Shown here one piece after another: positions 1-64,000 of a stretch of DNA of 64,000 bases (its first letter is position 1; every line of letters starts with the position of its first letter). Source of the DNA: Streptosporangium sp. NBC_01755 (GTDB lineage: Bacteria; Actinomycetota; Actinomycetes; Streptosporangiales; Streptosporangiaceae); assembly GCF_035917995.1 (NCBI RefSeq), contig NZ_CP109131.1, positions 4,092,001 to 4,156,000 on the forward strand. Reading direction: 5' to 3'. The translations under genes and the position numbers were made by a program. The notes beneath the pieces are model-generated. The model had not been told where the DNA came from, did no database searches, and was given only the letters and a program-made list of their open reading frames with translations.

Positions 1-1282
1 CGAGCATCGGCCCGTGGAAGTTGAGCTGTGTCCCGCCGGTCTGCCAGGGGGCCAGGGCGCCGAGCACGGCACCGCCCACGGCCGGAATGACCGTGTCGAG
101 CAGTTCGGGAACGGGAGCGCCGATCACCAGCACGCCGAAGGCGGCGTCCCGCCCGCCCACGGCGTTCGGCCGGCGCGGCTCGCGGCCCAGTGCCCCGCCC
201 AGCTGGCGCACCTCCACGACGGCCAGCGGCACGTCAGCCGTCGGGCCGGCCGCCGCCAGGAGCGCCTCCACGGTCTCCGCACCGAGCTCGCGCAGCAGGG
301 TGCCGCGATCCCAGCTCGGCATGGGGTGCACCGGGTCCTGGTGCACGGAGTCGATCGCGCTGAACGGCATCTGCGCGATCTCGCCGAGGATCGGTTCGGC
401 GACGGCCCGCATCGGGGCGAGGAGGGACTCCGCCTCGCCGGCGTCGCCGAGGTGGACGAAGCGCAGGTGGGTCACGAAGCGGCCGCGCAGCTGCGAGGGG
501 AGCTCGGGCAGCGGGGGCAGGCGCAGCATCGCCACCGAGGTGGTCGTGGCCTCCGGCAGCGTGCCGACCCAGGTCCGGTAGGCGTGCAGGACGGCGGGGG
601 TGTCCTCGGCGCTGAAGTAGAGGCCGCCCCCGTACAGGGTCGACACGGGGAACAGATCGATGACCATGGAGGTGACCACGCCGAAGCTGCCCTTGCCGCC
701 GCGCAGTCCCCAGAACAGGTCGGGTTCGGTGTCCGGGTCCGTCACCCGGACCGTGCCGTCCGCGGTCACCACGGTGATCTCCCGTACGTGGTCGGCGGCG
801 AAGCCGAAGGTTCGCGAGATCGGGCCGATGCCACCGCCCAGCGTGTAGCCCACCGCCCCCACGCCCGAAGACGAGCCGCTCAGGGGTGCCAAGCCGTACG
901 GTGCCGTCCGCGCGATGACGTCCGCCCAGCGGCAGCCCGCACTGACCCGCGCGGTGCGGTTGGAGGAGTCGACGGTGACCTCGCGCATCCTGGAGGTGTT
1001 GATCAGCAGTGCCCCGTCGGCTGCCTGGACCGCGCCGTGCCCGGTGGCCTGCACGGCGACGGGAAGGGAGTGCAGGAGCGCGAAGCGGACCGCTGCCATG
1101 ACGTCATCGGTGCGGGTGGCGCCCACGACGACGGCCGGGCGGTGCCGGACGGCGGTGTTGAAAGCGGCGATCTCCTCGCCGTAGCCGTCCTGGCCGGGGG
1201 ACAGGACGGGGCCGGCGACCTGGTCTCGCAAGGTTTCCAGCTCTCCGCCGAGATGTTCCGCTGCGGAAAAGACGGTACTCAT
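1..1282 (-). CDS. FAD-linked oxidoreductase (berberine-bridge/6-hydroxynicotine oxidase type), 3' end off the window
   Basis: Reading the minus strand from ATG at 1282 gives an open frame to the left edge (about 427 codons, no stop). The protein begins MSTVFSAAEH. It contains the VVVGATRTDDV...VQATGHG segment of PCMH-type FAD-binding domains, where the His of the ATGHG region is the usual site of covalent FAD attachment, then VGAVGYTLGGGIGP and the LFWGLRGGKGSFGVVTS signature. Members of this family oxidise alcohols, sugars or alkaloids with FAD and oxygen. The C-terminal berberine-like motif lies beyond the edge. A GGGAGA ribosome-binding site sits about 6 bases before the ATG. The substrate cannot be inferred; family assignment is firm. 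Confidence 0.85.
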   Translation of the reverse strand, partial: MSTVFSAAEHLGGELETLRDQVAGPVLSPGQDGYGEEIAAFNTAVRHRPAVVVGATRTDDVMAAVRFALLHSLPVAVQATGHGAVQAADGALLINTSRMREVTVDSSNRTARVSAGCRWADVIARTAPYGLAPLSGSSSGVGAVGYTLGGGIGPISRTFGFAADHVREITVVTADGTVRVTDPDTEPDLFWGLRGGKGSFGVVTSMVIDLFPVSTLYGGGLYFSAEDTPAVLHAYRTWVGTLPEATTTSVAMLRLPPLPELPSQLRGRFVTHLRFVHLGDAGEAESLLAPMRAVAEPILGEIAQMPFSAIDSVHQDPVHPMPSWDRGTLLRELGAETVEALLAAAGPTADVPLAVVEVRQLGGALGREPRRPNAVGGRDAAFGVLVIGAPVPELLDTVIPAVGGAVLGALAPWQTGGTQLNFHGPML

Positions 1283-1558
1283 GAGGGTTCTCCCGATGCT
1301 GTGAGACGACTCGCGCATGAGGCGAAGTCGCCGGGCCTCGACCGGCCCGGTCCCCCGGTTATCGCAGTCGGCGCTTGGAGATTACTGGGTTGTCACTAAA
1401 CCACCGAGGTCAACGGGATACCGACCCCTCTCCGGCGACGAGCGCGGGCCCGTCCCTGCGGGCGGTTTCCGCACGTACCGGATCCGGCGCCGGAGCGTTT
1501 CGCGGGCCGGTCGCCGCACCACTCCGCACGGCATGGTCGCCGCACTACTCTGCACGGC

Positions 1559-2050
1559 ATGATTGAAGTGGAATTGCGTGGATGGCGGCCCGACGACATG
1601 TGGGTCGTGCTCGACGCGTTCAGCTCCCCGGACATGGCCGAGCAGGCGGCCCGGCCCATTGACACAGCCCAGGCGGCGCTGGAGTGGATGGGGGTCTGGG
1701 GTTTCCGCGATGACGCGCGGGCGTTCGCGGTGGTGTCCAACGGTGAGGTCGTGGGGAACGTCGCCGTGAGCAACATCGACGCGCACGAGACCGGCTGGGT
1801 GTCCTACTGGACGATCCCGCGCGCCAGAGGACGGGGTGTGGCCGTGGCCGCCGCCAGGAAGATGGCCGAGTGGGCGTTCAGGGAACGTGGACTGTTCCGC
1901 CTGGAGTTGGGGCACCGGGTCGGCAACGAGGCCTCCTGCGCGGTGGCCACCAAGGCCGGATTCCTGCCCGAGGGGGTCGAGCGGGCCAAGCTGAGTCACG
2001 AGGGTATCCGCTATGACGTGGAACGGCACGCCCGCCTGGCCACCGACTGA
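1559..2050 (+). CDS. GNAT family N-acetyltransferase (RimJ/RimL-like)
   Basis: The product is 163 residues, typical for single-domain GNAT enzymes. The acetyl-CoA binding region is visible at about residues 80-105, with WTIPRARGRGVAVAAARKM matching the R/Q-x-x-G-x-G/A loop. A typical GNAT C-terminal strand follows (LELGHRVGNEASCAVATKAGF), including the N-x-x-S/C-x-x-V-x-x-K-x-G-F signature of RimJ/RimL proteins. It presumably acetylates an amino group on a protein N-terminus or small molecule; the substrate is unknown. It is transcribed divergently from the FAD oxidase with about 276 bp between them, in which I see no further gene. Confidence 0.85.
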   Translation: MIEVELRGWRPDDMWVVLDAFSSPDMAEQAARPIDTAQAALEWMGVWGFRDDARAFAVVSNGEVVGNVAVSNIDAHETGWVSYWTIPRARGRGVAVAAARKMAEWAFRERGLFRLELGHRVGNEASCAVATKAGFLPEGVERAKLSHEGIRYDVERHARLATD

Positions 2051-2108
2051 GCAGCGCGTCCGGCCACGGGGTGAGGAGCCGTGACGGCTCGGTCAACGGA
2101 CGGAGCGC

Positions 2109-2215
2109 GGGTTCAGCGGGTTCAGCGGGCGGCTCAGCGGGTTCAGCGGGTTCAGCGGGCGGCTCAGCGGGTTCAGCGGCTCAGAGGGCTTAGCGGGTTC
2201 AGCGGACTCAGCGGT
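2109..2215. repeat. Degenerate tandem repeat directly after the DUF742 stop codon
   Basis: The stretch is built almost wholly from 9-13 bp variants of GGGTTCAGCGG and GGCGGCTCAGC. On the minus strand it begins at the base following the TAA stop (2216-2218) of the DUF742 gene and continues for about 105 bp as CCGCTGAAC/CCGCTGAGC words. It has no hairpin or T-run typical of a terminator. Confidence 0.8.
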
Positions 2216-2572
2216 TTAGAGAGCCTTGAGCCCGGCGAGGAGGTCGCGTAGCAGGTTCTCGCGGGGCACCGTGGAGGGAGCCGCGGGGAGCCGTACGGTG
2301 ATCAGGCCGCTGTCGCGCAGGTCGCCGAGGAGCACCCGGAGCACTCCGACGGCCAGGCCGGTCTGCCCGGCCAGCTCGGCGACGGGGATCGGCGCGTGGC
2401 AGGCGTTCAGGATCGACGTGTGCTCGGGCGGCAGGTCCCGGCGCGGGGCCCTGACCGCCACCACCACGGCCATCAGGTCGAAATGGGCCCCTGCGGCCCT
2501 GGTCCGGCCGCGGGTCATCGTGTAGGGGCGGACGATCGGACCGGCCTCCTGGTCGAGCCAGCGCTCGGTCAT
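2216..2572 (-). CDS. DUF742 protein (conservon CvnC-like)
   Basis: The product is 118 residues with a winged-helix-like DUF742 fold: IVRPYTMTRGRTRA near the N-terminus, then LNACHAPIPVAELAGQTGLA and VGVLRVLLGDLRDSGLITV, and a basic/hydrophobic tail ending LLAGLKAL. DUF742 proteins are the third component of actinobacterial conservons, multi-protein signalling complexes of a sensor kinase, a roadblock/LC7 protein, DUF742 and a small GTPase. The start overlaps the end of the upstream kinase gene, so the two are probably translationally coupled. No roadblock gene lies between them and no GTPase gene follows; the gene is followed by a repeat array and the convergent GNAT gene. Confidence 0.88.
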   Translation of the reverse strand: MTERWLDQEAGPIVRPYTMTRGRTRAAGAHFDLMAVVVAVRAPRRDLPPEHTSILNACHAPIPVAELAGQTGLAVGVLRVLLGDLRDSGLITVRLPAAPSTVPRENLLRDLLAGLKAL

Positions 2573-4653
2573 CAGGGCCCGTCCTCCTGCCCGGCGCGCT
2601 GTCGTTCGTCGCGGAACGACGCGAGCACGCCGTTCGGGACGGCTCCCCGGACTCCCCTGCTCTCCGGGGTGGTCTCCGCGACGGGGCCGGAGGTGGTGCC
2701 CCGCTCGGCGGGTACGGTCTGGCGTACCCGTTTGGGGAGGCCGTTGCCAGGGGGAGGCCTTTCGAGCTCGACCGAGTAGGTGAACCGGGGATCGAGCGGT
2801 TCGACCACCAGCTCGCTCGGGAGCAGCACGATCGCCGTGGTGCCGCCGAAGGGGGAGGGGCGCAGGGAGACGCGGATGCCGTGCCGGATGGCGAGCTGCG
2901 CGACGACGAACAGGCCGAGCCGGTCACTGTCGGCCAGGTCGAACTCCGGCGGGTCGGCCAGCCGCACGTTGAGCCGGGCCATCTCCTCGGGGGAGATGCC
3001 GAGCCCCCGGTCCTCGACCTCGATGGCGTAGCCCCTGGCGACCATCTCGCCGTTGACGTGTACGGAGGTGTGCGGTGGAGAGAAGACGGTGGCGTTCTCG
3101 ACCAGCTCGGCGACCAGGTGGATCACGTCGGTGACGACCGCGCCGATCACGGATGGGCCGTGCGGCACGCCGATGGTCACGCGCGGGTAGTCCTCGATCT
3201 CCTCGACCGCGGCGCGGACCACGTCGTAGATCGTGACCGGTGTCCGCCATCCCCGTCCCGGGACGGCACCGGACAGGATGATCAGGCCTTCGGAGTGGCG
3301 GCGCATCCGGGTGGTCAGGTGGTCCAGGCCGAACAGATCCTCAAGGGTCTCCGGGTCGCGGGCCCGCCCTTCCATGGTCTCCAGCATGGCCAGCTGCCGG
3401 TGCAGCAGGGACTGGCTGCGCCTGGCCAGGCTCACGAAGACCTTGTTGACGCCCTTGCGTATCTCGGCCTGGCCGATGGCGGCCTCGATGGCGGTTCGTT
3501 GTACGGAGGAGAACGCCTTGCTGACCCTGGCGACCTCGGTGGTGCTGCCGACATTGATCTCGGGCGCCTCGGAGCGGACCTCCTCGCCTCGGCGGAGCCG
3601 CCGGACCACGTCAGGCAGCCGCTTGTCGGCCAGGTCGAGGGCCGCCCGCTGGAGGTCGACGAGCTCGCCGCCCAGCCGTCGGCCGAACCGTACCGAGACG
3701 AAGACGGACAGCCCGACCGTGACCAGGCCGAGTCCGCCGGCGAGGCCGATCTGAACCAGGATGTCCCTGGCGAGCGGTATGGACCGCTCGCTGATGCGTT
3801 CGTTGACGTCCCCGGCGCGGCTGTCGAAGCCGTCGGAGAGCCGGGTGGCGACCTCGGACCAGGAGGGGTCCGGGATCGCCGCCGTGGCGACGGCGTTCTC
3901 GATCCCCTCGAACGAGGAGTAGTCGGGGGAGTCGTGCAGCGGGGTGTAGAGGGCCCGGAACTCGGCGTCGAACTGGTCGAAGCCCAGGGAGTAGAGGAGC
4001 CTGCGGCCGGTGACCAGTTCGCTGAACCTGGCACGTTCCGCGGGGCTCATGGCCCCCTCGATCACGGCTCCGGATATCAGGGCGGCCTGCTGGCTGAGGA
4101 TCTCGCGGCTCCGCCCGACCATGACGACGGCCCGTGCCTGGTCGGTCAGCTCGATGTCGCTGGATATCCGGATCTTTTCATAGGTATCAAAGGCGGCCGA
4201 GACGACCCCGCTGTAGGCGTCGAGGATCTGCAGCCGGGTGTCGGTGCGGGTGTCGACCCCGCTGCGGATCTCGGTGAGCCGGTCCATCGCACCGAAGAGC
4301 CGGCCCAGGCGGTCCCAGGTGTCGGGGGTGATGCTGGAACGGGTTTCGGTGGTCAATCGCTCCAACTCGGCTCGCGCGCCGTTCGTACGGATGCGCTGGG
4401 CGTCCAGTTCCGTACGCGAGACGTCGATGTCTCCCAGGACGGACAGGGACAGCAGCCGCTCGTGCTGGAGCGCGGTGGTCAGCTTCCTGGTGGGCAGGAC
4501 CACGTATTCGTAGCCGTCATGGATCTTGAGGAGTTCCTGGCCGCTCTGGACCGTCAGGCTGGCGGCAAACCCCCAAATAACTACGAGGGATGCGATTGGC
4601 GCCAAGAGCAAGGTAAAAATCTTCACCCTGATTGAGTATTTTCGGCCAGCCAT
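2572..4653 (-). CDS. Nitrate/nitrite-sensor-type histidine kinase (conservon CvnA-like)
   Basis: From ATG 4653 the product is 693 residues; an in-frame GTG at 4665 adds four. A membrane segment lies near residues 12-32 and a second around 300-322, enclosing an extracytoplasmic helical NIT-like domain. HAMP-like sequence follows (FGRRLGGELVDLQRAALDLA). The dimerisation region carries LFGLDHLTTRMRRHSEGL. The ATPase domain shows the N box (LVAELVENATVFSPP) and a G1 box (VEDRGLGIS), then SDRLGLFVVAQLAIRHGI. A Pro/Glu-rich cytoplasmic tail completes it. In characterised conservons this protein scaffolds the other Cvn proteins at the membrane; the stimulus is unknown. Only the DUF742 partner is present here. 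Confidence 0.88.
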   Translation of the reverse strand: MAGRKYSIRVKIFTLLLAPIASLVVIWGFAASLTVQSGQELLKIHDGYEYVVLPTRKLTTALQHERLLSLSVLGDIDVSRTELDAQRIRTNGARAELERLTTETRSSITPDTWDRLGRLFGAMDRLTEIRSGVDTRTDTRLQILDAYSGVVSAAFDTYEKIRISSDIELTDQARAVVMVGRSREILSQQAALISGAVIEGAMSPAERARFSELVTGRRLLYSLGFDQFDAEFRALYTPLHDSPDYSSFEGIENAVATAAIPDPSWSEVATRLSDGFDSRAGDVNERISERSIPLARDILVQIGLAGGLGLVTVGLSVFVSVRFGRRLGGELVDLQRAALDLADKRLPDVVRRLRRGEEVRSEAPEINVGSTTEVARVSKAFSSVQRTAIEAAIGQAEIRKGVNKVFVSLARRSQSLLHRQLAMLETMEGRARDPETLEDLFGLDHLTTRMRRHSEGLIILSGAVPGRGWRTPVTIYDVVRAAVEEIEDYPRVTIGVPHGPSVIGAVVTDVIHLVAELVENATVFSPPHTSVHVNGEMVARGYAIEVEDRGLGISPEEMARLNVRLADPPEFDLADSDRLGLFVVAQLAIRHGIRVSLRPSPFGGTTAIVLLPSELVVEPLDPRFTYSVELERPPPGNGLPKRVRQTVPAERGTTSGPVAETTPESRGVRGAVPNGVLASFRDERQRAGQEDGP

Positions 4654-4822
4654 AATACCTCGCACTCCCGAGATGCGTGGTCACCAGTCGCCAAACATAG
4701 CAATGTGGGTCACTTGGTGCTAGATGTGCATGTGGGTTACATTGAGATGATTTATTGTGCTGTATCGGTTTGGAACCTTCCGCACCCCGGATACGTCTAC
4801 TTAGGTAGGAGGGGGGCCTTCG

Positions 4823-5152
4823 ATGCAAACGATCGCGAAGCTGGTTGAAGCCGAGGCCGAGCGGGCGGAACAACCGGTGCGCGCCCAGAGCGGCACGCTG
4901 GCGGTGCAGCTGGTCCGCTTCAGCCCGCAGCTGGTGACGGCCGAGGTCGACGAGGGCGCCGCGCGCGTCGAGTTCCGGATCGTCGACGGGGCACTGAGCT
5001 GGTACTGCAGCTGTCCCGAGGGCCGCAGCGGTGTCTTCTGCGCGCACTGCGTGGCGACGGCTCAGTCGGTCAGGACGAGAACGGACAGGAAGGACTCTCC
5101 GGGCGTGTCATCGGCGACCGCCTCGGTGAGGACGGTCCGGATGGCGTCGTAG
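4823..5152 (+). CDS. Short SWIM zinc-finger protein, probably truncated
   Basis: The product is 109 residues. Residues 59-75 contain a SWIM motif (CxCx(n)CxH): YCSCPEGRSGVFCAHC, followed by VATA, as in DNA- or protein-binding SWIM domains. After about residue 78 the sequence becomes Ser/Thr/Arg-rich and reads through the 3' end of the convergent barstar-like gene (about 91 bp overlap). SWIM-containing actinobacterial proteins are usually much longer, so I infer that the original 3' part was lost and this is a remnant. The ATG follows a GGAGGGGGG stretch, a plausible ribosome-binding site. Confidence 0.6.
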   Translation: MQTIAKLVEAEAERAEQPVRAQSGTLAVQLVRFSPQLVTAEVDEGAARVEFRIVDGALSWYCSCPEGRSGVFCAHCVATAQSVRTRTDRKDSPGVSSATASVRTVRMAS

Positions 5153-5430
5153 GTCTGGCGGTCCTCGCTCCGAAGCGTCGACGGCTCGGACCAGAGCAGC
5201 AGGTGCTCGCCGGGCGGTAGCCACGACAGGTCGGTCAGTACGTCATAGAGCGAGTCGAGGTTGTGTCCGAAACGGCCGGGCAGGTCGAGAGCCTCGGCGA
5301 TCGCGTCCATTGCCTCGGCCGAAGTGGTGATCTTCACGCCGTCCAGTGAGTGCGGCGTCGCGGTGCCGATCATGGACTCGATCTCCTCCGCCGACCCCCG
5401 GCGGAACGTTCCCCTGGGCAATTCGATCAT
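5062..5430 (-). CDS. Barstar-like ribonuclease inhibitor family protein
   Basis: From ATG 5430 the product is about 122 residues (an in-frame upstream start at 5487 adds a Pro/Arg-rich stretch lacking family features). The barstar core is seen as ITTSAEAMDAIAEALDLPG followed by FGHNLDSLYDVLTDLSWLPP, the conserved F-G-x-N-x-D-x-L/W-D-x-L segment, and a final strand (FLSVLVLTD). Barstars bind and inhibit secreted barnase-type RNases in the cytoplasm. No barnase-like toxin is nearby, so it may be an orphan immunity protein. Its 3' end overlaps the convergent SWIM gene. Confidence 0.82.
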   Translation of the reverse strand: MIELPRGTFRRGSAEEIESMIGTATPHSLDGVKITTSAEAMDAIAEALDLPGRFGHNLDSLYDVLTDLSWLPPGEHLLLWSEPSTLRSEDRQTYDAIRTVLTEAVADDTPGESFLSVLVLTD

Positions 5431-5618
5431 CCCCGCCCGTCGCAGGGGAGGGGCGCGCGGCCGCCGTCCCGGCTCACTGTCGACCACACACCCTGAGCTG
5501 CTGGTTCGTGACGCTTCTCGGACACCTCACCCCGCCGAACTACCCGCGCGCGAACCCTGGAAAACGGGATGACGGCGTGTCCTCCCCGCTCCCCTTCCGG
5601 TCGCCCGCTGGAATAATA

Positions 5619-5649
5619 TTGTCTGGTTGTCAGACAACATGCTTACAAT
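5619..5649 (+). promoter_or_regulatory. Promoter with FadR-type GntR operator, cut off from its gene by a group II intron
   Basis: A perfect palindrome GTTGTCAGACAAC lies at 5626-5638 and fits the FadR-subfamily consensus TNGTNNNACNA. It sits in the spacer between a possible -35 TTGTCT (5619-5624) and -10 TACAAT (5644-5649), 19 bp apart. The nearest downstream host genes are the EamA exporter and a FadR-type GntR regulator, but the intron begins within about 10 bp of the -10 box. The promoter and the operator-gene link are inferred. Confidence 0.6.
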
Positions 5650-6161
5650 CGCCCCATGTTGCGTCCTGGAAGCTGGTCCAGGCCTGCGGGTGGAAGTCCC
5701 GTCCGGGTAAGCACTGGAGCGCCCGGTAGCAGGCCCCGGTTCGTTGTGGAGACATGGCGGGCTGAGCGGGGCGTCAAGAGCCTCTTTGGAGGGAGCAAGC
5801 ACGCGGGCCGTAGCGTAAAGCGAACCTTGCAGCCTCGTCAGATTCACAATGGAGAAGCCGAGCCGCTCATGTCACGGCGAAGGCCATGTCCGGTGGGCCT
5901 TGTTCCAGGGTCGGTCTGCCAGGTTCTCCCGGGGTATGGAGGATGGCACGTGTGCATGGTCTGGGCCGGAACAGGAGAGACCCGTCTGACCACGCCTTTC
6001 GTCGGGCACGAGACCGGGCGTATAAGCCGATGGTGAAGTCGTCCGGAGGGCAGCGGGAGTCCGAGGGGGCCGTAGTACCGCTGATCGGCGTGCAACATAA
6101 CGCGCCGGGAGGGAAGGGCCCCCACTTTGATCACGTCCGTGGCGAGGGTAAGCGCGAGGGC

Positions 6162-7502
6162 ATGGCCGGGGTGACCCGGTCCAACCACCCCGATGGGCGA
6201 GCGTCCATCGTCAAAGTGCGAAAACTTCAACGCGGGCTATGGGCTGCGGCCAAGCAGTCTGAGGAGCGGCGCTTCCACGCCCTGTATGACCGTATCCACC
6301 GGGGTGACGTCCTGTGGGAGGCGTGGGAGCGAGTCCGGAGTAACCGGGGAGCGGCTGGGGTGGATCGGATCACCCTGGCGCATGTGGAGGAGTACGGGGT
6401 CGGGCGGATGCTTGCCGGACTCCAAGACGATCTCCGGGCAGGTGTGTACCGTCCCGCGCCGGCCAGGCGAGTGGACATTGCTAAATCCTCAGGTGGCAAG
6501 CGGCCCTTGGGGATTCCGACGATTCGTGACCGGGTGGCGCAGGCGGCGGCCAAGCTCGTGCTGGAGCCCATTTTCGAGGCGGACTTCTTGGAGGTCTCCT
6601 ACGGGTTTCGGCCGAAACGGTCGGCGTTGCAGGCCAAGGAGATGATCCGTAAACGGTTCATCGAAGGCCACACTCATGTCGCCGAGTTTGACATCGCCAA
6701 CTTCTTCGGGGAGATCGACCATGGTCGGTTGCTTGCCGAGGTGGGGCGGCGGGTGTCGGATCGCCGGGTTCTCAAGTTGATCCGCTTGTGGCTTCAGGCG
6801 GGGGTGATGGCGGATGGGGAAGTCACGCGGTCGGTCGCGGGCACGCCTCAGGGTGGAGTGATTTCGCCTCTGTTGTCCAATATCTACCTGCACCTTCTCG
6901 ATATCGAGCTGAGTAGGCGAGGGGTGGGGGTGCTGGTGCGGTACGCGGATGACGGTGTTGTCTGCTGCCGGTCGGCTGCCCAGTCCCACGCCGCGCTCGT
7001 GGTGGTGGAGGAGGTCCTCACTTCGCTGGGGTTGAGGCTGCATCACGGCAAGTCGAAGGTTGTTGACCTCAGGGAAGGCCGGGAAGGCTTTGACTTCCTG
7101 GGCTGTCATTTCCGGGCTCGTTTTTCGGGCCGGATGTGGGAGAAGTACGGCATGGTCCGCTACTACCTGCATCGCTGGCCCTCGGCGCAGGCGATGAGCC
7201 GCTTGCGCGAGAAGGTCCGGGTACGGACGGGCCGCCGCCGGTCGGGAACGGATATCCGGGTGATCATCGCGGATCTCAATCCGGTCCTGCGCGGCTGGGG
7301 TAACTACTTTCGCACCGGGAACGCCGCCAGAAAGTTCGGCCAGGTGGATGACTACGTGGTGTGGATGCTGTGCCGCTTGATGATCAAGAAGCGGGGTCGC
7401 AATCTGCGGGCGGGTCAACACCAGGCATGGACTCGTGAGTGGTTTGAAGGGCACGGCCTGCTCCGCCTACGCGGGACCGTCCGCTATCCGAAGGCAGCGT
7501 AA
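6162..7502 (+). CDS. ltrA: Group II intron reverse transcriptase/maturase
   Basis: The protein (446 residues from ATG 6162; ATG 6027 and GTG 6216 are alternatives) has the usual order: N-terminal RT0/RT1 region (WERVRSNRGAAGVDRITLAH), RT2 (GGKRPLGIPTIRDRVAQ), RT3 (ISYGFRP-type LEVSYGFRPKRS, then DIANFFGEIDH), RT4 (AGTPQGGVISPLLSNIYL), the catalytic RT5 box RYADDGVV, then RT6/7 and a GIIM maturase domain X (NPVLRGWGNYFRTGNA). It binds the intron RNA, promotes splicing and reverse-transcribes the intron into new DNA sites. I see no HNH endonuclease domain after domain X. All catalytic aspartates are present, so it looks active. Confidence 0.93.
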   Translation: MAGVTRSNHPDGRASIVKVRKLQRGLWAAAKQSEERRFHALYDRIHRGDVLWEAWERVRSNRGAAGVDRITLAHVEEYGVGRMLAGLQDDLRAGVYRPAPARRVDIAKSSGGKRPLGIPTIRDRVAQAAAKLVLEPIFEADFLEVSYGFRPKRSALQAKEMIRKRFIEGHTHVAEFDIANFFGEIDHGRLLAEVGRRVSDRRVLKLIRLWLQAGVMADGEVTRSVAGTPQGGVISPLLSNIYLHLLDIELSRRGVGVLVRYADDGVVCCRSAAQSHAALVVVEEVLTSLGLRLHHGKSKVVDLREGREGFDFLGCHFRARFSGRMWEKYGMVRYYLHRWPSAQAMSRLREKVRVRTGRRRSGTDIRVIIADLNPVLRGWGNYFRTGNAARKFGQVDDYVVWMLCRLMIKKRGRNLRAGQHQAWTREWFEGHGLLRLRGTVRYPKAA

Positions 7503-7524
7503 CCATGTCAAGAAGATCATCGGT

Positions 7525-7606
7525 AAGCCGTATGCGGGAAAACCGCACGTACGGAATTGAAAGGGGGATGGGGAACCGGGCCTTCGGGCACCGCGCCCCT
7601 GACTAC
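7525..7606 (+). ncRNA. Group II intron domains V and VI (3' end of ribozyme)
   Basis: Domain V occupies 7525-7557, with paired CCGTATGCGG and CCGCACGTACGG arms around a GAAAA loop; the CG two-base bulge is conserved. Domain VI is the following hairpin (about 7563-7600) with a TTCG loop, and an unpaired A in CTGACTAC near the 3' end is the likely branch point. The intron ends in AC, as expected. Confidence 0.8.
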
Positions 7607-7608
7607 CA

Positions 7609-8523
7609 ATGAAACTCGCCGTGATCGGAGCCGCCGTGCTCTGGGGGACCGCGGGAACCGCGGGCCTGCTCGTCGCCGAGGTCGATCCCCTCTCCATGGC
7701 CGCCGCACGCCTGGTGATCGGTGGCCTGGTTCTCGCGGCCGTCACCACCCCCGTGCGGCTGCTGCGCCTCCCCCAAGGGCCGCTCCCGGCGCGTGGGCGC
7801 CGTCTTCCGGCGCGCCTCGGCCCGCTCGTGGCGGCCGCGGTGGCCGTGGCCGCGTACCAGCTGTGCTTCTTCGCCGCGGTCAGCAGGACCGGAGTGGCCG
7901 TCGGCACGGTGGTCGCCATCGGCGGCGGTCCCGTCTTCACCGGGCTGCTGTCCTGGCTGCTCGACCGCGTGCGGCCCAGCCGCCGCTGGGCGACGGCGAC
8001 CGCGGTGGCGATCGCCGGCTGCGCCGTGCTCACCGGCGGGGGAGGCGAGGTGCGGGCCGACGGCGTTCTGCTCGCGCTGCTCGGTGGCCTGCTGTACGCC
8101 TTCTACGCAGTCACCGCGGCACGGACGATCAGTGCGGGGGCGCCCTCCGACGCGGTGATGGGGCTGATGTTCGGCGGGGCGGCGGTCGTCATGGTGCCCG
8201 TCCTGCTGTGGACCGGCACCGGCTGGCTCGCCGAGCCGCGCGGCCTGCTCACCGCCCTCTACCTGGGCTGTGCCACCACCGCACTGGCCTACCTGCTGTA
8301 CGGAAGGGGGCTGCGCACCACCCCGGTCGCGACCGCCGCCACCCTCGCCCTGGCCGAGCCCGCGGTTGCGACGCTGCTCGGTGTCGTCGTGCTCGGCGAG
8401 CGGCTCGGGGGCGCCTCGGTCGCCGGCCTGCTGCTGCTCGGCGCCAGCCTGGTCGCGGTCTCCCTGCCCGAGCGCGTCTCTCCTTCTGGCCGGGGCAGAA
8501 GGGCAATAGGGTCGTCGGCGTGA
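7609..8523 (+). CDS. EamA/DMT-superfamily exporter
   Basis: The 304-residue protein has about ten hydrophobic segments in two EamA repeats, opening MKLAVIGAAVLWGTAGTAG, a typical first DMT helix, with the second repeat near GVLLALLGGLLYAFYAV and GCATTALAYLLYGRGL. Members export amino acids or other small metabolites across the cytoplasmic membrane. The stop overlaps the GTG of the GntR gene, so the two are coupled. No ribosome-binding site precedes the ATG; the sequence there is the end of the group II intron. Without the intron, the -10 box would lie about 10 bp from the ATG, giving a nearly leaderless mRNA. The substrate is unknown. Confidence 0.88.
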   Translation: MKLAVIGAAVLWGTAGTAGLLVAEVDPLSMAAARLVIGGLVLAAVTTPVRLLRLPQGPLPARGRRLPARLGPLVAAAVAVAAYQLCFFAAVSRTGVAVGTVVAIGGGPVFTGLLSWLLDRVRPSRRWATATAVAIAGCAVLTGGGGEVRADGVLLALLGGLLYAFYAVTAARTISAGAPSDAVMGLMFGGAAVVMVPVLLWTGTGWLAEPRGLLTALYLGCATTALAYLLYGRGLRTTPVATAATLALAEPAVATLLGVVVLGERLGGASVAGLLLLGASLVAVSLPERVSPSGRGRRAIGSSA

Positions 8524-9143
8524 CCCTCCCGCTCCATCCCGTCTCCGCCGTCGGCGCGCTCGCCGACGCCCTGCGCCGGCGGGTGCTGTCCGGCGAGATC
8601 GACCCGGGCACCACGCTGCCGGAACAGGAGCTCTCGGCCCTGTACGGGGTGGCCCGCCCGACGGTCCGCGAGGCGCTCGCCGTGCTCGTGCACGAGGGGC
8701 TGCTCAGGCGCGAGCGGCACCGCAGCGCCCAGGTGGCCGAGGTGACCGTGGCCGACCTGGACGATCTGATGTTCGTCCGGCGCCCGCTTGAGGAACTGAT
8801 GGCCACCTCGCTGGCCGGCCGGCGGGTCGGGGAGGCCGACGCGGCGCTGGCGCGGATGGCCGCGCTGCCCGCCGACGCCCCCTGGTCGGACATGGTGGCC
8901 GAGCACATGGCGCTGCACCAGGCGCTGGTCGTCGCGGTGGGCAGTCCCCGGCTGGAGCGGCTCTACGGCATGCTGGCCGTCGAGACCCGGCTCGGCCTGG
9001 TGAGATTGCGTGCCGTCTACGCCGACCGGCACGTGCTGGTCGCCGAGCACCGGAACCTGCTCGACGCGATCGGCAGCGGTCCCGCGGGGGCCGCCAGGGA
9101 GGCGGTCATCGCGCATCTCGATCACGGCTGGGGCGATCATTAG
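8520..9143 (+). CDS. GntR family regulator, FadR/FCD subfamily
   Basis: The GTG at 8520 overlaps the EamA stop and gives 207 residues. The N-terminal winged helix shows ALADALRRRVLSGEIDPG, LPEQELSALYGVARPTVREA and LAVLVHEGLLRR, the classic GntR HTH. The C-terminal FCD domain has FVRRPLEELMATSL and conserved His positions (AEHMALHQALV; AEHRNLLDAI) that usually bind a metal and a carboxylate ligand. It probably represses the coupled exporter gene. A palindrome matching the FadR-type operator consensus lies at 5626-5638, now separated by the intron, and is the best candidate target. Confidence 0.88.
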   Translation: MTLPLHPVSAVGALADALRRRVLSGEIDPGTTLPEQELSALYGVARPTVREALAVLVHEGLLRRERHRSAQVAEVTVADLDDLMFVRRPLEELMATSLAGRRVGEADAALARMAALPADAPWSDMVAEHMALHQALVVAVGSPRLERLYGMLAVETRLGLVRLRAVYADRHVLVAEHRNLLDAIGSGPAGAAREAVIAHLDHGWGDH

Positions 9144-9183
9144 GAACTGACTTGCATGGCTCTATTGCACGCGGAGCCCTGAA

Positions 9184-9552
9184 GTGGTCACAATCGCGCC
9201 CATGCACGGCAACTCAGTGCCGGACTCCTACGTATATGTCACCGAAGAAGGCGTGACCCGTCACTACGCGGACGGCAGCGTTGACGCCCTCGCGTGGGAG
9301 GACGTCGTCGAGGTGCGGGTAGTAGGCGATACGGACTCGGACATCCTGTACATCCTTCTTGATCGAGGGGGTCAGGAGTGCGTGGTGCCGAACTCGGCGA
9401 CCGACGCGACCTTCCTCGCCCGTCTCCGGTATCTACCGGATTTTGATCTCGATCGGCTCGGTGCGGCGGTGGAGTCCGCATGCGACGACTATGCCGTCGT
9501 ATGGCGCAATCCCGAACCGCCTTCGGCTCCTCCGGATTTTGAATACGACTAA
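9184..9552 (+). CDS. Uncharacterised small acidic protein
   Basis: The product is 122 residues, with no family I can name. The N-terminal part (SYVYVTEEGVTRHYADG, then ALAWEDVVEVRVV) and the following strand (SDILYILLDRGGQECVVP) look like an all-beta domain reminiscent of a bacterial PH-like fold; the C-terminus is acidic (PPDFEYD). The GTG at 9184 has a GGAG seven bases upstream; an ATG at 9202 is the alternative. It follows the GntR gene by 40 bp on the same strand and is followed by an AT-rich gap of about 170 bp before the glycan locus. Confidence 0.65.
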   Translation: MVTIAPMHGNSVPDSYVYVTEEGVTRHYADGSVDALAWEDVVEVRVVGDTDSDILYILLDRGGQECVVPNSATDATFLARLRYLPDFDLDRLGAAVESACDDYAVVWRNPEPPSAPPDFEYD

Positions 9553-9795
9553 TTACGCATTATTGACAAATAATAAATGATCAAACGGTACACGTTTGAA
9601 GTGCTCCGTCAAGATGTCATCTCTGTTGCACTTCGGCCAATAGTGGACAGTGGCCGGTATTCCCCTGCTCAATAGTGATCACTAGGATTTCCATGGGTAT
9701 CCACGCTCCTGATGTATTAGGGAATGCTGTCAACTATTGAAATGAGATGCGTGGCACCTTATCCGGACGATTCGGGGCATCTTGGGTGGGGTGGC

Positions 9796-11250
9796 ATGAG
9801 AGTGGGAACCGAGGAGCTCGTCATCGGGCTCCTTAAAAGTCCGGCGCGCACTGCTCCAAGTATTTGGACGCGACCTTATGTCCGTATTCTGCTGGTCGGA
9901 GATATCGCGTGTTCGGTAATCGCCTGCGGGGCCGTGCTGGGGGGCCGAATCTGGTTCGGTGCCTTCATTCCCGCGACGGAGGCGCTGCTCGGGCTGGGGC
10001 TCGCCCTGATATGGCCGCTGGCCCTGGCCTCGGGGGGCGCCTATCGCAAGCGCACGCACGGTGAGGGAACGGATGAGTTCCGGGCGGTTTTCAACGGCGC
10101 CGCGGGGCTGACGGCCGCCGTCGCGATCGGGGCCTATGTCACGCAGACACCGATCGCTCGTAGCTTCGTCATGGCGATGTTCCCGCTGGCCTTCATCCTC
10201 AACGCCGTCTTCCGCTACCGGATGCGCAAGCGGCTCCACCGCAGGCGCATCCGTGGCGACTACATGCGCCAGGTGGTGGCCGTCGGCCACCGGGAGTCGG
10301 TGCTCGACCTGGTGATACAGCTGCGCGGGCAGCCGCACCACGGCATGCTCGTCGTCGCCGCGTGCCTGCCCGCGGGCCCCGACATGGTCGAGGTCGACGG
10401 GATCCCGGTCCTCGGGGGCTTCTCCGACGTCGCCGCGGTGGTCGCCAAGGTCAACGCGGACGCCGTCGCCGTGCTGGCCTGCCCGGAGTTGGACGGCGCG
10501 GCGCTGCGCAGGCTCGCCTGGGGTCTGGAGGACGCCCGTACCGACCTGTTCGTGGCGCCCGCGCTGATGGACGTGGCCGGCCCGCGCATCAGCATCAGCC
10601 CGGTCGCGGGCATGCCGCTCCTGCACGTCGAACACCCCGACTTCCGCGGTGCCAGGAGGCTGGCGAAGAGCCTGTTCGACCGGACGGGGGCGGGCCTGGC
10701 CCTCCTGGTGCTGGGCGTGCCCATGCTGGTGATCGCCGCGCTGATCCGCGCGACGAGTCCGGGGCCCGCGCTCTTCCACCAGGTCAGGGTGGGCAAGGGC
10801 GGGGTGGAGTTCCAGGTGGTGAAGTTCCGCACGATGGTCGACGACGCGGAACAGCTCAAGATCGACTTGGCGTGCGAGAACGAGTTCGACGGCGTCCTGT
10901 TCAAGATTAGGAACGATCCAAGAATCACCCGGGTGGGCGCCTTCCTGCGCCGATACTCCATCGACGAGCTGCCACAGCTGCTCAACGTGCTGCGCGGCGA
11001 GATGTCCCTCGTCGGCCCGCGGCCTCCCCTGCCCGACGAGGTCAGGCAGTACGGCGCCGACGTGCGCCGCCGCCTGGTCGTCCACCCCGGCATGACCGGT
11101 CTGTGGCAGGTCAGCGGGCGCTCGGACCTGACCTGGGAGGAGTCGGTCCGCCTGGACCTCCGCTACGTGGAGAACTGGTCGCTCTTTCTGGACCTGCAGA
11201 TCCTCTGGAAGACCTGGAGCGCCGTGACCGGCGGAGAAGGGGCCTACTAG
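9796..11250 (+). CDS. Polyprenyl-phosphate sugar-1-phosphate transferase (initiating glycosyltransferase)
   Basis: From ATG 9796 (GGGTGGGG four bases upstream; ATG 9724 gives 508 residues) the protein has four or five N-terminal membrane helices, a CoA_binding_3-type Rossmann-like middle (YMRQVVAVGHRESVLDLV), another membrane helix (ALLVLGVPMLVIAALI) and a C-terminal bacterial sugar transferase domain. The latter shows KFRTMVDDAEQ, DELPQLLNVLRGEMSLVGPRP and HPGMTGLWQVSGRSDLTW, the WcaJ/WbaP signature. It starts glycan repeat units by moving a hexose-1-phosphate from a nucleotide sugar to undecaprenyl phosphate. As first gene of the locus it marks a Wzx/Wzy-type pathway. Confidence 0.92.
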   Translation: MRVGTEELVIGLLKSPARTAPSIWTRPYVRILLVGDIACSVIACGAVLGGRIWFGAFIPATEALLGLGLALIWPLALASGGAYRKRTHGEGTDEFRAVFNGAAGLTAAVAIGAYVTQTPIARSFVMAMFPLAFILNAVFRYRMRKRLHRRRIRGDYMRQVVAVGHRESVLDLVIQLRGQPHHGMLVVAACLPAGPDMVEVDGIPVLGGFSDVAAVVAKVNADAVAVLACPELDGAALRRLAWGLEDARTDLFVAPALMDVAGPRISISPVAGMPLLHVEHPDFRGARRLAKSLFDRTGAGLALLVLGVPMLVIAALIRATSPGPALFHQVRVGKGGVEFQVVKFRTMVDDAEQLKIDLACENEFDGVLFKIRNDPRITRVGAFLRRYSIDELPQLLNVLRGEMSLVGPRPPLPDEVRQYGADVRRRLVVHPGMTGLWQVSGRSDLTWEESVRLDLRYVENWSLFLDLQILWKTWSAVTGGEGAY

Positions 11251-12317
11251 TGAAAGCACTCGTGCTCGCCGGAGGAGCGGGCACCCGGCTACGGCCGATC
11301 ACTCACACCTCGGCCAAGCAACTCGTGCCGGTCGCCAACAAGCCGGTGCTCTTCTACGGCCTTGAGGCCATCGCCACCGCGGGCATCCGCGAGATCGGGA
11401 TCGTGGTGGGCGACACGCACGCCGAGATCGAGGCGGCCGTCGGCGACGGCCGCGCGCTCGGCCTGGAGGTGACCTACATCCGCCAGCGGGCGCCGCTGGG
11501 CCTGGCCCACGCGGTGCTCATCGCCCACGACTACCTCGGTGACGACGACTTCGTCATGTATCTCGGCGACAACTTCATCGTCGGCGGCATCAACGGCGTC
11601 GTCGAGCGTTTCGCCCGCGAGCGGCCCGCCGCGCACATCATGCTCACCAGGGTCGGCGACCCCCGGCAGTTCGGGGTCGCCGAACTCGACGAGGCGGGCC
11701 GGGTGGTCGGGCTTGAGGAGAAGCCACAGGCTCCCAAGAGCGACCTCGCGCTGGTCGGCGTCTACCTGTTCACCGCCGCGATCCACGAGGCGGTGGCCGA
11801 GCTCAAACCCTCCTGGCGGGGCGAGCTGGAGATCACCGATGCCATCCACTGGCTGATCGCCGACGGGCGGCCGGTCGCCTCCACGGTCATCTCCGGCTAC
11901 TGGAAGGACACCGGGAACGTCACGGACATGCTGGAGGTCAACCGGCTGGTGCTGGAGTCCCTGGAGCCCCGGGTGGACGGCCTGGTCGACGGCGCCAGCC
12001 AGCTGATCGGCCGGGTGGTCGTCGAGGCCGGTGCCGAGATCGAGCGGTCCCGCATCGTCGGGCCGGCGATCATCGGCTCCGGCGCCAGGATCCGCGACAG
12101 CTACATCGGCCCCTTCACCTCGATCGCGGCAGGCTGCGCGATCAGCGGCAGCGAGATCGAGTACTCGATCGTCCTGCCCAGGTCCTCGATCGCCGGAGTC
12201 TCGCGGATCGAGGCGTCCCTCATCGGCCACGACGTCGAGGTCACCCCCGCCCCCAACACCCCCAGAGCCCACCGCCTCGTGCTGGGCGATCACAGCAAGG
12301 TGCAGATCAGTTCATGA
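11250..12317 (+). CDS. rmlA: Glucose-1-phosphate thymidylyltransferase, long form
   Basis: The GTG start (11250) overlaps the previous TAG. The 355-residue product opens with the nucleotidyltransferase signature VKALVLAGGAGTRLRPIT and has QLVPVANKPV, the YLGDNFI metal/nucleotide site, and ALVGVYLF. After about residue 245 there is a left-handed beta-helix tail with hexapeptide repeats (IGSGARIRDSYIGPFTSI), typical of the long RfbA subgroup found in antibiotic and glycan clusters. It makes dTDP-glucose from glucose-1-phosphate and dTTP. The stop overlaps the next ATG (ATGA). RmlB and RmlD are not visible in the window. Confidence 0.92.
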   Translation: MKALVLAGGAGTRLRPITHTSAKQLVPVANKPVLFYGLEAIATAGIREIGIVVGDTHAEIEAAVGDGRALGLEVTYIRQRAPLGLAHAVLIAHDYLGDDDFVMYLGDNFIVGGINGVVERFARERPAAHIMLTRVGDPRQFGVAELDEAGRVVGLEEKPQAPKSDLALVGVYLFTAAIHEAVAELKPSWRGELEITDAIHWLIADGRPVASTVISGYWKDTGNVTDMLEVNRLVLESLEPRVDGLVDGASQLIGRVVVEAGAEIERSRIVGPAIIGSGARIRDSYIGPFTSIAAGCAISGSEIEYSIVLPRSSIAGVSRIEASLIGHDVEVTPAPNTPRAHRLVLGDHSKVQISS

Positions 12318-13549
12318 CAACCTGCAGGCTGTGCGGCTCGACGAGCCTCGCCAGCGTCATCGACCTCGGGGCGACACCGCCCTGCGAGCGGTTCCTCACC
12401 GAGCGGCAGCTGGAGGAGCCGGAGGTCACCTACCCGCTGCATCTGCGGGTCTGCACCGGCTGCTGGCTGGCGCAGATCCCGCCGATGATCACCCCCGAGG
12501 AGACCTTCACCGAGTACGCCTACTTCTCCTCGTACTCGACGTCGTGGGTGGAGCACGCGCGGGAGTTCGTGGACGGGGCGGTCGACCGGCTCGGGCTGGG
12601 AGGCGACTCGTTCGTGGTCGAGGTGGCCAGCAACGACGGATATCTGCTGCGGCACGTCGTCGAGCGGGGCATCCGATGCCTGGGCGTCGAGCCTTCCGAG
12701 AACGTCGGCCAGGCGGCCAGGGACGCCGGGGTGCCCACCCTCACGGCGTTCCTCGGCCTCCAGACCGGCGCCTCGGTGCGCGCGGAGCACGGGCCGGCCG
12801 ACCTGGTGGTGGCCAACAACGTCTACGCCCACATCCCGGACGTCATCGGGTTCACCCGAGGACTGCGCGCCCTGGTGGCCGACGACGGCTGGGTCTCCAT
12901 CGAGGTCCAGCACCTGCTCACCCTGATGGCGCACAACCAGTACGACACGATCTATCACGAGCACTTCCAGTACTACACGGTCGCCTCCGCGCGAAGTGCC
13001 CTGGCCGCCGGTGGGCTCTCCCTCGTGGACGTCGAGTCGCTGCCCACGCACGGTGGCTCGATCCGCCTGTGGGCCCGGCCGACGGAGACCGCGGGCGAGC
13101 CGGGCGAGCGGGTGGCCGGGCTGCTCGCGGCGGAGAAGGCCGCGGGCCTGCACGAGCTGTCGGGGTACACCGAGTTCGGCGAGCGGGTGGCACGGGTGCG
13201 GCGGGACCTGCTGACCTTCCTCCTCGACGCCGCCCGCCAGGGCCGGACCGTCGTCGGCTACGGGGCGCCGGGCAAGGGCAACACCCTGCTCAACCACTGC
13301 GGGATCCGGCCCGACCTGCTCCCCTTCACCGTCGACCGCAACCCGTACAAGCACGGCAGGTTCACCCCCGGCACGCGCATACCGATCCTGCCGCCCGAGC
13401 GGCTCGCCGAGGAGCGGCCCGACTACGTGCTGGTCCTGCCGTGGAACCTTCGCGAGGAGCTGGCCGACCAGCTGTCCTTCGTACACGCCTGGGGAGGCCG
13501 GCTGGTCTTCCCCATCCCCAACCTGGAGATCGTCGAGGTGAACCGGTGA
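12314..13549 (+). CDS. SAM-dependent NDP-sugar C-methyltransferase
   Basis: The 411-residue protein has the three-part architecture of TylCIII/NovU-type sugar C-methyltransferases. An N-terminal zinc-binding domain shows CRLCGSTSL and LRVCTGCWLAQ (paired CxxC). A SAM-binding Rossmann domain follows (VVEVASNDGYLL, then GVEPSENV). The C-terminal Methyltransf_14 domain has VVGYGAPGKGNTLLNHCGI and FTVDRNPYKHG. YDTIYHEHFQYYT around residue 215 carries the catalytic His/Glu. It adds a methyl branch to a nucleotide-linked keto-deoxysugar, so the exported glycan probably carries a C-methyl-branched sugar. It is coupled by overlaps to both neighbours. Confidence 0.9.
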   Translation: MTTCRLCGSTSLASVIDLGATPPCERFLTERQLEEPEVTYPLHLRVCTGCWLAQIPPMITPEETFTEYAYFSSYSTSWVEHAREFVDGAVDRLGLGGDSFVVEVASNDGYLLRHVVERGIRCLGVEPSENVGQAARDAGVPTLTAFLGLQTGASVRAEHGPADLVVANNVYAHIPDVIGFTRGLRALVADDGWVSIEVQHLLTLMAHNQYDTIYHEHFQYYTVASARSALAAGGLSLVDVESLPTHGGSIRLWARPTETAGEPGERVAGLLAAEKAAGLHELSGYTEFGERVARVRRDLLTFLLDAARQGRTVVGYGAPGKGNTLLNHCGIRPDLLPFTVDRNPYKHGRFTPGTRIPILPPERLAEERPDYVLVLPWNLREELADQLSFVHAWGGRLVFPIPNLEIVEVNR

Positions 13550-14343
13550 AGGTCGTCCTCTTCTGCGGCGGATACGGCACCAGGATGCGCACCGGCACCC
13601 CCGGTGACGCGCCCAAGCCCATGCAGCTCGTGGGGCCTCGGCCGCTCATCTGGCATGTGATGCGCTACTACGCGCACTTCGGGCACACCGAGTTCATCCT
13701 CTGCCTCGGCTACGGCGCGCACCACATCAAGGACTTCTTCCTGAACTACCAGGAGACGACCTCCAACGACTTCGTGCTGCGCGGTGGCAGGGTCGAACTG
13801 CTGTCCACCGACATCTCCGACTGGTCGATCTCGTTCGTGCAGACCGGGATCGCCTCCCCGATCGGCGAGCGATTGCGCCGGGTCCGCGACCACCTGGACG
13901 GCGAGGAGATGTTCCTGGCCAACTACGCGGACGTGCTCACCGACGCACCGCTGCCGGAGATCGTCGACCGTTTCACCCTCTCGGGCGCGGGCGCGTCGAT
14001 GATGGTGGTGCCGCCCTCGGACACCTTCCACTGCATCGAGCTGGGCGAGCGCGGCACGGTCGGCGGGATCACCCCGGTCAGCGAGATGCCGCTCTGGGTC
14101 AACGGCGGATACTTCGTGCTCCGCCAGGAGATCTTCGACCACATCCCGGCAGGCGGTGACCTGGTCGCGGACGGCTGCGCCGAGCTGGCCAAGCGCGGCA
14201 GGCTGCTGGCCTACCCGCACCGCGGCTACTGGCGGCCGACGGACACGGTCAAGGAGCGGGTCGCCCTTGACGAGGCGTACTCGCGTGGTGACCGCCCCTG
14301 GGCGCTCTGGGAGCGCGAGCACCTGGCGGTGCCGGCCACGTGA
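13546..14343 (+). CDS. rfbF: Glucose-1-phosphate cytidylyltransferase
   Basis: The GTG start overlaps the preceding stop. The 265-residue product shows FCGGYGTRMRTGTPGDAPKP (the RfbF version of the GGxGTR signature), GPRPLIWHVMRYYAHFGH, CLGYGAHHIKDFF and ANYADVLTD. It condenses glucose-1-phosphate with CTP to CDP-glucose, the precursor of CDP-linked 3,6-dideoxysugars and branched sugars. A dTDP-type enzyme (rmlA) lies two genes upstream, so two nucleotide-sugar systems feed this locus. The matching CDP-glucose 4,6-dehydratase is not evident, although two extended-SDR enzymes are in the window. Confidence 0.9.
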   Translation: MKVVLFCGGYGTRMRTGTPGDAPKPMQLVGPRPLIWHVMRYYAHFGHTEFILCLGYGAHHIKDFFLNYQETTSNDFVLRGGRVELLSTDISDWSISFVQTGIASPIGERLRRVRDHLDGEEMFLANYADVLTDAPLPEIVDRFTLSGAGASMMVVPPSDTFHCIELGERGTVGGITPVSEMPLWVNGGYFVLRQEIFDHIPAGGDLVADGCAELAKRGRLLAYPHRGYWRPTDTVKERVALDEAYSRGDRPWALWEREHLAVPAT

Positions 14344-14990
14344 TCGGTTTCAGGCCGGCCCGGGCGGGCCGGATCGCGCTGCTCGCCGCGCACTGCGACG
14401 ACCTCGCCATCGGGGTGGGCGGCAGCCTGCTGACCCTCTGCTCCGCGCGCCCCGGCATCCGGGTGGACGCCCTGGTGCTCTCCGGCGGCGGGACCGAGCG
14501 CCAGGACGAGGAGCACGCGGCGCTGGCCGCCTTCTGCCCCGGTGCGGATCTGCGGCTCACTGTCCTCAAGCTGCCCGACGGGCGGCTGCCCGCGCGCTGG
14601 GAGGAGGCCAAGGAGGCGGTGGAGGAGTTGCGCGCGCGCACCGACCCCGACCTGCTGTTCGCGCCGCACCCCGCCGACGCCCACCAGGACCACCGGACGC
14701 TGGCCGGGCTGGTGCCCACGGCCTTCCGCGACCACCAGGTGCTCGGCTACGAGATCGTCAAATGGGACGGCGACCTCGGGCGGCCCTCGGCCTACCAGCC
14801 GCTCGCGCCCGAGGTGGCCGAGGCGAAGGTGAGCCTGCTCCAGCGCCACTACCCCTCGCAGCGCCACCGCCCCTGGTACGACCGCGAGGCCTTCCTCGGG
14901 CTGGCCCGCATCCGCGGGATCGAATGCCACGCCCGCTACGCCGAGGCGTTCCACGTCAACAAGCTGACCCTTGACCTGTCTGGAGGTTGA
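14340..14990 (+). CDS. PIG-L/LmbE family deacetylase
   Basis: The GTG at 14340 overlaps the previous stop. The 216-residue product has the PIG-L zinc motif [15 protein letters not shown] (A-H-x-D-D-x-x-x-G-x-G-G) near residue 16, and [11 protein letters not shown] (H-x-D-x-H-x-D-H) near residue 120, which complete the metal/catalytic site. Family members remove N-acetyl groups from amino sugars (GlcNAc-PI, mycothiol precursor, GlcNAc-lipids). Within a glycan operon it most likely deacetylates an amino sugar on a nucleotide or lipid carrier. Loss of that acetate would leave a free amine for further modification. Confidence 0.88.
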
Positions 14991-14995
14991 ACCGG

Positions 14996-16051
14996 ATGCG
15001 CGTGCTGCTGACCGGGCACCAGGGCTACCTGGGGAGTGTGATGGCCCCGGTGCTCGTCGCCGCGGGCCACGAGGTGACCGGGCTCGACTCCGGGCTCTTC
15101 GCCGGATGCGTGCTGGGTCCCGCGCCCGGCGACCCGCCAGGACACGCGGTCGACCTGCGGGACGTCACCCCCGAGATCCTGGCGGGGATGGACGCGGTGG
15201 TGCACCTCGCCGCGCTGTCCAACGACCCGCTGGGCGCGCTGGCACCCGAGCTGACCTACGACATCAACCACCGCGCCGCGGTGCGCCTGGCCAGGCTGGC
15301 CCGCGACGCGGGCGTGCGCCGGTTCCTGTACGCCTCCACCTGCTCGGTCTACGGCGCCTCAGGCGATGACCTGGTCGACGAGGACGCGCCGCTGCGCCCG
15401 GTGACCCCCTACGCCGACTCCAAGGTCAGGGTAGAAAGCGACCTGTTCGAGCTGGCCGACGGGGACTTCAGCCCGGTGTTCCTGCGCAACGCCACCGCCT
15501 TCGGGTTCTCGCCCAGGTTGCGCGCGGACATCGTGCTGAACAACCTCGCCGGGCACGCGCTGCTGTCCGGGGAGGTCAGGGTGCTGTCCGACGGCACCCC
15601 GTGGCGCCCGCTGGTGCACGCCGCCGACATCGCGAACGCCTTCGCCATGGTGCTGGCCGCCCCGCGCGACGCCGTCCATGCCAGGGCGTTCAACGTCGGC
15701 ACGGAGGAGAACAACCTGACGGTGGCGGAGATCGCCGCCGAGGTCGCCGAGGCGGTGCCGGAGGCCCGGGTCGTGATCACCGGGGAGACCGGGGCCGACC
15801 CGCGCTCCTACCGGGTCGACTTCTCCCGCATCCGCGACGCGCTCCCCGGCTACCGGGCGCTGTGGACGATCAAGGCGGGCGCGCTCCAGCTGGTCGAGGC
15901 GTACCGGCGGTTCGGCCTGACGGAGGACGGCTTCCGGCGCCGCTTCACCAGATTGGCGTGGCTGTCGGCCCGGCGCGAGGCCGGAACCGTCGACGGCGCG
16001 CTGCGCCCGCGCGAAGCGGCGGGGGCGGGGGCGGTGGAAGATGACCGATGA
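14996..16051 (+). CDS. NAD-dependent sugar epimerase/dehydratase (extended SDR)
   Basis: The ATG at 14996 is preceded by GGAGG nine bases away, which decides it over the TTG at 14987. The 351-residue protein carries [13 protein letters not shown] (a GxxGxxG variant, NAD binding), [23 protein letters not shown], and catalytic YADSK (YxxxK) with upstream Ser/Thr. The second half ([18 protein letters not shown], then [13 protein letters not shown]) is typical of NDP-sugar 4-epimerases or 4,6-dehydratases. It interconverts a nucleotide hexose. Overlap with the DUF4910 gene indicates coupling. Confidence 0.88.
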
Positions 16052-17330
16052 CGGCGAGGGGCGCGAGATGCACGCCCTGGTGGAGCGGCTCTACCCGCTC
16101 TGCAGGAGCATCACCGGCGACGGTGTGCGCCGCACCCTGGAGATCGTCGCGGAGTCCCTCTGCCTGCAGGTCCGCGAGGTGCCGACGGGGACCCGGGTCC
16201 TCGACTGGACGGTGCCCAGGGAGTGGAACATCCGCGACGCCTACGTCAAGGACGCCTCCGGTGCCAGGGTCGTCGACTTCGCCGCGTCGAACCTGCACGT
16301 GGTCGGCTACAGCGTCCCGGTGTCGGCCACCATGACCCTGGACGAGCTCCGGCCCCACCTGCACACGTTGCCCGGGCAGCCGGGGCTGATCCCCTACCGG
16401 ACCGGCTACTACGCGGAGACGTGGGGCTTCTGCCTGGCCCACGACACCCTTGCGGGCCTGCCCGACGGGCCGTACGAGGTCATGATCGACTCTACGCTCG
16501 CCAACGGCCACCTGACCTACGGCGAGCACGTGGTGCCCGGCCGGGTCCCCGAGGAGGTGCTCGTCTCCTGCCACGTGTGCCATCCCTCGCTGGCCAACGA
16601 CAACCTGGCGGGCATCGCCGTGGCGGTCGGGCTCGCACGACGGCTGGCCGAGGCCGACCCGTGGTACACCTACCGCTTCCTGTTCGCTCCCGGCACCATC
16701 GGCGCGATCACCTGGCTGGCGCGCAACCGGGAACGCGCGGGGCGGATCAGGCACGGCCTGGTGCTGGCCTGCGCGGGGGATCGCGGCCCGCTGACCTACA
16801 AGCGCAGCAGGCGGGGCGACGCCGAAATCGACCGCGCCGTACGGCATGTCCTGAGGACCTCGGGGCGTGACCACGCGGTCGTGGACTTCTCCCCTTACGG
16901 CTACGACGAGCGGCAGTTCTGCTCGCCCGGCTTCGACCTGCCCGTCGGCTCGCTCACCAGGACCCCCTACGCGGGCTACCCGGAATATCACACCTCCGCC
17001 GACAATCCGGACTTCGTCTCCCCGGAGGCGATGGCCGACACCCTGGAGACCTGCTGGGAGGTCACCCGGGTGCTTGACGGCAACCGCGCCTATCTCAACC
17101 TCAGCCCCCACGGGGAGCCGCAGCTGGGCCGGCGGGGCCTGTACGGGGCACTGGGCGGGCGCAGCGACACGCAGGAGGCCCAGATGGCGATGTTGTGGGT
17201 GCTGAACCTCTCCGACGGAGAGCACAGCCTCCTGGACGTCGCCGAACGATCCGATCTGCCCTTCGCCGCGGTGGCGGACGCGGCACGGGCACTGTGCGGC
17301 GCGGGACTGCTCAAGGAGTGCGGGAAATGA
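16041..17330 (+). CDS. DUF4910 (M28-like) protein with C-terminal winged helix
   Basis: The product is 429 residues. It matches the DUF4910/DUF2172 family: [33 protein letters not shown], the zinc-binding-like [15 protein letters not shown] (H-x-x-H...N-D-N), [14 protein letters not shown] and [16 protein letters not shown] with Glu/His/Asp ligands. The fold is related to M28 aminopeptidases. About 65 C-terminal residues ([21 protein letters not shown]) form a winged-helix-like domain found in this family. DUF4910 proteins recur in surface-sugar clusters; whether they hydrolyse peptides or amidated sugars is not established. It overlaps both neighbours. Confidence 0.85.
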
Positions 17331-18349
17331 CACGGCAACAGTCCGGCACGGGCACCGGAACGCTCAACCTCCGGGTCGGCGAGACGGTGGAGGTGCTCAG
17401 CGAGGTCGAGATCATGGCCACCCTGGACGCGAGAGGGGAGCTGGACGCGCTGCCCTTCATGCCGGAGATGCTGGCCTTCTGCGGGCGGCGGCTCACCGTG
17501 CACAAGGTGGCGCACAAGCTCTGCGACACGATCAGCAGCAGCGGCATGCGGCGGATGGAGCGGGCGGTCCACCTGACCGGGGCCCGCTGCGACGGGCAGG
17601 CACACGGCGGCTGCCAGACGGCCTGCCAGTTCTACTGGAAGGAGTCCTGGCTCAAGCGGGTGGATCCGGCCTCCCCGGTCACCCCGGTCACCGAGCACGA
17701 CCTCGCCGCGGGCCGGCCCCTGCTGCCGATCCTGCAGGCCGCGACCAGGAAGGAACCGGGACCGGGCGGGGAGGAGCGCTTCTCCTGCCAGGCGACCGAA
17801 CTGCTGCGCGCCGCGCCCACCTGTCTGCCGTTCAAGGACGTCGGGCAGTACGTCGCCGACGTGCGGACGGGGAACGTGGGCGTGCCCTGGATGCTGCGCT
17901 CGTTCCTCGTCGGGCTGTTCAACCGCTTCCAGCAGGCCAGCAGGCGGTTCCTGCCCAGCCGACTGTGGATCAGGGGCGGGCTGCGCTGGGGGTTCGTCAA
18001 GGGCGAGGCCGGTCCCACCACCCCGACGCGGACCCTGGACCTGCGTCCAGGAGAGCTCGTCCGGGTCAGGTCCAAGGAGGAGATCCTCCAGACGCTCAAC
18101 GACGACCTGCTCAACCGCGGCATGGGGTTCGAGGAGGAGATGTCGCGCTACTGCGGGCACGTCGCGCGGGTGAGCGCCCGCGTCGAGCGGTGCCTGGATG
18201 AGAAGACCGGCCGGATGCTGCAGATGAAGAACCCCTGCATCGTCCTGGACGGCGTCATCTGCGCGGGCGCGTACAACGTCAGCTGCCCGCGCGAGTTCGT
18301 GCCGTTCTGGCGGGAGATCTGGCTCGAACGCGTCGAGGAGCCCAGCTGA
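17327..18349 (+). CDS. Cys-rich protein with two copies of an uncharacterised domain
   Basis: The 340-residue protein is unfamiliar. It is an internal duplication: residues about 12-107 and 232-338 align. Both start LRxGExVxVxSxxEI, contain FxxEMxxxCG, then a Cys at KLCD/ERCLD, G-x-x-C-x-G near GARCDGQ/GVICAG, and end in FYWKESWLKRV or FWREIWLERV. Copy 1 has an extra C-x-x-x-C (CQTAC) where copy 2 has CPREF. The joining segment adds FSCQATELLRAAPTC. The spaced Cys residues suggest metal or Fe-S binding, unproven. It is coupled by ATGA overlap to the DUF4910 gene. Confidence 0.75.
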   Translation: MTRQQSGTGTGTLNLRVGETVEVLSEVEIMATLDARGELDALPFMPEMLAFCGRRLTVHKVAHKLCDTISSSGMRRMERAVHLTGARCDGQAHGGCQTACQFYWKESWLKRVDPASPVTPVTEHDLAAGRPLLPILQAATRKEPGPGGEERFSCQATELLRAAPTCLPFKDVGQYVADVRTGNVGVPWMLRSFLVGLFNRFQQASRRFLPSRLWIRGGLRWGFVKGEAGPTTPTRTLDLRPGELVRVRSKEEILQTLNDDLLNRGMGFEEEMSRYCGHVARVSARVERCLDEKTGRMLQMKNPCIVLDGVICAGAYNVSCPREFVPFWREIWLERVEEPS

Positions 18350-18383
18350 GCCGATCACCCCACAAGACAGGCGGAAGGCACGG

Positions 18384-19985
18384 ATGAACCAGCGACAGGG
18401 CGAGGACGCCGGTGATCGCGACGGTCGCGGTGATCGCGGTGATCGCGGCGGTCGCGGCGCGGCAGGCGAGACCGGCGTGGCAGGCGTGGCAGGCGCGGTC
18501 GGTACCGTCGGCACCGCCGACGGTACCGACGGCACGGCCGTCGAGCAGGTCGGGACGATCGGCAGGAAAGCCGGTCGCGGGCTGCGCTGGAGCCTCCTGG
18601 GCAACCTCGGCACCAAGGCGACGACCTTCGTCATGGGACTGGTGCTCGCCCGGCTGCTCGTACCGGAGGACTTCGGCCTCTACGCCATCGCGCTCGCCGC
18701 GACCACCTTCGTCATGCACGTCAACGACGTCGGCATCATCGCCGCCACCGTGCAGTGGCGGGGCAGGGTCGAGGACATGGCGCCGACGGCGACGGTCATG
18801 GCCCTGGCGTTCAGCACCGGGATATACGGGATCTTCTGGGTGGTGGCCCCGTACTTCGCGGAGCTGGCGGGGAGCGCTGAGGCGACCCCGGTGGTCCGGC
18901 TGCTCACCGCGATCATCCTCATCGACGGTGTCACCGCGGTGCGGGCGGGCACGTTGATGCGCGGGTTCGGGCACGACAGGCTGATCAAGGCCAACATCGC
19001 GGGCTCGCTGGTCAACGCCGCGGTGGCCGTCACGCTCGCCGCGAACGGAGCCGGGGCCTACAGCTTCGCCTGCGGGCAGGTCACGGCCAATGCGGTCACC
19101 GGCGCGCTGGTGCTCGCCTGGGCGGGGCTGCCGTTCCGTCTGGGCTTCGACCGGGAGGTCGCGGCCAGGCTCCTGAGGTTCGGCGCGCCGCTGGCCCTGG
19201 GCCTCGGCATCGAGGCGGTGCTGATGAACGCCGACTACGTCATCGTCGGCGCCGTGCTCGGCCCCGCAGCGCTCGGCTTCTACCTGCTGGCCTTCAATGT
19301 CTCCAGTTGGGTGCCCAGCGTGATCGGGACCGCCCTGCGCTACGTCACGGTACCCAGCTTCTCCAGGCTGGCCGAGCAGCGGCCCGAGTCGCTCTCGCTG
19401 GGAGTGCAACGCTCGGTACCGCTGCTGGTCGCGTTCGTGCTCCCGGTCGCCGTCGTGACGGCCACGCTGGCACCGGAGATCGTGGCGTTCCTTTACGGCG
19501 AGAAGTGGGCGCCGGCCGCCGGGGTCCTGGCGCTGCTCGCGGTCCTGCTGGTCGTGCGGATGCTCACCTCCCTCGCCTTCGACGTCCTCACCTCGGCGGG
19601 CGCGACCAGGGCCACCGTGTGGATGAACCTCGGCTGGGCCGTGGCGCTGGTGCCCGCGCTGTGGGCGGGCACGCACTGGTACGGCATCCGCGGCGCGGCG
19701 ATCGGTCACGCGCTGGCCGGCCTCCTGGTCGCCCTGCCGCTGGCGGCACTGATGCTGAGCCGCGCGGGGGTGCGCCTGGCACCGGTGCTTCCGGCCCTGG
19801 TCCGCCCGCTGCTGGGCGCCGCGGGCGCGGCGGCGGTCATCGTGGCGCTCGCCGGGGTGATGGACGGCTCCCCGTTCGTCCGGCTCTGCGTGGCCGGCGG
19901 CGGAGGACTGCTCGCCTACGTTCTGCTCGCCGTACCTGCGGCACGGCTCAGACAGCTCGGTGCGCGGGCGGTTCCCGCCCGCTGA
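18384..19985 (+). CDS. Polysaccharide flippase, MOP superfamily (Wzx-like)
   Basis: The 533-residue protein has a soluble N-terminus of about 60 residues rich in Gly/Asp/Arg (GDRGDRGGRG, then VGTVGTADGTDGT), encoded by 9-bp repeats. About 14 hydrophobic helices then begin LRWSLLGNLGTKATTFVMGL. LVPEDFGLYAIALA and GAVLGPAALGFYLLAFNVSS are typical of the Polysacc_synt_3/MurJ-like group. It flips lipid-linked repeat units across the membrane before polymerisation. GGAAGG lies seven bases before the ATG. The charged N-terminal extension is unusual for a flippase and could be a dispensable repeat expansion. Confidence 0.9.
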   Translation: MNQRQGEDAGDRDGRGDRGDRGGRGAAGETGVAGVAGAVGTVGTADGTDGTAVEQVGTIGRKAGRGLRWSLLGNLGTKATTFVMGLVLARLLVPEDFGLYAIALAATTFVMHVNDVGIIAATVQWRGRVEDMAPTATVMALAFSTGIYGIFWVVAPYFAELAGSAEATPVVRLLTAIILIDGVTAVRAGTLMRGFGHDRLIKANIAGSLVNAAVAVTLAANGAGAYSFACGQVTANAVTGALVLAWAGLPFRLGFDREVAARLLRFGAPLALGLGIEAVLMNADYVIVGAVLGPAALGFYLLAFNVSSWVPSVIGTALRYVTVPSFSRLAEQRPESLSLGVQRSVPLLVAFVLPVAVVTATLAPEIVAFLYGEKWAPAAGVLALLAVLLVVRMLTSLAFDVLTSAGATRATVWMNLGWAVALVPALWAGTHWYGIRGAAIGHALAGLLVALPLAALMLSRAGVRLAPVLPALVRPLLGAAGAAAVIVALAGVMDGSPFVRLCVAGGGGLLAYVLLAVPAARLRQLGARAVPAR

Positions 19986-20090
19986 ACCACCGACAAGAGC
20001 CTTCAAACCACCGACAAAAGCCTTCGACCGCCGGCCAGAGCCCGCTGAACCACCGACAAAAGCCTTCAAACCACCGAGGAGAGGAAGAGA
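19986..20090 (+). repeat. 21-bp tandem repeat between flippase and glycosyltransferase genes
   Basis: Five 21-bp units start at the base after the flippase TGA. Units 1, 2 and 4 are near-identical (ACCACCGACAAAAGCCTTCAA), unit 3 is diverged and unit 5 merges into the ribosome-binding region of the next gene. The period is a multiple of three and the array is open in the frame of the downstream gene. Confidence 0.9.
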
Positions 20091-20094
20091 CCGG

Positions 20095-20988
20095 ATGCCG
20101 AACTCCGACACGCTGGTGTCCATCGTGCTTCCCGTGCGCGACGGCGCCGGGCGGATCGAGGGTGCCGTCCGCTCGGTCCTCGGCCAGGACCACGAGCGCC
20201 TCCAGCTGGTGATCTCCGACAACGCGTCCACGGACGGCACCGAGGAGATCTGCCGAGACCTGGCCGCGACCGACAGCCGGATCGTCTACCGCAGGCATCC
20301 GGAGAACGTGGGCCTGTTCGACAACTTCGTCCGTACCGTCGAGCTGGTCGAAGGCGAGTTCTTCCGCTGGGTCGGCGACGACGACCGGCTGGAGCCCGCG
20401 TGCCTCTCCCGCTCCCTGCGGGCTTTCGCCGAGGACGACCGGCTCGTCCTGGTCACCACGCAGGTCGCCTACACCGGACCCGACAAGATGGTCGCGACAG
20501 CCCCCCTGGAGAGGACGGGGCTGGCCTCGGACGACCCGGTCGAGCGGTTCACCGAGATGCTGCGGCTGCTCAACGAGAGCCACCTGCTCATCGACCCGCT
20601 CTACGGCCTGTTGCGGCGCGAGCCGCTGGCGCGGATTCCCCGGCGGAACATGCTCCGCGAGGACGAGGTGTTCGCCGCGAAGCTGGCGCTGGCCGGACCG
20701 TGGGGGCACGTCCCAGATGTCCTCGCCCACCGCAACTGGAAGCACGACACCCTGTCGGCGATCGCCCGCCGCCTCGACGTGCCGCCCTGGCGGGCCCGCT
20801 GCTCCACCCTCCTGCAGTGCGGGGAACTGCTCCGCTGGCTGCGGGAGGCCGGCCTCACCGACGAGCAGCACCGTCGCGCCCGCGCGGCGGTCCTCGGCAT
20901 GTACGTGCGCCGCCAGCGGCTCACCGCGGCCCGCCGGGGGCGCAGGCTCGCCCTGATCGCCTCGGGACTCGTCCCCGGCGGGCGGTGA
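20095..20988 (+). CDS. Family 2 glycosyltransferase
   Basis: The product is 297 residues from ATG 20095, preceded by GAGGAGAGGAAG. The GT-A nucleotide-binding core is clear: LVSIVLPVRDGAGRIEGAV, then LQLVISDNASTDGTEEICR, RRHPENVGLFDNF and the metal-binding FFRWVGDDDRLEP (DDD in place of DxD). It transfers a sugar from a nucleotide donor to the growing lipid-linked repeat unit at the cytoplasmic face. No membrane helix is evident. In-frame sequence upstream through the 21-bp repeat array is open but has no family similarity, so the internal ATG is preferred. Confidence 0.9.
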   Translation: MPNSDTLVSIVLPVRDGAGRIEGAVRSVLGQDHERLQLVISDNASTDGTEEICRDLAATDSRIVYRRHPENVGLFDNFVRTVELVEGEFFRWVGDDDRLEPACLSRSLRAFAEDDRLVLVTTQVAYTGPDKMVATAPLERTGLASDDPVERFTEMLRLLNESHLLIDPLYGLLRREPLARIPRRNMLREDEVFAAKLALAGPWGHVPDVLAHRNWKHDTLSAIARRLDVPPWRARCSTLLQCGELLRWLREAGLTDEQHRRARAAVLGMYVRRQRLTAARRGRRLALIASGLVPGGR

Positions 20989-21039
20989 GAGAGCTCCCCC
21001 GGCCGTCCGTTTCAGAGATCCGCAGAAAGGAGAACCACC

Positions 21040-21936
21040 GTGACCACCGTCTTCTCCAACAGCGTGGTGGACGACGACACGCGCAGGGAACTGCTCTACC
21101 AGGGGCAGGTCTTCGTCTACTCGGCGACGCCCGCCTCCGCCCTGCTGGCGGCCTTCGCCAGGGAGATGACCGCCGAGGCGTTCGGCGAGCGCGACCCGGA
21201 GACCGCCCAGTTCGACATGCCTGTCGAGGAGTTCGCCGACCTGCTGGCCCGGCTCAAGCCACGGTTCATCCACCACCCCCGGTGCAAGGAACTGCTGCCC
21301 GCGGTTCTGCAGGAGCTGGGCTGCGACCTGGACCGGACCTACTTCGACGTGCCCCGGCTGCGCACCTCCACCTCCCACGACTACCTCACCTCCGGGATCT
21401 CCTACGCCTTCCACCCCCATCGGGACTGCTGGTACTCCGCCCCCTTCAACCAGCTCAACTGGTGGATCCCCGTCTACGAGGTGGTCCCGGAGAACGTGAT
21501 GGCCTTCCACCCCCAGTACTTCGGCAGCCCGGTGCGCAACGGCAGCGCGCGCTACGACTACGCCGAGTGGAACAGGACCAGCCGGCTCACCGCCGCCCGG
21601 CACGTGCGCGGCGACAGCAGGGAGCAGCCCAGGCCGGAGGAGAGCGTCGTGCTCGATCCGCAGGTGCGGGTGGTGCCCGAGCCAGGGGGCGTCATGGTGT
21701 TCTCCGGCGCCCAGTTGCACTCCACGGTGCCCAACACCTCGGGCAGGACCCGCTTCAGCATCGACTTCCGCACCGTGCACATCGACGACGTGCGCGGCCG
21801 CCGCGGCGCGCGCAACGTGGACGCGGCGTGCACCGGTACCACCCTGCGCGACTTCGTGCGCTGTGCCGACCTCGACCCGATGCCGGAGGAACTGGCGCTG
21901 GAGTACGAGGCGGAGGCGCTGGCCAGGGTCGGGTGA
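21040..21936 (+). CDS. Putative Fe(II)/2-oxoglutarate-type oxygenase
   Basis: The product is 298 residues from a GTG preceded by AAAGGAG. The middle carries SYAFHPHRDCWYSAPFNQLN, giving an H-x-D iron-binding pair, and about 100 residues later GAQLHSTVPNTSGRTRFSID, giving the distal His and an Arg suited to bind 2-oxoglutarate. This matches phytanoyl-CoA-dioxygenase-like and cupin-fold oxygenases. Such enzymes hydroxylate or otherwise oxidise small molecules, so here it may modify a sugar or a glycan substituent. The assignment is motif-based and the substrate unknown. Confidence 0.65.
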   Translation: MTTVFSNSVVDDDTRRELLYQGQVFVYSATPASALLAAFAREMTAEAFGERDPETAQFDMPVEEFADLLARLKPRFIHHPRCKELLPAVLQELGCDLDRTYFDVPRLRTSTSHDYLTSGISYAFHPHRDCWYSAPFNQLNWWIPVYEVVPENVMAFHPQYFGSPVRNGSARYDYAEWNRTSRLTAARHVRGDSREQPRPEESVVLDPQVRVVPEPGGVMVFSGAQLHSTVPNTSGRTRFSIDFRTVHIDDVRGRRGARNVDAACTGTTLRDFVRCADLDPMPEELALEYEAEALARVG

Positions 21937-21947
21937 GCGGCGGACCC

Positions 21948-22015
21948 CCGGCCACCGCCACACCGCAGTGGTGACAAGAAGCCGGCCACCACCACACCGC
22001 AGTAGTGACAAGGAG
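21948..22015 (+). repeat. 34-bp direct tandem duplication
   Basis: Two adjacent 34-bp copies (21948-21981 and 21982-22015) differ at only three positions; each begins CCGGCCACC and contains GTGACAAG. The array starts 12 bp after the stop of the oxygenase-like gene and ends about 70 bp before the first Wzz-like gene. Confidence 0.9.
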
Positions 22016-22085
22016 TTCGTGTGCCGCGACCAATACGCATCGTGTCCCGGGCGTCCGGCGCGCTCGGGGGAGCGGGGAAGACGTA

Positions 22086-23075
22086 GTGGAGTTCTGGAGG
22101 ACCATCCTCGACCTCGCCAGAAGGAAGCGGGTCGGGTTTCCACTGGTCGGCCTGGCGCTTCTCGGCGCCGTGGCCGTCTTCTTCCTGGTGCCCCCGCGCT
22201 ACCTGGCGAGCACCTCCATGGTGCTGACCACGCCCCCCGCGGGAGGGACGACGGACCCGGCCAAGCCGCTGGGGCGGAGCAACCCGCTGCTGCAGTTCAG
22301 CGACGGCCTCCGGACCACGGCGGGCATCCTCATCCTGTCCATGAACACCGAGGCGGTCGCGGCGGAGCTGGGCGTCGTGAAGGACGGCCCCGTCGAGCTG
22401 ACGATCAACGACGGGCGTACCAACCCCAGCATGCTGGGCATCCTCATGAACGGCCCGTTCGTGTACGTGGAGGTGAGGAGCGACTCCGCCGACCTCTCCC
22501 GCACCGTCATGGCCAGGACCCAGCTCCGCCTGCGGACCGAGCTGATCCGCAGGCAGGAGATGCTCGGCGCCCCTCTCTCCACCTTCATCGGGCTCGTCGA
22601 GGTGGTGCCGCCCGCCTATCCCGTGGTGGACCGGAGCGGCACGTGGCAGGCCATGGGCGGGGCCGCGTTCCTCGTCGTCGCCCTCGGCCTCGGTGCCGTG
22701 TACGTCGTGGAGCGCCGCAGGGTGTTCCGGTTGAGGTCCGGCGGCGGTCGGTCGGGGGAGCCGTCCCCGGCCACGGGGGAGATCACGGCCACGGGGGAGC
22801 CGTCCCCGGCCACGGGGGAGATCACGGCCACGGGGGAGCCGTCCCCGGCCACGGGGGAGATCACGGCCACGGGGGAGCCGTCCCCGGCCACGGGGGAGAT
22901 CACGGCCACGGGGGAGCCGTCCCCGGCCACGGGGGAGATCACGGCCACGGGGGAGCCGTCCCCGGCCACGGGGGAGATCACGGCCGACGGGGACGGCGAG
23001 GCGGACCACGATGACCGCGCAGGAAAGCCCGAGAGCGGCGAGGGGTGCGAGGGGCGGGAGGAGCAGACGGTGTGA
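22086..23075 (+). CDS. Wzz/YveK-like chain-length regulator with C-terminal repeat
   Basis: From GTG 22086 the protein (329 residues) begins MEFWRTILDLARRKRVG. It has a first membrane helix (VGLALLGAVAVFFLVPP), an extracytoplasmic region and a second helix (AMGGAAFLVVALGLGAVYVV), the topology of capsule chain-length regulators and tyrosine-kinase activators. After the second helix comes a cytoplasmic tail of six near-perfect 13-residue repeats (GEPSPATGEITAT). No BY-kinase gene is in the window. A closely related gene follows (VEFWRTI here, VDFWGTV there; both LxxxPPxGG and NPLLxF), indicating tandem duplication. Confidence 0.82.
   Translation: MEFWRTILDLARRKRVGFPLVGLALLGAVAVFFLVPPRYLASTSMVLTTPPAGGTTDPAKPLGRSNPLLQFSDGLRTTAGILILSMNTEAVAAELGVVKDGPVELTINDGRTNPSMLGILMNGPFVYVEVRSDSADLSRTVMARTQLRLRTELIRRQEMLGAPLSTFIGLVEVVPPAYPVVDRSGTWQAMGGAAFLVVALGLGAVYVVERRRVFRLRSGGGRSGEPSPATGEITATGEPSPATGEITATGEPSPATGEITATGEPSPATGEITATGEPSPATGEITATGEPSPATGEITADGDGEADHDDRAGKPESGEGCEGREEQTV
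22754..22985 (+). repeat. 39-bp tandem array, six copies, within a coding region
   Basis: Six copies of a 39-bp unit (starting GGGGGAGCCGTCCCCGGCCA and ending GAGATCACGGCCAC) are nearly identical, implying recent expansion or homogenisation. The period of 13 codons keeps the frame. Each unit holds two copies of GGCCACGGGGGAG. The minus strand is also open through the array. Confidence 0.95.
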
Positions 23076-23184
23076 GAGGTGGGCGAGGCAAGCGATAGAG
23101 GACCTGGTCACCGGCCGGGGAACCGTGCGGTTCCGCGACCCGGCGGCCTCCATGCAGCCAGGAAGCGGCCGGGAAGGGGAAGGC

Positions 23185-23898
23185 GTGGACTTCTGGGGGA
23201 CAGTGCTCATCGTGTTGAGGCGCTGGTATGTCGCCCTGCCGGCGTTCCTGCTCTCCATCGGTGCCGCGGCGGGCGTCTACTCGTCGATTCCGACGCTCTA
23301 CGTCTCGAACGCGGTGCTGGTGCTCACCATCCCGCCCACCGGCGGAAGCCTGCCGAGCGACCCGGGCCGCCCCAACGGGCTGACCAACCCCCTGCTGAAC
23401 TTCGACTGGGGCCTGAGCATGTCCGCCTCGATCCTCATCCAGGTGATCAGCGCGCCCGAGACCGTGGAGTCGCTCGGCGTGCGGCCCGATGGCGACACCA
23501 CCTTCACGGTCACCAACGGCAGCACCAATCCGGAGTCGCTGGACGGCGGGCCTTTCGTGTACATCGAGGGCACGAGCAGGTCACCGGCCGAGGCCCTGGA
23601 CATCGTGATGCGGGTCAGGGACCGCGCGAGGATCGAGCTGGCCGGTCGCCAGAGGCAGCTGAACGCGCCCCCGGTGACCTACATCACGATGAACGAGATG
23701 GTGCCGCCGACGGAGCCGCAGCCCCAGCGCACGGGGAAGACGCGCGGAGCCGCCGCGGCCCTGCTTCTCGGGGTGCTCGCCGGCCTCGCCGCGGTGTTCT
23801 CCCTGGAGAGCTTCCTCGACGCCCGGAGGCGGAGGGGCAGGGGGAGCGCGGCGCCGCCGTCCGGGCTGCCCGCCGAGCCATCCCTGCTGCGGCGTTGA
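23185..23898 (+). CDS. Second Wzz/YveK-like chain-length regulator
   Basis: From GTG 23185 (preceded by GGGAAGGGGAAGG) the product is 237 residues and begins MDFWGTVLIVLRRW. Helix 1 is ALPAFLLSIGAAAGVYSS, helix 2 AAAALLLGVLAGLAAVFSL. The outer region shares NPLLNFDWGLSMSASILIQ, TVTNGSTNPESLDGGPFVYI and VRDRARIELAGRQRQLNAP with its upstream neighbour, so the two are paralogues. It ends in a short basic tail without repeats. It probably works with the neighbour to set glycan chain length. An ATG at 23152 is an alternative start; 23011 would overlap the previous gene. Confidence 0.8.
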   Translation: MDFWGTVLIVLRRWYVALPAFLLSIGAAAGVYSSIPTLYVSNAVLVLTIPPTGGSLPSDPGRPNGLTNPLLNFDWGLSMSASILIQVISAPETVESLGVRPDGDTTFTVTNGSTNPESLDGGPFVYIEGTSRSPAEALDIVMRVRDRARIELAGRQRQLNAPPVTYITMNEMVPPTEPQPQRTGKTRGAAAALLLGVLAGLAAVFSLESFLDARRRRGRGSAAPPSGLPAEPSLLRR

Positions 23899-23906
23899 GA
23901 GCCCCC

Positions 23907-25280
23907 ATGGTCCCCGCCTCCCTCGATCGCCCCGGTCTCCGCAGCGCCGACGGGGCCACCCTGGCCGCCGCGTTCGCCGTGGTCCTGATGCTGGTTCCCG
24001 CGCGGCTGGTCTTCCGCGGCGTGCCCTTCTCGCTCACACCGGCCGACGCGGTCGGTCTCTTCGCCGCGTTGTGGTGGTTCTGCGCGCACCTCACCACCAC
24101 GCTGGGCGCCGCAAAGGGCGCCAACCCGGTGCGTACCGCGCTGTTCGCGTACGCGGTCGCGATGCTGGCCACCTACGGGTACGCCGGCGCCGGGTACCTG
24201 CCGCCCGACGAGCTCAACATGGCCGACCACGGCATCGTCCTCGTCGTGGCGACGGTGGGCATCGGGCTCGGGGCGTGCGACGGCATCCGGGGCCGGGAGC
24301 GGCTCGACTTCGTCCTGAAGTGTCTCGTGGTCTGTGGCGCGGCCGTCGGGGTGATCGCGGCGCTCCAGTTCGTGCTCGAATTCGACCTGACCAAATATCT
24401 GGCCTTTCCCGGCTTCCGGTTCACCTCGGACCTGCCGGCGATCCTCGAACGGAACACCCTGCGCCGGGTCGCGGGCACCACGGGGCACCCCATCGAACTA
24501 GGTGTCGTCTGCGCGATGATCATTCCTGTCGCGTTGCACTACGCGTTCGGTGCCCGCGATCGGGGCGAGCCCTCCCTTCGGTGGTGGGCCTGCTCCGCGC
24601 TGATCGGCGCCGGGCTGATGTTCTCCGTGTCGCGGTCGGCGGTCCTCGGAGTCGCCGTCGTCGGCGCGGTGCTCCTCGCGGGCTGGCCCGCGCGCAGGCG
24701 GCTGTGGGCGGCACTGGGCGGCGCTGGATTCCTGGCGGTGATGAAGGTGGCCGTACCCGGCCTGCTCAGCGTGTTCCTCGGGCTGTTCACCAGCCTGTCC
24801 AGTGATTCGAGCATCCAGTACAGGACCCACGACTACGCGGTGGCGGCCACCGAGATCGGGAACCACCCCTGGCTCGGCAGGGGGCTGGGCACCTGGTACG
24901 CGCCGAAGCACCTGATCTTCGACAACCAGTACATCCTGTCGCTGGTGGAGACCGGGGTCGTCGGCCTGGTCACCTTTTCCGGGATCTTCCTGACCGGCCT
25001 CTGGGCGGCGCTGCGCGCCCGCCGCCTCAGCTCCGACCCCGCCGTGCGGGACCTCGGGCTTGCCCTGGCCGCGTGCCTGGTCGTCCCCCTGGTCGGGGCG
25101 GCCACGTTCGACCTGCGCTCGTTCGCGACCGTGACCGGCCTGTCGTTCCTGATCATCGGAGCCGCGGGCTCGCTGCTGCGCGGCACCCGGCTGCCTGAGA
25201 AAGCCGTCGAGAGGCCCAGTGTCGGGAGGCCCAGTGTCGAGAGGCCCAGTGTCGAGAAGCCCCGTCGAGAAGCCACGTGA
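23907..25280 (+). CDS. O-antigen polymerase/ligase family membrane protein (Wzy-like)
   Basis: The product is about 457 residues with ten or more membrane helices (AAAFAVVLMLVPARLVF through FATVTGLSFLIIGAAGSLL). The O-antigen ligase/polymerase signature is present in the periplasmic loop: IQYRTHDYAVAATEIGNHP followed by WLGRGLGTW and DNQYILSLVETG. It joins lipid-linked repeat units outside the membrane. A TTG at 23895 that overlaps the previous stop is an alternative start. The C-terminal tail is RPSVE repeats encoded by a 15-bp array ending just before the stop. Confidence 0.88.
   Translation: MVPASLDRPGLRSADGATLAAAFAVVLMLVPARLVFRGVPFSLTPADAVGLFAALWWFCAHLTTTLGAAKGANPVRTALFAYAVAMLATYGYAGAGYLPPDELNMADHGIVLVVATVGIGLGACDGIRGRERLDFVLKCLVVCGAAVGVIAALQFVLEFDLTKYLAFPGFRFTSDLPAILERNTLRRVAGTTGHPIELGVVCAMIIPVALHYAFGARDRGEPSLRWWACSALIGAGLMFSVSRSAVLGVAVVGAVLLAGWPARRRLWAALGGAGFLAVMKVAVPGLLSVFLGLFTSLSSDSSIQYRTHDYAVAATEIGNHPWLGRGLGTWYAPKHLIFDNQYILSLVETGVVGLVTFSGIFLTGLWAALRARRLSSDPAVRDLGLALAACLVVPLVGAATFDLRSFATVTGLSFLIIGAAGSLLRGTRLPEKAVERPSVGRPSVERPSVEKPRREAT
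25206..25263 (+). repeat. 15-bp tandem array at the 3' end of the polymerase gene
   Basis: Nearly four copies of GTCGAGAGGCCCAGT encode V-E-R-P-S repeats at the extreme C-terminus of the polymerase. The unit length (five codons) preserves frame, and the array stops about 17 bp before the stop codon at 25278-25280. Confidence 0.9.
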
Positions 25281-25285
25281 GGAGG

Positions 25286-25834
25286 TCAACCGACCAGCCG
25301 AGCGCGCAGGTCCGCCCAGGAACCCGCGGCCAGATCGCGTTCGCTGATCGCGGTGACCGACATCGGCCACCGGATGTCGAGATCGGGATCGTCGTAGCGG
25401 ACCGTGAGGTCCTCGGCGGGGTCGTACTCCCGGTCGATCCGGTAGCAGACGTCCGCCTGATTGGTCAGTGCCTGATAGCCGTGTAACAAGCCAGGAGGAA
25501 CGTAGAGGTGAACGAACATCTCATCGTCGAGCACCATCGACATCTGGCGGCCGAAGGTCGCCGAGCCCGGCCGGGCGTCGACGAGCACGTCGTACACGGC
25601 GCCTCGGGCGCACCTGACGAGCTTGGCCTCCCCCTGTCCGCCCCGGCCGTGCAGTGCCCTGATCGTCCCTCGCCGGGACCGCGACTGGCTGTCCTGGACG
25701 AACGCGGCGGGCCGCAGTCCGTGGGCGGCGGCGAGCGCGGTGTCGAAGGTGCGGGTGAACAGCCCGCGGCCGTCCCTGCGCTGGGTCGGAATGAACAACA
25801 GGACACCATCTATCTCGCCTCGTTCGACTCTCAT
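25286..25834 (-). CDS. dTDP-4-dehydrorhamnose 3,5-epimerase family protein (RmlC-like)
   Basis: The 182-residue product is a cupin-fold sugar epimerase: GLFTRTFDTALAAAHGLRP, SRSRRGTIRALHGRGGQGEA (the R-G-x-x-R-x-L-H segment with the catalytic-base His), LVRCARGAVYDVLVDAR, then HLYVPPGLLHGYQALT and ADVCYRIDREYDPAED, where a Tyr acts as general acid in RmlC. It epimerises a 4-keto-6-deoxy nucleotide sugar at C3 and/or C5. It is the only gene of the main locus on the minus strand, sits tail to tail with the polymerase five bases away, and is divergent from the WecG-like gene. Confidence 0.87.
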   Translation of the reverse strand: MRVERGEIDGVLLFIPTQRRDGRGLFTRTFDTALAAAHGLRPAAFVQDSQSRSRRGTIRALHGRGGQGEAKLVRCARGAVYDVLVDARPGSATFGRQMSMVLDDEMFVHLYVPPGLLHGYQALTNQADVCYRIDREYDPAEDLTVRYDDPDLDIRWPMSVTAISERDLAAGSWADLRARLVG

Positions 25835-25856
25835 GTGCCCATCTTTCCGACTTTGG

Positions 25857-25922
25857 AACCTTTCGGCCATCGAGAAAGGGAAAACAATTTGCAACCTTCC
25901 GGACACAGAGAAGGAGAAAACA
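25857..25922 (+). repeat. 30-bp imperfect direct repeat upstream of the WecG-like gene
   Basis: Two 30-bp copies (25857-25886 and 25893-25922), each starting AACCTT and ending GAGAAAACA or GGGAAAACA, lie 36 bp apart between divergent genes. The second copy supplies the AGAAGGAG ribosome-binding site of the short ORF that follows. Confidence 0.75.
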
Positions 25923-25979
25923 GTGCCGGGAACATCCCGCTCGCGGATGGGCCGCCCGGTTCTGCGGCATGCCCGGTGA
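25923..25979 (+). CDS. Putative 18-codon leader ORF coupled to the WecG-like gene
   Basis: A GTG at 25923 follows a strong AGAAGGAGAAAACA ribosome-binding site. It encodes the Arg-rich peptide MPGTSRSRMGRPVLRHAR and ends in TGA at 25977-25979, which overlaps GTG 25976, the first in-frame start of the downstream transferase (GTGA). The transferase GTG has no ribosome-binding site of its own. This looks like a translationally coupled leader. A sequencing error merging the two frames cannot be ruled out. Confidence 0.45.
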   Translation: MPGTSRSRMGRPVLRHAR

Positions 25980-26845
25980 CCTCGGGGGAGACCGGGCGCC
26001 AGAACGGTTCGGCCGAGCCTCCGGACGGTGCCGGACCGGGCGGGTCCTCCGGCGGGAATGGCGCCGGGGCGGGATTCGCGCATGTCCCGATCGGCGCGGT
26101 CGAGGTCATGGCGGTCGACGAGGCGGAGCTGCTCGACCACGTGGCGGCGGAATGGCGGCGGGGACGTGGCGGCGCGATCGTCACCGCGAACGTCGACATC
26201 GTCCGCGCCGCCACGCGCGATCCCGCTCTGGCCGACCTGGTCACCCGCTCCGAGATCGTGGTTGCCGACGGCATGCCGGTGGTCTGGGCCGCAAGGCTCG
26301 CCGGCCTGGCCCTTCCCTGCCGGATCACCGGGGCCTCGCTCGTGCACTCCCTGGCCGGGCGCGCCGCGCGCGAGAACCGCTCGGTCTACCTGCTCGGAGG
26401 GGAGCCCGGCATACCGGAGGCCGCGGCCCGGGTCCTCGCCGGACGCTCTCCGGGACTGCGCGTGGCGGGCACCTGCTCGCCCCCCTTCGGATTCGAGAGC
26501 ACGCCGGAGGGGGTACGTGAGGTGGTCACCGAGGTGGTCGCCGCCGCACCGGACCTCGTCCTCGCCGGACTGGGCTTCCCCAAGCAGGAAAGGATCATCG
26601 CCGCCCTCCGCACCGAGCTGCCCGGCGCCTGGTACCTCGGCTGCGGAGCCGGGATCCCGATGGCGGCCGGGCGGTTTCGCCGCGCCCCGGAACCGGTCCA
26701 GCGGATGGGGGCCGAATGGCTGTACCGGCTCGCCCTGGAACCGCGCCGTCTGGCCCGCCGCTACCTGCGGGACGACGCGCCGTTCGCGGTCACCCTCCTC
26801 GCCGGCGCCCTGCGCACCCGCCTGACATCGAGACACCGCACATGA
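25976..26845 (+). CDS. WecG/TagA/CpsF family glycosyltransferase (GT26)
   Basis: From GTG 25976 the protein has 289 residues. A Gly-rich N-terminus of about 37 residues is followed by the GT26 domain: VPIGAVEVMAVDEAELLDHV, AIVTANVDIVRAATRDPA, EIVVADGMPVVWAARLAG, ITGASLVHSLAG, VYLLGGEPGIPEAAA and VLAGLGFPKQERII, with a terminal RRAPEPVQRMGAEWLYRLA. Members transfer ManNAc(A)- or glucose-type residues to lipid-linked sugars in teichoic-acid and capsule pathways. The start is uncertain because ATG 26108 lies inside the domain. The stop overlaps the next ATG (ATGA). Confidence 0.88.
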   Translation: MTSGETGRQNGSAEPPDGAGPGGSSGGNGAGAGFAHVPIGAVEVMAVDEAELLDHVAAEWRRGRGGAIVTANVDIVRAATRDPALADLVTRSEIVVADGMPVVWAARLAGLALPCRITGASLVHSLAGRAARENRSVYLLGGEPGIPEAAARVLAGRSPGLRVAGTCSPPFGFESTPEGVREVVTEVVAAAPDLVLAGLGFPKQERIIAALRTELPGAWYLGCGAGIPMAAGRFRRAPEPVQRMGAEWLYRLALEPRRLARRYLRDDAPFAVTLLAGALRTRLTSRHRT

Positions 26846-29163
26846 CCGGCGATCTCCCGTCTCCCGGCGAGACCAGCCCTCCGGCACGATCCTCCCTCAC
26901 CAGAAACGGCTCCGACATGGCTGTTCCGGCCCGGCCCCCGCTCGCCGTAGTGATCGTCACGTACTCGAGCGGCCAGGTCGTCGAGGGGTGCCTGCGCTCG
27001 CTCGGGGCGGCGCTGGCCGGTGCCGGTCCGGCACGGGTCGTGGTGGTGGACAACGCCTCGGCGGACGACACCGTCGAGCGGGTGCGCGGGGCCGCGCCGG
27101 AGGCCGCGGTGATCCAGACCGGGCGCAACGCCGGCTTCGCGGCCGGGGTGAACGCGGGCATCGCCGCCGCGGACGGCTGTGACGTGCTGGTGCTGAATCC
27201 GGACATCCGGCTCGCGCCAGGCTCGGTGCCCCTGCTCAGGCAGGCGCTCGCCGTACCGGGAACCGGGATCGCAGCCCCCCGCCTCACCGCCGAGACGGGC
27301 GAGCTCCACCTCTCCCTGCGCAGGCGTCCCACCGTGCTGAGGGCGCTGGGCGAGGCGCTGCTCGGCGGCCGGCGGGCCGGGCGGATCCACCCGCTCGGCG
27401 AGCTGGTCGTGAAGCCGGCCGCCTACGGCAGGCCGCACACCGTCGACTGGGTGACCGGCGCGGCCTGGATGGTCTCCCGGGCCTGTCTGGACGCCCTGGG
27501 CCCCCTCGACGAGCGCTACTTCCTCTACTCGGAGGAGACCGAGTACATGCTCAGGGCCGGGGAGGCGGGGTTCGCGGTCCGATACGAGCCCCGGGCCGAG
27601 GCCGTGCATCTCGGTGGCGAGCAGTCCACCTCAAGCCGGCTGTGGGCGCTGTCGGCGGCCAACCGGGTCCGGATGCACCGCGAGCGGTACGGCCGCCCGC
27701 GCGGGCAGCTGATGCGGCTGGCCGTCGGGCTCAACGAGCTGGTCCGCGCGGTCGCCAGGGGCGGCGCGGGCGGCATGCGGCACCGGGCCGCCCTGCGCCA
27801 GCTGATCGCGATGCGCGAGTGGCCGCCCAGGCCCGGCGAGGAGGCGGCCCTCACGACCCGTGAGGCGACCCCCCCGGCTGGGGAGGTGACCCTTCCGACC
27901 TGTGAGACGACATCCCTGGCCCGGGAGGAGGCTCCTGTCCGGCAGGCGGACTCCCCCGGCTACGTGTGCTTCTCGGCGCAGGACTGGTGGTACCACAACC
28001 GGGCGCACTCGGACTTCCAGCTCATGCGCTCGATCGCCGCCCACAGGAAGGTCCTCGTGGTCAACAGCATCGGGATGCGGATGCCGACGCCGGGCAGGTC
28101 CACGCAGGTGCTGCGGCGCGTCGGGCGCAAGCTGCGCAGCGTCGCGATGCTCGTCAGGAGGCCGCTACCGGAGCTGCCCGGCTTCTACGTGATGTCCCCG
28201 CTGCCGCTGCCCTTCTACGGGTCGCCGCTGGTCAGGCGGGTGAACGCGCTGCTGGTCCGGGCACAGGTGCTGGCCGTCTCGCGGGCACTGGGGCTGCACC
28301 GGCCCGTGATCATGGTGACCATCCCCACGGCGTGGGACGTGGTGCGCCCGATGCGCAGGCAGGCGCTGGTGTTCAACCGCTCCGACCGGCACTCGTCGTT
28401 CCCCGAGTCCGACCGGCCGACCATCGAGGCGCTGGAACGCGGGCTGCTGGAGCGTTCCGACCACGTGGTCTACGTCAGCACCGCGCTGATGGACGAGGAG
28501 CGCCGGATGACCGGGGACCGCGCGTACTTCCTCGACCACGGTGTGGACACCGACCATTTCCGGCGGCGCCCGGAGAGCGAACAGCCCGCCGACCTTCGCG
28601 CGATTCCCGGGCCGAGGGTGGGTTTCTTCGGCGCGCTGGACGACTATCTGGTGGACTTCGACCTTCTCGAACGGATAGCCGTGGAACTGCCCGACGCGTC
28701 GCTGGTTCTGATCGGCGACGCGACGGTCCCCATGGAACGGCTCACCCGCCATCCGAATGTGCACTGGCTCGGATTCAGGCCGTACGAAAGGATTCCCGCC
28801 TACGGATCGGGGTTCGATGTCGCGATCATGCCGTGGCTGGACAATCCATGGATCAAGCATTCGAACCCGATCAAACTCAAGGAATATCTCGCGCTGGGCC
28901 TGCCGGTGGTCAGCACCGATTTCCGGGAACTCGTGAACTATGCCGATCGAGTGAGAGTCGCCGCAGGCGGTGACCTTTTCCTGGACGCTGTCCGTGCGAC
29001 ATTGCGTGAGGGGGGTCTGCGGCCGGCCGGCGACCTGCGGGGGTCCGTGCTCGGCGCGTCCTGGTCGTCGCGTGCGGCACAACTGATGGCGCTCGCCGAG
29101 CCGTCTACCGGGTCCGGGTTGAGGGGGACGAGGCCGTGGGGGCTGGAAGGCGCGGACGGGTGA
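26842..29163 (+). CDS. Bifunctional two-domain glycosyltransferase (GT2 + GT4-like)
   Basis: The 773-residue product fuses two enzymes. Residues about 35-330 form a GT2 rhamnosyltransferase-like domain (LAVVIVTYSSGQVVEGCLRS, VVVDNASADDTV, GRNAGFAAGVNAGIAA, DVLVLNPDIRLAP, TGAAWMVSR, LDERYFLYSEETEY). A linker of about 40 residues with degenerate TREAT/GEVTL/CETTS repeats follows. Residues about 370-750 form a GT-B domain (FSAQDWWYHNRAHSDFQ, VVYVSTALMDEERR, FLDHGVDTDHF, RVGFFGALDDY, WLGFRPYERIPAY, KHSNPIKLKEYLALGLPVV). Two sugars could be added in succession. It is ATGA-coupled to the WecG-like gene. Confidence 0.88.
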   Translation: MTGDLPSPGETSPPARSSLTRNGSDMAVPARPPLAVVIVTYSSGQVVEGCLRSLGAALAGAGPARVVVVDNASADDTVERVRGAAPEAAVIQTGRNAGFAAGVNAGIAAADGCDVLVLNPDIRLAPGSVPLLRQALAVPGTGIAAPRLTAETGELHLSLRRRPTVLRALGEALLGGRRAGRIHPLGELVVKPAAYGRPHTVDWVTGAAWMVSRACLDALGPLDERYFLYSEETEYMLRAGEAGFAVRYEPRAEAVHLGGEQSTSSRLWALSAANRVRMHRERYGRPRGQLMRLAVGLNELVRAVARGGAGGMRHRAALRQLIAMREWPPRPGEEAALTTREATPPAGEVTLPTCETTSLAREEAPVRQADSPGYVCFSAQDWWYHNRAHSDFQLMRSIAAHRKVLVVNSIGMRMPTPGRSTQVLRRVGRKLRSVAMLVRRPLPELPGFYVMSPLPLPFYGSPLVRRVNALLVRAQVLAVSRALGLHRPVIMVTIPTAWDVVRPMRRQALVFNRSDRHSSFPESDRPTIEALERGLLERSDHVVYVSTALMDEERRMTGDRAYFLDHGVDTDHFRRRPESEQPADLRAIPGPRVGFFGALDDYLVDFDLLERIAVELPDASLVLIGDATVPMERLTRHPNVHWLGFRPYERIPAYGSGFDVAIMPWLDNPWIKHSNPIKLKEYLALGLPVVSTDFRELVNYADRVRVAAGGDLFLDAVRATLREGGLRPAGDLRGSVLGASWSSRAAQLMALAEPSTGSGLRGTRPWGLEGADG

Positions 29164-30581
29164 GGGGGCGTCGGCCCAGGCGGCCGCTGCCGATGCTGGT
29201 CGGGGTGGGGGCCGCCTCGGTGACGATGGCGATGCTCGGGTTCTGCTCGGTCGACGCGCCCGCCGACCAGGCCAGGCGCCCGCTCGCGGATACGTCGCCC
29301 GGTGCCCCGCCACGGGGCGACGTGCCGGAGGTGAGAGCGCCGGAGGGCTCTACCCGGACCACCGGCCACGCGTGGTCGGCCCAGGGCCCTCCGGCGACGG
29401 CCGCGCGGGTGCCGTGGGAGGGCGGTCCCGCCTACTACGGGCGGTTTGCCGCACCCACTGCGGCGGGCTGGACGAATCCGTCGTTCTTCCCGGTCGGCGT
29501 CTGGTTCGAGTCCGTGATCAGCCAGGCCGATGTGAACAGGGACAGGGCCGCGGGGATCAACACGTACGTGGAGCTGACCGAGACCAGCGACATGGCACTG
29601 GTGCGGAAGAACGGCATGTCGGCGCTGACGAACGTCCCCCTGCCCGGCTACGGCAGCGAGACGGTGGGCTGGCTGCTCGACGACGAGGTCGACATGTGGG
29701 CGAAGGCGGGGGACGCGCGGTGGACCGGTAACCACCCCGGCGAGGGCACCCTGTGCGTCCCGGAAGAGCAGGGATGCGGTTTCACTGTTCTACGCACCCA
29801 GAAGGACCGGTTCCCGAAGGGCGACGGAAGGCTCCACTACGCCAACTACGGCAAGGGCGTGATGATGTGGGAGAAGGACGCGGACGCCGCCGCGTTCGTC
29901 AACCGCTTCACCGACGCCGTCTCGGCCGACGTCTACTGGTACACCAGCGCGAGCGCCTGCCTGGACGGGCAGAACTTCCTGGCACTGCCGGTCGCCAGGT
30001 GCCGCAGGGCCGCCAACTACGGCGCCGTCATCGACCGTCAGCGCGAACTGGACGCGTTGGACGGCCGCCGCCAGCCGATCTACGGTTTCGTCGAGGTCGG
30101 CTGGCCGGCCGAGAACGACACCCGAGCGATCCAGCCGGACCAGGTGACGGGCGCGGTGATGAGCTCGCTGATCCACGAGGCCCGGGGCATCATCTACTTC
30201 AACCACAACTTCGGCGGCCCCTGCCACTCCCAGCACGTGCTGCGCGAGGGGTGCGGGAAGGCGGTCAGGCCCGCGGTGGCCGAGATCAACCGGCGGATCG
30301 GGAAGCTGGCCCCAGTGCTGAACACCCAGTCGTACGCGCACCGCTTCGGCCCCGGCCTCGACACCATGCTGAAATACCACCGGGGCTCGTACTACGTCTT
30401 CGCGATGCCCGGCGGGAAGGCTGCGCCGGGCAGGCGCACGTTCACGCTGCCGCGCGGGGTGCGGGCCGCGCGCGCCGAGGTCCTCTTCGAGAACCGGACG
30501 GTCCGCGTCGACGGCAAGGGCAGGTTCGCCGACTTCTTCGCCGCCGAGTACTCCCACCACATCTACCGGATCACGCCTTAG
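29136..30581 (+). CDS. Secreted glycosidase-like protein
   Basis: The 481-residue product starts at GTG 29136, overlapping the glycosyltransferase by 28 bases. A basic N-terminus and hydrophobic stretch (LPMLVGVGAASVTMAMLGFC) form a signal peptide, possibly a weak lipobox (LGFC), followed by a Pro/Ala-rich linker. From about residue 95 comes a TIM-barrel-like domain (SFFPVGVWFESVISQADVNR, GINTYVELTE, VGWLLDDEVDMW, GFVEVGWPAEND, MSSLIHEARGIIYFNH) and a beta-sandwich end. It resembles bacterial glycoside-hydrolase-like proteins in layout; no exact family is assigned. Its position suggests trimming or editing of the exported glycan. Confidence 0.7.
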   Translation: MGAGRRGRVRGRRPRRPLPMLVGVGAASVTMAMLGFCSVDAPADQARRPLADTSPGAPPRGDVPEVRAPEGSTRTTGHAWSAQGPPATAARVPWEGGPAYYGRFAAPTAAGWTNPSFFPVGVWFESVISQADVNRDRAAGINTYVELTETSDMALVRKNGMSALTNVPLPGYGSETVGWLLDDEVDMWAKAGDARWTGNHPGEGTLCVPEEQGCGFTVLRTQKDRFPKGDGRLHYANYGKGVMMWEKDADAAAFVNRFTDAVSADVYWYTSASACLDGQNFLALPVARCRRAANYGAVIDRQRELDALDGRRQPIYGFVEVGWPAENDTRAIQPDQVTGAVMSSLIHEARGIIYFNHNFGGPCHSQHVLREGCGKAVRPAVAEINRRIGKLAPVLNTQSYAHRFGPGLDTMLKYHRGSYYVFAMPGGKAAPGRRTFTLPRGVRAARAEVLFENRTVRVDGKGRFADFFAAEYSHHIYRITP

Positions 30582-31350
30582 TGTCCTGCGCCTGAAACCC
30601 GTCCTGACAGGGGAGGTGCCAGCGGGCCCAGACGGTTTTGCCGGGGCGGTCGGGGAGGGGAATGACGCCGTGGTCGTGGGTGAGGGCTCTGACGATCGCC
30701 AGGCCGCGGCCGTGGATGGCCTCGGCGTCGAGGGCGAGGTGCCGGGGCCATCTGGGACCCCGGTCGGTGATCTGGATCTGGAACTCGTCCGCGTTCGCCC
30801 ACAGGGAGAGCCTGACCACGGGCTCGCCGTGGATGATCGCGTTGGCGAGCAGCTCGCCGACCACCAGGACGGCGTCGTCGACGAGGTGGCGCAGCGCCCA
30901 GGCGGCGAGGGTCTCGCGCACCATGGCGCGGGTCTTGCCGACGATCGGCAGATCATGTGGTAAGTCCCAGCAGACGGTGCGCGGGGCGTCTGGAGTCTGC
31001 GAGTCGTCCAGGGGGCGTGGAGCGTCCAGGGTCGGTGAGGTGTCCGGGGTCTCGGGCATGGGCTCTCCTTGGGGCGGCGGTGTGGTGTGTTCGGCCTCGC
31101 GCATCAGGCCGCGTAGTTCGTCGGCGGTGCGGGCCCGCACGATCAGGGGTTCGGGGGCGGGCCAGGCGGCGACGGCGTGGAAGTGCCGGGTGCCGGGGCC
31201 GTACCAGACGGTCCAGGCGGGCTCGATCTGGTCGAGTTGTTCGGCGGCGGCGCGTTCGGCCGGGTCCCAGGGGTGGGAGTCGACCTGCGCGGTGGCCGTT
31301 CCTTGCCGGTGCCGCCCGCTCTGCCGGGGCTGGGGGTCGCGTCCGTTCAT
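30571..31350 (-). CDS. ATP-binding protein, RsbW-like HATPase, with N-terminal extension
   Basis: The 259-residue product has an N-terminal segment of about 95 residues (AWTVWYGPGTRHFHAVAAW, then PLIVRARTADELRGLMREAE), a Pro/Thr-rich linker, and a C-terminal anti-sigma-type HATPase: TRAMVRETLAAWAL, DDAVLVVGELLANAIIHG (N box), LWANADEFQIQITDRGPRWP (G1) and GRGLAIVRALTHDHGV (G2). Such proteins bind ATP and sequester regulators in developmental or stress pathways. It may be a fusion of two small genes, since MPETPDTSP in the linker could be a second start. ATGA overlap couples it to the upstream gene; its 3' end overlaps the convergent glycosidase-like gene. Confidence 0.82.
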   Translation of the reverse strand: MNGRDPQPRQSGRHRQGTATAQVDSHPWDPAERAAAEQLDQIEPAWTVWYGPGTRHFHAVAAWPAPEPLIVRARTADELRGLMREAEHTTPPPQGEPMPETPDTSPTLDAPRPLDDSQTPDAPRTVCWDLPHDLPIVGKTRAMVRETLAAWALRHLVDDAVLVVGELLANAIIHGEPVVRLSLWANADEFQIQITDRGPRWPRHLALDAEAIHGRGLAIVRALTHDHGVIPLPDRPGKTVWARWHLPCQDGFQAQDTKA

Positions 31351-31889
31351 GCCGTCGCTCCCTGCCGGTACGGGGTGTGCCTGCCGGAGGGGGGACGGGT
31401 GCCCGGTGGCCTTCCACGCCGGTACGGCACGGCGGCCGTGGTCACGGCCTGCTCCGGTCGTCGGTGTCGGCCGGGGGATGGCGTGGGGGGTTGTCCGGAG
31501 GGGAACATCAGAACCTGCTCGGCGGAGAGCGTCGGAGGGTGTGCGGGGGAGGTTGCTGGAACCCGCTTGGAAGGGGATATCGGGGGGTGTTCGGGGAAAG
31601 GTGCCGGGGCCTGCCTGGGGAAAGTGGTGGGGGGTGCCGGGGTGAGGGTCGGGTGGATGGGGTGGGCCGCCGGGTGGCTGGAGAGGTTGAGGCGGCGGCG
31701 GGCGGTCATTCGGGCGTGGACCTGGGCGGGTGTGGGCTGCTCCCAGTGGTGGTGTGCGCGGTGCGGGAGGCTGGTGGCCTCGTGCGCGTACGGGGGGTGA
31801 CCACACCAGCGGCAGCCGAGGGGCATCGGCGGCTGGTCTGCGTGCCAACGTACCCGGATCGGCCTGGGGTTTCCTCTAGGGTTGTGCAT
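31347..31889 (-). CDS. Uncharacterised Pro/His-rich protein with zinc-ribbon-like motif
   Basis: From ATG 31889, preceded by AGGAG ten bases upstream, the product is 180 residues. Residues about 13-35 (RWHADQPPMPLGCRWCGHPP) contain C-x-x-C-G-H, followed by YAHEATSLPHRAHHHW, a Cys/His cluster suited to bind zinc. PTPAQVHARMTARRRL and a long Pro-rich, low-complexity tail follow. I do not recognise a named family. ATGA overlap with the ATP-binding protein gene suggests they act together. An alternative start at 31928 adds 13 residues. Confidence 0.65.
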   Translation of the reverse strand: MHNPRGNPRPIRVRWHADQPPMPLGCRWCGHPPYAHEATSLPHRAHHHWEQPTPAQVHARMTARRRLNLSSHPAAHPIHPTLTPAPPTTFPRQAPAPFPEHPPISPSKRVPATSPAHPPTLSAEQVLMFPSGQPPTPSPGRHRRPEQAVTTAAVPYRRGRPPGTRPPSGRHTPYRQGATA

Positions 31890-32347
31890 CAGGTCGGATC
31901 TCCTGAGTCCGGTCGAGGGGCTTGTCATGGCGTGCCGTGCCGTGGCAGGCCCCGCTTTATCTGTGTGTTAAGGGCGATATAGCCCTGTATTTCCGTCTTG
32001 CGCGAAGTGGCTTCCGTCCACCCGGTGGGGCTTACTCAGTGGTGACAAGTGTGTGTCCGAAAGAGGCGTGAGCCGCGATCGATGGTGCGTTTTTCACTGA
32101 ATCGGCAGACATTTCCACTCCTTTTATCCGGACATATGCTGCGATTTTTTCGACGGTCGTAGAGGGTTGCTCTCCGTGCTCAAGAGAGGGCCGCTCCGGT
32201 GGTGTTTCCGCTCTCCCGGACCTCTTCATAGGGTGCCCCTAGGTGACTACTTTGGGTATCGAAAGTCGAGGCACATCAGTGTGACAGTTTGTGGAAAAGC
32301 TGCTCTGCTTGTGTCGCGTGTGGAATCCCCCGCTGGACGGAGCTGAA
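31890..32347. other. Intergenic region between divergent regulatory genes
   Basis: The stretch separates the minus-strand ATP-binding operon from the plus-strand XRE operon. It contains one small minus-strand ORF with a good ribosome-binding site (32032-32112) and is visibly AT-richer than its surroundings around 32090-32160 and 32240-32300, consistent with divergent promoters. No other coding signal was seen. Confidence 0.5.
32032..32112 (-). CDS. Putative 26-residue peptide
   Basis: An ATG at 32112 is preceded by AAAGGAGTGGAA, one of the best ribosome-binding sites in the region, and opens a 26-codon frame (MSADSVKNAPSIAAHASFGH plus six residues, LVTTE at the end) closed by TAA. No family is recognised. 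It lies between a DUF5753 XRE regulator and an ATP-binding protein, in a WhiJ-like context where short regulatory proteins occur. Longer upstream in-frame starts exist but lack a ribosome-binding site. Confidence 0.45.
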   Translation of the reverse strand: MSADSVKNAPSIAAHASFGHTLVTTE

Positions 32348-33169
32348 ATGTCCAAGGACCCCAAACTCAACCCGAAAAACGAAAAATGGGCTCTCTTCGG
32401 CGCGGAACTCCGCAAATACCGGAAAAAGGCAAAAATGACCCAGGATGATCTGGCCGAGGTGACTCAGTTCAGCAGGAGCCTGCTGAGCTTCACCGAGAGA
32501 GGCGAGCGCAATCCCAGCCGTAACCTGGCACAACGCTGCGACGACGCTCTGGGCGCGAACGGAGAACTCATCCAGTACTGGACGTACATCACCCACGCGG
32601 CGAGCCCTCGCTGGTTCCGCGACTGGCTCGACATCGAACCGGAAGCGCACACCCTGCACGCTTGGGAGCCGCTCGTCGTGCCCGGCCTTCTCCAGACCGA
32701 GGAGTACGCGCGGGCGGTTATTCGCGGAGAGCCGGGCATAACTGACGAGCAGGTAGAAAAGGCCGTCGCGGCTCGCATGGAGCGACAGAAGATCTTGTTG
32801 AGATCTACGCCGCCTATGCTCTGGGTTATCCTCGACGAAGGAGTCCTGCACCGCCCGATCGGCGGAGAAGAGGTCATGCAACACCAACTCCAGCATCTTC
32901 TGGAAATGGTCGAGCTACCTCGGATTGGTATCCAGATTCTTCCTTTGATACGAGGGTCGACTACGGGAACTTCGGGAGGCTTCGTGATCGCCCAGCTTCC
33001 AGGAAACCCGGATATGGTATATGTCGAGTCTGTAACGCACGGACATGTGACAAATCGGCCAGAGGATGTCGGGGCTGTCTGCGCCCGATACGACACCATC
33101 CGAGCTGAGGCAAGCCCTCAGTACGTCTCGATCGAATTGATCAGAGAGGCAGAGAGGCTATGGGCATGA
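32348..33169 (+). CDS. XRE-family regulator with DUF5753 (Scr1/WhiJ type)
   Basis: From ATG 32348 (GGAG five bases upstream; 32291 lacks a site) the protein has 273 residues. An N-terminal HTH (FGAELRKYRKKAKMTQDDLA, then EVTQFSRSLLSFTERGERN) is followed by the DUF5753 domain: WFRDWLDIEPEAHTLHAWEP, VVPGLLQTEEYARAVI, VAARMERQKIL, LWVILDEGVLHRPIGG and IQILPL. Members repress their own operon and work with a DUF397 protein encoded next door; WhiJ-type systems influence sporulation. Codon use and base composition are a little AT-richer than the glycan locus. Confidence 0.92.
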   Translation: MSKDPKLNPKNEKWALFGAELRKYRKKAKMTQDDLAEVTQFSRSLLSFTERGERNPSRNLAQRCDDALGANGELIQYWTYITHAASPRWFRDWLDIEPEAHTLHAWEPLVVPGLLQTEEYARAVIRGEPGITDEQVEKAVAARMERQKILLRSTPPMLWVILDEGVLHRPIGGEEVMQHQLQHLLEMVELPRIGIQILPLIRGSTTGTSGGFVIAQLPGNPDMVYVESVTHGHVTNRPEDVGAVCARYDTIRAEASPQYVSIELIREAERLWA

Positions 33170-33372
33170 GCGATGAGCTGAAAAGCGCGGCCTGGCGTAA
33201 GGCCACCAAGAGTGCGTCAAACCAAGGGAACTGCCTGGAGGTTGCTCCGTTGTCGGGTGGTCGGGTGGGGTTGCGTGACACCGAGGCTCCCGAGCGGGCG
33301 CCGTTCGTGGTGAGCGCGAGTGTCTGGGACGCCTTCGTCGACGGCGCCAAGAAGGGCGAGTTCGACTTCTGA
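33166..33372 (+). CDS. DUF397 domain protein
   Basis: From ATG 33166, which overlaps the XRE stop (ATGA) and has AGAGG eight bases upstream, the product is 68 residues; ATG 33160 adds two. The DUF397 pattern is complete: AAWRKATKSASNQGNCLEV, then GGRVGLRDTEAP, FVVSASVWDAFVDGAK and a terminal GEFDF. DUF397 proteins are small cytoplasmic partners of DUF5753 XRE regulators. A strong hairpin terminator follows 20 bases after the stop. Confidence 0.93.
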   Translation: MSDELKSAAWRKATKSASNQGNCLEVAPLSGGRVGLRDTEAPERAPFVVSASVWDAFVDGAKKGEFDF

Positions 33373-33392
33373 CCCCTACTACGGAAGCCCCC

Positions 33393-33422
33393 GGAACCCC
33401 TGGCCGCCTGGCCAGGGGTTCC
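33393..33422 (+). terminator. Hairpin terminator after the XRE-DUF397 operon
   Basis: A perfect 13-bp stem, GGAACCCCTGGCC with GGCCAGGGGTTCC, encloses the loop GCCT. There is no T-run, as is common for actinomycete terminators. It also lies just downstream of the convergent small gene that ends at 33432. Confidence 0.85.
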
Positions 33423-33431
33423 GTCGTTGAC

Positions 33432-33641
33432 CTACCCGCGTTTGATGGTTGAGGTTCTCGGGCCGGAAACTCCCACGGCGGTGCCTGCATCGCATCGGGC
33501 CAGGTCTTGCTCACGCCTGATCTCCGTAGCGAGCCGCTCCATCGCGGCGGACTTCTCGGCATCCGACAGCATAGGTAGTCCCGCAGCCCGGCGCCGCTCC
33601 CGCGCCCGCTGCTTCACCTCGTCCCAGTTGACCGCGCTCAT
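33432..33641 (-). CDS. Small helical protein of unknown function
   Basis: From ATG 33641, with GGGGAG five bases upstream, the product is 69 residues: MSAVNWDEVKQRARERRRAA, LPMLSDAEKSAAMERLATEI and RREQDLARC, then a Gly/Ser tail. It is strongly charged and predicted helical, reminiscent of the N-terminal part of antitoxins or XRE proteins, but no HTH is complete. It converges on the DUF397 gene. Confidence 0.5.
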   Translation of the reverse strand: MSAVNWDEVKQRARERRRAAGLPMLSDAEKSAAMERLATEIRREQDLARCDAGTAVGVSGPRTSTIKRG

Positions 33642-34016
33642 TCGTACTCCCCGCCATCCAGCTCCATCCATGCCTTAACCCTGGCGTTAAGTTCGCAGAA
33701 AAGGGGGCGCTTTTCTGAGCAGAGGAACAAGCCGGGTCGCGTCCGCGCAGGTGGTGTACGAGTGTTTGAGATCGGTACCCGCGTCGCGCCTGGCTGATCG
33801 CCGTTGAAAAGCGGGGCGTCGTCCGTGGGGAAAAGCGCGGCGGGGGTGGTGGAGTGGTTGGGGGCCGCTCACCGGTAACGCATCGCGCAGGGTGGGGGCG
33901 GGCGTTGGTCGGGTGTGGGTGACCGGGGGCGGGCCGGTGGAGCTCCGGGAGGGGGCAAAGCGGGTCATGGCGGGCGTGGAGGCGGGGCCGTGGTGGTGAC
34001 GATCGGGGATTTTCCA

Positions 34017-34065
34017 TGATCTGGGTGAGTTGGCACGCTGGGGGCGTGCGGATTCACCCAGATCA
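34017..34065. repeat. 49-bp double-stem palindrome
   Basis: A perfect 12-bp outer stem (TGATCTGGGTGA with TCACCCAGATCA) is separated by a symmetrical 4x4 internal loop from a perfect 6-bp inner stem (GCACGC with GCGTGC) and a TGGGG loop. There is no T-run and no adjacent gene it would terminate. It may be a repeated extragenic palindrome, a recombination site or a structured RNA. Confidence 0.8.
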
Positions 34066-34318
34066 AGGAAGGCACCACTCCCCGCCCCTCGGGTGGGCCG
34101 CTTTTCGTGGTGGAAGGCCCCATTCGTCCCTGCACCCGGTTGGGGGCGGCCCTTGACCGGACGCCCCGCGGACCTTCGTCCCCGCACGGCGAGAGCCCCG
34201 CACGGCGAGAGCCCCGTGCGAGGCGGCGGCGAGGAGCGGTGAGGAGCGGCCCCGGATCCTTCCGCACCGCGGCGGACCCGTACCGATGAGCGGTCTTGGG
34301 CCACTCCACGGTCCTCGG

Positions 34319-34460
34319 CGCGCTTTTGATCTTCGACCCCGCACGATGCGTCACCAACGAGCGGCCCTGAAGCACTCCACCACCCTCGCCGCGCTTTTGA
34401 TCTTCGACCCCGCACGACGCGACACCAACGAGCGGCCCCACACCACTCCACCACCCTCGC
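34319..34460. repeat. 71-bp tandem repeat, two full copies plus partial ends
   Basis: Two 71-bp units (34319-34389 and 34390-34460), each beginning CGCGCTTTTGATCTTCGACC, differ at a minority of positions. Partial units flank them on both sides. Parts of the unit recur inverted near 33810-33870. Confidence 0.85.
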
Positions 34461-34648
34461 CGCGCTTTTCCCCACGGACGACGCCGCGCTTTTCCACCGT
34501 GACCGGCTTACCGGACTTGGATGCTCGTACACCACGTCCATGGACGCGACCGCCGTCTGCTCTGCTTCCGTAAGCTTGTCCTCTTATGCCTGTTTGCGGG
34601 TGCGGGTCGTCTTCGGAGGGCGCGTGGTGGCCCAGTTGAGTCGGCCGC

Positions 34649-35608
34649 TCAGCCGTTTTCGCGGGTGAACCACTCCACGGTCCGCCGCAGCCCCTCCTCA
34701 AGACCGACGGTGGGCCGCCAGCCGAGGATCTCGGCGGCGGGGGCCGGGTCGGCGATCCTGGCGCTGTCCAGCGGTCTGTCGGTGAGCGCGCCGTAGCGGG
34801 GGCCGACCCGGCCGCCGACGATCCGGGAGAGCAGGTCCACCGTGTCGCGGATCGAGGTGCCCGTCCCGGTGCCGATGTCGAAGGCCCGGCCCGCCGCGTC
34901 CGGGGTCTCGCCCGCCGCGAGGAAGGCGTCGACCACGTCGTCCACGTACACCCAGTCGAGTTCGCGCGTCCCGCTGCCCAGCTCGGGTTCCCGCCCGCGC
35001 AGCAGGGACAACGCCACGTAGGGGACCAGCTTGCGGGTGTCCTGACGGCCGGGTCCGTAGACCATGCCGATCCGCAGGTTGCTGACCTGGACGCCCCACA
35101 GGTGGTGGAACATCCGCGCGTAGCCGTCCGCGGCCCACTTGGACACCGCGTAGGGCGAGGACGGCGCCCTGTCGCCCTCATCGGGCCGTAGCTCCTCCAG
35201 CGAGCCCGCCAGCACCACCCGGGTCCCGGTGCTGTCGGCGCCGCCGGCGACCGCCGTGAGCAGGTTGACCACACCGGTGAGGTTGCTGTGCAGCATCGGC
35301 AGCACCAGCCGGGGATCCCTGGCCCCGGCGACCTCGCTGGCCAGGTGGAACACGACCTCCGGGCGGACGGAGGCGACGAGCTTCTCCACCGCGCCCTCGT
35401 CGGCGACGTCGGCGATGTGCCAGGTCTCGCCGTCCGTGCTCTCCCTGACCCGGCGGCCGACCGCGTGCACCCGCGCGCCGAGTACGCTCAGGCGTCGCAC
35501 CAGGTGGGCCCCGATGAAGCCGCCCGCCCCTGTCACCAGCACCCGTTTCCCACGCCAGCGATCCTCTGCTCCGTGCACGGGGGCGTGTGCCGCTACCGGG
35601 CTTCGCAT
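34649..35608 (-). CDS. NDP-sugar epimerase/dehydratase (extended SDR)
   Basis: The 319-residue product has KRVLVTGAGGFIGAHLVRRL (NAD-binding GxxGxxG), VVFHLASEVAG, an active-site region with LAGSLEELRP and SPYAVSKWAADGYARM (YxxxK), NLRIGMVYGPGRQD, LDWVYVDDVVDAFLAAGE, GRAFDIGTGTGTSIRD and RIADPAPAAEILGWRPTVGL. This is the pattern of UDP-glucose 4-epimerase-like enzymes and dTDP-sugar reductases. It probably supplies a nucleotide sugar to the glycan locus about 4 kb away, although it is separated from it by the regulatory island. Ribosome-binding sequence GGGAGAGCTC lies just upstream. Confidence 0.88.
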   Translation of the reverse strand: MRSPVAAHAPVHGAEDRWRGKRVLVTGAGGFIGAHLVRRLSVLGARVHAVGRRVRESTDGETWHIADVADEGAVEKLVASVRPEVVFHLASEVAGARDPRLVLPMLHSNLTGVVNLLTAVAGGADSTGTRVVLAGSLEELRPDEGDRAPSSPYAVSKWAADGYARMFHHLWGVQVSNLRIGMVYGPGRQDTRKLVPYVALSLLRGREPELGSGTRELDWVYVDDVVDAFLAAGETPDAAGRAFDIGTGTGTSIRDTVDLLSRIVGGRVGPRYGALTDRPLDSARIADPAPAAEILGWRPTVGLEEGLRRTVEWFTRENG

Positions 35609-35712
35609 GTGAGCTCTCCCTGTTCGAGCGAGGTTCTCGGGGGAAGGACCGGATAATTCATACCGCGTGACGTCGGATATCGGCAGGCATTACCGAGAGT
35701 CCGGGGAAAAGC

Positions 35713-35744
35713 GATGAGGCCCGCTCCGAAGAGCGGACCTCATC
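35713..35744 (-). terminator. Hairpin terminator downstream of korAB
   Basis: A 14-bp stem with one mismatch (GATGAGGCCCGCTC with GAGCGGACCTCATC) is closed by a CGAA tetraloop. It lies 27 bases beyond the KorB stop codon on the minus strand. Confidence 0.8.
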
Positions 35745-35770
35745 AGGTGGCACCGGGTGCGGGTGTCGGG

Positions 35771-36835
35771 TCAGCCGATGCGCCAGGTGTCTCCGGCGAG
35801 CAGCAGGTCGTTCAGGTCAGCTGGGCCCCGCTCACCGATGGCCTCCTGGAGTTGCTCGGCCATGAGCTCGTCGTAGGAGGGGCGGGAGACGCTGCGGAAG
35901 ACGCCGATCGGGACGTGCTCGAAGGCGGGCTCGTCCAACCGGGAGAGCGCGAAGGCCAGCGAGGGATCGGCGCGGTGGGCGTCGTGCACGAGGATCTCGT
36001 CCTCGCTCACCGCCGACCTCGGGACGACCTCGATGCCGCCGTCCGCCGCCCGGCGCACCGCCTTGGAAGCCGAGGCGATGGGCTGGCCGTGCTCCAGACG
36101 GAGCGTGATGTCATCACGCCGTTCCGGGTCCTTCAACTGCTCGAAGGCGTTGTCGTTGAAGATGTTGCAGTTCTGGTAGATCTCGACCAGGGAGGTGCCC
36201 CGGTGCTCGGCGGCCTGGCGCAGCACCGACTGCAGGTGCTTGCGGTCGGAGTCGATGGTCCTGGCCACGAAGGAGGCCTCGGCGCCGATGGCCAGCGAGA
36301 TCGGGTTGAACGGCTTGTCCAGCGAGCCCATCGGGGTGGACTTCGTGATCTTGCCGACCTCGGAGGTCGGGGAGTACTGGCCCTTGGTGAGACCGTAGAT
36401 CCTGTTGTTGAACAGCAGGATGTTCAGGTTGACGTTGCGGCGCAGCGCGTGGATGAGGTGGTTGCCGCCGATGGACAGCGAGTCGCCGTCACCGGTGATC
36501 ACCCAGACCGACAGGTCGGGACGCGAGGTGGCCAGGCCGGTCGCGATCGCCGGGGCACGGCCGTGGATCGAGTGGAACCCGTAGGTGTCCATGTAGTACG
36601 GGAACCGGGAGGAGCAGCCGATGCCCGAGACGAACACCATGTTCTCGCGCTTGAGGCCGAGCTCCGGCACGAACGACTGGACCGCGGCCAGGATGGCGTA
36701 GTCACCGCATCCGGGGCACCAGCGGACCTCCTGGTCGGTCTTGAAATCCTTCATCCCGAGCTTGACCTCGGACTTCGGGACCAGCGAAAGCCCCCCGCCG
36801 GTTCCGGGGACGGACGATTCGGTACCACTACTCAC
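35771..36835 (-). CDS. korB: 2-oxoacid:ferredoxin oxidoreductase, beta subunit
   Basis: The 354-residue product has EVRWCPGCGDYAILAAVQ (first Fe-S Cys pair C-x-x-C), FVSGIGCSSRFPYYM, HGRAPAIATGL, the thiamine-diphosphate motif VWVITGDGDSLSIGGNHL (GDGD) and LLFNNRIYGLTKGQYSPT. With KorA it oxidatively decarboxylates 2-oxoglutarate (or a related 2-oxoacid) to the acyl-CoA, passing electrons to ferredoxin, in the cytoplasm. The start is a GTG that overlaps the korA end by eight bases. The terminal region (SRPSYDELMAEQLQEAI) is typical of the actinobacterial form. Confidence 0.93.
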   Translation of the reverse strand: MSSGTESSVPGTGGGLSLVPKSEVKLGMKDFKTDQEVRWCPGCGDYAILAAVQSFVPELGLKRENMVFVSGIGCSSRFPYYMDTYGFHSIHGRAPAIATGLATSRPDLSVWVITGDGDSLSIGGNHLIHALRRNVNLNILLFNNRIYGLTKGQYSPTSEVGKITKSTPMGSLDKPFNPISLAIGAEASFVARTIDSDRKHLQSVLRQAAEHRGTSLVEIYQNCNIFNDNAFEQLKDPERRDDITLRLEHGQPIASASKAVRRAADGGIEVVPRSAVSEDEILVHDAHRADPSLAFALSRLDEPAFEHVPIGVFRSVSRPSYDELMAEQLQEAIGERGPADLNDLLLAGDTWRIG

Positions 36836-38681
36836 TGTCGATCACGTCCTGGATCACGCCGGCAAGTTCCTCGGCCTTGAACGGAAGCCCACGCACTTGG
36901 TTGTAGCTGATGATGTCGACCAGGAAGCGGGCGCGGAGCAGGAGCGCGAGCTGGCCGAGGTTGATCTCCGGCAGGAGCACCTTGTCGTACGCGCGCAGGA
37001 TCTCGCCGGTGTTGGCGGGCAGCGGGTTGAGGTGTCGCAGGTGAGCCTGGGCGACCTTGCCGCCGGCCTTCCTGATGCGCCGCGCGGCCGCCGCGATCGG
37101 CCCGTACGTGGACCCCCAGCCGAGCACCAGCACGCGGGCGTCACCGTCGGGATCGTCCACCTCCAGCGCCGGGATGTCGTGGGCGATCCCGTCGATCTTG
37201 GCCTGGCGGACCCTGACCATCCGGTGGTGGTTGTCGGGATCGTAGGAGATGTTTCCGGTGTTCTCGGCCTTCTCGATGCCGCCGATCCGGTGCTCCAGGC
37301 CGGCGGTGCCGGGAATCGCCCAGGGGCGGGCGAGGGTCTCGGAGTCGCGCTTGAACGGCAGGAAGGTCACGCCGTCCTCGGCGTTCGGCCCGGAGGCGAA
37401 CTCGGTGGAGATGTCGGGCAGATCGGCGGCGTCGGGCACCTTCCACGGCTCGGAGCCGTTGGCGAGGTAGCCGTCGGAGAGCAGCATGACCGGGGTGCGG
37501 TATTTCACCGCGATCCTGGCCGCCTCCACCGCCGCGTCGAAGCAGTCGGAGGGGGTCGCGGGGGCGATGATCGGCAGCGGCGACTCGCCGTTGCGGCCGT
37601 ACATGGCCATCAGGAGGTCGGTCTGCTCGGTCTTGGTGGGCATGCCGGTGCTGGGACCCGCGCGCTGCACGTCGACCACGATGAGCGGCAGCTCGGTGGT
37701 CACCGCGAGGCCGACGGTCTCGGCCTTCAGCGCGACACCGGGCCCGGAGGTCGTCGTGATGCCCAGGGCACCGCCGAAGGCGGCGCCGAGCGCCGCGCCG
37801 ACGCCCGCGATCTCGTCCTCCGCCTGGAAGGTGCGGATGCCGAACCGCTTGTGCTTGGAGAGCTCGTGCAGGATGTCGCTGGCCGGGGTGATCGGGTAGG
37901 ACCCGAGGAAGAGCGGCAGCTTCGACTGCACCGAGGCGGCGATCAGGCCGTAGGCGAGCGCCTGGTTGCCGGAGATGTTGCGGTACACGCCAGGGGCCAG
38001 TTTGGCTGGCTTGACCTCGTAGGAGACCGAGAAGGACTCGGTGGTCTCGCCGTAGTTCCAGCCCGCCTGGAAGGCGGCGATGTTGGCCTTGGCGATGTCG
38101 GGCTTCTTGGCGAACTTGGTCTCCAGGAACTGGATCGTCGCCTCGGTGGGCCGGTGGTAGAGCCAGCTCAGGAGCCCGAGGGCGAACATGTTCTTGGACC
38201 GCTCGGCGTCCTTCTTGGACAGCGCGAAGCCTTCGAGGGCCTTGACGGTCAGCGAGGTCAGCGGCACCGGGTGGACCCGCCACGCGGCGAGCGAGTCGTC
38301 TTCGAGCGGGTTGACCTCGTAGCCCACCTTCTGCAGGTTGCGCTTGGTGAACTCGTCGATGTTGGCGATGATGTCGGCGCCGCGCGGCAGGTCCGAGAGG
38401 TTCGCCTTCAGCGCGGCGGGGTTCATCGCGACCAGGACGTTGGGCGCGTCACCCGGGGTGAGGATGTCGTGGTCGGCGAAGTGGAGCTGGAAACTCGACA
38501 CGCCCGGCAGGGTGCCTGCGGGGGCGCGGATCTCAGCGGGGAAGTTGGGGAGTGTCGACAGGTCGTTGCCGAACTCAGCCGTCCCGGCGGTGAAGCGGTC
38601 GCCGGTCAGCTGCATGCCGTCGCCGGAGTCACCGGCAAAACGGATGATCACGCGTTCGAGTTGCTGAACCTGCTTGGTCAC
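36828..38681 (-). CDS. korA: 2-oxoacid:acceptor oxidoreductase, alpha (alpha-gamma fused) subunit
   Basis: The 617-residue product, starting at a GTG with GAGGAGG eight bases upstream, carries the gamma domain at its N-terminus (VIIRFAGDSGDGMQLTGDRF through PGVSSFQLHF) and the alpha domain after about residue 200 (GNQALAYGLIAASVQSKLPL, FLGSYPITPASDILHELSKH, FQAEDEIAGVGAALGAAFGG, TTTSGPGVALKAE). The YPITPxS motif binds thiamine diphosphate and substrate. Fused gamma-alpha subunits are the standard form in aerobic actinobacteria. It is the first gene of the korAB operon; a 33-bp repeat array lies in its 5' region. Confidence 0.93.
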   Translation of the reverse strand: MTKQVQQLERVIIRFAGDSGDGMQLTGDRFTAGTAEFGNDLSTLPNFPAEIRAPAGTLPGVSSFQLHFADHDILTPGDAPNVLVAMNPAALKANLSDLPRGADIIANIDEFTKRNLQKVGYEVNPLEDDSLAAWRVHPVPLTSLTVKALEGFALSKKDAERSKNMFALGLLSWLYHRPTEATIQFLETKFAKKPDIAKANIAAFQAGWNYGETTESFSVSYEVKPAKLAPGVYRNISGNQALAYGLIAASVQSKLPLFLGSYPITPASDILHELSKHKRFGIRTFQAEDEIAGVGAALGAAFGGALGITTTSGPGVALKAETVGLAVTTELPLIVVDVQRAGPSTGMPTKTEQTDLLMAMYGRNGESPLPIIAPATPSDCFDAAVEAARIAVKYRTPVMLLSDGYLANGSEPWKVPDAADLPDISTEFASGPNAEDGVTFLPFKRDSETLARPWAIPGTAGLEHRIGGIEKAENTGNISYDPDNHHRMVRVRQAKIDGIAHDIPALEVDDPDGDARVLVLGWGSTYGPIAAAARRIRKAGGKVAQAHLRHLNPLPANTGEILRAYDKVLLPEINLGQLALLLRARFLVDIISYNQVRGLPFKAEELAGVIQDVIDSE

Positions 38682-38740
38682 AGCTCAGTCCTCCTCGACG
38701 CGACAGGGCGCCGTTGCTCGTGGCACATTCTTTTTTCCAT

Positions 38741-38838
38741 GCTAGATCCTCGGGGTCAGGCGCCATGTTTTTCGCTAGATCCTCGGGGTCAGGCGTCGTG
38801 TTTTTCGCTAGAACCTCGGGGTCACGCGTAGTGTTTTC
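38741..38838. repeat. 33-bp tandem array upstream of korA
   Basis: Three units (38741-38773, 38774-38806, 38807-38838) start GCTAGATCCTCGGGGTCAGG and end TTTTTC. On the minus strand they form a 72-codon frame containing an 11-residue repeat (PDPEDLAKN core), but its GTG start has no ribosome-binding site, so I do not call a gene. The array lies about 60 bp before the korA start. Confidence 0.88.
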
Positions 38839-38867
38839 GCGTTCCACTCGGCCGAGGAAGGCAACCC

Positions 38868-39101
38868 GTGTCGCATGTCCTCGGCGGCCGCTGGGTCGAA
38901 ACCTGGGCGCGCAGTCGCGTGTTGGGCCGTACCACGGCCTACGTGAAAGTCACGATCGCGGACGGTCGTCCCGACACAGCCCCGCTGCGAGCCGGCACAG
39001 GTCGACGTGCAGGCGGGCGAAGAGGACAGTTGAGGTCACGCTGCCTAACTATACGTCCCGCTGCGGACGTGCTCTCATCGTCTCTGGCTATGGCCCCATA
39101 G
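38868..39101 (+). CDS. Doubtful small ORF upstream of the deacetylase gene
   Basis: A GTG at 38868 preceded by GAGGAAGG (six-base spacing) opens 77 codons: MSHVLGGRWVETWARSRVLG, then RTTAYVKVTIADGRPDT and an Arg-rich remainder. The first 40 residues look protein-like, the rest resembles noncoding translation, and no family is recognised. It could be a small or decayed gene. It fills most of the 438-bp gap between korA and the deacetylase gene. Confidence 0.3.
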   Translation: MSHVLGGRWVETWARSRVLGRTTAYVKVTIADGRPDTAPLRAGTGRRAGGRRGQLRSRCLTIRPAADVLSSSLAMAP

Positions 39102-39120
39102 CTCCAGGTTATGACATCGG

Positions 39121-40596
39121 CTACCGGTCCAGCGCCGTCGAAACGCCCCCGGAGTCGTAGATTCGGCCGGGCACCATCCCGCGCGAGCCGTACAGCTCGG
39201 GAACGGTGACAAAGGTATAGCCCGCCGCGGAGAGCCGGCGCAGGATTTCGGGGACCGCGTCGACCGCCGCGGGATGGGAGTCGTGCATGAGGACGATCGC
39301 TCCGGGCTCGACCCGGGTGACGGTCCGGTCGGCGATCGCCCGGGGGGGGCGGTCCTGCTGGTCATCGGGGTCCACGTTCCAGCGCACCACGGCCATGTTC
39401 AGGCGGCTCGCGATGGAGGCCACCTGAGTGTCGACGCCGGCGTACGGCGGGCGCACCAGGGTGGGGGCCTGGCCGATGATCGGGGCGATCGCGTGCTGCG
39501 CGCGGGTGAGCTGGTCGGCGATCTCGGTGGGGGTCAGCATGGTGAGATCGCGGTGGGACCAGGTGTGGTTGGCCACCAGGTGGCCCTCGTCGCGTATCCG
39601 CCTGAGCAGGTCGGGCCGGGTGGAGGCGTTGGAACCGAGGGTGAAGAAGGTCGCCCTCGCTCCGTGGGCGCGGAGGATGTCGAGTAGCCGCGCGGTCTCC
39701 GGGCCCGGCCCGTCATTGTAGGTCAGCGCCACGCACCTGAGCTTCGCGCAGTCCACGCTGCCCGCCTTGGAACTGCGCGCCGGAGGCTTGTCGGTGCTCG
39801 CGGCCTCGATTTCCTCCCGCGACGTGGGGGCCGGAACCTTCTTCGCCGCCACGGCCGTGCGCTGTGCCCGCAGCCCGATCTCCGACAGCAGCGGCGCCGC
39901 GGTCGCGGACGGTACGGCGACCGCCACCCGGCCGGCGACCCCCAGCCCCACCTGCTCGTCGTCGAACTCCACGACGAGGCCGCCACGCGGGTTGAAACCG
40001 AGGGAGTCGAACATCTCCCGGTCCGGCCTGAGCGCGTTCGGGTTCACCAGCGGTCTTCGCAGCGCCAGTTCGCTTTTGACGATCCCGGCCAGCGTGACCA
40101 GCGCGGGACGGCCGGTGAGCAGGTCGGAGGAGTCGAGGGCGCGCCGCTTCACCCGGTCGTACCAGACGGTGGTGCGCGCCTCGTGCCAACCCGACTCCTT
40201 GGAGTGACCGATGCGCAGCCGTATCCCCAGGACCTCGGGGGACGCGGCGGCGAGCTGCCAGTCCACGTTGAATTCGGGCTTGGGCAGGGCGTCGGCGAGG
40301 CCGTTGCGCCGGGTGAACCCGTCGAACCCTTCGCGCACGATCCCGTGGAGCTTCTTGGTGAGGAGGGGGGCGTCGGTGACGATCGGATAGGCGGCGTGCG
40401 CGTGCAGGTTTCCCGCCTCTCCGGAGAACAGGGTCTGGGTGCTCAGGCCCTGGACCACGGAGGGGTCCACATAATTGATCAATGTGGGCTCCGAGGGCAC
40501 GGGGGTCTTCGCGGAAGAGGGGGTGATGGCTGCGCCGCAACCGGCGATCGTCACGGCCATCCAGGCGATTCCTCCGACGAATCGCAGGTTGGGCAT
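39121..40596 (-). CDS. Polysaccharide deacetylase lipoprotein (CE4/NodB), catalytic Asp replaced
   Basis: The 491-residue product has a lipoprotein signal (AWMAVTIAGCGA), an N-terminal region of about 250 residues with an RsiV-like layout (LALRRPLVNPNALRPDREMF, LGFNPRGGLVVEFDDEQVG), and a C-terminal NodB domain: CVALTYNDGPGPETARLLDI, ATFFTLGSNAS, HLVANHTWSHRDLTML (metal-binding H-x-x-x-H), VRPPYAGVD, VRWNVDPDD and IVLMHDSHPA. Motif 1 is normally T-F-D-D-G; here it is T-Y-N-D-G, so the metal-binding Asp is kept but the usual base Asp is Asn. Likely anchored outside the cell, acting on peptidoglycan or glycan N-acetyl groups if active. Confidence 0.88.
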   Translation of the reverse strand: MPNLRFVGGIAWMAVTIAGCGAAITPSSAKTPVPSEPTLINYVDPSVVQGLSTQTLFSGEAGNLHAHAAYPIVTDAPLLTKKLHGIVREGFDGFTRRNGLADALPKPEFNVDWQLAAASPEVLGIRLRIGHSKESGWHEARTTVWYDRVKRRALDSSDLLTGRPALVTLAGIVKSELALRRPLVNPNALRPDREMFDSLGFNPRGGLVVEFDDEQVGLGVAGRVAVAVPSATAAPLLSEIGLRAQRTAVAAKKVPAPTSREEIEAASTDKPPARSSKAGSVDCAKLRCVALTYNDGPGPETARLLDILRAHGARATFFTLGSNASTRPDLLRRIRDEGHLVANHTWSHRDLTMLTPTEIADQLTRAQHAIAPIIGQAPTLVRPPYAGVDTQVASIASRLNMAVVRWNVDPDDQQDRPPRAIADRTVTRVEPGAIVLMHDSHPAAVDAVPEILRRLSAAGYTFVTVPELYGSRGMVPGRIYDSGGVSTALDR

Positions 40597-40774
40597 GAAG
40601 TCACTTTAGGCGAGAAAATGGTGCATTTACCCTGATTTGAGATTAAGTGCACGGAGACTTTAGCACCTTGGGCGCATGGGCTTCGCTGCATGACGGGAAG
40701 GGCGGATACTGCTATAGGTAGGGCGTACGGCAGATCCAGGGAGGCCGTGCGGCAGGCCCCGAAGAGGAGAGGCC
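40597..40774. promoter_or_regulatory. Divergent intergenic region between deacetylase and nuo operon
   Basis: This AT-richer gap must hold promoters for both directions. An imperfect palindrome is visible, GTGCATTTA and TTAAGTGCAC separated by about 12 bp, near 40621-40653. GAGGAGAGG just before the nuoA ATG is its ribosome-binding site. I do not assign -35/-10 boxes with confidence. Confidence 0.4.
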
Positions 40775-41146
40775 ATGAGCGGATATTTCGGCTCTTATAT
40801 GGTGGTCCTCGCGCTGTTCGCGATCGGCCTGCTGATCGTCGCCGGGGCGCTGCTCGTCAACCGGGCGCTCCGTCCCAGCCGCCCCACCCCCGAGAAGCTG
40901 CTCACCTATGAGTGCGGCGTCGACCCGGTCGGCGACGGCTGGGCGCAGTCCCAGATCCGCTACTACGTGTTCACCTACCTGTACGTGATCTTCGCGGTTG
41001 ACGCGGTCTTCCTCTTTCCCTGGGCGACGATCTTCGCCGAGCCCGGCTTCGGTGTGGCCACCCTGGCCGAGATGTTCGTCTTCCTTGGCTTCATCACGCT
41101 CGGCATCCTGTACGCCTGGCGCAAGCGCGTGCTCACCTGGACCTGA
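40775..41146 (+). CDS. nuoA: NADH-quinone oxidoreductase subunit A
   Basis: The 123-residue protein has three membrane helices (SYMVVLALFAIGLLIVAGAL; YVFTYLYVIFAVDAVFLFPW; LAEMFVFLGFITLGILYAW). Conserved NuoA sequence includes YECGVDP in the loop carrying the Cys that moves during the active/deactive transition, and RYYVFTYLYVIFAVDAVFLF. It is a core membrane subunit of complex I near the quinone site. It opens the nuo operon, preceded by GAGGAGAGG. Confidence 0.95.
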   Translation: MSGYFGSYMVVLALFAIGLLIVAGALLVNRALRPSRPTPEKLLTYECGVDPVGDGWAQSQIRYYVFTYLYVIFAVDAVFLFPWATIFAEPGFGVATLAEMFVFLGFITLGILYAWRKRVLTWT

Positions 41147-41189
41147 ACCGGGCGAGCGCGGTCACCGACCCTGAAGGAGAATGCGAGCC

Positions 41190-41687
41190 ATGGCAGATCT
41201 CCCGATGCCCACGGTGGGCCCGGCCTCACGGCTCGCCCCCAAACCCATGCGCTTCATCCTCAACTGGGGGCGTCGCTACTCACTGTGGGTGTTCAACTTC
41301 GGACTGGCCTGCTGCGCCATCGAGTTCATCGCGACCTCGATGAGCAGGCATGACTTCATCAGATTCGGGGTCATTCCGTTCGCCAACGGTCCCCGGCAGG
41401 CGGATCTGATGATCGTCTCGGGCACGGTGACCGACAAGATGGCCCCCGCGGTCAAGCGGCTCTACGAGCAGATGCCCGACCCCAAGTACGTGATCTCCTT
41501 CGGCGCCTGCTCCAACTCCGGCGGTCCGTACTGGGACTCCTACTGCGTGACCAAGGGCGTCGACCAGATCATCCCGGTGGACGTCTACGTCCCCGGCTGT
41601 CCTCCCCGCCCCGAGGCGCTGCTCCACGGCATCATGATGCTCCAGGAGAAGATCGCCGCCGAGAACCTGGGTGACCGCTATGCCTGA
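41190..41687 (+). CDS. nuoB: NADH-quinone oxidoreductase subunit B
   Basis: From ATG 41190 (AAGGAG ten bases upstream) the product is 165 residues. The N2 cluster ligands are seen in [13 protein letters not shown] (adjacent Cys pair), [20 protein letters not shown] and [16 protein letters not shown]. NuoB carries the terminal Fe-S cluster that reduces quinone. The stop overlaps nuoC. All four cluster Cys are present, so the subunit looks functional although its partner NuoD is absent here. Confidence 0.95.
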
Positions 41688-42222
41688 CCCGCAGCCTTTC
41701 ACCTACGGCGAGAGTGCCCGGGTGTCGGAGTCCTTCGGCTACCGGACCGTCGAGGTGGACGCCGACGACTGGATCGCCCTGCTGGAGTCCGCCAGATCCC
41801 AGGGGTACGAGTTCTTCGACTGGCTGACTGCGGTGGACGACCCGCCGGAGGCTTTCGCGGTCGTCGCCCACCTCTTCGCCCCCGCCTCCCACGCCCACCT
41901 GCTGCTGCGCACCAGGGTGTCGCGGCTGGACCCCCGGCTGCCCAGCGCGGTCGGCGTCTTCCGCGGAGCCGACTGGCATGAGCGCGAGACCTTTGAGATG
42001 TTCGGCGTCGTCTTCGAGGGCCACCCGAACCTCGTCCCGCTGCTGCTCCCCGAGGGCTTCGAGGGCTTCCCGCTGCGCAAGGACTTCGTACTGGCCGCCC
42101 GGGTCGCCAAGGCGTGGCCGGGAGCCAAGGAACCCGGCGAATCCGACCACGGCTCGCCGAGCCGCCGCAAGACGCTCCCGCCCGGGGTGCCCGCCGACTG
42201 GGGGCGAGAGCGTGGCGGCTGA
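41680..42222 (+). CDS. nuoC: NADH-quinone oxidoreductase subunit C
   Basis: The 180-residue product (ATG 41680, overlapping nuoB) has [14 protein letters not shown] and the 30-kDa subunit signature [20 protein letters not shown], then [20 protein letters not shown]. The tail is charged ([15 protein letters not shown]). NuoC normally packs against NuoD in the hydrophilic arm. In this operon no NuoD follows: an 18-bp repeat array and then nuoH come next. Confidence 0.92.
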
Positions 42223-42254
42223 GACACTCCGGCGGCCGGGACGCCCCGGTGCCC

Positions 42255-42362
42255 GTACCGCCTGTGACGTCCGTACCGCCTGTGACGTCCGTACCGCCTG
42301 TGACGTCCGTACCGCCTGTGACGTCCGTACCGCCTGTGACGTCCGTACCGCCTGTGACGTCC
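42255..42362 (+). repeat. 18-bp tandem array, six perfect copies, in place of nuoDEFG
   Basis: Six identical copies of GTACCGCCTGTGACGTCC run from 42255 to 42362, beginning 32 bp after the nuoC stop and ending 58 bp before nuoH. Each contains the palindrome GACGTC. There are no spacers, so it is not a CRISPR. Confidence 0.95.
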
Positions 42363-42420
42363 GTGACATATGTGAGGCCCGTGGTGACCGGGGGGTTCCC
42401 CCGGAGGAGCGGAGGTGCAT

Positions 42421-43377
42421 GTGATCGCCGAGGTGCTCGACGTCGCGGTCCGGCTGGTCGTGATCGTCGCGGCCTTCCTGGTGCTGCCGCTGGTCGCCGG
42501 GCAGATGGAGCACAAGGTCATGGCGCACATGCAGGCGCGCCTCGGCCCCATGTACGCCGGAGGCTTCCACGGCTGGGCCCAGCTGATCGCCGACGGGATC
42601 AAGTTCATGCAGAAGGAGCAGGTGGTCCCGACCGCCGCCGACCGCCGGGTTTTCAACCTGGCACCCGGCGTGGCGCTGGTCCCCTATCTCCTGGTGCTGG
42701 TCGTCATCCCGGTCGGGCCCGGGCTGGTCGGGGTCGACCTGGACGCCGGGTTGTTCTTCGTCCTCGCGGTGATGGGCGTCGGGGTGCTCGGCTCGATCAT
42801 GGCCGGCTGGTCGTCGGGCAACAAGTACTCGGTCCTGGGCGGGGTGCGCTCGGCGGCCCAGCTCATGTCGTACGAGCTGCCGCTGGTCCTCGCGGCCTCC
42901 AGCGTCGCGATGGCGGCGGGCACGCTCTCCCTGCCGGGCATCGTGGAGGCCTGGCAGTGGTGGTGGCTGCCCTGGCAGGCGATCGGCGGCGTGGTCTTCT
43001 TCGTCGCGGGGCTCGCCGAGCTCCGCCGCCCGCCGTTCGACATGCCGATCGCCGACTCCGAGCTCATCATGGGCCCGATGACCGAGTACACGGGCATGAG
43101 GTTCGCCCTGTTCATGCTGGCCGAGTACGCGGGGATCATCGTGGTCTCCGCGCTGACCAGCGTGCTGTTCCTGGGCGGCTGGCAGGGGCCCCTCCTGCCG
43201 GGACCGGTGTGGATGCTCATCAAGGTCTTCCTACTGGTCTTCGTGGTCATCTGGCTCAGGGTGAGCTATCCCAGGCTCCGCGAGGACCAGCTGCAGAGGC
43301 TCGCCTGGGTCGGTCTGGTGCCGCTGGCACTGGTCCAACTCGCCCTGACGGGGATCGTCAGGGTCGCCGCCGGGTAG
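42421..43377 (+). CDS. nuoH: NADH-quinone oxidoreductase subunit H
   Basis: The GTG at 42421 follows GGAGG by five bases. The 318-residue protein has eight helices and NuoH signatures: QMEHKVMAHMQARLGPMYAG, GWAQLIADGIKFMQKEQ, SYELPLVLA, ELRRPPFDMPIADSELIMGP and EYTGMRFALFMLAEYAGI, then RVSYPRLREDQLQRLAW. NuoH forms the quinone tunnel at the junction of the arms. The quinone-entry loop with acidic residues (AELRRPPFDMP) is intact. Confidence 0.95.
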   Translation: MIAEVLDVAVRLVVIVAAFLVLPLVAGQMEHKVMAHMQARLGPMYAGGFHGWAQLIADGIKFMQKEQVVPTAADRRVFNLAPGVALVPYLLVLVVIPVGPGLVGVDLDAGLFFVLAVMGVGVLGSIMAGWSSGNKYSVLGGVRSAAQLMSYELPLVLAASSVAMAAGTLSLPGIVEAWQWWWLPWQAIGGVVFFVAGLAELRRPPFDMPIADSELIMGPMTEYTGMRFALFMLAEYAGIIVVSALTSVLFLGGWQGPLLPGPVWMLIKVFLLVFVVIWLRVSYPRLREDQLQRLAWVGLVPLALVQLALTGIVRVAAG

Positions 43378-43502
43378 CCTCGCACCACGCGCCCGCACCG
43401 GTTTCCCGCTCGGCCCACCGCAGGGCTGATCTGACGTTCGAAGCGCCCACGCTGGGCAGGGGGCAGCGCGCCCTGCGACACCACTTGCCAAGGACGGAAC
43501 GG

Positions 43503-44441
43503 ATGACACTCGCGCTTGCCGTGGAAAACGACGAACTGGTCGTCGATGTGCCGGAACACCCGCCGGTGCGGCTGCCGCTCATCGGTACGGGCCGGGCGAA
43601 CACGTTGCTGATCTTCGGCTATCCCGGCAGGGGCAGGACGAGATACGGCCTGGCGGTGCTCGACGAGTCCGGCCTGGTCATGCTGGAGGCTCCGGGCTCC
43701 CGGTCGAGGGGAGCGGTGGAGGCGTTCGCCACGGCCAACGGGCTGGAGTTCGAGCTCCGGGCGTTCGACACCCCGCAGCAGGCCAGGGTCGCGCTCGCCC
43801 GCAGATCGCCGAGGTGGCGCGCGGTGATCTGGCGCAGGGCGCCCGCGCCCCTGCCGCGTCTGCGGGTGCCCGGGGTGAGAAGCCTCAGGCCGCCGCTGAG
43901 CTCGCCGCAGGTGTGGTGGCGAGAGCAGTTGCTGTACGTGCTCATGTGGGCGGTGCTCGCCTACGGGGTGGTCTTCGTGGTGCTCGTGCTCCTCAACCTG
44001 ACCGACGCCCGTGCCGACGTCGCCCGGGGGATGGGCCCGCTCGTGATCGTCGCCCTGGGGCTGGCCGGGCTGACCGTCGCCGGGGCCGTCGTCGTGGTCG
44101 GGATCGGCCGCCGCAGGTCCCGTGACCAGACCGCCCAGGGACGCGTGCTCAGGCGCGAGGATCAGCCGCACTGCCGCCTGGTGGTCGTCCACGGCCGTCT
44201 GTTGCTGGAGACCGCGCGCAGGACCCGCGAGCTGGACGCCTCCGAGCTGCTGCTCTACCGGGCGGAGTCCGGAGTGACCGGCCTGCTGGTGGGCGGGGGG
44301 CTGTTCCACCTGCCGGGGCGCTGGAACGCGGGGGATGTCGAGCGCTTCGCCATGGGTAACGGCCTGAGGTTCCAGGCTCGCTCGCTGACCCACGAGGAGT
44401 ACCTGGACCTGACGGCAGGGGCGAAGGACGCGGTTCCCTGA
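43503..44441 (+). CDS. Uncharacterised membrane protein within the nuo locus
   Basis: The 312-residue product has two central helices (LLYVLMWAVLAYGVVFVVLV and GPLVIVALGLAGLTVAGAVV) flanked by two similar soluble domains. Each domain ends with a parallel segment: RGAVEAFATANGLEFELRAF before the helices and NAGDVERFAMGNGLRFQARS at the C-terminus, which suggests an internal duplication. No family is recognised. It interrupts the nuo order between nuoH and nuoI, with a 125-bp gap after nuoH. Function unknown. Confidence 0.7.
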   Translation: MTLALAVENDELVVDVPEHPPVRLPLIGTGRANTLLIFGYPGRGRTRYGLAVLDESGLVMLEAPGSRSRGAVEAFATANGLEFELRAFDTPQQARVALARRSPRWRAVIWRRAPAPLPRLRVPGVRSLRPPLSSPQVWWREQLLYVLMWAVLAYGVVFVVLVLLNLTDARADVARGMGPLVIVALGLAGLTVAGAVVVVGIGRRRSRDQTAQGRVLRREDQPHCRLVVVHGRLLLETARRTRELDASELLLYRAESGVTGLLVGGGLFHLPGRWNAGDVERFAMGNGLRFQARSLTHEEYLDLTAGAKDAVP

Positions 44442-44501
44442 CCTGCCGGCCGGGAACGTCCGCGGCCGTCGCACCGGCCGGTGGATCTCCTTTGGGGTCC
44501 C

Positions 44502-44613
44502 TTACCGCGGGACCTCTGGCGGGGGATCCTTACCGCGAGCCCTCTGGCGGGGGATCCTTACCGCGAGCCCTCTGGCGGGGGATCCTTACTGCGGGACTTC
44601 TGGTGGGGGATCC
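44502..44613. repeat. 28-bp tandem array abutting the kinase stop codon
   Basis: Four 28-bp units start at 44502, 44530, 44558 and 44586, each beginning TTACCGCG or TTACTGCG and ending GGGGGATCC. The TTA that would open a fifth unit (44614-44616) is the TAA stop of the minus-strand kinase gene, so the repeat phase is locked to the stop codon. Confidence 0.92.
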
Positions 44614-46041
44614 TTACTGCACGATCCGCAGCATGATGTCGGCGGCCGTGGGCCGGTTGCGGGGCTGCTTGTCCAGGCAGGCCGCGGCCAGCGGGCGCAG
44701 TGACCGGGGCAGGGCCGTCAGGTCCGGTTGGTGGTTGATCACCCGGTTCAGGATCGCGGGGATGGTGTCCTCGCCGAAGGCCACCCGGCCGGAAGCAGCG
44801 AAGATCATGGTCGAGGCCCAGCTGAACACGTCGGTCTCCGGGCCGACCGTCTCGCCCGCGAGCTGCTCGGGCGACATGTAGGCGGGGGTGCCCATGATGT
44901 TGCCCGACGTCGCGGTGACCTGGTCGAGGGCTCGGGCGATGCCGAAGTCGATCACGCGGGGTCCGTCGGCGCCGATCAGCACGTTGGCCGGTTTGAAATC
45001 CCGGTGCACCACGCCGGCCCGGTGGATCGCGGCCAGCGCGCCCGCCGTGGCCAGGGCCAGCCGGGTCAGCCCGTCCTCGGCACGCGGACCCTTGTCGCGG
45101 ACCAGCTGCTCCAGGGAGACGCCTTCCACGTACTCGCTGACAACGTACGCCTGGTCCTCGTTGATGTTCACGTCCAGCACCCGGGCCGTGGAGAAGGTCG
45201 CCACCCTGCGCGTCGCCTCCACCTCCCGCAGGAATCGCTCCCTGACCACCTGGTTGCCGTTGAAGTGCTCGTGCAGCACCTTGATCGCGACCTTCTGCCC
45301 TTGTGGGGTGAGCGCGAGGTGGACTGTTCCCTGGCCGCCCTTCCCCAGGTTGCCGATCAGGCGGTAGGGCCCCAGCCAGCCCTGGGGGGCCGGGGTGTTC
45401 TGGGGGCTTTGGGGATTCTGGCCCTGTGCGGCGTGGGTGGGCTGGCCCTGCGTGAATTGCCCCTGCGTGAAGTGGCTCTGCGTGAATTGGCCCTGGGCGT
45501 ATTGGGGCGGTCGGTCGTCACGATGATGGGGCTGTGCCTGCTGGTATCCGCCGTGGTGCGCGGGCCCCGGGTGCCGCTGCGGTGGCCGTTGGGCCGGCGG
45601 GTGCAGGTTCGAGGCCACGGTGGGGCCGGTCTGGTACGGCGCAGCCTGGGGCGGATGCCCGTACTCCGGGGTCGGTCGCGGGGGGAATTCCTGGAACGGT
45701 CGCTGCCGGAACACCTCTCCCCTGAGGATCAGCGCGTGACCCAGCCCGCCGAGCCAGCTGCCTAACAGGCCGATCATCTGGATGGTCTCCAGCCAGACCG
45801 GGATGAGATCGGAGCTCCCGTAGATCCCGGCGGTGATCACGAAGGTGCCGATGCCAAGGCCGTAGAGGGCGGCGGCGAGGGCCAGTAACGGGCTCCGCAG
45901 CCGGCGCGCGGCGTGGCCGATGACGAACGGCGTCCCGACACCGCAGGTCAACAGGGGTACCAGCGCCCACACCACGCTCCACGCGGTGTTGGATCGTGCC
46001 GGTGGTCGCGACTGCCAGGCCGGTCCGTACTGGTGGGACAT
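44614..46041 (-). CDS. Ser/Thr protein kinase with N-terminal membrane domain
   Basis: The 475-residue product has an unusual order. Residues about 20-110 contain three hydrophobic helices (VVWALVPLLTCGVGTPFVIG, LLALAAALYGLGIGTFVITA, TIQMIGLLGSWLGGLGHALI). A Gln/Pro/His-rich linker with QGQFTQ repeats follows, then a C-terminal Hanks-type kinase: IGNLGKGGQGTVHLA (P-loop), KVAIKVL (Lys), GVVHRDFKPANVLIG (catalytic loop), VIDFGIARAL (DFG), MGTPAYMSPEQL and DVFSWAST. Most actinobacterial PknB-type kinases have the kinase first and the helix after. It is divergent from nuoI. Confidence 0.9.
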   Translation of the reverse strand: MSHQYGPAWQSRPPARSNTAWSVVWALVPLLTCGVGTPFVIGHAARRLRSPLLALAAALYGLGIGTFVITAGIYGSSDLIPVWLETIQMIGLLGSWLGGLGHALILRGEVFRQRPFQEFPPRPTPEYGHPPQAAPYQTGPTVASNLHPPAQRPPQRHPGPAHHGGYQQAQPHHRDDRPPQYAQGQFTQSHFTQGQFTQGQPTHAAQGQNPQSPQNTPAPQGWLGPYRLIGNLGKGGQGTVHLALTPQGQKVAIKVLHEHFNGNQVVRERFLREVEATRRVATFSTARVLDVNINEDQAYVVSEYVEGVSLEQLVRDKGPRAEDGLTRLALATAGALAAIHRAGVVHRDFKPANVLIGADGPRVIDFGIARALDQVTATSGNIMGTPAYMSPEQLAGETVGPETDVFSWASTMIFAASGRVAFGEDTIPAILNRVINHQPDLTALPRSLRPLAAACLDKQPRNRPTAADIMLRIVQ

Positions 46042-46128
46042 GTGGCGAACAATACGATTTTTTCATGATGCCCGCAGTCTCTTCTGTGTCGCCCTGGTGC
46101 CTGGGGGCCGATTATCGAACACACAGTC

Positions 46129-46163
46129 TGTGGATAACTTCTGTGGATAACTTCTGCGGGTAA
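46129..46163. promoter_or_regulatory. Cluster of DnaA-box-like sequences between kinase and nuoI
   Basis: Two perfect TGTGGATAA words (reverse complement TTATCCACA) lie at 46129-46137 and 46142-46150, 13 bp apart, with a degenerate third (TGCGGGTAA, 46155-46163) in phase. They are in the divergent control region of the kinase and nuoI genes. Another TTATCCACA is at 47014-47022 inside nuoI. A role in DnaA binding is inference. Confidence 0.5.
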
Positions 46164-46242
46164 CCCGAGTCTCCTTGCCGCGGCGGTCTGAGAGGACCAG
46201 CCGCATTCCCGTGCGCGCCGCTGTGCGTCATGATGTTGAGTT

Positions 46243-47109
46243 GTGGCACGGATACCAGGAGTGGGGTTGGTGAAGGGACTCTCCGTCACCCTTCGCCACA
46301 TGCTGAGCAGATCGGTGACTCAGCAGTACCCCGAAGTCCGGCCGGATCTGCCCCCGAGGAGCAGGGGGGTGATCGCGCTGGTCGAGGAGAACTGCACGGT
46401 GTGCATGCTCTGTGCCCGCGAGTGCCCCGACTGGTGCATCTACATCGACTCCCACAAGGAGACCCTTCCCGCCCCGGAGGGGGGCCGCCCCCGCGCCCGA
46501 AACATGCTCGACCGCTTCGCGATCGACTTCTCCCTCTGCATGTACTGCGGGATCTGCGTCGAGGTCTGCCCGTTCGACGCGCTGTTCTGGTCCCCGGAGT
46601 TCGAGTACGCCGAGGGCGACATCCGTAACCTCCTTCACGAGAAGGACAAGCTGGCCGCCTGGGCCCACACCGTCCCGCCGCCCCCGGCCCACGAGCCAGG
46701 CGCCGATCCGCCGAAGGAACTGGCGGCCACCTCCCGCCCGGTCCGCCCCCGTCCCGCACCTGCCTCCCAGGCTCCTTCGGCTCCCCCGCCCGGTGCGCCC
46801 GCCCCGCCCGGTGCGTCCGGTGCGTCCGGTGCGTCCGCCACGTCCGACGCCCCGGCAGCCCTCGCGGAGCCGCCCGCGCAGCGCGTTCCGCCCCCCGGCA
46901 GGCCGTCCAGGCCAGGCCCCTCGGCGGGGCACGCGAGCGTCCGGGCCATCCGGCCGCCGGGCGCCCTTCCCAAGAAGGACGCCCCGTCCACAGGCGAGTC
47001 ATCCGCCGAGAAGTTATCCACAGGTAGGGGTGACGTTCCTCCGGAGGCGGCCCCACCGGAGCAGACTTCTCCCACGGATCCGAGTGGAGAGCCAGAGGAG
47101 GAGAAGTGA
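46243..47109 (+). CDS. nuoI: NADH-quinone oxidoreductase subunit I with long C-terminal extension
   Basis: The GTG start gives 288 residues. Two 4Fe-4S motifs are intact: [17 protein letters not shown] and [18 protein letters not shown]. About 150 residues complete a normal NuoI; the remaining 130 or so are a Pro/Ala/Ser-rich disordered tail with [10 protein letters not shown] repeats from a 9-bp array. NuoI carries clusters N6a/N6b in the hydrophilic arm. The stop overlaps nuoJ (GTGA). Confidence 0.92.
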
Positions 47110-47642
47110 CCGAGGCGCCGTCCTATCTGTCGCCGACCGGGCAGGAGATCGTCTTCCTCCTGCTGGGCGCGGTGGCCGTCGGGTCGGCGCTGCTTACCGT
47201 GACCACCAGGCAGCTCGTCCACGCCGCCCTGTGGCTGGTGGTCTGCTTCGGCGCGCTGGCCGGGTGTTACCTGGTCCTCACCGCCGAGTTCGTCGCCTGG
47301 GTCCAGGTGCTGATCTACGTCGGCGCGATCGTCGTCCTGCTTCTGTTCGGCATCATGCTCACCCGCGCCCCGATCGGCAGGAGCGCAGACCTCGACAGTC
47401 CGAACCGGCCGGTCGCCGTGATCGTGGCGATCGCCACCGCGGCCGTGCTGGTCACCGTCGTCGTCGACGGCTTCCGCATGGCCTACGTCCCGCTTGAGCC
47501 AGGCGGCGGCTCGGCAGGGGAACTCGGCTCCAGCATCTTCCGCAACTGGGTGCTCCCGTTCGAAGTGCTCTCGATCCTGCTGCTGGCGGCACTGATCGGC
47601 GCCATAGTCCTGTCCCGCACCGACATACGCGGGAGGGACTGA
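47106..47642 (+). CDS. nuoJ: NADH-quinone oxidoreductase subunit J
   Basis: The 178-residue membrane protein has five helices, with [20 protein letters not shown] and the conserved [40 protein letters not shown] (the pi-bulge helix TM3 region) and [20 protein letters not shown]. It belongs to the antiporter-like proton channel arm. It is coupled to nuoI and one base from nuoK. Confidence 0.94.
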
Positions 47643-47643
47643 G

Positions 47644-47976
47644 GTGCACGTCGTCTACCCCCTGGTCGTCTCGGCACTGCTGTTCTCCATCGGCGTTTAC
47701 GGCGTGCTCGCCCGCCGCAACACGATCCTCGTGCTGATGTCCGTCGAGCTCATGCTCAACGCCGTCAACCTCAACCTGGTCGTCTTCGACGTCTGGTTGC
47801 GCGACCGGCTGCACAGCGGGCAGGTCCTCACGCTGTTCGTCATCGTGATCGCCGCCGCCGAGGTCGGCCTCGGCCTCGCGATCATCCTCGGGCTCTACCG
47901 CAACCGCCAGACCATCGACCTCGACCGCCTTCGCTCCCTATCCGAGGCGGACACCAGGCCGGGTGACGCGCCATGA
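47644..47976 (+). CDS. nuoK: NADH-quinone oxidoreductase subunit K
   Basis: The 110-residue protein has three helices: [40 protein letters not shown] (with the conserved membrane Glu of NuoK) and [20 protein letters not shown] (second conserved Glu). GTG start; the stop overlaps nuoL (ATGA). Both proton-path glutamates are present. Confidence 0.95.
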
Positions 47977-49925
47977 TCGCTATTACCTCGCTCGTGATCC
48001 TGCTGCCCTTCCTCGCCGCGGCCACCGGGCTTCTCGGCTCCCGATTCCCCCGAGGGCTTCGCGGCGCGACGCCCCTCAACCCCGGTACCGGCACGGATCC
48101 CAACGCCGACGCCAACCGCCGGGCCGCCTGGATCGCCGTGGCGCCCACCGCGATCTCCACCGCCCTGGCGATCTGGCTGGCCTACGCCACCTGGACGGCC
48201 ACGGGCCAGGGCGGAATCGAGCCGTCGGCCCCGATCGGGAGCGGGGGGCAGGGCGCGGTCGACGGCGTCACCGCGACGTTCACCGTCATCGAGACGGGGT
48301 CGGTGCCGATCTCGGTCGGGCTGCTCGTCGACGGACTCGCCGCGTCGATCGCGGTGCTGGTCACCGTGGTCGCGCTGGCCGTGCAGGTCTACTCCATCGG
48401 CTACATGCGCGGTGACCGGCGCTACCCGTCCTACAGCTCCTTCATCAGCCTGTTCACCAGCGCCATGCTGCTGGTCGTCTACGCGGCAGACCTCCTGGTC
48501 CTCTACGTGGGCTGGGAGATCATGGGCCTGTGCTCGTACCTGCTGGTCGGGCACTGGTGGGAGGATCGGGCCAACTCGCGGGCGGCGATCAAGGCGTTCC
48601 TTGTCACCCGGATCGGCGACGTCGGCTTCCTGTTCGGCATCTTCGTCCTCGGGACGGCAGCCGGCAGTTTCAGGATCGCCGATGTCCTCGCCGGGGTTCC
48701 CGAGATGTCATCCGGCACGCTCATCGCCGCCACCATGCTGCTGCTGGCCGGGGTCGCGGGCAAGAGCGCCCAGGTGCCGCTGCACGTCTGGCTCCCCGAC
48801 GCGATGGCAGGACCGACACCGATCAGCGCCCTCATCCACGCGGCCACCATGGTCGCCGCCGGGATCTTCGTCGTCGCCAGGCTCTACCCCGCCTTCCTCG
48901 CCGCCCGTCCCACCCTGGACGTACTCGCGGTCCTGGCCGCCCTCGGCATGCTCGGCGCGGCGCTCGCCGCCCTGGCCCAGGACGACCTCAAACGCGTCCT
49001 CGCCTACTCCACGATCAGCCAGCTCGCCTACATGGCGGGTGCCCTGGCCGCGGGCTCACAGAACGCCGCGATCTTTCACCTGATCACCCACGGTGCCTTC
49101 AAGGCACTGCTCTTCCTCTGCGCCGGGGCGGTGATCCACGCGGTCGGCTCCAACCTGATGAGCACGATGGGAGGTCTGCGCAGAGAGCTTCCCGTCACCT
49201 TCGCCGCGATGACGATCGGCTTCGCCGCACTGATGGGCCTGCCTCCGGCCAGCGGCTTCTTCAGCAAGGACGAGATGCTGGTGGCCATCGAGCACTCCCT
49301 GTCCGCGGGCCCGCTGACCGATGCCGCAGCCCTCCTGCTCTATGGTTGCGCGCTCGCCACGATCGCGGTGACCGGCGCCTACGCCACCCGCGCGTGGCTG
49401 CGCACCTTCTTCGGGCAGCGTGCCCCGCGGCCCGAGCCCGTGGCGGGCGAGGCCCACGCCGCCGTATCCGAGGTGCCGGCCACCATGCGCCGGCCCATCG
49501 TCGTCCTGGCCGTTCCGGCCCTGCTTCTCGGCTTCGCCCGCATCGGCGACGTCCACTGGGGCACCGCCGCCCTCAGCCTCACGGTGGCACTGCTGGGCGC
49601 GGGGGCGGTCTACGCGGTGTGGCGCTCCGGGCCCCAGGCCGACCCGGCCCGCGTGCTCGGTCCCTTTCGCGCACCCTGCGAGCGGGCCTTCTACGTCGAC
49701 TCCGTCTACACCAGGCTCCTGGTCCGGCCCGTGCTGCTCCTCGCGGGCCTCGTCGTCCGTACGGACAACCGCGTGGTGGACGGTGCGGTACGCGGCTCGG
49801 GCCGGGCGACCCTGAGACTGGCGGGGTTGGTCCGTCTGATGCAGAACGGCAACGCCCAGCTCTACATCACCGGCCTGCTGGCGGGCCTCCTCCTGATCGC
49901 GGCCGGGGCGGTGATCTTCAGGTGA
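47973..49925 (+). CDS. nuoL: NADH-quinone oxidoreductase subunit L
   Basis: The 650-residue protein has about 16 helices. The antiporter-like core is clear: [40 protein letters not shown] (conserved Glu), [57 protein letters not shown] and [20 protein letters not shown] (conserved Lys/His). The C-terminal helix follows the lateral-helix region. It is the distal proton-pumping subunit. A 201-bp gap with short repeats precedes nuoM. Confidence 0.95.
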
Positions 49926-50033
49926 GTTCTCTGTTCCTCTGGGGCGGCGTGGTCGTCATCGTGCCGCTCTCCACCCGTCTGGCGGTGACGCGCCGTTGAC
50001 CTCTCCCCGGCGGCCGACCTCTCTTCGGCGATC

Positions 50034-50106
50034 GAACTCACCGAACTCGGTGCCGAACCTGGAACCGAACTCAGAGCTGAACTCAGAGCTGAACCCGGGG
50101 CCGAAT
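50034..50106 (+). repeat. Short tandem repeats between nuoL and nuoM
   Basis: The gap between nuoL and nuoM contains degenerate GAACTC/GAACC words, including two adjacent perfect copies of GAACTCAGAGCT (50067-50090). No coding signal is seen in the rest of the 201-bp gap. Confidence 0.7.
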
Positions 50107-50126
50107 CTCTGTGAGGTGGCCGCGCC

Positions 50127-51944
50127 ATGAGCTGGCTCCTGATCGCGCTTCTCGGCGTGCCACTCGCCGGAGCAGGCGTGCTGCTCGTGCCGTCCGGGGC
50201 GGATGCGGCGGCAAGGGAGCGGCTACTAAGGGTGCACGGGCCGGCCGTCTCCGGGGTCACGTTCGTACTGTCGGTGGTGCTGGCCGCCACGTTCGACTAC
50301 GGTGACGCCGCCCGCGTGCAGTTCGTGACCGACCTGGCCTGGATCCCCGGTCTGGATCTCAGGTTCCACCTCGGCGTGGACGGGATCTCACTGCCACTGG
50401 TCGTGCTGACCACGCTGCTGACCTTCCTCTGCTTCGTCTACCTGTGCCGGGGTCGCGCCGACGGCCCCGGACAGCTGCTGGGACCCGGACGCGGCGGCAG
50501 TCGGCCGCGGGCACTGGTGTTCACGCTGCTCGTCCTCGAAGTGGGCATGATCGGCACGTTCCTCGCGCTCGACCTGCTGCTGTTCTTCGTGTTCTTCGAG
50601 GTCGTCCTCATCCCGATGTACTTCGTGATCGCCATCTGGGGAGGACGTGCCCGCCGGGCGGCGGCGATCAAGTTCATCCTCTACACCCTGCTGGGCTCGG
50701 TGGTCCTCCTGCTCGGTCTGCTGATCATCTGGTCGCAGACCGGCACCCTGGACATGACCGCTCTGGCCCGGGCGCGGGGAACGGGCATGTCCCGCTCGGT
50801 GCAGATCATCGCCTTCCTGGCCGTCGGCATCGGTTTCGCGGTCAAGACCCCGATGTGGCCGCTGCACACCTGGCTGCCCGACGCCCACACCGAGGCGCCC
50901 ACCGTCGGCTCGGTGCTTCTGGCGGGGGTGCTGCTCAAGATGGGCACGTACGGTTTCGCCAGAATCGCGATCCCGGTCCTGCCCGACGGGGCCGTCGCGA
51001 TGGCCCCCTGGCTCGGAGCCTTCGCGGTGATCGGCATCATCTACGGCTCGTTGGCCTGTCTGGCCCAGCGCGACCTCAAAAGGATGATCGCCTACTCCTC
51101 GGTCGGTCACATGGGCTTCGTGCTCCTGGGGTTCGCCACGCTGACCCCGGTCGGAATCAACGGCGCGCTGTTCGGCAACATCGCCCACGGCCTGATCACC
51201 GCCCTGCTGTTCTTCGTCGCCGGGGCGATCAAGGAGCGCTACGGCACCTGTGACATGCCCACCCTCGGTGGCGGCATGCTGACCCGCCTTCCCCACCTCG
51301 GTTCCCTGCTCACCTTCGCCTGCGTCGCCTCGCTCGGGCTGCCGGGACTGGCGGGCTTCTGGGGGGAGATGCTGGCCCTCCTCGGCGCCTTCGAACCGGC
51401 TGCGGGCCTGTCCGGCCCCCTCTATCTGGCCTTCATGGCTCTCGGAGGTCTCGGCACCGTGCTGACCGCCGCCTACTTCCTGCTCATGCTCTCGCGGGTC
51501 ACCCATGGCCGGAGCACGGAGACCGTCCACGTTCCGCTCCTCGCCGGGGCCACCGCGGGTGCTCTCCCCGCCACGGGCCCGACGGGAGCCGAGGACGATG
51601 CCGTCACGACCGAGGCGAGCGGGGAAAGCCCCGCCCTCCACCGGAAGGACGGCAGCACGGCCGAGGTGGGCGGAGAGAAACGCGCCGGCCACGAGGACGA
51701 TGCCCTCAGATCCAGGGGAGGCGGTGAGGAAGACCTCTCCGGGGCTGCGGCACCCGCCGGTGGGGGAGTCGCGCACCCGCCGGGAGCGGCGAGCGCGGGC
51801 AGGCCGCGGATGCCCGACGTCATGGGTTACGAGCTGGCCGCCTGGGTGCCGCTGATCGCGCTGATCCTGCTGTTCGGGCTCTGGCCCAAGGCGCTCCTCC
51901 TGCTCACCGATCCGGTGGTCCGGACCCTGGTGGGGGCACCGTGA
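50127..51944 (+). CDS. nuoM: NADH-quinone oxidoreductase subunit M with loop insertion
   Basis: The 605-residue protein is longer than typical NuoM (about 500). The core is normal: LDLRFHLGVDGISLPLVVLT, FFVFFEVVLIPMYFVIAIWG (conserved Glu), MWPLHTWLPDAHTEAPTVGS, LLKMGTYGFARI, RDLKRMIAYSSVGHMGFVLL and GNIAHGLITALLFFVAGAI. After about residue 460 a hydrophilic insertion of about 100 residues (Gly/Ala/Glu/Asp-rich) precedes the last helix (YELAAWVPLIALILLFGLWP). The stop overlaps nuoN. Confidence 0.94.
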   Translation: MSWLLIALLGVPLAGAGVLLVPSGADAAARERLLRVHGPAVSGVTFVLSVVLAATFDYGDAARVQFVTDLAWIPGLDLRFHLGVDGISLPLVVLTTLLTFLCFVYLCRGRADGPGQLLGPGRGGSRPRALVFTLLVLEVGMIGTFLALDLLLFFVFFEVVLIPMYFVIAIWGGRARRAAAIKFILYTLLGSVVLLLGLLIIWSQTGTLDMTALARARGTGMSRSVQIIAFLAVGIGFAVKTPMWPLHTWLPDAHTEAPTVGSVLLAGVLLKMGTYGFARIAIPVLPDGAVAMAPWLGAFAVIGIIYGSLACLAQRDLKRMIAYSSVGHMGFVLLGFATLTPVGINGALFGNIAHGLITALLFFVAGAIKERYGTCDMPTLGGGMLTRLPHLGSLLTFACVASLGLPGLAGFWGEMLALLGAFEPAAGLSGPLYLAFMALGGLGTVLTAAYFLLMLSRVTHGRSTETVHVPLLAGATAGALPATGPTGAEDDAVTTEASGESPALHRKDGSTAEVGGEKRAGHEDDALRSRGGGEEDLSGAAAPAGGGVAHPPGAASAGRPRMPDVMGYELAAWVPLIALILLFGLWPKALLLLTDPVVRTLVGAP

Positions 51945-53578
51945 TCCAGTCGATCGACTACTACGCGGTCGCGCCGCTGCTGATCCTCGCCCTCACCGCC
52001 GGGCTGGTGCTGCTTCTGGACGCCTTCCTGCCCCGCAGGCCGTACGTCCGGCCGGCACTCGGCGCGGTCACGCTGGCGGGGGTGATCGGTGCCCTGGCGG
52101 TGGTGGTCTCGCAGGCCCTGCGTACCGGCGGCCCGCTGAGAACCTTCTGCGTGCCGGAGGGACTGCGCGGCTCCCCGCACGCGGTGATCGACGCCATCGC
52201 CCCCCTGAGCACCGAGTCCACGGCGACCTCGGCCGCCGTGGCGCCGTGCTCGTTCGTGGTCGACGACTTCACGCTGGTCTTCGCGGGGCTCGCGCTGGTG
52301 GCCGGGATCGTCGTGGTGCTGCTGTCGGCGGCCGAGCTCTCCTTTGGGGACATCCCTGTCGGCGAGTGGTACTTCCTGCTGCTCTGCACGTTGGCGGGTG
52401 CCGTCGCGCTGCCGGCCTCCCGTGATCTGATCATGCTGGTGGTCGCGCTGGAGCTCGTCTCGCTGCCGGTGTTCGCGCTCACCGCGCTCAGGCGCTACGA
52501 CGGCCGGAGCTCCGAGGCGGCGGTCAAGCTCTTCCTGGTCTCCGTGGTCTCCACGGCGGTGATGCTCTTCGGGGTCTCCCTGCTGTACGGAACGACCGGG
52601 ACCGTCTACCTCGACCGGATCGCCCACGCTCTGCGACAGCGTGTTTCCGGTGAGCTCGGCCTGAGGCTCGTCCTGGACGGTGCCGACACCGCCTACGGCT
52701 CCTCACTGGAGATCGGCTACGACCTGCCCGCCGTGGTCACCGTGGCAGTGGTGCTGGTCCTCGCCGGTTTCGCCTTCAAGATCGCCGCAGTGCCGTTCCA
52801 TGCGTGGGCGGGCGACGTCTACCAGGGCGCGCCCATCCCCATCGCGGCACTTCTCTCCGTCATCTCCAAGGCGGCCGGGTTCGCCGGGCTGATCCTCATC
52901 CTGGTCGTCGCCCTGGGCAGTCAGGGCGCCACCTGGATCCCGCTGATCGCGATCATTGCCGCGCTCACCATGACCGTGGGCAACCTCCTGGCCATGCGCC
53001 AGCGCCACGCCGTGCGACTGCTCGCCTGGTCGTCCGTCGCCCAGTCGGGCTACATCCTTGCTCCCCTGGGCATCAGAAGCGACGAGGCGATGAACGCCTC
53101 GATCGCCTACCTGGTCTTCTACGCGGCGATGAACCTCGGGGCGTTCGCCGTGGTCACGCTGGTGTCGAGGCGCTCCGGCAGGGGAGAACTGGACGACTAC
53201 CGGGGCCTGGCGTTCCGGAACCCGGCGGCAGGGCTGGCGCTGGCCTTTTTCCTGATCTGCCTGGCGGGCCTGCCCCCGGGGCTGGCCGGGCTCTTCGCCA
53301 AGATCGTGGTGTTCCGGGAGATCCTCGGCGGCGGTGGCGGCGGCTGGCTGGCCGTGGTGATGGCGGTCAACACGGTCGCGGGCCTCTACTACTACATCGC
53401 CTGGGTGATACGGATCTTCACTCCGGCTGCCGAGGGCGCGGAAACGGCCGGTCGCGCCGCCGGGTGGATGCCCGCAAGTGTGGCGATCGCGGTGGCCGGG
53501 ATCGTCGCGGTCGCGTTCTCGGTCGCCCCCCAGTTGGTCTTCGATCTCATCCCCGGAGCACTCATCGCCGCCGGTTGA
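51941..53578 (+). CDS. nuoN: NADH-quinone oxidoreductase subunit N
   Basis: The 545-residue protein (GTG start overlapping nuoM) has about 14 helices, with LIMLVVALELVSLPVFALTA (conserved Glu), VKLFLVSVVSTAVMLFGVSL, FKIAAVPFHAWAGDVYQGAP, ISKAAGFAGLILILVVA and AVRLLAWSSVAQSGYILAPL (conserved Lys in the QRHAVRLLAWSS region replaced by Arg/His-rich sequence). It is the proximal antiporter-like subunit. It ends the nuo operon, 73 bp before htpX. Confidence 0.94.
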   Translation: MIQSIDYYAVAPLLILALTAGLVLLLDAFLPRRPYVRPALGAVTLAGVIGALAVVVSQALRTGGPLRTFCVPEGLRGSPHAVIDAIAPLSTESTATSAAVAPCSFVVDDFTLVFAGLALVAGIVVVLLSAAELSFGDIPVGEWYFLLLCTLAGAVALPASRDLIMLVVALELVSLPVFALTALRRYDGRSSEAAVKLFLVSVVSTAVMLFGVSLLYGTTGTVYLDRIAHALRQRVSGELGLRLVLDGADTAYGSSLEIGYDLPAVVTVAVVLVLAGFAFKIAAVPFHAWAGDVYQGAPIPIAALLSVISKAAGFAGLILILVVALGSQGATWIPLIAIIAALTMTVGNLLAMRQRHAVRLLAWSSVAQSGYILAPLGIRSDEAMNASIAYLVFYAAMNLGAFAVVTLVSRRSGRGELDDYRGLAFRNPAAGLALAFFLICLAGLPPGLAGLFAKIVVFREILGGGGGGWLAVVMAVNTVAGLYYYIAWVIRIFTPAAEGAETAGRAAGWMPASVAIAVAGIVAVAFSVAPQLVFDLIPGALIAAG

Positions 53579-53651
53579 ACCACCTGGGAACGTTCGGCCT
53601 GGCTGGAAACGTTGTCACAGGTGAATCGGCATCAACCGAAAGGGGGGTGTA

Positions 53652-54503
53652 GTGCACCACAACGGTCTGCGTACCGCGGTCCTTCTCGGCGCACTGTCCG
53701 CGGTGATCATCGCGGTGGGGGCGTGGGTCGGAGGCGGCGCAGGCGTGCAGATCGCGGTTCTGGTCGCGCTGGTGACCAACGGTGCCGCCTATTTCTTCTC
53801 CGACCGCATCGCGCTGTCGGCCATGCGTGCCCGGCCGGTGAGTGAGGTCGAGCAGCCGCTCCTCTACCGGATCGTGCGCGAGCTCTCCACGGAGGCTCGC
53901 CAGCCCATGCCCCGGCTCTACGTCTCGCCGACCATGCAGCCCAACGCCTTCGCGACGGGCCGCAACCCTCGTAACGCCGCTGTCTGCGTCACCTACGGGA
54001 TCACTCAGATGCTCGATGAGCGAGAGCTGCGCGGTGTCATCGGGCACGAGCTCTCCCACGTCTACAACCGCGACATCCTGATCTCCTCGGTGGCCGGAGC
54101 GCTCGCCACCATGATCACCTATCTCGGCTACGTCGGGTTGTTCTTCGGCGGCGGAGACGACGACGAGGGTCCCGGGTTCATCGGCGCACTCCTCATGATC
54201 GTGCTGGGCCCGGTCGCGGCCGGGATGATCCAGATGGCCATCTCCCGCTCCCGCGAATACCAGGCGGATGAGTCAGGGGCTCGGCTGACGGGTGATCCGC
54301 TGGCACTCGCCTCGGCACTGAGAAAGATCGAGATGGGCGCCCGCCGGCTGCCCCTCCCGGAGAACGGCCGGATCGCCTCCACCTCCCACTTGATGATCGC
54401 CAACCCCTTCCGCGGCGCTGGGATCGGCCGGATGTTCTCCACCCACCCGCCCACCGCCGAGCGCGTCGCCCGCCTGGAGCGCATGGCCGGGTACCGCCGC
54501 TGA
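53652..54503 (+). CDS. htpX: Membrane zinc metalloprotease HtpX (M48)
   Basis: The 283-residue protein has two N-terminal helices ([40 protein letters not shown]), the zinc motif [16 protein letters not shown] (HExxH), two further helices ([37 protein letters not shown]) and the third zinc ligand in [15 protein letters not shown] (ExxxD). HtpX degrades misfolded membrane proteins from the cytoplasmic side. The GTG start follows a GGGGGG run. Location after nuoN may link it to quality control of the respiratory membrane complex. Confidence 0.94.
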
Positions 54504-54540
54504 CCGCTTGGCGCGAGAGCCTCCGGCAGGTTGCCGCCGC

Positions 54541-54566
54541 TGACCCCGCCGCATGAGGCGGGGTCA
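54541..54566. terminator. Bidirectional terminator between htpX and the propeller protein
   Basis: A perfect 10-bp stem (TGACCCCGCC with GGCGGGGTCA) encloses the loop GCATGA. It lies 37 bp after htpX and includes the stop codon of the convergent gene at 54564-54566, so it can serve both transcripts. Confidence 0.85.
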
Positions 54567-55487
54567 GGGGGTCAGGCCGGTGATGATCGGGTTGTGGACG
54601 GATCCGGGCACGATGAAGCCGCCGATCCGCTCCGTCCGGCCTGACTCCGGGTCGACCCGGTACCAGGTGTAGCGGGTGCCTCCCCCTCTCCTTAACCTGC
54701 GCGGGGTGACCGTCTGCAGGTCAAGGTGGCCCTTGCCGTTCCAACGCAGCCTGGTAGGGGTCCTGCCACGGGGCACGGCGATGGGACCGGGCCTCAGCGC
54801 ACTGCCCGCGGACACGTCCCACAGGCCGATCCCCGTGTCACGCGCCGTGAAATGGGCGACGGTCTCCCCGCCGGGACCGAGCGCGCCTCCCGCCGGGACG
54901 CGTCCCCACTCGGCGAAGGGCGACATCGAGTAGATCCCCGCCTGGAACGAGTCATCCACCACCAGCACGAACCTCGTGTCGGGGCTGAAACTCCAGGGCC
55001 GTAGCCCCGGCGGCACCGGGACGCTCTCGCCGCTGTACGTGTCCAGGATCCGGTGCCCCCGCCTGATGCCCAGCACCGCGTACCGCCCGCCGGGAGAGAG
55101 TTCGATCCGCGCCGCGCGCATGGCGCGCGACCATCTCACGCCGGGCACCGTGCGTGTCTCGCCGGTCGCCATCTCCCGCACCACCAGCGCCCCGTCGCCG
55201 AGCTGAAAGTAGGTGACATACCTGCCGTTGGGGGACAGGGCCAGCGGAGCACGTTGCCTACCCCTGGAGAACACCCGGGCGTCGGTGAGGCTGACCACCC
55301 TGCCGCCGCGTACCCAGAGCTTCCACGGAGCACAGACGCACCCGTCGAGCCCCGCGTACCGGACCGGAGACCTCGCGTCTCCGGCCTGGGCCGGGATGCC
55401 CGTTCCCATGACCAGGACGACCAGGCCGACGCAAACACTCAAGCGGCGGAACAACCCCACTGAGGACCCCCCGAGTCTTCCGGACAT
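54564..55487 (-). CDS. Secreted WD40/TolB-like beta-propeller protein
   Basis: From ATG 55487 the product is 307 residues; an upstream start at 55532 adds 15. The signal peptide is FRRLSVCVGLVVLVMGTG ending IPAQAGDA. The mature part has repeated blade motifs such as APLALSPNGRYVTYFQLG, RIELSPGGRYAVLGIRRGHR, RPWSFSPDTRFVLVVDD and LGPGGETVAHFTARD, i.e. SPDGRY-type propeller blades. It is probably extracellular and may bind peptide or sugar ligands. Two Cys near the mature N-terminus (DGCVCAPW) could form a disulfide. Function unknown. Confidence 0.78.
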   Translation of the reverse strand: MSGRLGGSSVGLFRRLSVCVGLVVLVMGTGIPAQAGDARSPVRYAGLDGCVCAPWKLWVRGGRVVSLTDARVFSRGRQRAPLALSPNGRYVTYFQLGDGALVVREMATGETRTVPGVRWSRAMRAARIELSPGGRYAVLGIRRGHRILDTYSGESVPVPPGLRPWSFSPDTRFVLVVDDSFQAGIYSMSPFAEWGRVPAGGALGPGGETVAHFTARDTGIGLWDVSAGSALRPGPIAVPRGRTPTRLRWNGKGHLDLQTVTPRRLRRGGGTRYTWYRVDPESGRTERIGGFIVPGSVHNPIITGLTP

Positions 55488-55648
55488 CCGGGGGGCGTCC
55501 GCTACGTACGGGCTACTGTACGCCTCGGCCAAGGCCGACCGGCGGTGCCGCCATGGGTGTCATCCGACCTCGGAGAAAGACCGGAAACCTCATCGGACCA
55601 GGGCGAAAGGACCGGCCCTCGGGGGCTGGTCCGGATGAGGCGGTGGTC

Positions 55649-56224
55649 TCAGGAGTGCTGGGTGACCGGGTCGGTCTCCTCGGAGGAGAGACCGGGGATG
55701 CCGTCGATGCTCTCGCGATTCTTCGTCGCCCGGTAGGCACGTTTCTCCTGGACATCCTTGCGGCCCGCCCACTCGTCCAGCAGCGTCCGGTCACTGTCGA
55801 AGGACATGAACGGCACGGAGAAGCCGCAGGAGTCGGCGATGCGGTCGCAGTCGACGACGATGATCGATCGCACGCCCGGGTGCGGACCGAAGTTCCTGAT
55901 CAGTGTGGCGAAGTCAGGGTTCTCCGGTACGACGACCCGGCCGGTGCCGTACAGGCGAAGAATGTTGGGAGGGCCGGAGAAGGCACAGAACATGACCGTG
56001 ATCCGGCCGTTCTGGCGGAGGTGGGAGATGGTCTCCACCCCGCTGCCGTCCAGGTCAAGGTAGGCGATGGTGGTGTCGTCGAGAACGGCGAAGGTGTCGG
56101 CGTATCCCTTGGGGGACATGTTGACGTGACCGCCCTGCTCGGGAGCCGTCGCCACGAAATAGACCGGCTGCGCTCCGATGAACTCGCGTAGCCGGTCATT
56201 GATCCTGTCGTGAATTTTCCCCAT
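55649..56224 (-). CDS. Pyridoxamine 5'-phosphate oxidase-fold (FMN-binding) protein
   Basis: From ATG 56224 the product is 191 residues. The split-barrel fold shows RLREFIGAQPVYFVATAPEQ, HVNMSPKGYADTFAVLDDTT (the N-M-S-P-K-G motif of the pyridoxamine-oxidase family), IAYLDLDGSGVETISHLRQN and RITVMFCAFSGPPNILRLYG, then GVRSIIVVDCDRIADSCGFS, typical of this actinobacterial subgroup. It likely binds FMN or F420; the substrate is unknown. No clear ribosome-binding site precedes 56224; further in-frame starts up to 56344 give unrelated extensions. Confidence 0.85.
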   Translation of the reverse strand: MGKIHDRINDRLREFIGAQPVYFVATAPEQGGHVNMSPKGYADTFAVLDDTTIAYLDLDGSGVETISHLRQNGRITVMFCAFSGPPNILRLYGTGRVVVPENPDFATLIRNFGPHPGVRSIIVVDCDRIADSCGFSVPFMSFDSDRTLLDEWAGRKDVQEKRAYRATKNRESIDGIPGLSSEETDPVTQHS

Positions 56225-56535
56225 AAAAGGACGATAATTCACCGTTACTCGCCGGGCAGCCAGCAGACCCACACGTTCTTCCTGAGGCCGAAGGAATCCC
56301 GCTTGCGGGGTGGTCCCGGTCCCGGCGTTCAGCGTCCGCTTCACGGCGGAGCCCAGCTCGCAGCCCAGCTCGCGTCCTGGTCGCTGTGGCTGGTCCAGAG
56401 AGTGGCTGTGGCTGGTTCAGAGAGTGGCTGTGGCTGGTCCAGAGAGTGGCTGTGGCTGGTCCAGAGAGTGAGCGAGCCGGCCGTGTCCCAAGGAGCCGGC
56501 GAAAGGTCCGGGGAGGCGGCCGCGCCGTGGGGTCG
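56225..56535. other. Intergenic stretch with repeats
   Basis: No gene is seen between the pyridoxamine-oxidase-like gene and the TetR fragment. It contains the 22-bp tandem array (56383-56470) and an 11-bp duplication (GCCCAGCTCGC) near 56351-56372. Confidence 0.6.
56383..56470. repeat. 22-bp tandem array, four copies, downstream of the TetR fragment
   Basis: Four 22-bp units (GCTGTGGCTGGTCCAGAGAG then TG) run from 56383 to 56470 with one substitution. On the minus strand they lie about 65 bp beyond the stop codon of the TetR fragment. Confidence 0.93.
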
Positions 56536-56844
56536 TCAGGGAACCTCTTCCGGCCGGGTGGCCAGGGCGCGCAGCCGGGTGCGGATCCCGGCTCGCGAGC
56601 GCTGGTACGCCGAGGTGTCGTCGAGCAGCAGCGCGGCCGAGTTCGCCGCGGTGGCGAGCGCGTCGAGCTCGAACGCCGGCTGGGCCGGATCGACATCCGC
56701 GTCGAGCTGGCCGAGCTGCTGGGCGTCCCGGATGGTCTGCTCGTACAGGCGCAGCCAGTCGCGGCGCGCCTGGGCCAGCAGATCGCGGAGACCATCAGAC
56801 GGCTTGGCCGTCACCTCGCCACCGGCTGACCGGCTCTGGGCCAC
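56536..56844 (-). pseudogene. TetR regulator C-terminal fragment
   Basis: The 102-residue frame matches only the ligand-binding end of a TetR protein: LRDLLAQARRDWLRLYEQTI, DAQQLGQLDADVDPAQPAFE and LDALATAANSAALLLDD, then AYQRSRAGIRTRLRAL. The N-terminal HTH is missing and no continuation in another frame was found upstream. I read it as a remnant of a regulator whose 5' part has been deleted. It could still be translated from ATG 56844. Confidence 0.65.
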
Positions 56845-56932
56845 TCAAGCCTCATGATCGCTTTGAACGCGTCCGGAGGAGAGCGGCCCGAAGCGCCTGC
56901 CGTCGACTCCGCACTCGGCAGTGCGCATCCGA

Positions 56933-57006
56933 GAGTGGAGGGCGGTAACCGTGCGAGTCACAACTCCGCGAGTGGAGGGCGGTAACTGTGCGAGTCACAG
57001 CTCCGC
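56933..57006. repeat. 37-bp tandem duplication next to yajQ
   Basis: Two 37-bp copies (56933-56969 and 56970-57006), each beginning GAGTGGAGGGCGGTAAC, differ at two positions. They end 12 bp from the stop codon of the minus-strand yajQ gene. Confidence 0.92.
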
Positions 57007-57018
57007 CCGGCCCTCGGT

Positions 57019-57513
57019 CTATCGGTAGTTGGTGAACTGGAGGGCGACCTCCAGGTCCTTGCCCTTGAGAAGGGCGATGACCTCCTGCAGCTCGTCCCTC
57101 TTCTTGGAGCTCACTCGCAGTTCCTCGCCCTGGATCTGGGCCTTGACCCCCTTGGGCCCCTCATCCCGGATGATCTTCGAGATCTTCTTGGCCTGCTCCT
57201 GGTCGATACCCTCCTTGAGGGTGACCAGAAGGCGATACTCCTTGCCGGACAGCTTGGGCTCGTCCGCGTCCAGAATCTTCAGGGACAGGCCACGCTTGAT
57301 CAGCTTGTCCTTGAACACGTCGAGGACCGCGTTGGCGCGCTCCTCGCTGTTGGCCCTGATTTCGACGGCCTTCTGGCCACCCGACCAGGCGATCGTCGCG
57401 CCGGTCCCCTTGAAGTCAAATCGGTGCCCGACCTCCTTGACCGTCTGGTTCAGCGCGTTGTCGGCCTCCTGATGGTCGATCTTGCTAACGATGTCGAACG
57501 ATGAATCCGCCAA
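57019..57513 (-). CDS. yajQ: YajQ family nucleotide-binding protein
   Basis: The 164-residue product matches YajQ throughout: [60 protein letters not shown] and [20 protein letters not shown], then [20 protein letters not shown]. Two ferredoxin-like halves bind nucleotides; some members bind cyclic di-GMP. Cytoplasmic, usually a single-gene transcript, as here. Confidence 0.95.
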
Positions 57514-57984
57514 AGCCCAATCCCCTCTGAACTGCTGGAACTATCAGTCGCTGCCCGGCTCCCGCATATCACGCCCGCGAACCGCGGCGGCGTCCGCGAG
57601 CCGGTTCGGTAGACGCGTACGTAACGGATCAGCCTAGCCAGCATCTCCCGCCAATGCTGGGGCGGCAGTGTGTCCCGCCTCGCCCTCAGCGTGTCGCCTC
57701 ACCCCGCCGTCCTGGCCCGTCATCCCACTCCGCGGACAGCCCTCCCTCAGGTCACCCCCGGCCCACCCGCCTCACCCGCCCGCTACCTGCCGTCGAACCC
57801 CCTATCACGCCCGTATCGTGATGTCCCTCCTGTCCATCCCTTCCCGCTCAAGGCCGGCGCGAGCGACAACACCTGCCCCAAAAGTCCCAGTGTGCCCATC
57901 TATCGGCGGGTGCCCTCTGCGGATGTCACGTCACCCCTGGAAGTCCGCTATTCTTTTCCTGTCGCCGCGGTACGCGGAGGACGC
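57514..57984. other. Intergenic region between yajQ and tRNA-Tyr
   Basis: About 470 bp without a supportable gene. Open frames here are Pro/Ser/Arg-rich and one runs straight through the tRNA. A TATTCT (about 57948) upstream of the tRNA could be its -10 element, which is weak evidence. Confidence 0.5.
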
Positions 57985-58066
57985 GGCAGGTTGCCCGAGT
58001 GGTCAAAGGGAGCGGTCTGTAAAACCGTCGGCTCAGCCTACGCAGGTTCAAGTCCTGCACCTGCCA
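57985..58066 (+). tRNA. tRNA-Tyr (GTA anticodon)
   Basis: A 7-bp acceptor stem (GGCAGGT with ACCTGCC) with discriminator A is followed by a D arm (CCC...GGG), an anticodon loop CTGTAAA giving GTA, a long variable arm typical of bacterial tRNA-Tyr, and a T arm GCAGG-TTCAAGT-CCTGC. CCA is not encoded. A terminator hairpin follows. Confidence 0.95.
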
Positions 58067-58078
58067 CACCAGCAGAAA

Positions 58079-58119
58079 CAGCCCCCTCACCAGCGGAAAC
58101 GCGGTGAGGGGGCTGTTCT
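58079..58119 (+). terminator. Terminator after tRNA-Tyr
   Basis: A perfect 13-bp stem (CAGCCCCCTCACC with GGTGAGGGGGCTG) with an 11-base loop is followed by TTCT. Confidence 0.9.
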
Positions 58120-58189
58120 CGTATGTCCGGCTGTCCATGGTCGTCAACGGGCATCTACGGGGCGCTGTGCCGAATACGTGCCCAGGTTT

Positions 58190-58375
58190 TCAGGGCTTGC
58201 TAGCGTCCCAGATTCGGCGCGTGGCCTCGCCCTGCTGGCCATGGATGCACTTGGCGTAGACCCGCAGCAGGACATCCACACTGTGCCCCGCCCACTCGGC
58301 GACCTGGGGAGCCGGGACGCCGGCATTGAGCCACGTGGACACGGCCGCGTGCCGAAGCGTGTACGGCACATCCAT
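58190..58375 (-). pseudogene. Tyrosine integrase C-terminal remnant beside tRNA-Tyr
   Basis: The 61-residue frame carries the end of a phage-type tyrosine recombinase: PYTLRHAAVSTWLNAGVPAP, then QVAEWAGHSVDVLLRVYAKC, i.e. the LRH region, the G-H motif and the nucleophile Tyr. The N-terminal two thirds are missing; upstream sequence at about 58380 switches directly to a truncated HAD gene on the other strand. Position just downstream of a tRNA gene is typical of an integrated element whose integrase faces the attachment site. Confidence 0.8.
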
Positions 58376-58380
58376 CAGCG

Positions 58381-58926
58381 GTGAGGCTGCCTCAGGTTGC
58401 CGGGGTGAACCTGCCCCAGAGCGTGCAGGAGGAGGACGATCCGATGGAGATCTTCCGCTTCAGCGCGGATCTCGGCAGGGACCTCAACCATGCGACGCTC
58501 AACGCGCTGACTGATCTGGAAGTCGAAGCAGCGGCGAACGCACGGCTGACGCCGGGGGCTGCCGATCTCATTCGGCGATCGAGGGAGGAAAACAAGTCGG
58601 TTGCGGCGGCCAGCAACAACTCGGTAGCCGCTATCACCGCATTCTTGGAGGCGCACGGCCTTCTAACGGCCGTTGATCTCATCTCGGCCCGGATGGACCC
58701 CGATCCGGGGCTTATGAAGCCGAGCCCTTATCTCGTCCGGCAAGCCCTCGACCAGCTCGGCGCGGATGCAGCGCTCTCGCTCCTAATCGGTGACTCGGTT
58801 ACCGACATGCAGGCGTCCAAGAGCGCGGGCATTACCACCGTGGGTTACGCCAACAAGTTGGGTAAGGCGGATCGACTAGTGCTCCGGCCCTCAATGGAGG
58901 GCGCGAATGCGCGGCCGAAAGACTGA
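58381..58926 (+). pseudogene. HAD-family hydrolase, truncated at both ends
   Basis: The frame (181 residues from GTG 58381; ATG 58444 has AGGAGGAGG upstream) retains the C-terminal HAD motifs: VAAASNNSVAAITAFLEAHG (motif II Ser/Asn), LMKPSPYLVRQAL (motif III Lys) and SLLIGDSVTDMQASKSAGI (motif IV). The first part (LPQSVQEEDDPMEIFRF) reads like the middle of a HAD protein, and motif I (DxDxT) is absent. The 3' end diverges after GYANK and stops exactly where the IS1380 element begins. Inactive unless complemented. Confidence 0.75.
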
Positions 58927-58927
58927 G

Positions 58928-60671
58928 CCTGGATCCACCGAGCCGATTCTGAACTGAAGATCCTGAAATGAGAGGAGGTGCCCTCCGACCTGGGATGATG
59001 GGAGTTCTTCAGGCTTCCGCCACCTTGATCGAGAGGACACCTCTCAAGTGCAATTGTTCCACGACTCTGCCAAGACCCATGCGATCTTCGATGAGGAGCG
59101 TGTAGTCGCGTACGGCGGGCTGGGGCCGGTGATGCGGTTGGCCGAGCGGTGCGGCCTGAGCGACCTGGCGGGCGAGCACGTCACTCCCACCGGCCGGGAC
59201 GGCGTGAACCCGGCGGCGAAGATCGGCTCGATCGTAGCCGGGATGGCCTGCGGGGCCGACAGCATCGATGATCTGGACGCACTGCGCCACGGCGGCATGG
59301 ACACGTTGTTTACCGGTATCCGCGCACCGTCCACGCTGGGATCGTTCCTGCGGTGCCTGGCCTGGGGCAACGTCCGGCAGATCGAGAAAGTGGCCCGCCT
59401 GCTGCTGGCCCGGCTGGCCGCCCATACGCCGTTGCTGCCCGGCGCGGACGTGCTCGCCTTCCTCGATGTGGACTCGATGCAGCGACGTACCTACGGCTAC
59501 AAGAAGCAAGGATCGGGGTTCGGCCACACCAAGATCGGCGGCAAGGGCGTGCTGGTGCGCGGACTGAACGTGCTGGCCTCCACACTGTCCACACCGCTGG
59601 CCGCCCCGGTGGTGACCGGCACCCGGCTGCGCGGCGGAAGCGCGAACTCCGCCCGCGGCGCGGCCTGGTTCGTGCGTGAGTCGATCGGCGCGGCACGATC
59701 AGCGGGCGCGAGCGCCACCCTGATGATGCGCGGGGACTCGGCGTTCTACACCGCAGGCGTGATCAACGCCTGCCACACGAACGACGTGCGCTTCTCCGTC
59801 ACCGCCAAAATGGACCCCAAGATCAAAGCCGCGATCGCGGCGATCGACGAAACCGCCTGGACAGCGATCAAATACCCCAACGCCATCTTCGACGAACAAG
59901 CAGGGGGCTGGATCTCCGACGCCGAGATCGCGGAGGTCGCCTACACGGCGTTCGCCGCGAAGAAGGGCCAGGCCATCACCGCCCGGCTGATCGTGCGCCG
60001 GGTCAAACGGCTCAACTCGCAGACCGGGCTCCGGCCAGAGGAACCGTTCCCGCTCTACCGCTATCACGCGATCTTCACCGACAGTCCGTACGCCCTCGGG
60101 CAGGCCGAGGAACAACACCGTGATCACGCGGTCATCGAGCAGGTCAACGCGGACTTGATCGACGGGCCATTAGCGCACCTGCCCTCGGGCGTGTTCACCG
60201 CCAACGCCGCCTGGCTGACCTTGGCGGCGATCTGCCACAACCTGCTGCGCGCGGCCGGCTGCCTGGCCGGAACCTTTCACGCCAAGGCGCGCGGCGCCAC
60301 CCTGCGCCGCCATCTCATCGGCGTGCCCGCCCGCATCGCCCGGCACGGCCGGGGCCACCTCACCCTGCATCTTCCCCGGTATTGGCACTGGCGGCACGCA
60401 TGGATGAACCTCTTCCAAGCCGTCCACCGGCTGCCACCGATCCGCGCGGCTTGACCCGTCCCCGCCCTGCCACCACTCTTCCCTCGACCTCCACGGTCAC
60501 CCGCGCCCTCGCGCACGAACCCCGCCCCCGAGCCCGTGAACGCCTGGACAATCCGTGACCCGCGCACGGCGGGTTCTCCACACCCCAAATCAGACCCCCG
60601 TCAGGCAAAACGGTCCTGGTGAAGGAATCGAACCGAAGAATGATCACCAGAATTCACGCCGTGGATCCAGG
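58928..60671 (+). mobile_element. IS1380-family insertion sequence
   Basis: The element has terminal inverted repeats CCTGGATCCAC at 58928-58938 and the complement GTGGATCCAGG at 60661-60671, with looser similarity beyond. It is flanked on both sides by CTGAG (58923-58927 and 60672-60676), a target duplication that fits this family's 4-bp duplication with one extra matching base. It holds one transposase gene. Intact ends and duplication suggest recent insertion. Confidence 0.88.
59048..60454 (+). CDS. IS1380-family DDE transposase
   Basis: The 468-residue product (GTG start) opens FHDSAKTHAIFDEERVVAYG, followed by LAERCGLSDLAGEHV, VLAFLDVDSMQRRTYGYKKQ (first catalytic Asp), TLMMRGDSAFYTAGVI (second Asp, GDSAF) and DHAVIEQVNADLIDGPLAHL (Glu region), then AICHNLLRAAGCLAG. 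It is full length for the family and shows no frame break. Confidence 0.92.
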   Translation: MQLFHDSAKTHAIFDEERVVAYGGLGPVMRLAERCGLSDLAGEHVTPTGRDGVNPAAKIGSIVAGMACGADSIDDLDALRHGGMDTLFTGIRAPSTLGSFLRCLAWGNVRQIEKVARLLLARLAAHTPLLPGADVLAFLDVDSMQRRTYGYKKQGSGFGHTKIGGKGVLVRGLNVLASTLSTPLAAPVVTGTRLRGGSANSARGAAWFVRESIGAARSAGASATLMMRGDSAFYTAGVINACHTNDVRFSVTAKMDPKIKAAIAAIDETAWTAIKYPNAIFDEQAGGWISDAEIAEVAYTAFAAKKGQAITARLIVRRVKRLNSQTGLRPEEPFPLYRYHAIFTDSPYALGQAEEQHRDHAVIEQVNADLIDGPLAHLPSGVFTANAAWLTLAAICHNLLRAAGCLAGTFHAKARGATLRRHLIGVPARIARHGRGHLTLHLPRYWHWRHAWMNLFQAVHRLPPIRAA

Positions 60672-60676
60672 CTGAG

Positions 60677-60835
60677 GCTATCAGGGCGGCCTCCCCGGCC
60701 TCCTGGGCCGGTGTGGATCTGTGCTTCCGATGAGGAACGTCGCACTAGCAGTGGCCGGGGCCGACTTAGTGGTGATGAGCATGCAAGAATTGGCGGCTTC
60801 CCTGTAGGGGGCCGTCCTCACTTAAAGCTTAGACT
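60677..60835. other. Gap between IS1380 element and SecB-like gene
   Basis: No coding signal is visible. The region lies beyond the right target duplication of the IS and marks the change to AT-richer DNA of the cassette that follows. Confidence 0.5.
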
Positions 60836-61312
60836 CTAAGGTTCCGTTTTCTTTAACGAGATATTTCCGGATCGGAGTATGTCTAGCATGGGTGGTTTGG
60901 CGCCTATCTTTCGAGCGCCATCATAGATGGACTCCCGGATAAACGGATAAAGTATCGGCACCGCTATTTTCTCGGCAAATTCTTGCATAAGGTCGTCGGA
61001 AAAATCGATCGCTTCATTGTCCAGGCTTTCATTGTCGTCATCTTCTTTAATCGAGAAGACGGCTACGGTGTCAGCAATGAGTATTGCTTGAGGCGTCTTT
61101 ATAGTCATGCGACCCCGCACAGAAATGCTTTTTTCGTCTACGGTTTGCATCACTTGAAGGTCATTAATGATGTTGATAGGCGGCGCCTCCTTATCGCCTA
61201 TTCCGGAATTCCAGCGTCGGCTCGACGATTCGAAGAAAAAAACACGGCGTAACTCTAGGAGAGCTTCGAGCTCTTCTAGAGTTACCGATGAAGTTTCTCG
61301 CTCAACGCTCAT
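60836..61312 (-). CDS. SecB-like chaperone protein
   Basis: The 158-residue product is AT-richer than surrounding genes. Its C-terminal half (AEKIAVPILYPFIRESIYDG, then ARKIGAKPPMLDIL) matches the conserved end of SecB and SecB-like proteins, where P-x-x-x-P-x-x-R-E precedes a region ending in a short hydrophobic P-containing strand. The N-terminal half has alternating strands (SISVRGRMTIKT, ILIADTVAVFSIKEDD) as in the SecB sheet. It overlaps the HTH gene by four bases. By analogy with Rv1957 it may protect an antitoxin; general secretion is less likely in an actinomycete. Confidence 0.6.
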   Translation of the reverse strand: MSVERETSSVTLEELEALLELRRVFFFESSSRRWNSGIGDKEAPPINIINDLQVMQTVDEKSISVRGRMTIKTPQAILIADTVAVFSIKEDDDNESLDNEAIDFSDDLMQEFAEKIAVPILYPFIRESIYDGARKIGAKPPMLDILRSGNISLKKTEP

Positions 61313-61962
61313 CGCACCGAAACCTTATAGTGCGAAGCCTCTGTGTGGTCCCAGCCTTTCATGGCATTAGTCATGAAAGCGCCATTGTCGTCTGCCTCGC
61401 TTACTGTGAGGTCGGCTTTGTATACAGCTATAACGCCAACCTGTCGAGTTCGGCGCCAGCGATCCATTGAAAGCTTTGTCTTGTGCTGCAAGTTGCAGTT
61501 TAGTGCAGAGTCAATGTCTGCCATTTCGTTACGACTTGGTCTATTGACTTCGTCGTTTCGGCCGATCTGTTCTAGCCATTTATTAACTTCTGTCCACAGC
61601 CATACCTGGGTACGCCCTGCTGTGCCTTCAGATGGAGGAAAAGGCAAAGCTTCGCTATGCCGCTTTCCGGTTATCCATTGATGGATATTCTGGCGTGATA
61701 ATCCCAGTCGTTCTGCGATTTCTGGAACGCCAACCAGATCGCGATGTAGGCGAAGTACCCGAAGGCTCGGAACAGATATTGTCGCCTCGCGAGCCGCCTT
61801 CATTGCGGCAGCTAAGGCATCTGTGCCTTCAGCGGCAATATCAAGGAGGTCAACGCCTCCACCGCGGAACAACATGGCGTCGAGCTCTCGATCAAGAGTC
61901 TCCACAACATCGATGTCATCGACGGACACGCCTTCGACTACGAATCGGAACTCGTACTCCAT
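61309..61962 (-). CDS. HTH DNA-binding protein with C-terminal extension (antitoxin-like)
   Basis: The 217-residue product follows a strong GGGAGGAAGG site. Residues 1-60 form a small alpha/beta domain (EYEFRFVVEGVSVDDIDVVE). A HTH lies at about 78-100 (VGVPEIAERLGLSRQNIHQW), followed by TQVWLWTEVNKWLEQIG as in AlpA/MerR-like excision or regulatory proteins. The last 75 residues have no recognised domain and include YKADLTVSEADDNGAFMTN. It sits between a small HicA-like gene and a SecB-like gene, so it may be the antitoxin and repressor of a three-gene module; the extension could be where a chaperone binds. Confidence 0.65.
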   Translation of the reverse strand: MEYEFRFVVEGVSVDDIDVVETLDRELDAMLFRGGGVDLLDIAAEGTDALAAAMKAAREATISVPSLRVLRLHRDLVGVPEIAERLGLSRQNIHQWITGKRHSEALPFPPSEGTAGRTQVWLWTEVNKWLEQIGRNDEVNRPSRNEMADIDSALNCNLQHKTKLSMDRWRRTRQVGVIAVYKADLTVSEADDNGAFMTNAMKGWDHTEASHYKVSVR

Positions 61963-62023
61963 AACCTTCCTCCCGCCTGTACCTGAGCTTCGCAGGGGTG
62001 TTGACGTTCGTCAACGCCTTCTA

Positions 62024-62299
62024 TCATTCTTTCCGATCCAGGCCGGTCAAGCTTCTGCGAGGGTCCTCGGGATCCTTTGGGCACAGCTGGGCTGCCGTGC
62101 GGATGCCTCGGACTCTGCGCTCGGGTTTGGGGACGGTGCTGCCGACAGGGATGGTCGTGCACTTGCCTGGACACGGGCAGTAGAGCCGGAAGCCGTGACC
62201 TTCTTTGCGAAGTAACCACCCCAAACTCACCCAATAGGCAAGTTCCTTGCGAATGTCCTTATTTGAGTGTTCTGACGGGTCCACTGCTTTGCCCGTCAT
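62024..62299 (-). CDS. Small basic protein, possible HicA-like toxin
   Basis: From ATG 62299 the product is 91 residues: HSNKDIRKELAYWVSLGWLL, then RKEGHGFRLYCPCPGKCTTI, PVGSTVPKPERRVRGIRTAA and QLCPKDPED. The order helix, GW-x-x-x-x-x-x-G-H strand, TIPVG strand, then P-x-x-R...IR helix is like the double-stranded-RNA-binding fold of HicA toxins, in which the His after Gly is catalytic. C-P-C-P-G-K-C may bind zinc. The match is by pattern only. It is first gene of the minus-strand cassette, 61 bp before the HTH gene. Confidence 0.5.
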   Translation of the reverse strand: MTGKAVDPSEHSNKDIRKELAYWVSLGWLLRKEGHGFRLYCPCPGKCTTIPVGSTVPKPERRVRGIRTAAQLCPKDPEDPRRSLTGLDRKE

Positions 62300-62666
62300 C
62301 ACTCCACCTCTCTACGTAACCGATCACCTAGCTTGCCATGCTCACGACACTGCTGAGGGCGAAAGTTTGGGGCATAGTTCACCGAAACGAGGGGAAGAAT
62401 CTGCGGATGCTGAGAACCTCCTGGTGAGGGCTGATCGTCTGCGCAGTGCTTAGCTGGATTCGACAGAAACTTGAGGATGGCGCAGGTACTGCCCCCTGCT
62501 CGGCAGGGCATCGATGTCTCCTTTGGATGTCATCGAAGCTCGCGTCAGATTGAAGCCGAGCTGACGGGTCAGCGCGGGCGTTGCGGGACATGCGCGGGAT
62601 ATGAAACCCCGGAATGCCGAAGGGGCTCCGGGAGTGTGTCCCAGAGCCCCACAGCAGAGGTGATCT
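62300..62666. other. Region upstream of the HTH/SecB-like cassette
   Basis: No gene is supportable. It must hold the cassette promoter on the minus strand; a GAGAGGTGGAG ribosome-binding region lies at its left edge. The right part contains the hairpin at 62622-62650. Confidence 0.5.
62622..62650 (-). terminator. Hairpin beyond the second integrase remnant
   Basis: GGGGCTC pairs with GAGCCCC and GGGA with TCCC around a GTGTG loop, with one C/A mismatch between the two stems. It lies 17 bp past the stop of the minus-strand integrase remnant. Confidence 0.7.
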
Positions 62667-62810
62667 TCACGCGGCCAGCGCGTCATCAATCCTCCGGTTG
62701 ACCGTCTCCTCCTGGCCGTCGATGCACTTCGCGTAGACGCGGAGGAGGACATCCACGCCGTGACCGGCCCGCCTTGCCACCTCGGGAGCGGGAACCTCGG
62801 CATTGAGGGC
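62667..62810 (-). pseudogene. Second tyrosine integrase C-terminal remnant
   Basis: Forty-seven codons read ALNAEVPAPEVARRAGHGVD then VLLRVYAKCIDGQEE and end IDDALAA. This aligns with the remnant at 58190-58375 (WLNAGVPAPQVAEWAGHSVD, VLLRVYAKCIHGQQG), including the G-H motif and nucleophile Tyr. Upstream the similarity stops abruptly. The two remnants are related but not identical, so they come from two different integration events or an old duplication. Confidence 0.75.
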
Positions 62811-63115
62811 TCTTTGACTTTGAGGGGGATGTTCACCCTCATGCCGCTGGCACGTGATCAAGGGCGGCTGCTGCCCTCGCTGCCCTGCTACGGGGAGATC
62901 CCTGATGCCTCGGTAGGTTGGGGCTGAGGCACGAAGTCCCAGACTTTCGATCGGCCCCCAGCCACGTATGGGCTCAGCCGCCGTCGGGCGATCGTGAGGG
63001 CGATGGCTGGGGGGAGAGATGACCAATTCTGGCCACTTTTTGTGATGGGCTAATATCGCACAGCGATGACTGTTTGACAGTGATCAACTTCCCCGCCTCA
63101 CTCTACGGAGGAAGG
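62811..63115. other. Intergenic region before the lectin/dehydrogenase chimera
   Basis: About 300 bp with no recognisable gene. GGAGGAAGG at 63107-63115 is the ribosome-binding site of the following ORF. Confidence 0.5.
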
Positions 63116-63808
63116 ATGGCAAAGTTCACTGCCACGCTGGTGGCTCGTCACAGCGACAAGTTGGCGTCGGTCGTCGCAGAAGGCACCGACAATGGCGCCC
63201 AGGCAATCCAGTGGACCAACAAGGGCAAACCCAACCAGGAGTGGAATCTGGAGGCGACCAGCGCCGGTTACTACGTCGTCCGCGCCATTCACAGCGGTAA
63301 GGCTCCGTCGGTCCTCGGCGAAGGACTCCAGGACGGCGCCGAGGCGGTCCAGCGGGACTATGTGAACAAGCTCAACCAGGAAGCGAATGACAAGCGACAG
63401 AGCAGGGAGCATGTCCGAAATATGAGAGCGTTCGCCAAGTTGGAATCCGGCGTCGACAGTATTGAACTGGCAGAGGTAGCAGTCCCGCAGATCGACGATG
63501 ATGAGCTGCTTGTGCGCGTCAAGGCCGTCGGCGTCGGCATTCACGACTCCTACTTCCTGCCGGGTGACGCGAAGTACCCGTTTCCGATCGGAATCGAGGC
63601 AGCCGGTGTCGTCGAGCAGGTCGGCAGCAGAGTCTCTGGTCACCGGCCAGGTGACCGCATTGCCTTCGTCAGTTCGATGCAGCCGAAGGGCGGAACCTGG
63701 GCGGAGTACGCCGCGGTCAAGGCCGGCTCCCTCATCGTGCCGGTCCCCACTGGCCTGGACTTCGTTGAAGCGGCGGCCGTCCCCGTTGCGGGTACTGAGC
63801 CGATCGTA
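63116..63808 (+). pseudogene. Ricin-type lectin fragment fused to truncated zinc-type alcohol dehydrogenase
   Basis: One frame joins two broken genes. Codons from ATG 63116 (GGAGGAAGG upstream) encode a ricin-B lectin part (FTATLVARHSDKLASVVAEG, KGKPNQEWNLEATSAGYYVV) with one QxW motif, ending at KLNQE where a second QxW is expected. From ATG 63422 the frame is an alcohol dehydrogenase/quinone reductase N-domain (MRAFAKLESGVDSIELAEVA, FPIGIEAAGVVEQVGSRVSG, GGTWAEYAAVKAGSLI). It stops matching after VAGTEPIVS, where an IS630-type element begins. Neither half is complete. Confidence 0.7.
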
Positions 63809-63869
63809 AGTTTTGGTACGTGTTGGGTAGCGGTGGGAGATCGAGTTCCGGCAGGCGCATGCTGGGGGT

Positions 63870-64000
63870 ATGGCGAGAAAAGGTCGCAGAGCGACGTTCG
63901 AGGAGAAGGTTTTCGCCCTCCGGTTGCTGGAGGAGGGCATGTCACCGGATCGGGTGGCCGAGGCGCTGGGGGTGGGCCGTGAGTCGGTGTTTCGGTGGAA
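63870..64000 (+). CDS. IS630-type transposase, 5' part
   Basis: An ATG at 63870 opens MARKGRRATFEEKVFALRLL, EEGMSPDRVAEALGVGRESV and FRWK, an N-terminal HTH typical of IS630-family transposases, and runs off the right edge. About 60 bp of presumed IS left end (from GTAAGTTTTGGTAC at about 63807) separates it from the interrupted dehydrogenase. The catalytic DDE part is outside the window. Confidence 0.75.
   Translation, partial: MARKGRRATFEEKVFALRLLEEGMSPDRVAEALGVGRESVFRW

Follow-up and report, generated by a model that had tools for sequence, protein, structure and literature searches.

The window analyzed here (the whole stretch of 64,000 nucleotides from Streptosporangium sp. NBC_01755, whose 8.15-Mb genome is a single contig) contains three minus-strand genes, all with intact open frames, encoding a HicA-like putative toxin (P0001), a putative antitoxin (P0002) and a SecB-like chaperone (P0003), in the places and order claimed by an earlier reading of the sequence alone. 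The cassette and its surroundings comprise the following features:

59048..60454, plus strand: IS1380-family transposase gene, downstream of the cassette and apparently full-length (E 2.8e-85)
60836..61312, minus strand: SecB-like chaperone gene, P0003 (158 aa)
61309..61962, minus strand: putative antitoxin gene, P0002 (217 aa)
61312..61491, minus strand: C-terminal tail of P0002, residues 158-217, of very low pLDDT, a candidate chaperone-addiction (ChAD) region
62001..62014, minus strand: palindrome TTGACGAACGTCAA in the gap separating the toxin gene from the antitoxin gene, 52 nt upstream of the latter's start
62024..62299, minus strand: HicA-like putative toxin gene, P0001 (91 aa), ATG start
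62670..62843, minus strand: integrase C-terminal remnant (45 residues), upstream of the cassette, a trace of mobility

P0001 would be 92 aa long if GTG at 62302 serves as the start. The P0002 and P0003 genes share four bases (ATGA), an overlap also given in the sequence-only reading, and the spacing of the three genes suggests a single operon. The cassette (1464 bases) is the most AT-rich ~1.5 kb of the window: its G+C content is 52.0% (47% in the P0003 gene) compared to 64-75% in 54 of the 64 one-kilobase blocks, and the lowest of all 1464-base stretches taken in steps of 50 (51.8% G+C) overlaps it, in agreement with the earlier description of the cassette as AT-richer than its surroundings. 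Two integrase remnants had been proposed as its flanks. The upstream remnant stands, since two plasmid genes with the annotation site-specific integrase share 69% and 49% identity with its 45 residues, but the other flank is the IS1380-family transposase gene, and no second integrase remnant was found beside the cassette in the part of the window's frames that was scanned. A tRNA-Tyr gene (57985-58067) was rejected as an attachment site, its last 14-30 nt having no exact repeat in 70.5 kb. At window positions 63074-63982, a single frame combines a domain resembling ricin B lectin with the N-terminal portion of an alcohol dehydrogenase, perhaps as the result of a rearrangement.

Structure prediction of P0001 against HicA/dsRBD folds returned a HicA-like, dsRBD-type alpha-beta-beta-beta-alpha fold. 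An hhalign comparison (18 of 30 HicA loci; 12 were dropped for contig edges or broken or over-long frames) placed the GW..GH of P0001 on the GW..GSH of HicA, with His35 aligned to the GSH motif. In HicA, the conserved histidine that follows beta-1 in this motif has a catalytic role; in the P0001 family the histidine is conserved in 31 of 32 members. P0001 also carries cysteines in a CPC motif and at C73. The scores are modest: HH-suite gave the alignment to HicA a probability of only 21%, the Foldseek match to HicA had an E value of 1.2, and the VIA Z score was below 5, a range common by the tool's own account. P0001 had no match to Pfam HicA_toxin (PF07927) at E 1, nor did any of the seven members of A5 match Pfam HicA; a PF07927 search of the genome gave nothing over the cut-off, and a PDB search with the sequence profile of the small protein returned no HicA chain up to E 10. 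P0001 is HicA-like by predicted fold and profile but lies outside Pfam HicA. A related small family of the KHFKLYCPC type (L055, L057, L059-L064, L066) lacks the GH histidine, with no HTH partner found nearby.

P0002 is predicted to comprise a ferredoxin-like domain (residues 1-74) and a MerR/BldC-like winged HTH (75-135), and its 60-residue tail, with aromatic residues at W204 (-14 from the end) and Y212 (-6), is probably disordered. The protein is not recognizably HicB: it had no match to Pfam HicB, HicB was absent from the 50 VIA matches listed, which is no proof against it, and the predicted N-terminal domain is ferredoxin-like. In the HigA1 tail of Mycobacterium tuberculosis, W108, R110 and Y114 are described as contacting the chaperone (available text of PMC5105189 and PMC6377645). 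A Pfam search of P0003 returned nothing at E 1, and its NCBIfam SecB match was weak (E 0.0066). The best PDB match to a profile of eight relatives was 5mtw, the M. tuberculosis toxin-antitoxin-chaperone (TAC) protein Rv1957 (E 2.9e-5); with further TAC-type chaperones included, 5mtw was the sole PDB match with an E value of 1 or less (E 1.9e-15, over positions 14-136). Only P123 and R126, in a [YF]P[FY].R segment, are invariant in an alignment of 15 sequences. As judged from these profiles, P0003 belongs with the SecB-like chaperones of TAC systems, as the sequence-only reading had supposed.

P0002-family antitoxins are paired with a SecB-like gene at 13 distinct loci, each place counted once: the window, G007 (L110), Nonomuraea parvosata and N. 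candida, six Rhodococcus plasmids (L003, L004, L005, L007, L008, L009), Pseudarthrobacter defluvii plasmid pA (L006) and the Gordonia phages Horus (L117) and Agueybana (L120). This count leaves out plasmid records H42 and H46, which P0003 matched by tblastn; loci were compared by running profiles of the three proteins on the open frames of the retrieved DNA. A small HicA-like gene precedes the antitoxin gene in 12 of the 13, giving the full trio and bearing out the expectation of a conserved neighborhood in other actinomycetes, and the antitoxin and SecB genes overlap by 4 nt in 11. G007 has kept antitoxin, chaperone and palindrome, with no toxin-like gene found within 7 kb. A chance origin is excluded because the three frames are kept, in the same order, in distant genomes; the 13 loci are not independent and effectively represent few lineages. 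The cassette is rare. The SecB profile matched 10 of 341 family genomes, four of them behind a P0002-type antitoxin (G007, G158, G161 and the window's own genome, G000), and 3 of 396 phylum genomes, G000 among them. No relative was found in a scan of genome contigs with P0003, and scans of viral contigs with P0001, P0003, L019 SecB and L005 SecB were unproductive; a viral contig scan with L072 SecB matched only itself. In L003 and L007, the cassette adjoins TniQ/TniB/DDE transposition genes and may be carried by a Tn5053/Tn7-like element as cargo.

The tail, measured from a conserved W[LMA] anchor, is present in all 13 SecB loci: its length is 69-87 aa in 11 of them, and the phage copies have 66 aa and 68 aa. 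SecB-less relatives without an extra domain have 29-53 aa in 22 of the 26 measured; in six further SecB-less relatives the tail was not measurable. A tail alone does not imply SecB, since L010 (91 aa), L065 (82 aa), L026 (72 aa) and L029 (66 aa) have long tails and no SecB. Trp at -14 occurs in 9 of 11 antitoxins with SecB and 0 of 37 without, and Trp anywhere in the last 20 residues in 10 of 11 versus 3 of 37 (Fisher 4.5e-7, which is no true probability because the rows are related); rows over E 1e-15 and duplicates were left out of these counts, and the tail motif was picked after inspection. Across all 13 SecB loci, Trp at -14 is found in nine and is missing in L005, L006, Horus and Agueybana, the two phage antitoxins having Tyr at -11 in its place. 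In these comparisons, the tail is associated with SecB. In a tree of the antitoxin core (48 rows, phage members left out), the 11 SecB members, nine members with a long C-terminal domain and two SecB-less members fall on one side (branch support 99/98), and L037 nests among the SecB members; this Spongiactinospora relative (L037/L069) has neither tail nor SecB. The nine long-domain members (L039-L045, L070, L071) are SecB-less and carry 173-177 aa of a different domain after the anchor. This extra domain is ~140 aa, with no Pfam family over the cut-off in the two copies tested; a fused SecB was considered and rejected (hhalign P 0.47 with 7 of the 9). No SecB gene was seen within 355-449 nt behind the antitoxin in L039-L045, and the domain is possibly another sensor. 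Elsewhere, the place of the third gene is occupied by one for a 145-aa protein that has no Pfam match and overlaps the HTH gene (L114:1490-1939, minus strand), or by one for a ParA-like ATPase (L010:3657-5498). The antitoxin tail is long in both, and the third gene of the cassette may be exchangeable.

The two phage cassettes are located as follows:

L117:2416-3821: three-gene cassette of Gordonia phage Horus, integrase gene in the same phage
L120:3146-4516: three-gene cassette of Gordonia phage Agueybana, integrase gene in the same phage

The Agueybana toxin-like gene is an unannotated frame (L120:3146-3436) that matches the family profile at E 1.2e-12, and an ATG at 4082, upstream of the annotated start of its SecB gene, gives the 4-nt overlap. 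Both phage toxin-like proteins keep the GH and lack the cysteines. Directly behind the first Agueybana cassette lies a second putative TAC (L120:4629-6112), consisting of a 179-aa protein, an XRE-type HTH and a very divergent SecB-like protein. Gordonia phages Suerte, Blueberry and MissRona encode SecB proteins 43-44% identical to that of Horus behind an HTH protein, which in Suerte is XRE-type (HTH_3). The phage genes sit between repressor and integrase genes, annotated as such in Suerte and MissRona; the repressor position holds an unannotated gene in Horus and a "transcriptional regulator" in Agueybana. A gene annotated as a metallo-protease lies directly behind the phage SecB gene at L117:3882-4304 and L118:3858-4265, with a weak IrrE N-terminal-like match just below the Pfam cut-off in L117, and its product may process the repressor or antitoxin. 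A SecB-like protein has also been noted in Gordonia phage Wrigley, with no mention of toxins in the available part of that paper (PMC9670969).

A similar tail end, with W at -14 and Y/F near -5, occurs on an XRE antitoxin ahead of a related SecB, which suggests that the chaperone-addiction tail may have been transferred naturally between unrelated antitoxins. The antitoxins end in WASIGASGSFALAA in Blueberry and WAGDSFQSSYALAV in R. opacus, and in a BLASTP comparison of the two this stretch alone aligns (7/14, E 0.20), while their chaperones share 38% identity (E 8e-33). A shuffled Blueberry tail scored as well in 17 of 20000 trials, for a motif picked after inspection. The Suerte tail end resembles that of R. 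opacus weakly (532/20000 shuffles as good), and for R. opacus and the window 4770/20000 shuffles were as good, so that the tails of the two main clades are not alignable beyond shuffles. In a SecB tree, a single group of 12 rows (83/88), whose inner order is unresolved, contains chaperones that accompany either kind of antitoxin; deep branches are weak, long branches meet, and the antitoxin labels were assigned here, with none identified for L017 and L020. Convergence rather than transfer could also account for the shared tail end. Grafting of the tail in the laboratory has been reported to transfer chaperone addiction (PMC5105189, available text).

The palindrome is a candidate operator that overlaps a TTGAC -35-like box. 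With 0-2 mismatches, TTGACGNNCGTCAA is present upstream of the antitoxin gene at a distance of 46-57 nt from its start in the window, G007, G161, G158, G308 and L070, and of 91-127 nt in L039-L045 and L071; searches of the Rhodococcus loci, the phages and most other two-gene loci gave no copy. At the same stringency, 123 of 2000 stretches of 406 nt drawn at random from the same loci contain it, true sites included. The region may also carry a promoter for antitoxin and chaperone; a sigma-70 scan gave 1 promoter-like match versus 1.1 expected. No operator was seen before the toxin gene, where the upstream DNA of four relatives was too diverged in alignment.

Like the M. tuberculosis TAC Rv1955-Rv1956-Rv1957 (HigB1-HigA1-SecB-TA), the cassette combines a toxin, a DNA-binding antitoxin with a C-terminal extension and a SecB-like chaperone, but the toxin there is HigB rather than HicA-like, and the antitoxin here is of another family (ferredoxin-like plus MerR-like HTH). 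Compared by description, Mmet-TAC of Methylomonas methanica shares a HicA-class toxin, an antitoxin tail and a SecB-like chaperone (PMC5105189, in part), but its antitoxin is HicB, whereas here the antitoxin has no HicB match and the toxin lies outside Pfam HicA. The adjacent P0001 and P0002 genes match the A and B profiles of PDC-M06, a phage defense candidate in PADLOC-DB 2.0, on which this comparison rests: P0002 matches PDC-M06B at E 8.7e-16 and P0001 matches PDC-M06A weakly (E 0.0012), its relatives strongly, with all ten members of A8, P0001 included, matching at E up to 0.01. The PDC-M06B profile (174 positions) stops about where the P0002 tail starts, and no SecB is matched under that name; SecB and tail are additions here. 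The name PDC-M06 was not found in the literature searched, subscription papers and preprints lying outside the search. CmdTAC (PD-T4-9) likewise has a SecB-like chaperone, described as an anti-phage sensor of the phage capsid (PMC11618068, available text), but its toxin is an mRNA ADP-ribosyltransferase, unlike the 91-aa HicA-like P0001, which has no PD-T4-9 match. The SecBs of L072, Horus and Suerte match PD-T4-9_C weakly; P0003 had no match in PADLOC at E 0.1. MerR-like antitoxins compared by description share a small N-terminal domain and a truncated MerR-like HTH, but their partner toxins are PIN proteins, and the same 2009 survey, in the text available, treats HicA-HicB as strictly a unique pair (PMC2701414). 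TACs have been published with HigBA, HicAB and MqsRA pairs (PMC5105189, in part), and toxin-antitoxin-associated SecBs are described as diverse and as showing signs of having spread horizontally (PMC4257090, in part). A combination of HicA-like toxin, non-HicB antitoxin and SecB was not found described in the available portions of PMC5105189 and PMC10440598.

The gene order, the homology of SecB to Rv1957 and the association of tail and SecB support the earlier proposal of a TAC module of new composition, alongside the HicA-like fold and profile of the small protein. We consider it likely that the cassette is such a module, a PDC-M06-type pair joined by a SecB-like chaperone and a tail. It is quite unlikely that a two-gene toxin-antitoxin or PDC-M06 pair merely travels with a SecB-like gene as an unrelated passenger, the chaperone having no action on the antitoxin: SecB-less pairs are indeed common (the small-protein profile matched 40 of 200 family genomes, and one such pair lies in the window's own genome, at G000:C1:4546101-4546897), but tblastn matches of P0003 adjoin antitoxin matches in 8 of 8 plasmid records, the 4-nt overlap recurs, SecB and tail occur together, and a similar tail end is found on an unrelated antitoxin ahead of a related SecB.

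The small protein might instead be no nuclease toxin but an accessory RNA- or metal-binding subunit, with the MerR-like regulator and the chaperone controlling something else; the gene order, identical to that of Rv1955-Rv1957, the HicA-like profile and fold and the near-invariant histidine make this unlikely. That the cassette is a decaying remnant without present function would fit its low G+C, the integrase remnant and transposase gene beside it and the Spongiactinospora relative that lacks both tail and SecB, but is very improbable given that three frames are intact and that overlap, palindrome and conserved residues are retained.

We propose that, in the TAC module favored here, P0001 would act as a HicA-like RNA-cutting toxin, while P0002 would bind it and repress the cassette via the palindrome. 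The disordered tail would render P0002 unstable unless bound by P0003, which would grip it probably through the aromatic anchors W204 and Y212. If the chaperone were diverted, the antitoxin would be lost and the toxin would stop growth; unfolded exported proteins could cause such a diversion, as could a structural protein of a phage, the case shown for CmdTAC. Since the same trio occurs in other soil bacteria, on plasmids and in two phages, the cassette may be a portable anti-phage or stress switch. We further speculate, with the balance of our judgment somewhat against it, that the SecB-like chaperone and a short tail (W ... Y/F-A-L-A) travel as a portable addiction unit from one antitoxin to another, unrelated one in actinobacteria and their temperate phages. 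Here the unit would have turned a PDC-M06 pair, HicA-like and non-HicB, into an anti-phage switch that is carried by prophages and senses through its chaperone.

Chaperone dependence, earlier conferred by laboratory grafting, seems to have been acquired in nature by a separate antitoxin family. As this family has natural versions with and without the chaperone, both represented in the genome of the window, chaperone addiction is directly testable in it, and its occurrence in the lysogeny region of Gordonia phages ties the family to prophage-borne defense.
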